A DNA stretch of 33,452 nt. Origin: Methanomicrobium sp. GTDB taxonomy: Archaea > Halobacteriota > Methanomicrobia > Methanomicrobiales > Methanomicrobiaceae. The stretch is taken from contig JAFPWZ010000038.1 in the NCBI GenBank assembly GCA_017412625.1, positions 1 through 33,452 of the forward strand, in the 5' to 3' direction. Below the pieces are notes generated by a model, which had not been told where the DNA came from, did not search any database, and saw only the letters and a list, made by a program, of their open reading frames with translations. The translations under genes and the position numbers were made by a program. Below, piece after piece: positions 1 through 33,452 of this stretch (position 1 is its first letter; every line of letters begins with the position of its first letter).

Positions 1-7
1 AAGATAT

Positions 8-24
8 CATAAATATCATTATTC
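8..24 (+). promoter_or_regulatory. putative sepS promoter (TATA-like)
   Basis: An AT-rich stretch with two ATATCAT words (ATATCATAAATATCATT) lies about 40 to 50 nt before the sepS ATG. An archaeal TATA box here would place the transcript start a short way before the gene. No strong Shine-Dalgarno sequence precedes the ATG, which fits a short leader. This is inference from composition and position only. Confidence 0.35.
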
Positions 25-58
25 CCAAAACATATACAGAAGAACAGCGGCGATATAC

Positions 59-1723
59 ATGAAATTCAGTGCAAAAGAGTTCAGAGATCTTGCCAAAACC
101 GATTTTGAGGCGGCATGGCACAAGGGCGCGGAGATAATGGAGACCGTCCCCGTTGCGGAGAGGTATCCGCGAAACGTAATCAGACGCGCAAAGAAGCACC
201 CCGTTGCGGAGACCATACAGAGACTCCGCGAAGCATATCTGATGATGGGCTTCGACGAGGCACGCGTGCCCGTCTTCATCGACGAAGGCGAGGTCTACAA
301 GCAGTTCGGTCCCGAGGCATCCGCCGTTCTCGACCGCGTCTTCTATATCGGCGGTCTTCCGCGACCGAATGTCGGTATAGGAAAGAAGCAGCTTGACGGC
401 ATTGCAAAGATAATCGGTCACCCCGTCGATGCCGAGACCGAAGAGAACCTCAGAAAGACCCTGCATGCCTACAAGAAATCCGAGATCGACGGCGACGAAC
501 TCACCCACGAGCTTGCCGTTGTCCTCAACACCGACGACGGACTCGTCGTAAACATCCTCGAAGAGGTCTTCCCCGAGTTCAAGGAACTCGTCCCCGAGTC
601 CTCGAGGATCACCCTGCGCTCGCATATGACCTCGGGCTGGTTCATGTCGCTGGGCGCGATGTGGGACAAGATGCCGCTTCCGATTAGGATGTTTGCCATC
701 GACCGCTGTTTCCGCCGCGAACAGGAGGAGGGACCCACACGCCTCATGACCTATCACTCGGCATCGTGTATCATTGCCGGCGAGGGCGTGAGCGTCGAGG
801 ACGGAAAAGCGGTTGCCGCAGGTCTCCTTTCGGCGTTCGGATTCACCGACTTCGAGTTCAGACCCGACGACAAGCGCTCGAAATACTATATCCCCGACAC
901 TCAGACCGAGGTCTATGCCAAGCACCCGACTCACGGCTGGGTTGAGGTCGCTACCTTCGGCATGTATTCCCCGCATTCGCTTGCGGCATACGGCGTCGAG
1001 ATTCCGGTAATGAACCTCGGTCTGGGCGTGGAGCGCCTTGCAATGATCGAATACGGCGCCGAGGACGTCCGCGCCATGACTCACCCGCAGTTCTTCCCGC
1101 AGACCTACTCCGACCTCGACCTCGCCCGCGCCGTAACGCTTAAGGAAGAACCCAGAACCCAGATCGGAGTCGATATCGCCGCCGCCATCGCAAAGACCGC
1201 CCGCGAGCACTTCGATGCGCCGAGTCCCTGCGAGTTCCTCGCCTGCGACGTCGATATGGGCTTCGGATGCCGCGTCAAGGCCTATGTCTACGAGGACGAG
1301 GAGAACTCGAAACTCCTCGGACCCGCGGCTTTGAACGATGTATTCGTCTCCGAAGGCAAAATTCTGGGTCTTCCCGACACGCCGAGCTATAAGAAGCAGC
1401 GCGATAAGGGAGTAAATGCGCAGATCTCGTTCATTGACGCCGCCGCAAACCTCGCCGCCGCAAAGATAGAAGAGGCTGTCTTCTACGGCGAGAACGGAAG
1501 CGTCGATTTCAAGATGATTAAGGTGCCCTCCGAGATTAATCTGAAGATTGCGCCGTGGGCAATGCGTTATATCACCGACAACAACAAGAAGATAGATGTC
1601 CGCGGTCCGATGTTTACCGCCGTCAGATGGGAGATTGAACCGACGGAATGCGGCTGCGGCGACGGCGAATGCGACGATCCCGAATGTCACTGCCACGACG
1701 CTTCGCACTGCTGCGACGAGTAA
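59..1723 (+). CDS. sepS: O-phosphoseryl-tRNA(Cys) synthetase
   Basis: SepRS charges tRNA(Cys) with O-phosphoserine. SepCysS then converts this to Cys-tRNA, the indirect Cys route of methanogens and Archaeoglobus. The protein has 554 residues. Class II aaRS motif 2 is visible around residues 212-222 ([11 protein letters not shown]) and motif 3 around 318-328 (GLGVERLA). The core [14 protein letters not shown] near the N-terminus and the MTSGWFMSL block also match the family as I know it. The usual length is near 540 residues, and the excess is at the end: residues 530-554 hold seven Cys and three His among Asp, Glu and Gly. The ATG at 59 has a TATA-like stretch upstream but no clear SD. The gene is followed by AT repeats and a convergent gene. 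The identification is firm; the role of the tail is unknown. Confidence 0.95.
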
Positions 1724-1746
1724 ACGGCGTAAAAAACAAAACCACG

Positions 1747-1855
1747 ATAACTTTTTTTTAAATATTTGAAAACTTGAAAATATTAAAAATTGAAAATTTG
1801 AAAATATTAAAAATTGAAAATTTGAAAAATTGAAAATTGAAAAACTGAATTATTG
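1747..1855. repeat. AT-rich tandem repeat between convergent genes
   Basis: This spacer between the ends of sepS and the zinc-ribbon gene is built from GAAAATT and GAAAATATT words. A 24-nt unit occurs twice in perfect tandem (1776-1799 and 1800-1823), followed by shorter decayed copies to about 1847. A run of eight T at 1752-1759 follows the sepS stop and could act as a T-rich archaeal terminator. Confidence 0.8.
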
Positions 1856-1871
1856 AGATTATTCTGCCGTT

Positions 1872-2255
1872 TCAGAGGTTGAGCACGGACATGTCGAAGG
1901 TTAAGCCGCGGATGTTGTCGCCGTCGCCTTCGAGATCGGCGCCCGCCTCGTTAAGGAGTTCCTTAAGGTCTTTGTAGGCGCTTTTGCAGATGTCGCAGTC
2001 GCAGAATTCGAGAAGTATCTCGCCGGTTAAGAGGAGTTTATAGGCAAACGACCTCTCCGCGAAGTTCATTTCGGCAAGGCGGCAGGGTGTGACTGTCTCA
2101 ATTTCTTCTTCCGCGGGCTCCTGCACGCTCTCTTCGTCAACGGCGTTGAGATTCGGGAAGAACGGCGTATGACAGTACCAGCATGTATCGCTGTACGGAG
2201 TGCTTCTTCTGCCGCATTTCGGGCAGATATTGTATTCGGGTAATTCTTCTTCCAT
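1872..2255 (-). CDS. zinc-ribbon hypothetical protein
   Basis: A 127-residue protein without a family I can name. The N-terminus has a compact zinc ribbon, C11-x2-C14 (CPKC) and C25-x2-C28 (CWYC). An acidic linker rich in Glu follows (about residues 38-55), then a helical C-terminal part with a second Cys cluster, CDCDICK. Both clusters could bind metal. The ATG at 2255 is clear. The gene is convergent with sepS and lies in the same direction as the radical SAM gene, from which it is separated by 86 nt. Coding is supported by domain structure and codon use; function is unknown. Confidence 0.75.
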   Translation of the reverse strand: MEEELPEYNICPKCGRRSTPYSDTCWYCHTPFFPNLNAVDEESVQEPAEEEIETVTPCRLAEMNFAERSFAYKLLLTGEILLEFCDCDICKSAYKDLKELLNEAGADLEGDGDNIRGLTFDMSVLNL

Positions 2256-2341
2256 GGGGAAATATGAGGTTTTTAAGTTTAATATTGTGTCTGTTTTGAT
2301 GCCGCGATTACGGAGACCGCAAATTCGTTAAGACTGCCGAA

Positions 2342-3607
2342 TCACATATAATCTCCGATTCGGCTCTGAATCCCGCCTTCCCGGAGTCTGATATACGGCA
2401 GTGAACGTGCGGGTATGATATCGTAGATATTCGACCAGTCAGTGTTATCTGCTGCCCTGCCCGAATTTCCCGCGATGCTTACGCGGCTTTCCGTGTCCGC
2501 AACGCCTGCGCTGCCCTTCCCGATATCTCTTTTTCGAGCTCTTCCCCGGAGTTTCTGCGCCCGCATTTTGCATATCTTCTTTGCACTGACCGGTCCGATC
2601 CCGGGAATCCTCAGGAGCTGTTGATAATCCGCGGTTCTGATATCGATATGCGGCATATCCTCAGCCAGAAGAATCTTCGGATCGGCATTCATAAGGAACT
2701 CGTTCTCGTCCAGCACCGTGCATAATTCGTCGGCTTTGAACCTGTATTTCCTCAGGAGAAAGTCCGTCTGATAAAGCCTGTTCGTGCGCCATTCGGGGGT
2801 ATTCGGGTGAAACTCCATCGGCGTGTTCTTCTGCCCCGCAAATGCCGAGAAATAAATCCTCGCAGGCAATGTCTTCTTATAGAGATGCGACATGCAGGAG
2901 ATGATCTCGCGGTCGTTCTCGTCGGCGGCGCCGACTATAAACTGCGTCGTATGCTTCGTCGGGGCATCCGCACCGAGCCAGTCGAGCCTTTTCATAATAT
3001 CCTGCGTATAGTCCTTGAGATTCGCAATCTCGCTCATGTGCGCCCGCGACGTGGTCTCGACGTTCAGGCTGACGCGGGTGGCGATAGCCGCGGCGGCGTC
3101 GATGTCGCTTCGGTTAGCGCCGGGGAGGATCTTCAGGTGCATATAGCCGTTGAACCCCGCATTTCGGATACGCTCGCCGGTCTCGATTATCTCCGCCATT
3201 GTCACGTCGACATCGCCGCTGATGCCGGAGCTTAAGAAAATTCCACCGTATCGCCCTTCTCTCCAATTCTTCGTGAAGTAATCCGCCATCTCTTTCGGCG
3301 TTACCGATGCCGGTTTCTTTCGTTTGCAGACCCGACAATAGGCGCAGTCGTATTCGCATTCGGCATGAAGCAGGGAAGTAAGTATATTGCAGGGATGACT
3401 GCGCGATCTGTGATCTTCGGTGACGTTGTTTGCCGCCAGCGGATCATAAAAGAGGCTCTGCCAATTCTCGTTTTGATTGCCGCTGTCGTTACACCCCCCG
3501 ACGTTTCCGTTATATGATGTTCCCGTAACCGTATCCGTGTCTCTCGCAGACTCTTCGAAAACCGCCTCGCGGGTCAGCTCATTCAGATTACGCAGGAACT
3601 CGGACAT
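2342..3607 (-). CDS. radical SAM protein with helix-hairpin-helix, DNA modification/repair type
   Basis: Starting at the ATG at 3607 the protein has 421 residues; a TTG two codons upstream (3613) is a less likely start. The radical SAM cluster motif is C84-x3-C88-x2-C91 (CEYDCAYC). A helix-hairpin-helix DNA-binding motif, RIPGIGPVSAKKICKMR, lies toward the C-terminus. This arrangement matches the rSAM family usually paired with a uracil-DNA-glycosylase-like partner and annotated as putative DNA modification/repair protein. No such partner is next to it here. Two stretches look like insertions: residues 21-50 (Asp/Thr/Gly/Asn-rich) and a Gly/Ser/Arg-rich segment before the last 35 residues or so. 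The promoter region upstream is a 13-bp repeat array. Confidence 0.85.
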   Translation of the reverse strand: MSEFLRNLNELTREAVFEESARDTDTVTGTSYNGNVGGCNDSGNQNENWQSLFYDPLAANNVTEDHRSRSHPCNILTSLLHAECEYDCAYCRVCKRKKPASVTPKEMADYFTKNWREGRYGGIFLSSGISGDVDVTMAEIIETGERIRNAGFNGYMHLKILPGANRSDIDAAAAIATRVSLNVETTSRAHMSEIANLKDYTQDIMKRLDWLGADAPTKHTTQFIVGAADENDREIISCMSHLYKKTLPARIYFSAFAGQKNTPMEFHPNTPEWRTNRLYQTDFLLRKYRFKADELCTVLDENEFLMNADPKILLAEDMPHIDIRTADYQQLLRIPGIGPVSAKKICKMRAQKLRGRARKRDIGKGSAGVADTESRVSIAGNSGRAADNTDWSNIYDIIPARSLPYIRLREGGIQSRIGDYM

Positions 3608-3610
3608 ATT

Positions 3611-3713
3611 CAATGCTCAGATATAATGTTCAGATATATGTTCACATACAATGCTCACATACAACGTTCGCATACAACGCTCGCTTTCAACTTTTACATT
3701 CGGCGCTTGCTTT
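3611..3713. repeat. degenerate 13-bp tandem array (eight units)
   Basis: Consecutive units are CAATGCTCAGATA, TAATGTTCAGATA, TATGTTCACATA (12 nt), CAATGCTCACATA, CAACGTTCGCATA, CAACGCTCGCTTT, CAACTTTTACATT and CGGCGCTTGCTTT. Similarity falls toward the right-hand end. The array abuts the start codon of the radical SAM gene and so forms its 5' region. No spacers are present, so it is not a CRISPR. Confidence 0.85.
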
Positions 3714-3729
3714 GTTTATTCCGATACTT

Positions 3730-4026
3730 TCAGCATTCGATAATTGTCCCCGCGGGAACGGTATCGGTGCCGGAGGCGTCCCCGAAATTGCGGAAATCGC
3801 CTAAACCGCCGTGATTGCCGTGATTGCCGAAATCTGTCGGGCAGTATAAGACGCTTACGCCGCCGAAGTCCCCGACTCTTCTTGAGCCGCCGATGCTGTC
3901 CGCAGTGCCGCTGCCGCAGTCAATGCTCTTTGAAAACTGGCTTCTTCTGATTATCTGTCGTTCGAATCTGGCTCTCTTTGCAATATTGTAGAAGGTTTCT
4001 GACATAAGCAATGATTGCCCCGCCAT
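3730..4026 (-). CDS. possible small hypothetical protein
   Basis: An open frame of 98 codons on the minus strand, in the same direction as the downstream radical SAM gene. The N-terminal third is basic (ERQIIRRSQF) and codon choice (AGA, GGC, GAC, TTC) resembles neighbouring genes. The C-terminal half is Gly-rich and partly made of a 9-bp repeat giving GNHGNHGG. A second Met at codon 8 could be the start. I recognise no family. It may be a young or decaying gene, or chance. Confidence 0.3.
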   Translation of the reverse strand: MAGQSLLMSETFYNIAKRARFERQIIRRSQFSKSIDCGSGTADSIGGSRRVGDFGGVSVLYCPTDFGNHGNHGGLGDFRNFGDASGTDTVPAGTIIEC

Positions 4027-4192
4027 ATATATCCAGGTAAGCCGTGCGGTGCGAAAGTGATTTTTCGGAAATAATATTCGTCATAGTTGCGGATTCGTTC
4101 CCGGAAACCCGATGGCACGGAAAGATTGTTCGTACTTGATCTAACATTTGAAATGAATTGTTCGTAATATGTCGAACGTTTTTGAATGTGCC

Positions 4193-4334
4193 GTTTGACA
4201 GTGTTGTTTGATAATATTGTTTGGCAATGCCGTTAGACAATGAGCCTTGACAATGCGTCCGAAAATGAGCCTTTACAATGCTGTTTGAAGGTGATGCCGG
4301 CAATGATTTTTGAAGATGAATTTTGAACACACGG
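4193..4334. repeat. degenerate 13-bp tandem array upstream of sufC (eleven units)
   Basis: Units run head to tail: GTTTGACAGTGTT, GTTTGATAATATT, GTTTGGCAATGCC, GTTAGACAATGAG, CCTTGACAATGCG, then a 12-nt copy, then five more decayed 13-nt copies. The core is roughly TTTGACAATG. The array ends about 80 nt before the sufC start. Weak traces continue upstream to about 4145. Confidence 0.8.
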
Positions 4335-4403
4335 CATTGGCATTTTCCGACATTGCTATATTCAAATATGATCATAATCTGTAGACAAATCACACAGAGA
4401 ACT

Positions 4404-4408
4404 GGTGA
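4404..4408 (+). promoter_or_regulatory. sufC ribosome binding site
   Basis: GGTGA lies 7 nt before the ATG at 4416. It selects this start over an upstream in-frame ATG at 4323, which lies inside the repeat region and would add 31 residues not expected in the family. Confidence 0.65.
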
Positions 4409-4415
4409 ATGGAAT

Positions 4416-5147
4416 ATGCTGAATATTGAAAATCTGCATGTGGAGATCGACGGCAAGGAGGTCCTGCATGGCGTCAGTCTTGCAATCGGCGACGGCGAAA
4501 CCCATGTTCTCATGGGTCCCAACGGCTCGGGCAAGACCACATTACTGCGCACGATAATGGGTTTCTCCGGTTACAAAATAACGGAAGGCAAGATATACTT
4601 TAAAGGCCGCGACATAACCGAAGTGCCCCTCGACGAACGTGCAAGATACGGAATGGGAATGATGTTCCAGCGTCCGCCGACACTCTCGGGACTCAAACTC
4701 GGCAAACTGCTCACCGCCGTTGCCAACTGCTCCCCCGAGAGCATAGGCAGGTTCGGGGAGAGGATGAAGATGTCGGATTTCATGAACCGCGACGTAAACG
4801 CGGGATTCTCCGGCGGAGAGATAAAGAGAAGCGAGATCCTTCAGCTTCTCGTCCAGAATCCCGATTTCATCATGCTCGACGAGCCCGAAAGCGGCGTCGA
4901 CCTCGAGAACATTGCCCTTATCGGCAAATCCATAGCAACCCTTCTCGAGAAAGACCGCCACATCGTGCACAGAAACAAATCGGGGCTTATTATCACGCAT
5001 ACGGGATATATCCTCGACTACATCGAAGCCGATGCCGGTCACATGCTCTGCAACGGCGAGATAAAATGCCACGGAAATCCGCGTGAAATTCTCAAATTAA
5101 TTCAGGAAAAAGGATACGGGGAGTGTATCAGATGTCAGAAGAACTAA
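4416..5147 (+). CDS. sufC: SufC-type Fe-S assembly ATPase
   Basis: A 243-residue ABC ATPase without membrane domain, of usual SufC length. Walker A GPNGSGKTT is at 34-42, the signature FSGGEIKRSEI at 131-141, and Walker B FIMLDEPESGVD at 151-162. The SGGE-KR-E form and the ESG-VD after Walker B are typical of SufC rather than importer ATPases. It would power Fe-S cluster assembly on the SufB-like scaffold encoded next. The stop overlaps the start of that gene by 16 nt, so the two are co-translated. No SufS, SufU or other Suf gene is adjacent, as expected for the minimal SUF-like (SMS) pair of anaerobic archaea. Confidence 0.93.
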   Translation: MLNIENLHVEIDGKEVLHGVSLAIGDGETHVLMGPNGSGKTTLLRTIMGFSGYKITEGKIYFKGRDITEVPLDERARYGMGMMFQRPPTLSGLKLGKLLTAVANCSPESIGRFGERMKMSDFMNRDVNAGFSGGEIKRSEILQLLVQNPDFIMLDEPESGVDLENIALIGKSIATLLEKDRHIVHRNKSGLIITHTGYILDYIEADAGHMLCNGEIKCHGNPREILKLIQEKGYGECIRCQKN

Positions 5148-6247
5148 TCACCGATATCTCCGAAGAAGACAAAAAACGTCTCGAGATGGGCGGCATCGAA
5201 CTCGATGAATCCAACCGTTCGGGCAGTTTCATCCAGACGGATCAGCACATTCATCACTCGGAATCAAAGATTGAAGGCATTGAGATGCTCCCAATCGATA
5301 TCGCGCTCAAAAAATACGACTGGCTCAAAGAAAAGTTCTGGAATATCGTCGACCGCGATAAGGACGAATACACCCGTTTTGTCGCAAAACGCGAAGAGGA
5401 GGAGGGTCCGAGAGGTTTCGCCGTAATCGCAAGAAAAGGCAGCAAAAACATATTCCCGCTGCAGTCCTGCCTCTTTATGCAGAAATCCGAGGTCCAGACC
5501 GTCCACAACATAATCGTCGCCGAAGAGGGCGCCGAGCTTCACCTGATTACGGGCTGCACGAGCAGTATCGGTCGAAAAGAGGGCACGCATTACGGCATTA
5601 CCGAGACATATGTGGGTAAGAACGCTCTCGTAAGCAATACCATGATTCACACATGGGGCGAGAATATCCGCGTTCTTCCCCGCAGCGGCACGATCGTCGA
5701 GGAGAACGGAACCTTCCTCTCGAACTACGTCAGCATGAACCCCGTGGGCTATGTCCAGATGTATCCCGTCGCCAACCTTGTCGGCAAAAACTCGGTTGCG
5801 AGATTCAACTCCGTCATCATCGCCCACGAAGGCTCCGAACTCGATATGGGTCAGGGTGCTCTCCTCAACGCCGAAGGCGCATGTGCCGAGATAATATCCC
5901 GACTCATAACGACGGGCGGCAAGGCAATCTCGCGTTCGCGTATCGTAGGCGCCGCCGACGGCACCAAAGGTCATATCGAGTGCAAGGGACTCATCCTCAA
6001 AGACGGCACTATTCATGCCGTTCCCGAAATAGAGGGACAGCTCACTAACACCGAGATATCCCACGAGGCCGCGGTCGGAAAGATTGCCCGCGACGAGATA
6101 GAGTATCTCATGGCAAGAGGACTCAACGAGGAAGAGGCGACCGCGACCATCATTCGCGGATTCCTTGACGTCAGAATAAACGGACTTCCCGACTCGCTTC
6201 AGAAGAAGATTGACGCGGTTATAAACGCCGCCGAATCGGGATTCTGA
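5132..6247 (+). CDS. sufB: SufB/SufD-family Fe-S scaffold protein
   Basis: A 371-residue SufBD-family beta-helix protein. The ATG at 5132 is preferred over GTG 5123 because GGGGAG at 5118-5123 is spaced 8 nt from it. Typical features are the opening LEMGGIELDESNRSGSF, the central HTWGENIRVLPRSG segment, and the C-terminal helical part HEAAVGKIARDEIEYLMARG ending in GFLD. The family forms the platform on which Fe-S clusters are built with SufC. It is shorter than bacterial SufB, like the scaffold subunit of the minimal archaeal system. It overlaps sufC by 16 nt. Confidence 0.92.
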   Translation: MSEELITDISEEDKKRLEMGGIELDESNRSGSFIQTDQHIHHSESKIEGIEMLPIDIALKKYDWLKEKFWNIVDRDKDEYTRFVAKREEEEGPRGFAVIARKGSKNIFPLQSCLFMQKSEVQTVHNIIVAEEGAELHLITGCTSSIGRKEGTHYGITETYVGKNALVSNTMIHTWGENIRVLPRSGTIVEENGTFLSNYVSMNPVGYVQMYPVANLVGKNSVARFNSVIIAHEGSELDMGQGALLNAEGACAEIISRLITTGGKAISRSRIVGAADGTKGHIECKGLILKDGTIHAVPEIEGQLTNTEISHEAAVGKIARDEIEYLMARGLNEEEATATIIRGFLDVRINGLPDSLQKKIDAVINAAESGF

Positions 6248-6252
6248 CAATA

Positions 6253-6345
6253 TTCAGCAACAAACAGCAATAACCAGCAATAAACGAAAAACACCGAGCG
6301 AACAGCACAAAACAGCAAACACCAAACAGCAAACATTAATCACCA
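6253..6345. repeat. A/C-rich intergenic repeat with CAGCAA words
   Basis: CAGCAA starts at 6255, 6265 and 6275, exactly 10 bp apart, and again at 6313 and 6327, in otherwise A/C-rich sequence. The whole gap between sufB and the cyclase gene has this character. No hairpin with a T-run was found. Confidence 0.65.
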
Positions 6346-6371
6346 AATATTCACATTCTTTTTACATTCAT

Positions 6372-6986
6372 ATGGCATTCCATGACATAACACGGGCTTT
6401 TGACGGCGACATGATGGTCTACCCGGGCGACCCGGAGATCTCGGTAAAACAAAAGGAAGAAAAGGGTTGCAGAGTCTCGGCCATCTCTTTATCCACGCAC
6501 AGCGGGACGCATCTGGATGCGCCGTCGCACTACATAAACAGCGGCATCACGGTCGACAGAATCCCCTTCGAGACCCTGATGGGCGAAGCAAGAGTCATCG
6601 ACCTCTCGGCAAACTTCGGCTCGATAGGCAGATACGACCTTGAAGGAAAGGTAAAGGGGGCAAAGCGTGTCCTGCTCAAGACCTCGTTCTCGGGTAAGCG
6701 GAGTTTTTCGGATAATTACCCGCATCTGACCAGTGAGGCGGCTGAATACCTCTTAAGCGAGGGGGTCATCTTCATAGGCATTGATACGCCCTCGATAGAG
6801 TCCTTCGGCGGAAACGGCAGTGTTCACACCCGCCTTCTCTCGAATAACGTCATCTGTGCGGAACTTCTGGACCTCTCGTTCGTAACCGCGGGTGTCTACA
6901 ATATGATTGCCCTGCCGCTCAGACTCAAAGGTCTGGACGGAGCGCCGGCAAGGATAATCCTCTCGGATATTGACGGAAAACAGTAA
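6372..6986 (+). CDS. cyclase-family (kynurenine-formamidase-like) metal hydrolase
   Basis: A 204-residue protein of the PF04199 cyclase family. The metal-binding motif HSGTHLDAPSHY gives H43, H47, D49 and H53. The opening DITRAFDGDMMVYPGDP is also typical. Members hydrolyse amide or ester bonds in varied substrates (N-formylkynurenine, isatin and others). The substrate here is not apparent and neighbouring genes do not suggest tryptophan breakdown. The start has no clear SD and follows a T-rich stretch, so the transcript may be leaderless. Family firm, substrate unknown. Confidence 0.88.
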   Translation: MAFHDITRAFDGDMMVYPGDPEISVKQKEEKGCRVSAISLSTHSGTHLDAPSHYINSGITVDRIPFETLMGEARVIDLSANFGSIGRYDLEGKVKGAKRVLLKTSFSGKRSFSDNYPHLTSEAAEYLLSEGVIFIGIDTPSIESFGGNGSVHTRLLSNNVICAELLDLSFVTAGVYNMIALPLRLKGLDGAPARIILSDIDGKQ

Positions 6987-7047
6987 AGTAATCCATAGTA
7001 AATCGTCAGTTATATTTGTTAAATCGGAATAATCGGGGTAAGGTAAT

Positions 7048-7695
7048 ATGAGCATAGTATCCGATGCGGTCAAGACACTCGAAAACCGCATCTTCGGCAG
7101 CGGTTGCGAGGACGGACTCGTAAGAATATCGCCCTCGGCATCGGCGGGCTGTCCCTATGAGGACGGAATAACGGTTGTCACGGAATACGGCGGCAAGGTC
7201 TCGGAACTCTCGACCTCGTTTCCGCTTGATGCGACATCAAAGGTCTCGTTCATGTTTGACAGCCCGCTGAAGTCGCCGGTTCAGAGAACGGCGGCATGCG
7301 CAATCTTAAACGTAATCTCGAGTTTCATGTGCTTCACCCGAAAAGGACGTGCCTGCGGCGAGGAATCGCACAAGGTCTGCCTTGATGAGCTGATTGCGGA
7401 GATCGCGGGGAAAAAGGTCTATCCCAACGGCTGCCTCACGAATCTCGAGGGCATGCTGCATGAGGCGGGCGCTCTTTACCCCGAGAAGCGTGTGACCCTT
7501 GTCGGCAAACCAGAGGATGCCGACGTAATCCTCGTCTCCGGCGACGGTCTCTTCGACAAGGAGAAGCTTGCCGTAACCGAGAGATACTTCGAGGGCGGCG
7601 ACGGCTCAAAGGAACTCATCTTCATCGGCCCCGCCGTCACGGGATTCTGCGTCATGCACGGCAGAAAACACCACTGCCCTTACGGCAGGCGATGA
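7048..7695 (+). CDS. conserved-looking Cys-rich hypothetical protein
   Basis: A 215-residue protein I do not recognise. It has many Cys residues spread through the chain and a Cys/His C-terminus ending HHCPYGRR. The middle (QRTAACAILNVISSFM) resembles the helix in which DUF364-type chelatase-like proteins carry a conserved Asn, followed by a strand-rich part (RVTLVGKPEDADVILVSGDG) like the second half of a Rossmann fold. This similarity is weak and only suggestive of metal or cofactor binding. The start at 7048 follows AAGGT. Codon use matches its neighbours, so it is a real gene. Confidence 0.8.
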   Translation: MSIVSDAVKTLENRIFGSGCEDGLVRISPSASAGCPYEDGITVVTEYGGKVSELSTSFPLDATSKVSFMFDSPLKSPVQRTAACAILNVISSFMCFTRKGRACGEESHKVCLDELIAEIAGKKVYPNGCLTNLEGMLHEAGALYPEKRVTLVGKPEDADVILVSGDGLFDKEKLAVTERYFEGGDGSKELIFIGPAVTGFCVMHGRKHHCPYGRR

Positions 7696-7750
7696 ATTTA
7701 ACCGTTTAATTCCGAATATATATCAAGTATAAAGAAAAATCAGATAGTAT

Positions 7751-9151
7751 ATGCTGTTCGGCTCATCGGGAATCAGAAAGATATACGACAGTGAACTGCT
7801 CTTTCTCGCTCTTAAAACGGGAATGGCGGTCTCCTGTGAAGACACTCAAGATTCATCCGACTTCGAGACTCTTTTTTCCTGCGCAGACACTTTTGCCGAA
7901 TCGTCAAAATCGTCAAAATCATCAAAACCGGCAAAACCTGCAAAACTGCCCAAACTGTCCAAACTGACAATAATGACGGGACGCGACTGCAGGACGAGCG
8001 GAAAGATTCTTCAGGACGCATTCACCGCCGGCGCTCTCCACTACGGTGCAAAGGTCATAGACGGCGGCATTGCTCCGACACCGACGGTCGCTTATGCCGG
8101 AAGGAAGACCTCGTTTTCGTGCTGTATCACGGCATCGCACAATCCCGAGGAGTTCAACGGCTTAAAACTCTTAAATCCCGACGGATCCGCGTTCACTAAG
8201 AGACAGCAGGCAATAACGGAGAAGCGAATCGCGGCGATTGAGGGGGGCACGCAGTTGGGAAAACCCTCGTGGGAGAATCAGGGGACGGTATCCGCCGAAG
8301 ATATCATAACGCCGCATAAGGAGAAGATTCTGAACTCGTTTGACATAAGCGAAAAGCTCCGCATGGTCGTTGACTGCGGCTGCGGTGCGGGCTCGGTAAT
8401 AACACCGAGACTCCTTGCGGATGCCGGCGTTAATGCCGCGTGCATAAACTGCACCCCGGGCGGAGTCTTTGCACGGCCTTCCGAGCCGCTGGAGGCAAAT
8501 CTGCCCTATATTCATGATTTCGTCCTGAAACGCGGCGCTGACGGCGCTATTGTCCACGACGGCGATGCCGACAGGTTCATGGGTTTCGACGAGAAGGGAC
8601 GCTACATCAGCGGCGACCACCTCATGATGCTCTTTGCGGAGTTTCTGGGGGCAAAGCACGTGGTTACTACCGTAGATGCCTCGATGGCAATCGAGGAGAC
8701 CGCCGAGGTTAGAAGGACGCCGGTCGGCGACTCCTATGTCTCCGAAGAGCTGCTCTCATGGGGCGATTTCGGGGGAGAAGCCTCGGGAGCGTGGATATTC
8801 CCCGAGATGTCGCTCTGCCCAGACGGCATCTATGCCGCAGGTCTCTTCTGCAGCATTGCCTCCGAGCATAAAATCTCGGAACTCGTCGATAAGATGCCCT
8901 CTTATCCGATATTGCGGAGTTCCTACCCCTGCGGAAAGGCAAAAGAGGTGCTCATTGCAATGGGTGCGCAAAACCCGACCGACGGGCTCAGAATCACGGA
9001 AGATGACGGCTGGTGCCTGATTCGTGCGAGCGGCACCGAACCCAAGGTAAGGATAACCGCGGAGGGTAAGACCGTCGCGGGTGCCAAAAAGATGCAGGAA
9101 AAAGGTCTGACAATGCTGAAATCGGCAGGAAAGACTTTATCCCGCGGGTAA
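7751..9151 (+). CDS. glmM: phosphohexomutase (phosphoglucosamine/phosphomannomutase)
   Basis: A 466-residue alpha-D-phosphohexomutase. The phosphoserine loop TASHNPEEFNG carries Ser129, the metal loop is DGDADRF, the sugar loop GGEASGAW, and the phosphate loop RASGTEPKVRIT near the C-terminus. With the GlmU-like and GlmS genes next to it, the likely job is GlcN-6-P to GlcN-1-P; phosphomannomutase activity is possible. Residues about 28-72 are an insertion compared with archaeal relatives. It contains seven 3-residue repeats of the SSK/PAK/LSK type, encoded by a 9-bp tandem repeat. The N-terminal FGSSGIRK is intact. The insertion sits before TGRDCRTSG, probably as a surface loop, so the enzyme may still work. 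Confidence 0.9.
   Translation: MLFGSSGIRKIYDSELLFLALKTGMAVSCEDTQDSSDFETLFSCADTFAESSKSSKSSKPAKPAKLPKLSKLTIMTGRDCRTSGKILQDAFTAGALHYGAKVIDGGIAPTPTVAYAGRKTSFSCCITASHNPEEFNGLKLLNPDGSAFTKRQQAITEKRIAAIEGGTQLGKPSWENQGTVSAEDIITPHKEKILNSFDISEKLRMVVDCGCGAGSVITPRLLADAGVNAACINCTPGGVFARPSEPLEANLPYIHDFVLKRGADGAIVHDGDADRFMGFDEKGRYISGDHLMMLFAEFLGAKHVVTTVDASMAIEETAEVRRTPVGDSYVSEELLSWGDFGGEASGAWIFPEMSLCPDGIYAAGLFCSIASEHKISELVDKMPSYPILRSSYPCGKAKEVLIAMGAQNPTDGLRITEDDGWCLIRASGTEPKVRITAEGKTVAGAKKMQEKGLTMLKSAGKTLSRG
7901..7972. repeat. in-frame 9-bp tandem repeat inside the phosphohexomutase gene
   Basis: Units are TCGTCAAAA twice, TCATCAAAA, CCGGCAAAA, CCTGCAAAA, CTGCCCAAA, CTGTCCAAA and a decayed CTGACAATA. They encode SSK, SSK, SSK, PAK, PAK, LPK, LSK and LTI. 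The unit length is a multiple of three, so the gene stays in frame. Confidence 0.9.
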
Positions 9152-9165
9152 ACAAATTACAGGTT

Positions 9166-9243
9166 AGGATAATAATCCGATAACAGGACAATCTGATGGA
9201 TAATCTGATAACAGGATAATAAAATTCGATAACGGACAGGATA
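9166..9243. repeat. intergenic repeat upstream of the first glmU-like gene
   Basis: GATAACAGGA occurs at 9179 and 9207 (28 bp apart), with a decayed third copy near 9228; AATCTGAT occurs twice between them. The last copy runs almost to the start codon at 9246. Confidence 0.65.
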
Positions 9244-9245
9244 TA

Positions 9246-10484
9246 ATGGAATGCGTGATACTGGCTGCCGGCGAAGGAAAAAGGATGCGTCCGCTGACGG
9301 CCTCAAGACCAAAGGTAATGCTCCCCGTCGCGGGCAAACCCATGCTTGAGCATCTGATAGTCTCCGCACGTGATGCGGGGATAAAGGACTTCATACTCGT
9401 TGTCGGCTATAAAGAGCAGGATATAAGAGATTACTTCAAAGACGGCGGCCGGTTCGGGGTAAAGGTAAGATATGCCGTGCAGAGGAAGCAGTCCGGCACC
9501 GCAAACGCTCTTTTGTGCACCGAAAATCTCGTAAAAGGTCCGTTCATGCTCTTAAACGGCGACATGATCCTCAATACCCGCGATATCCTCTCGTTCGCAA
9601 ATCAGCATGTTCCCTGCGTGGGCACGGTTGAGAGCACTCACCCTCAGGATTTCGGCGTTCTCGAGACCGAAGGTCACAAAGTCATCTCCATCGTGGAAAA
9701 GCCAAAGGAGCCGAAGAGCAACCTTGTTAATGCCGGCATATACCTCTTCGACACCGGCATTTTTGCCATCCTCAGAGGCCTTTCTTTATCCGAACGCGGC
9801 GAATACGAGCTTCCCGATGCTCTCATGGAGTATGCCTCGAAGGGACTGCTCCACCACTACACGCTCTCGTCATGGTTCGATATCGGCGAGCCGTGGAACC
9901 TCCTCGACGCAAACGAGAAGATGACAGAGGCGATTTTTGCGCAGACCGACGACGGGCCCTCACCCGATTCCGCCGATTTCATCAAAGGAACGATTGAGGA
10001 CGGCGTATACATACACGGCAATGTCATCCTCGGAGAGGGCAGCGTCATCAAATCCGGCACCTATATCGAGGGCGACTGCATAATCGGGAAAGACTGCGAT
10101 ATAGGTCCGCATGCCTACATAAGGGGCTGCACCTCGGTCGGCGACAACTGCCATATCGGTCACAGCGTCGAGATAAAGAACAGCATAGTCATGAACGGCA
10201 CCAAAATTCCGCATTTCAACTATGTCGGCGACAGCGTAATCGGTTCTGGCTGCAACTTCGGTGCGGGCACAAAGATAGCCAATCTGCGCCACGACAGAAG
10301 AGATATCAGATGTGACGGCAGAGATACCAAAAGAAGGAAGTTCGGCGCGGTTATCGGCGACGACGTGCAGTTCGGCATAAACTGCTCGGTAAATGCGGGC
10401 AGCAGTGTGGGCAGCCGCGTCAAAGCGGCGCCGAATTCATACATTTCGGGAAAGATAAACGATGATACGATACTCGGGAGATAA
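9246..10484 (+). CDS. glmU: bifunctional sugar-1-phosphate nucleotidylyltransferase/acetyltransferase (GlmU-like, first copy)
   Basis: A 412-residue protein. The N-terminal nucleotidyltransferase domain opens with VILAAGEGKRMRPLT and the Lys of RPKVMLPVAGKP. The C-terminal half is a left-handed beta-helix of hexapeptide repeats (from about residue 255, IEDGVYIHGNVILGEGS). Archaeal proteins of this type acetylate GlcN-1-P and transfer UMP or dTMP to give UDP-GlcNAc. Placement after a phosphohexomutase and before GlmS supports this. The stop is 3 nt before the start of a paralogue. Which of the two makes UDP-GlcNAc cannot be told from sequence alone. Confidence 0.88.
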   Translation: MECVILAAGEGKRMRPLTASRPKVMLPVAGKPMLEHLIVSARDAGIKDFILVVGYKEQDIRDYFKDGGRFGVKVRYAVQRKQSGTANALLCTENLVKGPFMLLNGDMILNTRDILSFANQHVPCVGTVESTHPQDFGVLETEGHKVISIVEKPKEPKSNLVNAGIYLFDTGIFAILRGLSLSERGEYELPDALMEYASKGLLHHYTLSSWFDIGEPWNLLDANEKMTEAIFAQTDDGPSPDSADFIKGTIEDGVYIHGNVILGEGSVIKSGTYIEGDCIIGKDCDIGPHAYIRGCTSVGDNCHIGHSVEIKNSIVMNGTKIPHFNYVGDSVIGSGCNFGAGTKIANLRHDRRDIRCDGRDTKRRKFGAVIGDDVQFGINCSVNAGSSVGSRVKAAPNSYISGKINDDTILGR

Positions 10485-10487
10485 AAA

Positions 10488-11639
10488 ATGCAGGCAGTAA
10501 TTCTCGCGGGCGGCGAAGGTCAGAGGGTAAGACCGCTGACGCATTCGCAGCCGAAAGTAATGATTCCGGTCGCAAACCGTCCGATTCTGGACTATGTCAT
10601 AGAATCCGTTGAGAAATGCGGCATTAACGACATAATCGTCGTTGCCGGATACAGAAAAGAGCAGGTAATAAGGTATCTGAACAGCCTGGACACCGGCGTC
10701 TCCGTCGTCGTTCAGAAGAAGCAGCTCGGCGTCTTCGATGCACTGCTCTGCGCAAAAGACCTGATAAAAGGCGATTTCCTTCTGATTCCCGGGGACAACT
10801 ACATCGATTCAGAGTCGCTCTCGCGGCTGAAGACGGAGAGAAACGCAATGCTTACCGCCGAGCACCCGTATCCCTCAAACTACGGCGTTGTCTCTGTTTC
10901 GGGCGGAAAGGTTAAAGGAATCTCGGAAAAACCGTCTCTGGCGGATACAATGACGGTGAGCACGGGCTGTTTCTCGCTCACTCCCGATATTTTCAACTAT
11001 CCAGCGACCTGCATGATCCCCGATATCATCACGGATATGGCGAAGAACGGCAGACCGATAAAGGCCGTGCCCGCAAACCGCTGGCATGATGCCATATATG
11101 CATGGGATCTGCTCAAGATGAACCGCATGGCTCTTGAGATGGTAAAGCCATCCGTATCCGGAAATGTCAGTAAATCGGCGTCGATAACAGGTAATGTTTC
11201 AATCGGCAGCGGAACCGTAATCAGTCCCTATGCGGTCATCGCCGGAGATGTCGTCATAGGCGAGAACTCCTATATCGGGCCGCATACCTGCATAATGCCG
11301 GGAACATCTATCGGCTCAAGGGTTCGTGTCGAGCCTTTCACCTATATAGAAAACTCCATTCTTATGGACGACTCCTCGGTCGGCTCACATTGCCGCATTA
11401 CGGACAGCGTCATCGCAAAGGGGGCCAAGCTCGGCTCCAATGTCACCGTTGACCCCTCGTATTCGGCGGTGGAGGTCGACGGGCATTTCTTTAAGGCATT
11501 CTTCGGCTCGGTTGTCGGCGACAACTCCGTTGCGGCGCCGTTTACCGTGCTTAAGCACTGCGTCATCGGGAATTCGTCCGCGGTTGAGAACGGCAGAGTC
11601 ATCGAGGGTTTTCTGCCCGACGGAAGTATAGTAAAGTAG
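10488..11639 (+). CDS. bifunctional sugar-1-phosphate nucleotidylyltransferase/acetyltransferase (GlmU-like, second copy)
   Basis: A 383-residue paralogue of the preceding gene with the same two domains. It opens VILAGGEGQRVRPLT, with SQPKVMIPVANRP, and has a C-terminal hexapeptide beta-helix (ITGNVSIGSGTVIS onward). It is about 30 residues shorter and clearly diverged, so it is an old duplication. It may prefer another sugar (for example glucose-1-phosphate uridylylation or a dTDP-sugar), or the pair may form a mixed complex. Spacing of 3 nt implies co-translation. Its TAG stop lies within the first unit of a 10-bp repeat. Confidence 0.85.
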   Translation: MQAVILAGGEGQRVRPLTHSQPKVMIPVANRPILDYVIESVEKCGINDIIVVAGYRKEQVIRYLNSLDTGVSVVVQKKQLGVFDALLCAKDLIKGDFLLIPGDNYIDSESLSRLKTERNAMLTAEHPYPSNYGVVSVSGGKVKGISEKPSLADTMTVSTGCFSLTPDIFNYPATCMIPDIITDMAKNGRPIKAVPANRWHDAIYAWDLLKMNRMALEMVKPSVSGNVSKSASITGNVSIGSGTVISPYAVIAGDVVIGENSYIGPHTCIMPGTSIGSRVRVEPFTYIENSILMDDSSVGSHCRITDSVIAKGAKLGSNVTVDPSYSAVEVDGHFFKAFFGSVVGDNSVAAPFTVLKHCVIGNSSAVENGRVIEGFLPDGSIVK

Positions 11640-11662
11640 GGTATAGTAGGGTATAGTAGGGT
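11637..11662. repeat. 10-bp tandem repeat spanning the glmU-like stop codon
   Basis: TAGGGTATAG at 11637-11646 and 11647-11656, then a partial TAGGGTA. The TAG of the first unit is the stop codon of the upstream gene. Confidence 0.85.
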
Positions 11663-11691
11663 AAATCAGTAAAGCAGGGCATTGTCAGGGT

Positions 11692-11696
11692 AAGGA
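11692..11696 (+). promoter_or_regulatory. glmS ribosome binding site
   Basis: AAGGA, 6 nt before the ATG at 11703. Confidence 0.6.
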
Positions 11697-11702
11697 AATC
11701 AT

Positions 11703-13514
11703 ATGTGCGGAATAGTAGGTTATACGGGAAAGCGCAATGCCGCGCCGCTTATTGTCGAAGGCTTGAAATGCCTCGAATACCGCGGATATGACTCGTTCGG
11801 ACTTGCGGTCATGGAGAGCGGCGACGGGTCTGCGGGGCATGAGGATGCCGCGGGAAAACCGACTGTCATCAAGAAGCAGGGCAGAATCTCGGATGCCGGA
11901 AGCGACGTGTCCGTTGCCTGCGGCAATATCGGCATAGGCCATACGCGCTGGGCAACCCACGGCGTTCCGAGTGACGTGAATGCGCACCCGCATACGGACT
12001 GCTCGGGGGATATCGCGGTCGTTCACAACGGCATTATCGAAAATTACGCCGAGCTTAAGAAGGTTCTTATCGCGGAGGGTCACGTTTTCAAATCCGAGAC
12101 CGATACCGAGGTCATTGCGCACCTTCTCGAGAAGTTCTGCAATACCGCGGATGCGGACGGGCTCATCGGTGATGAGAAGATTGATTTCGCCGTGAAAAAC
12201 CTCATGAATACCCTTGAAGGCTCGTTTGCGCTGCTGATTCTCATCCGCGGTTTTAACGGTCTTATTGCGATAAAGCGTTTCAGCCCGCTTGTTCTGGGCA
12301 TCGGCGACGACGAACTCTTCGCGTCCTCGGACATGACCCCGATACTCGAGCATACCCAGAAGATCCTCTTCCTTGAGGACAACGATTATGCGTATCTGAC
12401 GCCGGACGGCATCCGCGTATTCGGCTACCCGTCCGGGGAAGCCGTGGAGCGCGAGGTAAAGACCGTCGACTGGGACGTAGAGTCCGCAAAGAAGGGCGGG
12501 TATGAATACTTCATGGAGAAGGAGATCTTCGAGCAGCCCGCTGTCTTTGTCAATTCCTTCAGGCAGAAGATTGATGACGGCGCGATTTCGGTGCTGAAGA
12601 AAGCCTCCTCGATAACGGTGGTCGCCTGCGGCAGTTCGTATCATGCGGGGCTTATCTTCAGATATCTTATGGAAAAATACTGTAAGATTCCGGTGCGTGT
12701 CGAGATTGCCTCGGAGTTCCTGAATTTTACGATTGCGAAGGGCACGGCCGTAATCGCGGTTACGCAGTCCGGCGAGACCGCCGATACCCTTGCGGCGCTG
12801 CGGCATGCAAAGGCAAACGGCTGTCCCGTATTTGCGGTAACAAACGTCCTCGGAAGCAGTGTCACGCGTATCGCCGATTACGTCCTCTATACCCGTGCGG
12901 GTCCGGAGATCAGCGTGGCGGCGACGAAGTCCTTCACGGCGCAGTGTGCCGTTCTTCTGAGGATTGTATCCCTTATCGGTAAGGGCATCTTCGAGAAGGA
13001 ACTCTTTGAGATATACCCTGTTCTCGAAGAGACTCTGCTCTTTGACCCCGCGGATGCATCAGCGGTATGCAAAGATGCCGAAAACATCTTCTATGTGGGT
13101 CGCGGCGTCTACTATCCGATTTCGCTCGAGGGTGCTCTCAAGATGAAGGAGATCACCTATATTCACGCCGAAGGCTGTGCGGCAGGCGAACTTAAGCACG
13201 GTCCGTTCTCCCTTCTGACGCCGAAGACGCCCGTGGTTGCGGTCTGCACGAAGGACGACGCCTATCCCGTCATGATCTCGAACATAAAAGAGATGAAAGC
13301 CCGCGGCGCTCCCGTTATTGCAATCGGCAGCAGCGGCGATAAGGATCTGAAGGAGATAGCGGATATCTTCATCCCGCTTCCGAGATCCGAGAATATCTGC
13401 GAGGTTATCTCGGCGACGATAATCCTTCAGATGATAGCGTATAATACCGCGGTTCTTCTGGGAAGAGATGTTGACAAACCCAGAAATCTCGCAAAAAGCG
13501 TGACCGTAATCTGA
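11703..13514 (+). CDS. glmS: glutamine-fructose-6-phosphate aminotransferase (isomerizing)
   Basis: A 603-residue enzyme making GlcN-6-P from fructose-6-P and glutamine. The N-terminal glutaminase opens MCGIVGYTG with Cys2 as nucleophile and contains GHTRWATHG. Two SIS sugar-isomerase domains follow (TQSGETADTL; EGALKMKEITYIHAEG), and the C-terminus is DKPRNLAKSVTVI, as expected. A short Gly/Ala/Asp-rich insertion (about residues 39-48, GDGSAGHEDA) lies in a loop of the glutaminase domain. It ends the amino-sugar cluster and is followed by a hairpin plus T-rich repeats. Confidence 0.97.
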   Translation: MCGIVGYTGKRNAAPLIVEGLKCLEYRGYDSFGLAVMESGDGSAGHEDAAGKPTVIKKQGRISDAGSDVSVACGNIGIGHTRWATHGVPSDVNAHPHTDCSGDIAVVHNGIIENYAELKKVLIAEGHVFKSETDTEVIAHLLEKFCNTADADGLIGDEKIDFAVKNLMNTLEGSFALLILIRGFNGLIAIKRFSPLVLGIGDDELFASSDMTPILEHTQKILFLEDNDYAYLTPDGIRVFGYPSGEAVEREVKTVDWDVESAKKGGYEYFMEKEIFEQPAVFVNSFRQKIDDGAISVLKKASSITVVACGSSYHAGLIFRYLMEKYCKIPVRVEIASEFLNFTIAKGTAVIAVTQSGETADTLAALRHAKANGCPVFAVTNVLGSSVTRIADYVLYTRAGPEISVAATKSFTAQCAVLLRIVSLIGKGIFEKELFEIYPVLEETLLFDPADASAVCKDAENIFYVGRGVYYPISLEGALKMKEITYIHAEGCAAGELKHGPFSLLTPKTPVVAVCTKDDAYPVMISNIKEMKARGAPVIAIGSSGDKDLKEIADIFIPLPRSENICEVISATIILQMIAYNTAVLLGRDVDKPRNLAKSVTVI

Positions 13515-13519
13515 TATTG

Positions 13520-13568
13520 TCCGGTAATAACCGGATTTAACTCTTTTAATTCTTTTAATTCTTTTAAT
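13520..13568 (+). terminator. hairpin and T-rich repeats after glmS
   Basis: TCCGGT-AATA-ACCGGA (13520-13535) forms a perfect 6-bp stem with a 4-nt loop just after the glmS stop. T-rich sequence follows with three perfect copies of TCTTTTAAT (13542-13568). T-tracts alone can terminate archaeal transcripts. The next gene is convergent. Confidence 0.65.
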
Positions 13569-13612
13569 CAGATTACGTCATTAATCGGTCAAATATTCGG
13601 TCAGATATCCGC

Positions 13613-14683
13613 TCAAAGGAAGCAGATACCTTTATTATCCACTTTTGTCTCTATTGCCGTCTCCAGACCGAGTTTTTCGGTTATCTGTTTCATCTCGGCG
13701 GGGGATTTCTCCGTGATGACCGCAATCGAAGGTCCGACCGAGCTCATGCCGACGAACTCAATGCCCTCCTCGCGGATCATGCTCATGTATTTGTAGATGG
13801 AGAAGGAATTGTGCTCGACCTCGGCACGCTTGGAGCCTCTGAAATCAAATTCCCAGATGATATTGCCGATCTTTCTGAGATCGTCGCGCTTGAGGGCGGG
13901 AATCAGGTCCATCATCACCATATATGCCTTGAGTTCGCGGTCGCGGTAGTCCAGCACCCTTGCCCGATTCATCAGAACATTGAACTCGGACTCGCCCGCG
14001 GCACTCACGGTCACCGGCGGAATCAGGATATAGACATTCCTGCCTTCCGCAAACTTCGAGTTGTGGACGAGAGAGAGCTCGTCGCCCATGACCGACATGC
14101 CGCCGTAGGTGATTGCCGCAGGTCCGACGCCGGTCTCGAACCCGCCGATGATTCTGCCGTCGGTCGTCTCCTCGACGTAGTTGTAGCCGACGAGAATCCT
14201 TATGTCCTCGACCGAGAGCGGGCTGCCCAGCGCCGCACTCATGGCGTTTCCGACCGCGGTCAGTGCCGCACCAGTCGATCCGAGACCGACGTGCTCTTTT
14301 TCATGGTCGTGAATGCAGATCTTAAAGCCGCCTTTGTAGCCCGTAACCTTCTTTATGACCTCGACAAAGTGCATGATAATCGGCACACGCGAATACTCGA
14401 CTGTCGTCTCCTTCTCCGTGCATTCCACGACCGCGGTCGTGTAGAGCTGTATCGCAAACCCGAGACCGCCGCCTCCGGGACGGCTCGGTGAGAATCTGTT
14501 CATGTCGAGAACGCAGAGATGCACTCTTGCCGGCACTTTTACGGTATGTTTCCCGGGCTTCGGCTCTATTTTGTAAGTTCTCTCGTCCATGCCGCAGGTT
14601 TTTATGTTTTCGCCGATGGAAAACGGTGAAAAGTCATATTCCACAAGATCCAGGTCTCCGCCGCGGATCATCATTTTAGTCAT
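13613..14683 (-). CDS. mptG: GHMP-kinase-family protein, probable beta-RFAP synthase
   Basis: A 356-residue GHMP-fold protein. VPARVHLCVLDMNRF at 50-64 and the Gly-rich PGGGGLGFA that follows match the archaeal beta-ribofuranosylaminobenzene 5'-phosphate synthase group (COG1907). The phosphate loop GLGSTGAAL is at 133-141. That enzyme joins PRPP to a benzoate early in tetrahydromethanopterin synthesis. There is an N-terminal extension of about 45 residues compared with the family as I remember it. The start at 14683 is preceded by TAAGGT on its own strand. A different GHMP activity cannot be excluded. Confidence 0.7.
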   Translation of the reverse strand: MTKMMIRGGDLDLVEYDFSPFSIGENIKTCGMDERTYKIEPKPGKHTVKVPARVHLCVLDMNRFSPSRPGGGGLGFAIQLYTTAVVECTEKETTVEYSRVPIIMHFVEVIKKVTGYKGGFKICIHDHEKEHVGLGSTGAALTAVGNAMSAALGSPLSVEDIRILVGYNYVEETTDGRIIGGFETGVGPAAITYGGMSVMGDELSLVHNSKFAEGRNVYILIPPVTVSAAGESEFNVLMNRARVLDYRDRELKAYMVMMDLIPALKRDDLRKIGNIIWEFDFRGSKRAEVEHNSFSIYKYMSMIREEGIEFVGMSSVGPSIAVITEKSPAEMKQITEKLGLETAIETKVDNKGICFL

Positions 14684-14812
14684 GTTTATACCTTAATGAA
14701 ATCAATGAAAACAGAACTTAATTTTGACGCAGTAATATTCTGACGCGGTAACGCACGTTTTTCGGAATATTCCTCAGGTTTCCTATCTTTATTCTGCACG
14801 GAAAAGGTCTTT

Positions 14813-15409
14813 TCAGTCCTGTTTCCTGTCAAAATATAAGTTCTTACCTGAGGCTGACAGTGGAATCGCATACGCCGTGGTACACCCATCCAGCCAACCG
14901 AGTTTCAGTGCTCCGACGCCTGCCGAATACATTATCCTGTTATCGACATTGTGCATCGCCGCGGTCTTAGCCGCCGAACCCAACGCAATTCCCAGATCCG
15001 CCGCCCTTACGGCGCAGTTCGGTCCGACAAATGCCGAGTCGCTCCCGGAATCACTCTTCGAGCCGTTCGCCGATTCGAGATTCCGCTTCTGATCTTTACC
15101 CATTGCCGCACAGCTCCCGTATCCGCATGCGCCGCAGTTGAGTCCCAGACCCGCGTCCGCCTTTGCCCCTATTATGAGACAGCAGTCGGAATTTTCGACA
15201 TTGTTTGCGTCGCGGCTGAAAAAGCCGAGTTTGTGCATCTCTCCGAATTTTCTCATGGAATCCGCGAGAACCTTCAGATCGTTGCCGTATACAGTCCGAA
15301 TGACAATCACGTCGCTGCCCTTTGCCTTGGGTGCGGTGCGTGCCGAAACCGCCATGAGCTTTGCTACGGTAAGCACACCTTCAAACAAAACTTCGGCATC
15401 GTCCTGCAT
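14813..15409 (-). CDS. DUF2148 ferredoxin-domain protein
   Basis: A 198-residue protein of the DUF2148 type. The Cys motif LNCGACGYGSC gives C92, C95 and C100, with C132 in GPNCAVRAADLGIALGSA. These probably hold an Fe-S cluster. The function is not established. Residues about 111-126 form a Ser/Gly/Asp-rich stretch (SANGSKSDSGSDS) between the two Cys motifs that looks like a low-complexity insertion. It lies upstream of and in the same direction as the GHMP gene (129-nt gap) and is divergent from the kinase gene. Confidence 0.85.
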   Translation of the reverse strand: MQDDAEVLFEGVLTVAKLMAVSARTAPKAKGSDVIVIRTVYGNDLKVLADSMRKFGEMHKLGFFSRDANNVENSDCCLIIGAKADAGLGLNCGACGYGSCAAMGKDQKRNLESANGSKSDSGSDSAFVGPNCAVRAADLGIALGSAAKTAAMHNVDNRIMYSAGVGALKLGWLDGCTTAYAIPLSASGKNLYFDRKQD

Positions 15410-15505
15410 ATATGAAGATGGTAACTCGGTTCTAATAAACTTTGGTTAATTGTTCCGCATTTGTCCCGCACGTTTCTCCGGTTCATCACGGTTCCTCCGG
15501 CGGCA

Positions 15506-15537
15506 GGCACGATGCGGCACGCAACATGTGCCGTGCC
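15506..15537. promoter_or_regulatory. GC-rich inverted repeat between divergent genes
   Basis: CGGCAC (15515-15520) and GTGCCG (15528-15533) form a 6-bp stem with a 7-nt loop, nested within GGCACG and CGTGCC (15506-15511 and 15532-15537). It lies midway between the DUF2148 gene and the divergent kinase gene. It could be an operator or an RNA hairpin; nothing in the sequence decides. Confidence 0.35.
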
Positions 15538-15603
15538 GGCAAAGATTTCAATACGGTAAACATTGAATAATAACGTTGCGAGTATAAGCGGGATTTTGAT
15601 ATC

Positions 15604-16506
15604 ATGGTAAAGAAGGTAGTTCGTACTGCAGTGCCGCGGGTGGCGGCGATAAACGATCTCTCGGGTTTCGGTCGTGCGTCGCTTACCGTCGCAATACCCA
15701 TTCTGTCTTCTATGGAGGTTCAGGCATGCCCTATTCCGACCGCCGTCCTCTCGACGCATACGACGGGCTTCAAGGATTACTGCATTGTCGATATGACGGA
15801 TTTCATGCGGGACTGCGTAGCCCACTGGACATCCCTGGGGCTTAAGTTCGACGCCGTCTACAGCGGTTTTCTGGGGTCGCCGCAGCAGATGGACATTGTA
15901 ACGGAGTTCGTGGAGTCGATTAGGAGGAACGACACGCTTGTTGTCATCGACCCCGTTATGGGTGACGACGGAAAGACCTACGGTCCTATTACCGACGAGA
16001 TGGTGACGCGGATGAGGACCTTCGTGAGCATTGCCGATATCATAACGCCGAATATCACCGAAGCGGCATTCCTCCTCGATGAGCCTTATTCGGAGAATAT
16101 CGACGAGCAGACCGTCATGGACTGGCTGCCGCGGCTTGCGGACATGGGCCCCGGCATTGTCGTGGTTACGAGTGTGCCGTCGCCGAAAGAGGAGGGTCGA
16201 CCTTCGGGCAGGACCTCGGTCCTTGCCTATGACAGAAGCGATGAACGCGTCTGGAAGGTGTCCTGCGACTATATCCCCGCACACTACCCGGGTACCGGCG
16301 ATTCGTTCACGAGCGTTCTCGTCGGCAGTATCCTTAAGGGCGACAGCCTCCCGCTTGCTCTCGACAGGGCGGTTCAGTTCACGACGCTTGCAATCCGCGC
16401 CACATTCGGTTACAGAATACTCCCGCGCGAGGGAATCCTGCTCGAACGCGTTCTGGACACGCTTCGAAGCCCCGTCGTCATGAGCAGTTACGAGCTGGTG
16501 AAATAA
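15604..16506 (+). CDS. pyridoxal/pyridoxamine kinase-family protein
   Basis: A 300-residue ribokinase-fold protein close to PdxY/PdxK. INDLSGFGR near the N-terminus and the VIDPVMGDDG loop mark the pyridoxal-kinase branch. GTGDSF at 230-235 supplies the catalytic Asp233. It would phosphorylate pyridoxal or pyridoxamine to feed PLP enzymes, which include SepCysS (not in the window). Expected length is near 285. The phosphomethylpyrimidine kinase branch is less likely because of the SGFGR motif. Confidence 0.85.
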   Translation: MVKKVVRTAVPRVAAINDLSGFGRASLTVAIPILSSMEVQACPIPTAVLSTHTTGFKDYCIVDMTDFMRDCVAHWTSLGLKFDAVYSGFLGSPQQMDIVTEFVESIRRNDTLVVIDPVMGDDGKTYGPITDEMVTRMRTFVSIADIITPNITEAAFLLDEPYSENIDEQTVMDWLPRLADMGPGIVVVTSVPSPKEEGRPSGRTSVLAYDRSDERVWKVSCDYIPAHYPGTGDSFTSVLVGSILKGDSLPLALDRAVQFTTLAIRATFGYRILPREGILLERVLDTLRSPVVMSSYELVK

Positions 16507-16524
16507 CCGGCAAAATAACCGGCA
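16501..16524. repeat. 12-bp direct repeat at the kinase gene end
   Basis: AAATAACCGGCA occurs twice in perfect tandem (16501-16512, 16513-16524). The first copy includes the stop codon. The rest of the spacer to 16644 is AT-rich, between convergent genes, and holds nothing else I can support. Confidence 0.85.
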
Positions 16525-16644
16525 AAAAAATGACCGCAGAAAAGTACGGTTATATGATGATTGTAAAAATGAATGAAAAATGAATGTAATAATGATTGTC
16601 TAACAGCTGAGTGTCTTATCGTTATCTTTCTTTTTTTCCCTTTT

Positions 16645-17355
16645 TCACTTGTAGGTCTTGCCCGTATACGAGTATTTGTCGGACTTGCCGCCCTTGAGCA
16701 CGATATAGAGCCAGATATAGAGCGATTTCAGGGTGCCGAACTTGACATAACGGCGCATCGAGAATTTCACCGTCATCTTTGAGTTGAACTTTACCTTGCC
16801 TATCTTTCTCATGCGCTGTGCAATCTCGAGGTCGTCGCCGGCATCTATGCATTTGTAGCCGCCTATAGAGTCATATGCCTCTTTTACGAATGCCGTGTTG
16901 CAGCCGAGAGTGTAGTAGAGCGTATGGGTATAGTATCCGAGTCTCGAGAACTGATTTGCAAGCCAGAGATAGAATTTGAACTTGAGCCCGGGTTCGAGCG
17001 GGGTGACGGTGCCGTAGAGCTGGACGATTTTATCGTCCTTTTCGAACGAAGCCAGAACGGTCTCGAGCCACTCGGGCGGGATTATGCAGTCGGCATCGGT
17101 TGTCGCAAGAATTTTTGCGTCCGCAAGTTTTGCGCCGTCGTTTCTTGCGCCGCCGACACGCTTGCTCGTCTGAATTATGACGGTATCGGCGAGTTTCTCC
17201 GCAAGTTCGCGTGTCCTGTCCTTCGAGCCGCCGTCCACGACAATAAGCTCGTAATCGCTTCGCGGTATTGTCTGATTGCAGAGCGAAGTCAGGCAGGGGG
17301 TAATATTATCCTCTTCGTTGAAAGTGGGTATGACAACAGATATTCTATGAACCAT
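16645..17355 (-). CDS. family 2 glycosyltransferase
   Basis: A 236-residue GT2 enzyme. It has the opening SVVIPTFNEEDN, VVDGGSKDRT, and the metal/nucleotide motif TTDADC with D87 and D89. The C-terminus, from about residue 150, may hold one or two hydrophobic segments (LYIWLYIVLKGG) that could touch the membrane. It transfers a sugar from a nucleotide-sugar donor; the nearby UDP-GlcNAc cluster makes a cell-surface or glycan role plausible but not proved. Confidence 0.88.
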   Translation of the reverse strand: MVHRISVVIPTFNEEDNITPCLTSLCNQTIPRSDYELIVVDGGSKDRTRELAEKLADTVIIQTSKRVGGARNDGAKLADAKILATTDADCIIPPEWLETVLASFEKDDKIVQLYGTVTPLEPGLKFKFYLWLANQFSRLGYYTHTLYYTLGCNTAFVKEAYDSIGGYKCIDAGDDLEIAQRMRKIGKVKFNSKMTVKFSMRRYVKFGTLKSLYIWLYIVLKGGKSDKYSYTGKTYK

Positions 17356-17383
17356 TTATACAGAATAATTCGCTTTTGACCGC

Positions 17384-17393
17384 AATATATATT
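17384..17393 (-). promoter_or_regulatory. TATA box of the glycosyltransferase gene
   Basis: AATATATATT lies about 30 nt upstream of the start codon at 17355, the usual TATA distance to the transcript start, suggesting a leaderless or very short-leader message. Confidence 0.5.
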
Positions 17394-17458
17394 TGGAATT
17401 CCCGCTGCGGGCACTATAGGGGCTATGGGCGCTGTCGGACCCGCCGCGGTTCAATTCG

Positions 17459-18220
17459 TCATTCGTATGCCAGAACGAAGCGCCCCTTATCGTTCTCGAT
17501 AATTTCGGCTTTAACCCCATAGACCTCGAAGATTGCCTTGGGAGTCAGAACGTCGGCAGGTCTGCCCGCGTCATAGACCTCGCCGTTTGATATGAGGACT
17601 ACTTTATCCGTGTAGCGTAAAGCCAGATTCAGGTCGTGGAGTGCGACAATCATGCCCGAATTGTCCCTGCGGATAATATCTCTCATTGTCGTGAGGGTAT
17701 CTATCTGATAGCGCAGATCAAGGGAACTTGTCGGCTCGTCAAAGAGGTAAAATACGGGTTTCTGTGCGATTGCACGGGCAATGAAGACCCGCTGGCGCTG
17801 CCCGCCCGAGAGTTCGTTTATCTGCCGCTCCGCAAGATCGCGTATGTTCATGCAGCGCAGTGCGTAGTCGACGGCGGCAAGGTCTTCTTCGCTCACCGAC
17901 CAGCTCATATACGGCGTCCTGCCGATGAGAACCGTCTCGAGAACCGTCGTATAACTGCTGTATGTGAAATACTGCGGCACATAGCCGATGAGTTTTGCCC
18001 TGTCGACGGGGTCAATCTCGTCCAGGGATTTCCCGTCGATGCTGATATTGCCCGATACGGGCTTGAAAAGGCTGGAAATTATCTTTATCGTCGTCGATTT
18101 TCCGCAGCCGTTGGGTCCGAGGAGCGAGACGACCTCGCCCGAATCGACACTGAAACTGACATCCTTCAAGACCCTGTATCTGCCGTAGTTGTGCACCAGA
18201 TTCTTTACGTCTATCTTCAT
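17459..18220 (-). CDS. ABC transporter ATPase, iron-siderophore/corrinoid importer type
   Basis: A 253-residue importer ATPase of the FepC/BtuD group. Walker A GPNGCGKST is at 35-43, with signature LSGGQRQRVFIARA and Walker B VFYLFDEPTSSLD. Its start overlaps the stop of the FecCD permease by 4 nt, so the pair is co-translated. The substrate could be a metal chelate or corrinoid. The position behind the chelatase genes points to cobalt or corrinoid supply, which is inference. Confidence 0.9.
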   Translation of the reverse strand: MKIDVKNLVHNYGRYRVLKDVSFSVDSGEVVSLLGPNGCGKSTTIKIISSLFKPVSGNISIDGKSLDEIDPVDRAKLIGYVPQYFTYSSYTTVLETVLIGRTPYMSWSVSEEDLAAVDYALRCMNIRDLAERQINELSGGQRQRVFIARAIAQKPVFYLFDEPTSSLDLRYQIDTLTTMRDIIRRDNSGMIVALHDLNLALRYTDKVVLISNGEVYDAGRPADVLTPKAIFEVYGVKAEIIENDKGRFVLAYE

Positions 18221-19404
18221 TCGAGACCCGCCCCCCGTCCTTTTACAATCAGATATATGAAGAATACGCCGCCGATGAGATACATGATGATGCCGACCGG
18301 CAGCTCAATCGGCGCAAGAACTATGCGTGCCAGCGTATCCGAGACCACAAGAATGAGTGCGCCCGCGGCAGCGGCACAGGGTATAAGGTAGCGGTTATCG
18401 TTTCCGATTATCATGCGGCAGATATGCGGCGCCATGAGCCCCACGAAACCGATTACGCCCGTAAACGCCAGACATGCGGAGGCGCCGAAACTGACGATCA
18501 ACAGACCCTGTATTCTGAATTTTGCGACGTTGATGCCGAGATTTTTGGCAACGTCGTCGCCTGCCGAGAGGGTGTTCAGTTTCCATGCCCTCATCTCCAT
18601 TAAGATGAAGCAGGCAAGCGCAATCGGGAAGAGGATGATGACCGCCTGCCAGCTTGCGCCCCACATGCCGCCCATGAGCCAGATGACTATGTCGCGGAGG
18701 GACTCGTCGCTCGAGATATACTGCATTGCCAGAAGTCCCGCCTGGAAGATGTATCCGATGACGACTCCCGAGAGGATGATTATCGACTGCGAAGCGCTTC
18801 TGGAATGCGAGAGCAGATAGATTATCGAGACGCTCATCCAGCCGAAGATGAAGGCGCTGAATATCATCAGGACGCTGTTCATGCTAAGGGTATATCCGAA
18901 GATATATGCCGTGCTCTTAAAGAGAGAGCCGAAGACAATGGGTCCGAGGACAATCATGAATGCCGCGCCGAATGATGCCGCGGATGAGAGTCCCAGCGTG
19001 AACGGACTTACGAGGGGATTTCTGAGGAGTGCCTGCATGACCGCACCGGCAAGCGCCAGACAGACGCCGGCGAGTGCCGCAAGGAAAATACGCGGCAGTC
19101 TCAGATTGAAGAGGATCATCGCGGTGTTTTCGTTGACGGCACTGTCCGTGATTCCCGGAATGACGGAGTTGAGCAGCACGGCGATTATGTCGGACGGGGG
19201 TATATACACGCTTCCGCTGGCGGCGGCAAAGATCATCGCGAGTATCAGGAGTATGACCGTAACCGCGATTACGGCGATCTTCTGACCGTGCATCTTTGCG
19301 TATGCGGTGTTTATGTTCCTTTCTTCCGCCGCATCCGTCTTACCGGTCTTATCCGTTATCTCCGCCCTGTTCCCTGTATCCTTGATATCCGTTCCGTCCG
19401 TCAT
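18217..19404 (-). CDS. FecCD-family ABC transporter permease
   Basis: A 395-residue membrane protein of the FecCD/BtuC family with about ten hydrophobic segments beginning near residue 42. Typical motifs are LRLPRIFLAALAG, ALAGAVMQALLRNPL and GFVGLMAPHICRMIIG. The first 37 residues are polar (DKTGKTDAAEE) and not expected in the family; an alternative ATG at 19293 (residue 38) would remove them. It follows the chlD stop by 48 nt on the same strand, probably in one transcript. The binding-protein gene is not adjacent; a candidate is at 28277. Confidence 0.9.
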   Translation of the reverse strand: MTDGTDIKDTGNRAEITDKTGKTDAAEERNINTAYAKMHGQKIAVIAVTVILLILAMIFAAASGSVYIPPSDIIAVLLNSVIPGITDSAVNENTAMILFNLRLPRIFLAALAGVCLALAGAVMQALLRNPLVSPFTLGLSSAASFGAAFMIVLGPIVFGSLFKSTAYIFGYTLSMNSVLMIFSAFIFGWMSVSIIYLLSHSRSASQSIIILSGVVIGYIFQAGLLAMQYISSDESLRDIVIWLMGGMWGASWQAVIILFPIALACFILMEMRAWKLNTLSAGDDVAKNLGINVAKFRIQGLLIVSFGASACLAFTGVIGFVGLMAPHICRMIIGNDNRYLIPCAAAAGALILVVSDTLARIVLAPIELPVGIIMYLIGGVFFIYLIVKGRGAGLE

Positions 19405-19452
19405 TTTGCCGTATTTCCCCTATACCCCGTATTTCACGTATTCTCCGTACCT

Positions 19453-20250
19453 TTATCCTTCGAGTTCGCTGAGTTTCATGTATTTTGCGCCCATGGCATC
19501 GGCAAGTTTTTTGGCGTAGCCTAAGGAGACAAAGCCTTCTTCCGAGTCGAGGACAAGGGAGGGTATCTTTGCCTCTTTAATCATCGCCGCCATTGAAAAA
19601 CTCTCTGCGAGCGGGTTTTTGTCCGAGAGACTCACGTTTCCTCTGCCGTCCGAGACCAGAATCAGAAGCGGTTTTGTAAGGTGATTCTTCATCATCTCGG
19701 CGGAGATGGTCTCAAGACCTTTCTTCAGACCTTCGGCGAGAGGCGTCTTGCCGCCGATCTCGATCTTTTTCATGTACTCCTGAGCCATCGCGATATCCGA
19801 GGTAAGCGGGAGGATAACCTTCGCGCTCTTTGCGCGGAAGGTAATCAGTCCTATCTTGTCGCGTTTCTGATATGCGTCGATAAGCAGGGAGAGGATAGCG
19901 CCTTTGACCGCCGACATGCGTTTCTGTGCACCCATACTCCCGCTTGCATCCACTATGAAGAGTATGCTGTTCTCGCTTCTGCGTTCCATCACCTTCTCGC
20001 GAACGTCGGAGATGACTATCCGCAATGCCGTGCTGCAGTCCGCGGATGAATCCCCGGAAGTGCCGCCCGCAGGCGATTCCCGCGAGGCTCCGTTCAGTGC
20101 CGCGGCACGAATCGTGGCATCCATTGCAATGGTCTTTGGCTTGCCCTGCGGTATCCTGCTGCCCACATATCTTCCCGAGGAACTTCGGGTTACGCTTCGC
20201 CTGCCGCTTCCCTCCCTTACTATGCTGTCAATCTTCAACTCGGGAGTCAA
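19453..20250 (-). CDS. chlD: VWA-domain chelatase subunit (ChlD part of a frameshifted chlID gene)
   Basis: This frame encodes the C-terminal half of a ChlI-ChlD protein. GSGRRS and SGRYVGSR are followed by a VWA domain with MIDAS motif DASGSMG (D101) and GGKTPLAEGL. The only possible local start is a TTG at 20250, without SD. The frame is open upstream to about 20300, and reading it from 20268 gives RVKSSA before the TTG. This joins seamlessly to the ASDPF end of the ChlI frame. The probable product is a 666-residue fusion made by -1 frameshifting, not a separate 265-residue protein. Residues 54-75 (counted from the TTG) form a Gly/Ser-rich insertion. Confidence 0.85.
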   Translation of the reverse strand: MTPELKIDSIVREGSGRRSVTRSSSGRYVGSRIPQGKPKTIAMDATIRAAALNGASRESPAGGTSGDSSADCSTALRIVISDVREKVMERRSENSILFIVDASGSMGAQKRMSAVKGAILSLLIDAYQKRDKIGLITFRAKSAKVILPLTSDIAMAQEYMKKIEIGGKTPLAEGLKKGLETISAEMMKNHLTKPLLILVSDGRGNVSLSDKNPLAESFSMAAMIKEAKIPSLVLDSEEGFVSLGYAKKLADAMGAKYMKLSELEG

Positions 20251-20274
20251 TGCTGAAGATTTTACGCGAAAGGG
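20230..20274 (-). promoter_or_regulatory. programmed -1 frameshift site (slippery heptamer plus hairpin)
   Basis: On the minus strand the ChlI frame reads GAC-CCT-TTC-GCG-TAA. C-CCT-TTC (20274-20268) is a canonical X-XXY-YYZ heptamer: tRNA-Pro re-pairs from CCU to CCC and tRNA-Phe from UUC to UUU. After 6 nt (GCGTAA, which includes the zero-frame stop) comes a perfect 8-bp stem, AATCTTCA and TGAAGATT, with a 16-nt loop (20261-20230). AAGG lies 7 nt upstream of the heptamer and could add a ribosome contact. The -1 frame is closed by a TAA about 25 nt upstream, so the shift window is narrow and includes this heptamer. Confidence 0.85.
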
Positions 20275-21452
20275 TCCGATGCCTTGAAGAATTTAGTCTC
20301 GGAGTTATCCGAGCCGCTGCCGCCGCTCTGCTTCTGCTCTCCGCCGTTGTCCTGCGGCTCGTTCTGCGTGTTCTTCTGCGGCGTATCCGAATCGTTCTCC
20401 TTCGGTTCGGACTTGTCGTGATTCTTTGCCTTCTCAATCGACTCGTCTATCTTCCTGTCGTCGTACTGCTCGTTTGAGAACGGCGTCTTCCTCATCCTGT
20501 GCGCCAGAACAAGTTTTGCCGCCTCCCTTATGTCGTCTTCGGTGACCTCGGTGCGCAGTTTGTAGGCGCAGAGGGTCACGGCGGTCTTGACAAGCGTAAT
20601 GTCGCCGCGGTGACCGTCGACACCGGCATCCGTGCATATCTGAACGGCGATACGAAGCATATCGTCGGGGATGACGACGTCGGGGAGGAGTGCTTTTGCC
20701 GCGAGTATCTTATCGGCGATCTTCTTATCCGCCGCCGCCCACTTCGCCGCGAATCCCGTCGGATCGTTCTCGAATTCCATTCTCCGTTTTATGATCTCAA
20801 GGCGTGTCTCCGCATCGGAAATACCTTCGATGACTGCGCAGAGACCGAATCTGTCGAGCAGCTGCGGGCGCAGGTCGCCTTCTTCGGGATTCATGGTGCC
20901 GACGAGGATGAATGACGACGGGTGGGTATACGAGACGCCTTCGCGTTCGATTATATTGAGCCCCATTGCCGCGACATCGAGGAGAAGGTCGACGATATGG
21001 TCGTTTAAGAGATTTACTTCGTCCACGTAGAGGATGTTCCTGTGCGCCGCCGCAAGAATTCCGGGCTCGAACTTCTTCTCGCCTTCCTTGATTGCGGAGG
21101 AGATGTCAAGACTTCCCACAACCATGTCCTCGGTCGCGGAGACGGGTAATTCGACGACGGTCATCTTTCTCTCGGTGGTGCGGAGATTGATCATGTTTTT
21201 CCGGCATTCCTCGCAGAAATCTTCGGGTTTTTCGGGATCGCAGCCGAAGGTGCAGCCCATGACGACTTTATTCTCGGGAAGAAGCGCCGCAAGTGAACGT
21301 ACGGCCGTCGATTTTGCCGTACCTCTCTCTCCTTTGATAAGAACGCCGCCGATTGACGGATTTATCGCGTTCAGTATCAGTGCCGTTTTCATTATGTCCT
21401 GACCGACGATTGCTGAAAAAGGATAGATTTGACGATTATGTGTCTTTGACAT
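20262..21452 (-). CDS. chlI: ChlI-type AAA+ chelatase ATPase (short product)
   Basis: A 396-residue AAA+ protein of the magnesium/cobalt chelatase I family. The Walker A loop GERGTAKST is at 41-49, a Cys set at C67, C71, C80 and C83 follows, and Walker B is LYVDEVNLL. The ATG at 21452 is preferred because GAGG lies 5 nt before it; an upstream ATG at 21518 would add 22 residues outside the family. The last 60 residues form an acidic, Gln/Asn/Ser/Gly-rich linker like that joining the AAA+ and VWA parts of fused chelatase subunits. Translation ends at TAA 20262-20264 unless the ribosome shifts to -1. It would drive metal insertion by the CobN product. Confidence 0.92.
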
Positions 21453-21861
21453 GTTTCCTCTGTGCGCAGATATTTGTCGGGATAGTTTTCGTGATCTCAC
21501 CCGAATAACCCCAATCATTCGGAGCCGCGTTAACGGTGTTAACGGGCTTTTTTACTTTGTTTTCGGTTCACGACGGCTTTATCCCGACAGTTTACGGTGT
21601 ATTAACTAATTAATATCATTGCTATTTAGTATTATGTATTTTATTTTCGTAATACCGGATCGGTGCGGGAATGACGTTTGAAATTACGGCAAAATGGCAT
21701 TTTTCCGGACATATACGGTAAAATTTGTCTGTTATTGCCGTCATGATCATTTATCCGTCGCATGAAAATCCACATGCCGTGCCCAGTATGGCAATGCCGT
21801 GAAATCAAACTGATATCACTAAATAATACAATTATTAAATTTGTAATACTGAAGATAAAAT
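21453..21861. promoter_or_regulatory. divergent regulatory region between chlID and cobN
   Basis: About 410 bp with no gene. A 17-nt palindrome, CGTTAACGGTGTTAACG, is at 21528-21544, followed on the plus strand by a T-run. TATTTAGT (21623-21630) and ACTAAATA (21818-21825) are inverted copies, the second 37 nt before the cobN ATG. TTCGTAATACC near 21646 and TTTGTAATACT near 21840 are similar direct copies. AT-rich sequence just before cobN (ATTATTAAAT, 21831-21840) could be its TATA region. I see no cobalamin riboswitch. Confidence 0.45.
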
Positions 21862-24800
21862 ATGAAACTTGTTGCCGTAATGTGGGATGCATATATACCT
21901 CTGCTCAAAAGGGCGGCTGATGAAGCGGGGATTGAATTATATGCGTATGCAAACCGAATTACCGAGGAAAAACGCGAACTTCTCGAAGAGATTCTCGCAA
22001 AGTCGGCGGATGCGGACGTAATTCTCTTCAACCGCACCACGCACAGTTTTTGGGAGGAACTGTGCGTCAGTTTTCAGGAGATTCGGGAGAAAAAACCCGT
22101 AATCTGCGTAGGCAACGATACCTCGTACTGGGGTCTGACATCGACGGACAAGGAGATAGCCATCGAGGCCTACAAATATCTTACAAAGAACAGTTACGAG
22201 AACTTCAGAAGGCTCATATTTTTACTGGATCACCATTTCGGCGATAAAAAATTCGAGGTCCTGCCGCCCCTGGAAGTTCCTTTTCAGGGCATAGTTCACC
22301 CCAAAGCCGGAGATATAATCTTTGACTCTCTCTCCGATTATCTCGAATGGTATGAGGGATATATCGCCGACAGCGGAAAGGATGACGGCGGTATCGGGGA
22401 CCGCGGAGTTAAGGATGGCGGGAAGTATGTCGGCGTCATCATCTCGCGTGCCGCATGGCTCTCGCAGAACCGCGAGATTGAGGAGACCGTTATCAGAGAT
22501 CTCGAAGATTCGGGTCTGAGGACAATCCCCGTCTTCACGAACTCCGTCCATGATGACAGCCAGAAATCTCTCAATATCGCCGAGGTCATTCAAAAGTATT
22601 TCTTCCTCAATAATGTCTCAAAAGTCTCGGCAATAGTCAAGATGACCACCTTCATGATAGGAAAGGACAGCTCGGTCAGCGACAAAGACCGGCTCAACAC
22701 CGGCGTCTCCCTCCTGAAATCGATGAACATCCCCGTATTCCAGCCAATAATCTCATATTACGCAACAATCGAGGACTGGAAAAACTCGCCGGGACTCACC
22801 TCCGATCTGGCGTGGTCGGTCGCAATGCCCGAGTTTGAGGGTCTGATAGAGCCGATAATGCTCGGAGCGTCCAGAGAGAACCGCAACAACGAGTATGACA
22901 GGACGGTAATCCCGGGTCATTCGAAGAAGATTGCCGACAGGGTCATAAACTGGATAAAGCTCAGCGAAAAGAGCAACGCCGAAAAGAAGGTCGTTTTCAT
23001 CCTGAACAACAACCCCTGCGCAAGCGTCGAGGCAAATATCGGCTCGGCGGCGCATCTGGACGCGGCAAGAAGCGTGGTAAACATCCTCGCAAGCATGAAA
23101 AACGCCGGCTACAACGTCGAAGTTCCAGCCTCGGCAAAGGAACTGATGGACCTCTTCCTTGAGAAGAAGGCAATCTCGGAGTTCCGCTGGACTACCAAGT
23201 TGGAGATTGTCAGATGCGGCGGCGCTCTGTATCAGATGAGCACCGAAGAATACATGAAATTCTTCTCATCGCTTAAGGAGCCGGTTCAGAAGAGGGTGAA
23301 AGATATCTGGGGTGAGCCGCCCGGCGAAGGCATGGTGCTGGACGGCAGGATTCTGATAACGGGTCTGAAGTTCGGAAACGCAATCGTCGCCGTTCAACCA
23401 AAACGCGGCTGTTTCGGGGCGCAGTGCGACGGCTCGGTCTGCAAGATTCTCCACAATCCCGACTGCCCGCCGACGCATCAGTATATGGCGGCATATCACT
23501 ATTTCGAGAGCATATACGATACCGACGTCTTCATTCATGTCGGCACTCACGGAAATCTCGAGTTCCTGCCCGGAAAAGGAACCGCACTCTCGGATGAGTG
23601 TTATCCGGCGATTCTCTCGGGAAGAAAGCCGCTTCTCTATATCTACAATACGGACAACCCCCCCGAAGGCACGATTGCCAAGAGGCGTGTCAATGCCACG
23701 CTTATCGGGCATATGCAGACGGCGATGTCGGTATCCTCGCTCTACGGCGAATACGAGAAACTGGACAATCTCCTGAACCAGTACGAGACGGCAAAGACCG
23801 ACCCCGCACGTGCGCATGCCCTGCATCACATGATACTCGATGTTGTCTCCGCTGACAAGTTCAAGAATCTGAATATTACCCATGAGACGCCGATAGATGA
23901 CGCCGTAAGAATCTGTCACGAGGCTTTGACCCTCATCCGCAACACAAAGATAGATTCTGGTATGCACGTCTTCGGAGAACTGCCGCAGGGCGACAGAAAA
24001 GCCGATATGATAACATCGATTCTGATGTATTCCGACGGCAGCGGAGATGCTGATGCCCCGCTCTCGCTCAGAGATACGGTTTCCGCTGTCTTCGGACTCT
24101 CGTATGATGAATTGAAGAGGAATCCGTCGGAATTCAACACGAGATATTCGCTATCCAACGGCGCCCTCATCGAGTATCTCTACAATAAATCGGTTACGGT
24201 CGTAAAGATGACGCTTGCGGGCGCAAACTGCGAGGATATCCTCAATGCTCTCGGAAAGAACGCCTCGGAGTTGAGCGAGAGGACAGTCATGAGCCTGAAG
24301 GAGGCAATGGGAAAGATTGCTGATATTAACCGGCGCATTCTCGATTCAAAAGAGATGGATTCCCTCATGAACGGGCTTAACGGCGGCTATATCCCTCCGG
24401 GACCCTCGGGGCTTGTAATCCGCGGTCGCATCGACGTTCTCCCGAGCGGCAGGAACTTCTACTCGCTCGATCCGACAAAGGTGCCGACGACCTCGGCATG
24501 GCGTGTGGGCGAGAGGCTTGCCGATGCCCTTCTCGACAAATATCTGGACGAGGAAGGCAAATATCCCGAAAATGTCGCGTTCTACTGGATGTGCAGCGAT
24601 ATCATGACCGCCGACGGCGAGATGATGGCTGAGATATTCTCTCTTCTCGGAGTCGTACCCGTCTGGAACAATGCCGGTCAGGTAAAGTCCTTCGAGGTTG
24701 TTCCCGCGGACAAACTGGTGCATCCGAGGATTGACGTGACAATCCGCATCTCGGGCATTCTCCGCGACAATTTCATGGGCGCCGTCAACCTCGTCGACAG

Positions 24801-25734
24801 TGCTATTGCCGCCGTATCCGTCCTCGACGAGCCTGATGAGGTTAACTACGTGAAGAAGCATGTCGCCGAAAAAACGGGTAAAGGGGTTGAATTTACGGAG
24901 GCGACCTCAAGAATCTTCAGCGCACGCCCGGGCGCATATACATCGGGCGTGAATCTGGCAATACTTGCGGGCGCGTGGAAGACCGAAAAGGACCTTGCCG
25001 AGATATTCATCGCAGTCAACGGCTATGCATACGGCGGTAATCGCAACGGAAAAGAGACCTATGAGCAGTTCGCCTCGAATCTTGAGACCGTCAACGTCAC
25101 ATTCAACAAAGTGGTCTCGGATGAGCACGATCTCCTCGGCTGCTGCTGTTACTACGGAAATCAGGGCGGACTTACGGCGGCGGCAAGATACCTCTCGCAG
25201 AAACCCGTGAAGGCGTATTACGGCGATACCCGAGAGCCCGAGTATGTCAGCGTAAGGACTCTTGCCGATGAGGTAAGAAGGGTGGTAAGGACCAAACTCC
25301 TCAATCCGAAGTGGATTGACGGCATGAAAGAGCACGGTTATAAGGGCGCTTCCGATATCATGAAACGTGTCAGCCGCGTTTACGGCTGGGAAGCCGCGAC
25401 GCAGGAGGTCGACGACAGCATATTCGACGATATTGCCGATACCTTCGTGAACGACAAGGTAATGAGGGAGTTCTTTGAGGAGAACAATCCATATGCCCTC
25501 GAAGAGATCTCCAGAAGGCTTCTTGAGGCTGAGAGCAGGGGGCTGTGGAAGCCCAATCAGAAGACCATCGACGAGCTTAAGGAGAACTACCTCGAGATCG
25601 AGTCATGGCTTGAAGACAAGGCGGGGGACGGTAATTTCCAGGGCGGCAGTGTCGACGTGATTACCGCCGATGAGGTCGAAGGCTGGGGCGATTCGATAGC
25701 TGAGGTCATGAAACGGGTGCACAACCGCAGATGA
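21862..25734 (+). CDS. cobN: cobaltochelatase CobN / magnesium chelatase H-family large subunit
   Basis: A 1290-residue CobN/ChlH-family protein, close to the usual length. Conserved blocks are PKRGCFGAQCDG, the catalytic-region motif HVGTHGNLEFLPGKG near residue 560, NPPEGTIAKRRVNA, YAYGGNRNG and CCCYYGNQGG. The large subunit binds the tetrapyrrole and inserts the metal with help from the I and D subunits, encoded divergently. Methanogens that make B12 anaerobically insert cobalt early with a CbiX/CbiK-type chelatase, so the role of CobN here is uncertain; late cobalt insertion, salvage or another tetrapyrrole are options. Residues about 171-190 are a Gly/Asp/Lys-rich insertion (GKDDGGIGDRGVKDGG). 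Confidence 0.93.
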   Translation: MKLVAVMWDAYIPLLKRAADEAGIELYAYANRITEEKRELLEEILAKSADADVILFNRTTHSFWEELCVSFQEIREKKPVICVGNDTSYWGLTSTDKEIAIEAYKYLTKNSYENFRRLIFLLDHHFGDKKFEVLPPLEVPFQGIVHPKAGDIIFDSLSDYLEWYEGYIADSGKDDGGIGDRGVKDGGKYVGVIISRAAWLSQNREIEETVIRDLEDSGLRTIPVFTNSVHDDSQKSLNIAEVIQKYFFLNNVSKVSAIVKMTTFMIGKDSSVSDKDRLNTGVSLLKSMNIPVFQPIISYYATIEDWKNSPGLTSDLAWSVAMPEFEGLIEPIMLGASRENRNNEYDRTVIPGHSKKIADRVINWIKLSEKSNAEKKVVFILNNNPCASVEANIGSAAHLDAARSVVNILASMKNAGYNVEVPASAKELMDLFLEKKAISEFRWTTKLEIVRCGGALYQMSTEEYMKFFSSLKEPVQKRVKDIWGEPPGEGMVLDGRILITGLKFGNAIVAVQPKRGCFGAQCDGSVCKILHNPDCPPTHQYMAAYHYFESIYDTDVFIHVGTHGNLEFLPGKGTALSDECYPAILSGRKPLLYIYNTDNPPEGTIAKRRVNATLIGHMQTAMSVSSLYGEYEKLDNLLNQYETAKTDPARAHALHHMILDVVSADKFKNLNITHETPIDDAVRICHEALTLIRNTKIDSGMHVFGELPQGDRKADMITSILMYSDGSGDADAPLSLRDTVSAVFGLSYDELKRNPSEFNTRYSLSNGALIEYLYNKSVTVVKMTLAGANCEDILNALGKNASELSERTVMSLKEAMGKIADINRRILDSKEMDSLMNGLNGGYIPPGPSGLVIRGRIDVLPSGRNFYSLDPTKVPTTSAWRVGERLADALLDKYLDEEGKYPENVAFYWMCSDIMTADGEMMAEIFSLLGVVPVWNNAGQVKSFEVVPADKLVHPRIDVTIRISGILRDNFMGAVNLVDSAIAAVSVLDEPDEVNYVKKHVAEKTGKGVEFTEATSRIFSARPGAYTSGVNLAILAGAWKTEKDLAEIFIAVNGYAYGGNRNGKETYEQFASNLETVNVTFNKVVSDEHDLLGCCCYYGNQGGLTAAARYLSQKPVKAYYGDTREPEYVSVRTLADEVRRVVRTKLLNPKWIDGMKEHGYKGASDIMKRVSRVYGWEAATQEVDDSIFDDIADTFVNDKVMREFFEENNPYALEEISRRLLEAESRGLWKPNQKTIDELKENYLEIESWLEDKAGDGNFQGGSVDVITADEVEGWGDSIAEVMKRVHNRR

Positions 25735-25824
25735 TTCTCATCTTCGGATTATTTGATTAATCAGTATTTACAGAGGATCTAGAGAGAAATTACATCGGAC
25801 TTTCGGAGAATTTACGGAGGATCC

Positions 25825-25844
25825 GCAGGATTAAAGGAGTAACC
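25825..25844 (+). promoter_or_regulatory. strong ribosome binding site of the cysteine hydrolase gene
   Basis: AAAGGAG ends 6 nt before the ATG at 25845 and is the strongest SD in this part of the window. It fixes the start. The spacer upstream has related words TTTACAGAGGATC and TTTACGGAGGATC. Confidence 0.7.
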
Positions 25845-26351
25845 ATGGGAAGTATGGCACTTGTCGTAATCGACATTCAGAATGACATTACAAAGAATTA
25901 CAAAACGGTAATCGACGGCATTAACAGGGCGATTGATTGGGCTGTTTCAAAAGGTATGCACGTTGTCTATATCAGGCACAATAACCTCTCGGCGAGAACG
26001 CGGACTTTCAAGCCCGGCACCCGCGGCGAAGAACTTGTTCCCGAGCTTAAGGTGGTCTCGGAGAATATCTTCGTGAAATCAAAGGCGAATGCGCTCACCA
26101 GCGAGGCTTTTGCGGCATTCGTCGCGGACAACGGGATTGACGAGTTCTATGTCGCCGGCGCCGACGCCACGGGATGCGTAAAATCGACCTGCTTTAACAT
26201 GTCGAAATCGGGGTATAAGGTACACGTGATTGCAGACTGCGTCACAAGTTACGACCTGAAAAAACTTGATGAGATGTTTGCCTACTACGCCGCGAAGGGC
26301 TGTGAGGTAAAGCAGTTGGCGGATTATATCGACGGCGCGGTCGATTCCTGA
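25845..26351 (+). CDS. isochorismatase-family cysteine hydrolase
   Basis: A 168-residue protein of the isochorismatase/nicotinamidase fold. The expected triad is present: Asp10 in VVIDIQND, Lys78 in FVKSKANALTS, and Cys111 in GADATGCVKST. Members hydrolyse amides such as nicotinamide or carbamoyl compounds. The short length and the lack of an obvious nicotinamidase metal site leave the substrate open. It stands between cobN and an ABC exporter, 33 nt before the latter, so co-transcription is likely. Confidence 0.9.
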   Translation: MGSMALVVIDIQNDITKNYKTVIDGINRAIDWAVSKGMHVVYIRHNNLSARTRTFKPGTRGEELVPELKVVSENIFVKSKANALTSEAFAAFVADNGIDEFYVAGADATGCVKSTCFNMSKSGYKVHVIADCVTSYDLKKLDEMFAYYAAKGCEVKQLADYIDGAVDS

Positions 26352-26384
26352 AGAAAGTAATCGAATTTATGGTATGGATGTATA

Positions 26385-27350
26385 ATGGACGGAATAGTAA
26401 CGGATTCACTCACTAAGAACTACGGCAGTCTCTGTGCCGTGGACGGTCTCACTCTGAAGGCGGAGAATGAGATCTACGGTCTTTTGGGGCCGAACGGTTC
26501 GGGAAAGACAACTACGGTGCGGATGCTGACCACGCTTCTCAGCGCGACTTCGGGGTCGGCCGAGGTCTGCGGATACGATATCGCGAAGGAAAAGTCGCAG
26601 GTGCGCAGCTGTATCAGCTATGTGCCGCAGGATATGGCTGTGGACATAAGGCTCACGGGGCGGGAGAATGTCGATCTCTTCGCCAAGCTCTACGGCATTA
26701 GGGACAAGGCGGAGAGAAAACGGATTGTCGCGGATGCCCTTGAAGTCGTCAACCTCACCGACCGCGCCGATTCCATGACAAAGACCTATTCGGGAGGCAT
26801 GAAACGGCGTCTTGAGCTCGCTCAGGCTCTGGTTCACCAGCCGAGAGTTCTCTTCCTTGACGAGCCGACAATCGGGCTTGATGTTGCGTCCAGAAGAACA
26901 ATCTGGGAGCATATTACCAAGCTTAAGAAGTCGGGAATGACGATTCTGGTCACGACTCATCAGATGGAGGAGGCAGAACGCTACTGCAATAAGGTGGGGA
27001 TTATCCGCCGCGGAAAGCTGATAAAGGAGGGTGCACCCGCGTTTCTGAAAGCCGATCTTAAGAAGGACATAATCACGGTCAAGTCGGACGGCAACCTGCC
27101 GAAGTCGCTGCCCGGGGGTGTGACCTTTATCGAGGTAAACGAGTCGGGTTATATCTTCTCGGCAGACAAGGGAAGCAATATTCTGCCGGAGCTTACCGCC
27201 GCATTCGAGGCGGAGAAGTCGCATGTCATATATTCCTCGATTCGCGAGCCGAATCTCGAAGATGTCTATATGCAGTCCTGCGGTGATGAACGCGGCGACA
27301 ATATCCCGTTTGACGACAGGCAGTTTCGAAATCTCATGACGAGGCGGTAA
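26385..27350 (+). CDS. ABC-2 type exporter ATPase (DrrA-like)
   Basis: A 321-residue exporter ATPase. Walker A GPNGSGKTT is at 35-43, signature YSGGMKRRLELAQAL and Walker B VLFLDEPTIGLD. A C-terminal domain of about 100 residues, typical of DrrA/daunorubicin-resistance ATPases, ends in LEDVYMQSCG. It forms an exporter with the permease encoded 2 nt downstream. The substrate is unknown. Confidence 0.93.
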   Translation: MDGIVTDSLTKNYGSLCAVDGLTLKAENEIYGLLGPNGSGKTTTVRMLTTLLSATSGSAEVCGYDIAKEKSQVRSCISYVPQDMAVDIRLTGRENVDLFAKLYGIRDKAERKRIVADALEVVNLTDRADSMTKTYSGGMKRRLELAQALVHQPRVLFLDEPTIGLDVASRRTIWEHITKLKKSGMTILVTTHQMEEAERYCNKVGIIRRGKLIKEGAPAFLKADLKKDIITVKSDGNLPKSLPGGVTFIEVNESGYIFSADKGSNILPELTAAFEAEKSHVIYSSIREPNLEDVYMQSCGDERGDNIPFDDRQFRNLMTRR

Positions 27351-27352
27351 GT

Positions 27353-28081
27353 ATGTATCGGGTATTCTATTATGCGCAGCGCGATCTTCTCCGCTGGATA
27401 AGAGCGCCTCTGAACGTGGTGTCCACTCTTGCAATGCCTGCCGCATGGCTCATCTTCGTGGGTCTTGCGTTGCCGACGAGGTTCACGGACAACTATCTGG
27501 ATTTCATCACGCCCGGCATTCTGGTGCTTACCATGCTCTCGGCAGGTCTTTCGGGAGGCTCGAGTCTGATGTTCGATAAGATTCTCGGATATCTGAACAA
27601 GTTCCTTGCAATGCCGTCGCCCCGCGAGAGCATTCTGTTCGGAAAGATCCTCTTCATCACGTCCCGCGGTCTGATTCAGACGACGATTATTCTTCTGATT
27701 GCGATACTCATCGGCGCCACAATCCTGCCGATATATGTCTATCCGCTGACTTATCTGATACTCTTCCTCTTCGGCATTCTCATATCGTCGTTCGGAACCA
27801 CGATTGCGCTTTACATCGGGGAGCACGACACGTATGCGGCGGTATCCACGTTTATCTCGATGCCGCTCTTCTTTACCTCGAGTGCCCTCATGCCGTATTC
27901 GCAGATGCCCGACTGGCTGAATATCTGCGCACACTTAAATCCGATAAGTTATGCCATCGATGCCGTGCGCTCGGTCGGCGCCGGCACATTCCCCTTATTC
28001 GAGATGATCTTTCTCATATCGGCTTCGCTTGTCATGGTTCTGATAAGCGTGGTCATCTTCAGAAGGATAACGGTAAGATAA
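27353..28081 (+). CDS. ABC-2 type exporter permease
   Basis: A 242-residue membrane protein of the ABC-2 family with about six hydrophobic segments. The conserved region LNKFLAMPSPRESILFGKIL and the C-terminal LNICAHLNPISYAIDAVRS match DrrB-type permeases. It starts 2 nt after the ATPase stop and is its partner. No regulator is adjacent. Confidence 0.92.
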   Translation: MYRVFYYAQRDLLRWIRAPLNVVSTLAMPAAWLIFVGLALPTRFTDNYLDFITPGILVLTMLSAGLSGGSSLMFDKILGYLNKFLAMPSPRESILFGKILFITSRGLIQTTIILLIAILIGATILPIYVYPLTYLILFLFGILISSFGTTIALYIGEHDTYAAVSTFISMPLFFTSSALMPYSQMPDWLNICAHLNPISYAIDAVRSVGAGTFPLFEMIFLISASLVMVLISVVIFRRITVR

Positions 28082-28173
28082 ATTCAAAAAAAGTTATGAT
28101 TAAATTATAATAATTCTATATTTTAACAGACAAAGTCCGGGGTTAAAGGTAATACCGTGCATACGGTGATACC

Positions 28174-28273
28174 TTCGGGTGACAACTTTGAGTGACAAAT
28201 TCGTCTGATATATTTGAGTGATATATTAGGGTGATAAATTCGGTTGTCACACCGGTGAAATTCGGGTGATATT
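28174..28273. repeat. degenerate 13-bp tandem array upstream of the binding-protein gene
   Basis: Eight units with consensus near TTCGGGTGATAAA run up to the start codon: 14, 12, 13, 13, 13, 13, 9 and 13 nt long. The last unit, TTCGGGTGATATT (28261-28273), supplies GGTGA as the ribosome binding site for the ATG at 28277. Confidence 0.85.
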
Positions 28274-28276
28274 AAT

Positions 28277-29335
28277 ATGAGCGATAACGATTCATTTGCA
28301 AAAAAATCGAGAGTTAACGGATTGATTACTCTCCTGTTCGCCGCTTTACTGATTACCGGAGCGGCAATGTTTGCGGGGTGCACGGCTGCGCCTGCCGATA
28401 ACAAAAGTATCACGATTATGCAGTCGGACGGCACTTTAGTGACTCTGCCGCATACCGCCGAGAGAATTATCATCTTAAGTTCGAATGCGGGCGAGATGCT
28501 TCAGATTCTCGGTGCTTCGGATAAGGTGGTCGGCGCTTCGCAGAGTATCATTGACAACGAATATCTGGGACCTCTGATTCCGAATGCGGTGAGCACGGGC
28601 AAGTGGAATGTGCCGGATTTGGAGACTCTTATTACGCTGTCCCCCGATGTCGTCATAGCATACTCAAGTTCGAAACCGAACAATGCAGATGCGATAAAAG
28701 CGGCAAACATCCCCATAGTCTATATCGACTGCTACAAGCCGACGACAATGTGTCAGGACGTAAGAGAGCTCGGTAAGCTTGTCGGCAATACCGAAGGAGC
28801 CGAAGAGTTCTGCAGTTACTATGAGAATGTCATGAACACGCTTTCTTCGCGTATAAGCAATATCTCGTCGGAGCACCCGCGTGTCTTCTGTGAGGGCTAT
28901 ACGGATTATTCGGCTCAGGGAAAGGGATCGGGAATGGATCTGCTCCTGGATATCGTCGACGGCGTTAATATAATGGAAGCCGAGGATACGTCTTCGGCGG
29001 CGAAGGTCTCTCCCGAGTGGATTATAGATCAGGATCCGTATGTCTACATCAAGGTGGCGACGCATGAAAAGATGGGTAATGCCGCCGGAATATACAATGA
29101 CGTAGTGTCCAGAACGGGATTTTCGGGCCTGCAGTCGGTGAAAGATGGCAGGTTTTGGCTGATTGATTCGGGTATCACCTACGGTCCGAGATGCTTTGCC
29201 GGCGCTGCTTCGTTTGCCAAGATGCTCTATCCCGACGAGTTCAAAGATCTCTCGGTTGAGGAGATGCTCAAGGATTACAATAAACGCTACTCGCTGAACC
29301 TGCCGGTTGAGGATACGGTATATCCGAAGTTCTGA
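28277..29335 (+). CDS. ABC transporter substrate-binding lipoprotein (FepB/BtuF type)
   Basis: A 352-residue secreted binding protein. A hydrophobic signal at residues 15-33 leads to a lipobox ending AGC with Cys35 as lipid anchor. The mature part has the class III binding-protein pattern: TLPHTAERIIILSSNAGEMLQILGA, then LETLITLSPDVVIAY and a C-terminal MLYPDEF. These proteins capture metal chelates, haem or corrinoids. No importer permease follows it; the FecCD permease and ATPase at 17459-19404 are the nearest partners, on the other side of cobN. Confidence 0.9.
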   Translation: MSDNDSFAKKSRVNGLITLLFAALLITGAAMFAGCTAAPADNKSITIMQSDGTLVTLPHTAERIIILSSNAGEMLQILGASDKVVGASQSIIDNEYLGPLIPNAVSTGKWNVPDLETLITLSPDVVIAYSSSKPNNADAIKAANIPIVYIDCYKPTTMCQDVRELGKLVGNTEGAEEFCSYYENVMNTLSSRISNISSEHPRVFCEGYTDYSAQGKGSGMDLLLDIVDGVNIMEAEDTSSAAKVSPEWIIDQDPYVYIKVATHEKMGNAAGIYNDVVSRTGFSGLQSVKDGRFWLIDSGITYGPRCFAGAASFAKMLYPDEFKDLSVEEMLKDYNKRYSLNLPVEDTVYPKF

Positions 29336-29384
29336 TCTTTACGGGTGTGCGGCTGTGCGGCAGGTTCTTTAGATTGTACAGATG

Positions 29385-29403
29385 TCACATGATATTCATG
29401 TGA
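29385..29403. other. perfect 8-bp palindrome after the binding-protein gene
   Basis: TCACATGATATTCATGTGA has two perfect 8-bp arms around TAT. It starts about 50 nt after the lipoprotein stop. No T-run follows, so it may be an operator or an RNA-end hairpin. Confidence 0.5.
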
Positions 29404-29619
29404 TGTTGCATGATGTTGTTTAGGACTTTAAAGTGATGTTTTTCGGTGAGGAAATTATTTTCATCGAATCACAATGTTATTTTATATTTATTTCACAAAA
29501 TATTTTTTTTATGTTACCTCCACCAAAAATGTTCAAAAATTACCTGTGTCAGTGAAATATTTTTGACAAACGAGATGGTAAAGTATATTATACATTGGTT
29601 TAATACATATAAAGTAATC

Positions 29620-29636
29620 CATGCTAACAGTTATAC
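29620..29636 (+). promoter_or_regulatory. 17-nt pilin upstream motif, copy 1
   Basis: CATGCTAACAGTTATAC, 103 nt before the first pilin ATG. It contains the palindrome TAAC-A-GTTA. A near-identical copy at 32861-32877 stands 96 nt before the last pilin gene. Confidence 0.6.
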
Positions 29637-29739
29637 ACAGTATTGTAGTATCGTTTTTTGACTCGGGGCTATCAAAAAAAGTGTGTGGATTTTACCCTGA
29701 GTTGTCGGGATTAGTGTGGAGAGTGGGGATTTTTCAGTA

Positions 29740-30510
29740 ATGATAAAGAATAACCGTAGGACTGAGGCAGTATCTCCCGTGGTTGGAGTAATGCTTATGT
29801 TAGTGGTGACCGTCATAATAGCCGCCGTTGTGAGCGCCTATGCGGGAGGTATGATTATCACCGGTAACCAGAAAGCACCGACGGGTTCTTTTAACTGTAA
29901 AATCACCAACGGCGGCTCATGGGATAACAGTGGATTTGTACTGACTGTTTATTCAGTCAGTGAACCGATTCAGACAAAGGATGTCAAGTTGTCCACATCG
30001 TGGGTAACTTCAGACAAAGAAAGCGATAAAGCCGAAACGAGAATCGGTGACACTGTAGTAACAATCGGTCTTCAGCATGACCCCCGCGGGAGCGGTAATT
30101 TCCCGAAAGACTGGAACTGTGAAATTGATCATTACGGCGTTGTGAAAAACATGCATGCTCCGTTGGGATACGGACCCGGAGTGCAGAATACCGCTGCTGA
30201 CTTTACCAAAGCGACAATTCTGGAACAGTGTTTCGGGAACTACATGCTGACTTCGGGAACTACACTTTACGCCAGACCTTGCGGCTACAACAGTAGCGGC
30301 GGTTACGGAGTATCTTCCGATAAGCGTTATATATACACTGCAGGTTCAAAGTATACCGAGGAGTTCATGAGCGGGAAAAAGAAGGATGAGATGTCCGGTA
30401 TTCTCGGTACCAAATGGTATAATTTGAGACCCGGCGATATTGTAAACGTAAAACTGACGCATACGCCGACCGGTTCCGTACTGTTCGAAAAAGATGTAGT
30501 TGTGGAATAA
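29740..30510 (+). CDS. archaeal pilin-like secreted protein, type A (copy 1)
   Basis: From ATG 29740 the protein has 256 residues; a GTG at 29716 would add 8 residues before the charged N-tip. A short basic tip (KNNRR) and EAVSPVVGVMLMLVV at 9-23, running into a hydrophobic helix to about residue 34, match the archaeal type IV pilin N-terminal family (PF07790, formerly DUF1628). The rest is beta-rich: GSFNCK, SVSEPIQTKDVKLSTSW, PLGYGPG, and the C-terminal LRPGDIVNVKLTHTPTGS. Cys in FNCK and in the NCEIDHY segment recur in the other A proteins. Probably a surface filament subunit or secreted pseudopilin. Confidence 0.85.
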   Translation: MIKNNRRTEAVSPVVGVMLMLVVTVIIAAVVSAYAGGMIITGNQKAPTGSFNCKITNGGSWDNSGFVLTVYSVSEPIQTKDVKLSTSWVTSDKESDKAETRIGDTVVTIGLQHDPRGSGNFPKDWNCEIDHYGVVKNMHAPLGYGPGVQNTAADFTKATILEQCFGNYMLTSGTTLYARPCGYNSSGGYGVSSDKRYIYTAGSKYTEEFMSGKKKDEMSGILGTKWYNLRPGDIVNVKLTHTPTGSVLFEKDVVVE

Positions 30511-30605
30511 TCAGAAATATAAAAAATAAAACAGCCAAAATAAAACAAATCGTCAAAAAAGCATCTGAAAAAGTCAAAAATCAGTAAAATTCCTTAAAAA
30601 GAAAA

Positions 30606-30610
30606 AAAGG
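30606..30610 (+). promoter_or_regulatory. ribosome binding site of pilin B1
   Basis: AAGGT, 7 nt before ATG 30618. The gap from A1 (107 nt) is A-rich with repeated GTCAAAAA-like words and no terminator hairpin, so A1 and B1 may share a transcript. Confidence 0.5.
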
Positions 30611-30617
30611 TAAATGC

Positions 30618-31172
30618 ATGAAAGGTTGCAGAATAAAACTTGGAAATGAAGCGGTTTCGCCGGTTGTCGGCGTTATGCTCATGCTTGTGGTTACTATTAT
30701 GACCGCTGCAATGGTCAGCGGTTTTGCAGGCGGGCTTCCCGATACTTCACATAAATCATCCAGCATTGCACTGAAAGCAACTTACAGCCAGGCTAACGGT
30801 CTTACCCTTGTCAATATGGGCGGAGAACCCTTAGGCACTTCCGACATGGTTGTTATCACCAGACTCACCGATACTTTCGGTGATTCCGGGCATCTGACCT
30901 GGACAATTAATCCCTTTGACATTGTCAGCAAGCGCGGTCAGGATGCCGGAAGTGAATACGCATGGTACACGGAAGACGGTTCTTACGGACAACGCAGTTT
31001 TGCCGCAGGGGATGCGGCATATGTTGCACCGGAATACATGCAGAACGGTATGTCAGATTCCGATGAGTATTCGGTCAACAATGTCAACAATCTCGGCAAG
31101 GAATTCTGGGTTGAGCTGAGCGACAGTTCAGGAATGATCTTCGCAAAGACCAAAGCCGTAATTGCGAAGTAA
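30618..31172 (+). CDS. archaeal pilin-like secreted protein, type B (copy 1)
   Basis: A 184-residue protein with the same leader and helix as type A (EAVSPVVGVMLMLVVT from residue 11) but a different body. The body has ATYSQANGLTLVNMGGEPL, TDTFGDSGHLTWTI, an AAGDAAYV segment, and the end NNLGKEFWVELSDSSGM with FAKTKAVIAK. This matches the B protein at 32049 throughout. It is shorter than type A and lacks its Cys pair. Likely a second filament or pseudopilin subunit working with the A protein encoded just before. Confidence 0.85.
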   Translation: MKGCRIKLGNEAVSPVVGVMLMLVVTIMTAAMVSGFAGGLPDTSHKSSSIALKATYSQANGLTLVNMGGEPLGTSDMVVITRLTDTFGDSGHLTWTINPFDIVSKRGQDAGSEYAWYTEDGSYGQRSFAAGDAAYVAPEYMQNGMSDSDEYSVNNVNNLGKEFWVELSDSSGMIFAKTKAVIAK

Positions 31173-31209
31173 CCGGGCTTTAAGTCACGAATGCGGTTAC
31201 AGATGCGGT

Positions 31210-31225
31210 TGCCGTAAAAACGGCA
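31210..31225 (+). terminator. hairpin between pilin B1 and A2
   Basis: TGCCGT-AAAA-ACGGCA, a perfect 6-bp stem with a 4-nt loop, 38 nt after the B1 stop and followed by a T-rich stretch (ATTTGTTTTATT). It suggests the A1-B1 unit ends here and A2-B2 forms a new one. Confidence 0.5.
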
Positions 31226-31328
31226 GCCCGATTTGTTTTATTAAGTAAAAAACGATAATTTGAATTGTTTTGGATATCCGGGTAAATTAAAAGCGGTTGT
31301 TTAATTCTGCCCGTCATGTGGTGTTGTA

Positions 31329-32021
31329 ATGAATATATTCGGAATGAAAGACAGTATACAAAAAAGCAGTGAAGCAGTATCTCCTGTGGTCGGAGTAATG
31401 CTTATGCTGGTGGTGACCGTTATCATAGCCGGCATTGCCAGCGGTTTTGCGAGCGGATTTGTGTTGGGTTCTTCATATCCGCCGACAGGCACATTTAACT
31501 GTAAGGTTATCAACGGCGGCTCTTGGGAGAACAGTTTTTTTGAAATAGACGTTGTAACAGTCAGTGAGCCTGTTCCGACAAAGGACGTGAAGCTTACAGT
31601 TTCATGGATTGCTTCAGACGGAACCTCTGACAGTGTGACAACCCTCGGACCCGCGGATACGGCGAACGGGGAAGAACCGAACTGTCAGTACGGCAGTTAT
31701 AAGTACAATGTGCCGCTGGGCTACGGTCCCGATATTGATTATACCCCTTCGGAGGTATATACAACGCAGCAGGAATACGGAAACTATGCGCTTGTTGCCG
31801 GAAGAATACTTTACGCCTCGCCTAACGGTAAATCGGGTGAAGGTTACGGCATAAGCCCGGGTACGCGCTATGAATACTCGGACGCTACATCGGATCCGAT
31901 GCGTGCTGTCTTGGGTCCGGACTGGAATCATCTGAGATCCGGCGACAGGGTAAATGTGAGACTTACGCATATACCTACATCAACCATACTGTATGAGAAT
32001 GATGTCATAGTGGAGGGATAA
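31329..32021 (+). CDS. archaeal pilin-like secreted protein, type A (copy 2)
   Basis: A 230-residue paralogue of A1 (start 31329; Met6 at 31344 is possible). EAVSPVVGVMLMLVVT begins at residue 15. The body repeats the A pattern: GTFNCKVINGGSWENS, SEPVPTKDVKLTVSW, NCQYGSYKYNVPLGYGP, NYALVAGRILYASP and LRSGDRVNVRLTHIPTS. The Cys of FNCK and NCQY are conserved. It lacks the 17-nt upstream motif found before A1 and A3. B2 begins 27 nt after its stop, so the two form one operon. Confidence 0.85.
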   Translation: MNIFGMKDSIQKSSEAVSPVVGVMLMLVVTVIIAGIASGFASGFVLGSSYPPTGTFNCKVINGGSWENSFFEIDVVTVSEPVPTKDVKLTVSWIASDGTSDSVTTLGPADTANGEEPNCQYGSYKYNVPLGYGPDIDYTPSEVYTTQQEYGNYALVAGRILYASPNGKSGEGYGISPGTRYEYSDATSDPMRAVLGPDWNHLRSGDRVNVRLTHIPTSTILYENDVIVEG

Positions 32022-32036
32022 GGTCATGAAAACGGC

Positions 32037-32042
32037 AGAGGA
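32037..32042 (+). promoter_or_regulatory. ribosome binding site of pilin B2
   Basis: A GAGGAG-type sequence about 5 nt before ATG 32049, the clearest SD of the pilin genes. It supports translational coupling of B2 to A2. Confidence 0.55.
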
Positions 32043-32048
32043 GATAAA

Positions 32049-32639
32049 ATGAGCGTAATAAGAGGTAACGGATGTGAGGCGGTATCGCCGGTTGTCGGCG
32101 TCATGCTCATGCTCGTGGTTGTGCTCATCCTCGCCGCCGTTGTGACCAGCTTTGCCGGCGGAATGATGGATACAAGCCGCAAATTGGATAATGTGGGGAT
32201 AGATGCCACTTACAGCCAGACCGACGGTTTTACAGTCACCAATATGGGGGGAGTGCCTCTGGAAACCAAGGATATTGATATTATTATCCGACTCCCGGGT
32301 ACTTTCGGTGATTACGAGCACATGACATGGACTGTCGATCACGGAAAAATTACTTCCAAGCGTTTTTACGGAACCGCTAATTCGTATATGTCCGGAAACA
32401 CTAAAATTAATTTTAATGATTATGTCTGGCTCAAAAATAACGGTCAGGAGGGGGTATACGTCTTTGCGCCCGGAGATACCGCATATGTCAGGCGTCAGGA
32501 TATGCCCGCCGGGCTGAAAGATTATTACAATGCTTATTCCATTCAGAACCGAAACAATATCGGAAAGGAATTCATTGTGGAACTTGTCGATAAGAAGGGC
32601 AACATGCTCGCAACGACAAAGGCTATGATAGTCAAGTAA
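32049..32639 (+). CDS. archaeal pilin-like secreted protein, type B (copy 2)
   Basis: A 196-residue paralogue of B1. EAVSPVVGVMLMLVV starts at residue 10, then DATYSQTDGFTVTNMGGVPL, LPGTFGDYEHMTWTV, FAPGDTAYVRRQDM and NNIGKEFIVELVDKKGN ending TTKAMIVK. A central segment (about residues 106-136) is longer than in B1. An unpaired Cys sits just before the EAVSP motif, in the part expected to be cleaved off. Co-transcribed with A2. Confidence 0.85.
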   Translation: MSVIRGNGCEAVSPVVGVMLMLVVVLILAAVVTSFAGGMMDTSRKLDNVGIDATYSQTDGFTVTNMGGVPLETKDIDIIIRLPGTFGDYEHMTWTVDHGKITSKRFYGTANSYMSGNTKINFNDYVWLKNNGQEGVYVFAPGDTAYVRRQDMPAGLKDYYNAYSIQNRNNIGKEFIVELVDKKGNMLATTKAMIVK

Positions 32640-32973
32640 TCCGGCGTTTTTCCGCTGAGGTCGGCAGTTGCCGATAAATCCCGCACATATTTTTCCGCAA
32701 AATCTTTTTCATAGATTTCTTTTTTCCGACATTTTGTGACAAACCGCCGATTATGTATGACTTTTGCCTTTTATTTTCGCAGTTTGTACAATATATTTTA
32801 ATAATTATATTACTTATACAAATGTTTAACTATTATAAAAATATTAATTATAATTGTCCACATGTTAACTGTTATACGTATCATATTGGAACTGCTAATG
32901 ATACCGGGGGGTATGATCAGGGAAGTATGGGTTAATTTGCCCTCGGTTTTGTGGAGTTTGAGGGATTTATTTA
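32640..32973. promoter_or_regulatory. AT-rich upstream region of the third type A pilin gene
   Basis: 334 bp with no supported gene. It is very AT-rich at 32780-32860, with several TATA-like stretches, then carries the motif CATGTTAACTGTTATAC (32861-32877). Near the start codon, TGTGGAG and GGGATTT match the sequence just before A1. Confidence 0.55.
32861..32877 (+). promoter_or_regulatory. 17-nt pilin upstream motif, copy 2
   Basis: CATGTTAACTGTTATAC, 96 nt before the A3 ATG. It differs from copy 1 at two positions and keeps the palindrome TAAC-W-GTTA. Confidence 0.6.
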
Positions 32974-33452
32974 ATGAAAAAGAGTATGCGAAAGAATACC
33001 GATGCAGTATCTCCGGTGGTGGGGGTAATGCTTATGCTCTCGGTGACCGTCATCCTTGCCGCCATTGTCAGTGCTTATGCGGGCGGGATGGTTATGCCGG
33101 CTCAGAAAGCACCTTCGGGAACGTTTGAATGTAAAATCGTCAACGGGGGCACGTGGGAAAACAGCGGTTTTACAATCAATGTTCTGTCGGTCAGTGAGCC
33201 TATTCCGACAAAGGATGTAAAGTTAACTACATCGTGGAGAGCTTCGGACGGAACAACGGATACCGTAGTGACTACGGGACCGCCGGGTAAAACGACCAAT
33301 TGCTATTACAGCAGCTATAAGTACCATGTGCCGCTGGGATACGGTCCGAATATCGATTGGGATCCTTCGGAGCTGTACAAAGTCGATCAGTTTTACGGAA
33401 ACTATTCGCTGTTTGCGGGAACAACCCTTTACGCTTCGCCGTGCGGTAAGAA
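32974..33452 (+). CDS. archaeal pilin-like secreted protein, type A (copy 3, cut by window end)
   Basis: An open frame from ATG 32974 to the window edge, 159 complete codons. DAVSPVVGVMLMLSVTVI from residue 10 is the pilin leader and helix. The body follows the A pattern: GTFECKIVNGGTWENSG, SEPIPTKDVKLTTSW, a Cys in TTNCYYSSYKYHVPLGYGP, and NYSLFAGTTLYASPCG. It is closer to A1 than to A2 in the helix end (AAIVSAYAGGM) and in its upstream DNA. The remaining 70 to 100 residues lie outside the window. Confidence 0.85.
   Translation, partial: MKKSMRKNTDAVSPVVGVMLMLSVTVILAAIVSAYAGGMVMPAQKAPSGTFECKIVNGGTWENSGFTINVLSVSEPIPTKDVKLTTSWRASDGTTDTVVTTGPPGKTTNCYYSSYKYHVPLGYGPNIDWDPSELYKVDQFYGNYSLFAGTTLYASPCGK

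Follow-up and report, generated by a model that had tools for sequence, protein, structure and literature searches.

A chlD-type chelatase gene of Methanomicrobium probably decoded by -1 ribosomal frameshifting at a CCCTTTC site

A locus on the minus strand of a Methanomicrobium contig encodes the AAA+ ATPase and the VWA parts of a chelatase subunit in two overlapping reading frames, which raises the question whether these are two genes, one broken gene, or a single gene read by -1 programmed ribosomal frameshifting. The contig, referred to below as the window (the whole stretch of DNA analyzed, 33,452 nucleotides), comes from a draft genome of this rumen methanogen that is 89% complete. Chelatase genes with -1 programmed frameshifting, known as fs-chlD, have been described (Antonov 2013, PMC3711429; Kuznetsov 2022, PMC9227772; likewise Antonov 2020 in MBE, as cited in PMC9227772). 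An earlier note on this DNA had pointed to this literature, but the sites described there are poly-A, so the present locus represents a variant and not another case of that signal. The analysis below makes it very probable, as far as sequence comparison can tell, that a single chlID-type gene is present here and that -1 programmed ribosomal frameshifting joins its two frames.

Gene layout and the candidate slip signal

The zero-frame ORF (21452 to 20262, minus strand) starts at ATG 21452, immediately preceded by GAGGAAAC, and ends with the TAA at 20264-20262, encoding a 396-aa short product that consists of a ChlI-like AAA+ ATPase and an acidic linker. It matches the NCBIfam Cob-chelat-sub profile with 538 bits and BchI-ChlI with 422 bits, its PDB match is ChlI (6l8d, 2e-97), and the product makes up a full AAA+ module in which the Walker motifs are intact. 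The -1 frame part of the long product (20274 to 19453, minus strand) leads into a VWA (integrin I) domain, scores 248 bits against the C-terminal half of Cob-chelat-sub, and has a PDB match to BchD (2x31). In NCBIfam TIGR02442, 'putative cobaltochelatase', the zero-frame ORF corresponds to model positions 1-384 and the -1 frame ORF to positions 404-640. The two parts are offset by one base, as the earlier note had stated: the -1 frame is open just 28 nt ahead of the zero-frame stop, and a step back of one base leads into the VWA frame. Counted from ATG 21452, the unshifted and shifted products have 396 and 666 aa, respectively, exactly the sizes that had been given.

All elements claimed for a -1 site were found on the minus strand at this overlap. 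The slippery heptamer C_CCT_TTC (20274-20268) is the sole in-phase XXXYYYZ sequence of the upstream ORF; its RNA form CCCUUUC fits the X_XXY_YYZ pattern with Z other than G. It is followed by the 6-nt spacer GCGTAA (20267-20262), whose end is the zero-frame TAA, one codon past the heptamer, and then by a hairpin (20261-20230) with an 8-bp stem, AATCTTCA (20261-20254) and TGAAGATT (20237-20230), and a 16-nt loop. The stem consists of eight Watson-Crick pairs, extends to 10 bp counting a G-U, and lies within the 5-9 nt downstream of the heptamer at which the structure of a -1 signal is sought. A pentamer of the loop, CUCCC (20246-20242), is complementary to a downstream GGGAG (20216-20212), and the two could form stem 2 of a pseudoknot; in the predicted free fold, the slip site also pairs with GGGAGGG. 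We consider it possible, if somewhat short of probable, that this predicted pseudoknot takes part in stimulation. The overlap contains no run of six or more A, and hence no slippery site of the published A-rich kind, and an Rfam scan of the window gave nothing at gathering thresholds.

Chance occurrence of this combination was assessed in several ways. An in-phase heptamer was found in 2.5% of random 9-codon overlap trials, and a stem with 8 or more pairs at matching spacing in 4 of 4000 dinucleotide shuffles (0.1%) and 37 of 4000 synonymous recodings (0.9%). The ORFs of the window comprise 9,587 codons with 14 in-phase heptamers, among which C_CCT_TTC is the only one followed by a stem of more than 5 bp, the best stems of the other 13 having 2-5 bp.

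On the proposed mechanism, ribosomes would start at ATG 21452, and those remaining in frame would terminate at TAA 20264-20262 to release the 396-aa ChlI-like ATPase. The hairpin, or perhaps a pseudoknot, would make a fraction of them pause while CCU is occupied by tRNA-Pro and UUC by tRNA-Phe, and a tandem slip to CCC and UUU would bring these ribosomes into the -1 frame, yielding the 666-aa ChlD-like AAA+/VWA subunit. Both proteins, together with the divergently encoded CobN, would form a three-subunit tetrapyrrole chelatase. We infer the slippage, its efficiency and major outcome, as well as the complex and the metal or ring on which it would act; the ChlI-like and the ChlD-like subunits are presumably both made.

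Genes for tRNA-Pro(GGG) and tRNA-Phe(GAA) are present among the best 30 tRNA matches in the genome. Perfect re-pairing had been claimed for both tRNAs, which is correct for Pro(GGG), moving from a wobble on CCU to a perfect match on CCC, but not for Phe(GAA), which would exchange its perfect match on UUC for a wobble on UUU. The genome also encodes TYW1, which makes a wyosine-type base beside the anticodon of tRNA-Phe probable; since wyosine-type modification of tRNA-Phe was reported to restrain frameshifting in yeast (PMC5009743), the presence of TYW1 counts against slippage at this tRNA. Transcriptional slippage, a confounder at poly-A sites, is an unlikely explanation here because the slip site has no homopolymer longer than three.

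The cobN-like gene encoding the large chelatase subunit (21862-25734, plus strand) is divergent from the frameshift gene, scores 1606.6 bits against NCBIfam CobN NF004646, above the cut-off, and is the sole PF02514 match in the genome. A second ChlI-type gene was not found in this draft genome, from which, at 89% completeness, a separate chlI could be missing. As in fs-chlD genomes, cobN is accompanied by no separate small-subunit gene in the draft, and one gene with two frames offset by -1 would specify a short product of the ChlI type and a long one of the ChlD type. The flanking genes encode BtuC/BtuD-type transporter subunits and a Peripla_BP_2 protein. Cobaltochelatase CobNST of aerobic B12 synthesis is defined by inserting cobalt into hydrogenobyrinic acid a,c-diamide. 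The functions of archaeal CobN homologues have been stated to be unclear (PMC12583661), so 'B12' is used here as a label, not a result. Elsewhere in the window, four consecutive ORFs with an archaeal type IV pilin N-terminal domain (29716-32639) and an O-phosphoseryl-tRNA synthetase-like gene with a class II core and SepRS C-terminal domain (59-1723) were observed.

Conservation of the frame break and alternative explanations

A protein search of the genome collection identified the same gene in the isolate Methanomicrobium mobile BP (94% identity), and whole-genome searches revealed it in a third Methanomicrobium genome (85% identity). The frame break, heptamer, spacer and hairpin are common to all three, the heptamer being invariant and the entire element identical in the cultured M. 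mobile BP, a point that the earlier note had proposed to check by aligning related genomes. Among 232 genomes of the order, the element is present in these three and absent from the other 229.

Comparison of the three species revealed an 80-nt block (20274-20195, minus strand) without synonymous change. The one difference in it affects the outermost stem base, where the third genome has G-U in place of A-U, the only varying pair across the three genomes. In comparisons with the third genome, dS amounts to 0.58-0.62 for the AAA part and 0.80-0.95 for the VWA part, and drops to 0 over the 27 codons around the site. Runs without synonymous change of this length span the site in only 12 and 10 of 20,000 permutations, so the conservation of the signal exceeds coding needs and lies far beyond chance. 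At the same time, dN/dS is low on both sides of the break (0.07-0.09 on the AAA side and 0.11-0.12 on the VWA side), indicating that each frame is coding and evolves under purifying selection. Downstream of the hairpin, the block continues for another 35 nt (20229-20195). Both CUCCC and GGGAG lie inside it and are invariant across the three genomes, and the candidate pseudoknot would explain part of the constraint beyond the hairpin. A further hexamer at the end of the block, GCGAAG, is complementary to UUCGC at the slip site.

These observations bear directly on whether the break is real. Frame breaks in draft assemblies are often errors, and the earlier note had asked for confirmation of the base count at the heptamer; however, the same break occurs in three separate assemblies, one of them an isolate genome, which excludes an extra T or a read error. 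A decaying pseudogene would show neither low dN/dS on both sides of the break nor an 80-nt block free of synonymous change. Sequence error and pseudogene can therefore be ruled out with near certainty. It is also very unlikely that the locus comprises two genes, with termination at the TAA (20264-20262) followed by reinitiation of the VWA protein at TTG 20250 or further downstream. In the -1 frame, this TTG follows the stop by 11 nt; all three genomes have it, and ORF callers would report 19453-20250 as a gene. Nevertheless, it is not preceded by a Shine-Dalgarno-like sequence (GGAGG or GGTGA), it sits in the hairpin loop, and the -1 frame ahead of it (PFRVK) is homologous to the in-frame protein of relatives. 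Moreover, the synonymous constraint begins at the heptamer and extends about 55 nt beyond the TTG, and reinitiation leaves the canonical heptamer unexplained.

A different alternative accepts the frameshifting but regards the 396-aa product as a mere by-product, the 666-aa protein being the sole functional subunit like the product of an in-frame fused gene. The nearest relatives (G052, G097, G127 and G036) each have a single in-frame fused gene with no further match at E 1e-60, and G052 seems to manage with this gene (L021) and no second ChlI-type gene, so that two products may not be needed. On the other hand, the signal is under strong constraint that extends to the stop codon directly following it, which speaks for retention of both outcomes. 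The short product also comprises an entire AAA+ module, its Walker motifs intact as in ChlI, and a two-subunit explanation has been given for the published members of the family (PMC9227772). We consider the by-product explanation unlikely and favor programmed frameshifting with two functional products.

Origin of the frameshifted gene

The products of in-frame fused genes from the order (54-60% identity) can be aligned to the joined 666-aa protein without interruption, and the alignment passes through the junction, as expected if the joined reading is continuous with the fused family. At the junction, ASDPFRVKSS is opposed to EGSPFRLNQQ of the relatives, so that the slip site falls on their S-P-F-R motif. 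This suggests that the -1 reading PFRV is ancestral and that a net frame change just upstream produced the break. The earlier note had named plain in-frame genes in relatives, with no conserved heptamer or stem, as speaking against frameshifting; in-frame genes do occur, but seemingly as the sister genes from which the frameshifted form derives. In the phylogenetic tree of the AAA domain, the three Methanomicrobium genes form a clade (100/99) that is sister to the in-frame gene L021 (100/99) and is placed among in-frame genes, whereas the poly-A frameshift genes of the order, L005 and L037, are separated from it by a 100/100 branch. The single poly-A row from Methylomirabilis (L019) sits on a long branch, and no weight was placed on it in reading the tree.

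Published frameshifted chlD genes were reported to group together rather than with in-frame ones, and one ancient frameshifted gene, later passed on by transfer, was proposed as their source (PMC9227772). The Methanomicrobium gene does not group with other frameshifted chlD genes, its sister being in-frame, and the tree gives no support to inheritance from poly-A frameshift genes. Slip sites of chlD are mostly A+T-rich and said to vary by taxon (PMC9227772); the published A_AAA_AAA or A_AAA_AAR runs, three poly-A cassettes of which gave 10-63% frameshifting in E. coli (PMC3711429), differ from C_CCT_TTC. Frameshifted chlD genes were also listed for Methanocaldococcus and Methanococcus (PMC3711429). 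In the poly-A relatives examined, the site lies where the linker begins (near residue 365 of P0001), whereas C_CCT_TTC occurs some 50 residues later, at the junction of the linker and the VWA domain. Since heptamer, position and place in the tree all differ from those of the poly-A genes, the Methanomicrobium gene appears to be an independently evolved variant, and we consider it likely that its frameshifting arose independently. A more detailed scenario can be offered only tentatively: frameshifting arose anew in an in-frame fused chlD at the PFR triplet (CCC TTT C), was fixed by a pseudoknot-type stimulator, is convergent with the poly-A genes, and could be tuned via tRNA-Phe wyosine.

New here is the combination of a canonical non-homopolymer heptamer, a different position in the gene, and in-frame nearest kin, with a prior listing in Antonov 2020 being possible. 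A full-text literature search for CCCUUUC together with 'frameshifting' returned one fungal virus paper only and none on a cellular gene, although Antonov 2020 may list a CCCTTTC case. The proposed arrangement resembles that of dnaX, in which a -1 frameshift produces from one gene two AAA+ ATPase subunits, tau and gamma, with and without the C-terminal domain, for one complex. There the shift yields the shorter product, whereas in Methanomicrobium it would yield the longer one. Experimental evidence for -1 frameshifting in archaeal cellular genes is scarce, Sulfolobus fucA1 being the demonstrated case and the chelatase a presumed one (PMC8211752), and the identical element in a cultured host, M. 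mobile BP, is of interest in this respect. Like the Methanomicrobium gene, fucA1 is an archaeal cellular gene with a stem-loop and -1 slippage (predicted in our case), but it has an A-AAA-AAT site and a short product without known use (PMC8211752). Our results suggest more than one origin for the production of two chelatase subunits by a single gene, as opposed to the one ancient origin proposed previously (PMC9227772).

Three further genomes of the same genus (G018, G020 and G022) encode CobN, and their chlD either is in-frame and belongs to another clade (L007, L009) or forms part of a chlI-chlD tandem (L010, L014). Given these genomes, the frameshift locus appears to be a copy that was replaced or was retained differently.

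Other chlD genes of the phylum

A survey of 40 mostly short-ORF ChlI homologues of the phylum showed that most represent separate chlI and chlD genes and not frameshift genes. Frame-broken chlD of the published poly-A type, with 8-10 A where the linker begins, was observed in other genomes of the order, as L005, L017, L037 and L103 (G024, G017, G056 and G142, respectively), and in one bacterium, as L019 (Methylomirabilis). In L103, which has an 8-A run, the C-terminal frame differs (+1 relative), possibly reflecting run-length variation.

An in-frame fused chlD, the single match in its genome, was found in seven members of family f8, genus g87, probably Methanosarcina (L044, L047, L049, L050, L053, L055 and L057). 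In all seven, the linker contains an in-phase slip site made of an A run, which a -1 stop follows at a distance of two codons, and a dnaX-like reverse arrangement is possible, in which slippage would give a short ChlI-like product. The linker in this genus is lysine-rich, so the A-run slip site may be due to chance, and the arrangement is absent in L046, L051 and L056 of the same genus. Finally, the in-frame fused chlD gene L004 (G016) has 12 consecutive A in the linker with a +1 stop two codons later, and is a candidate for slippage in transcription or translation.
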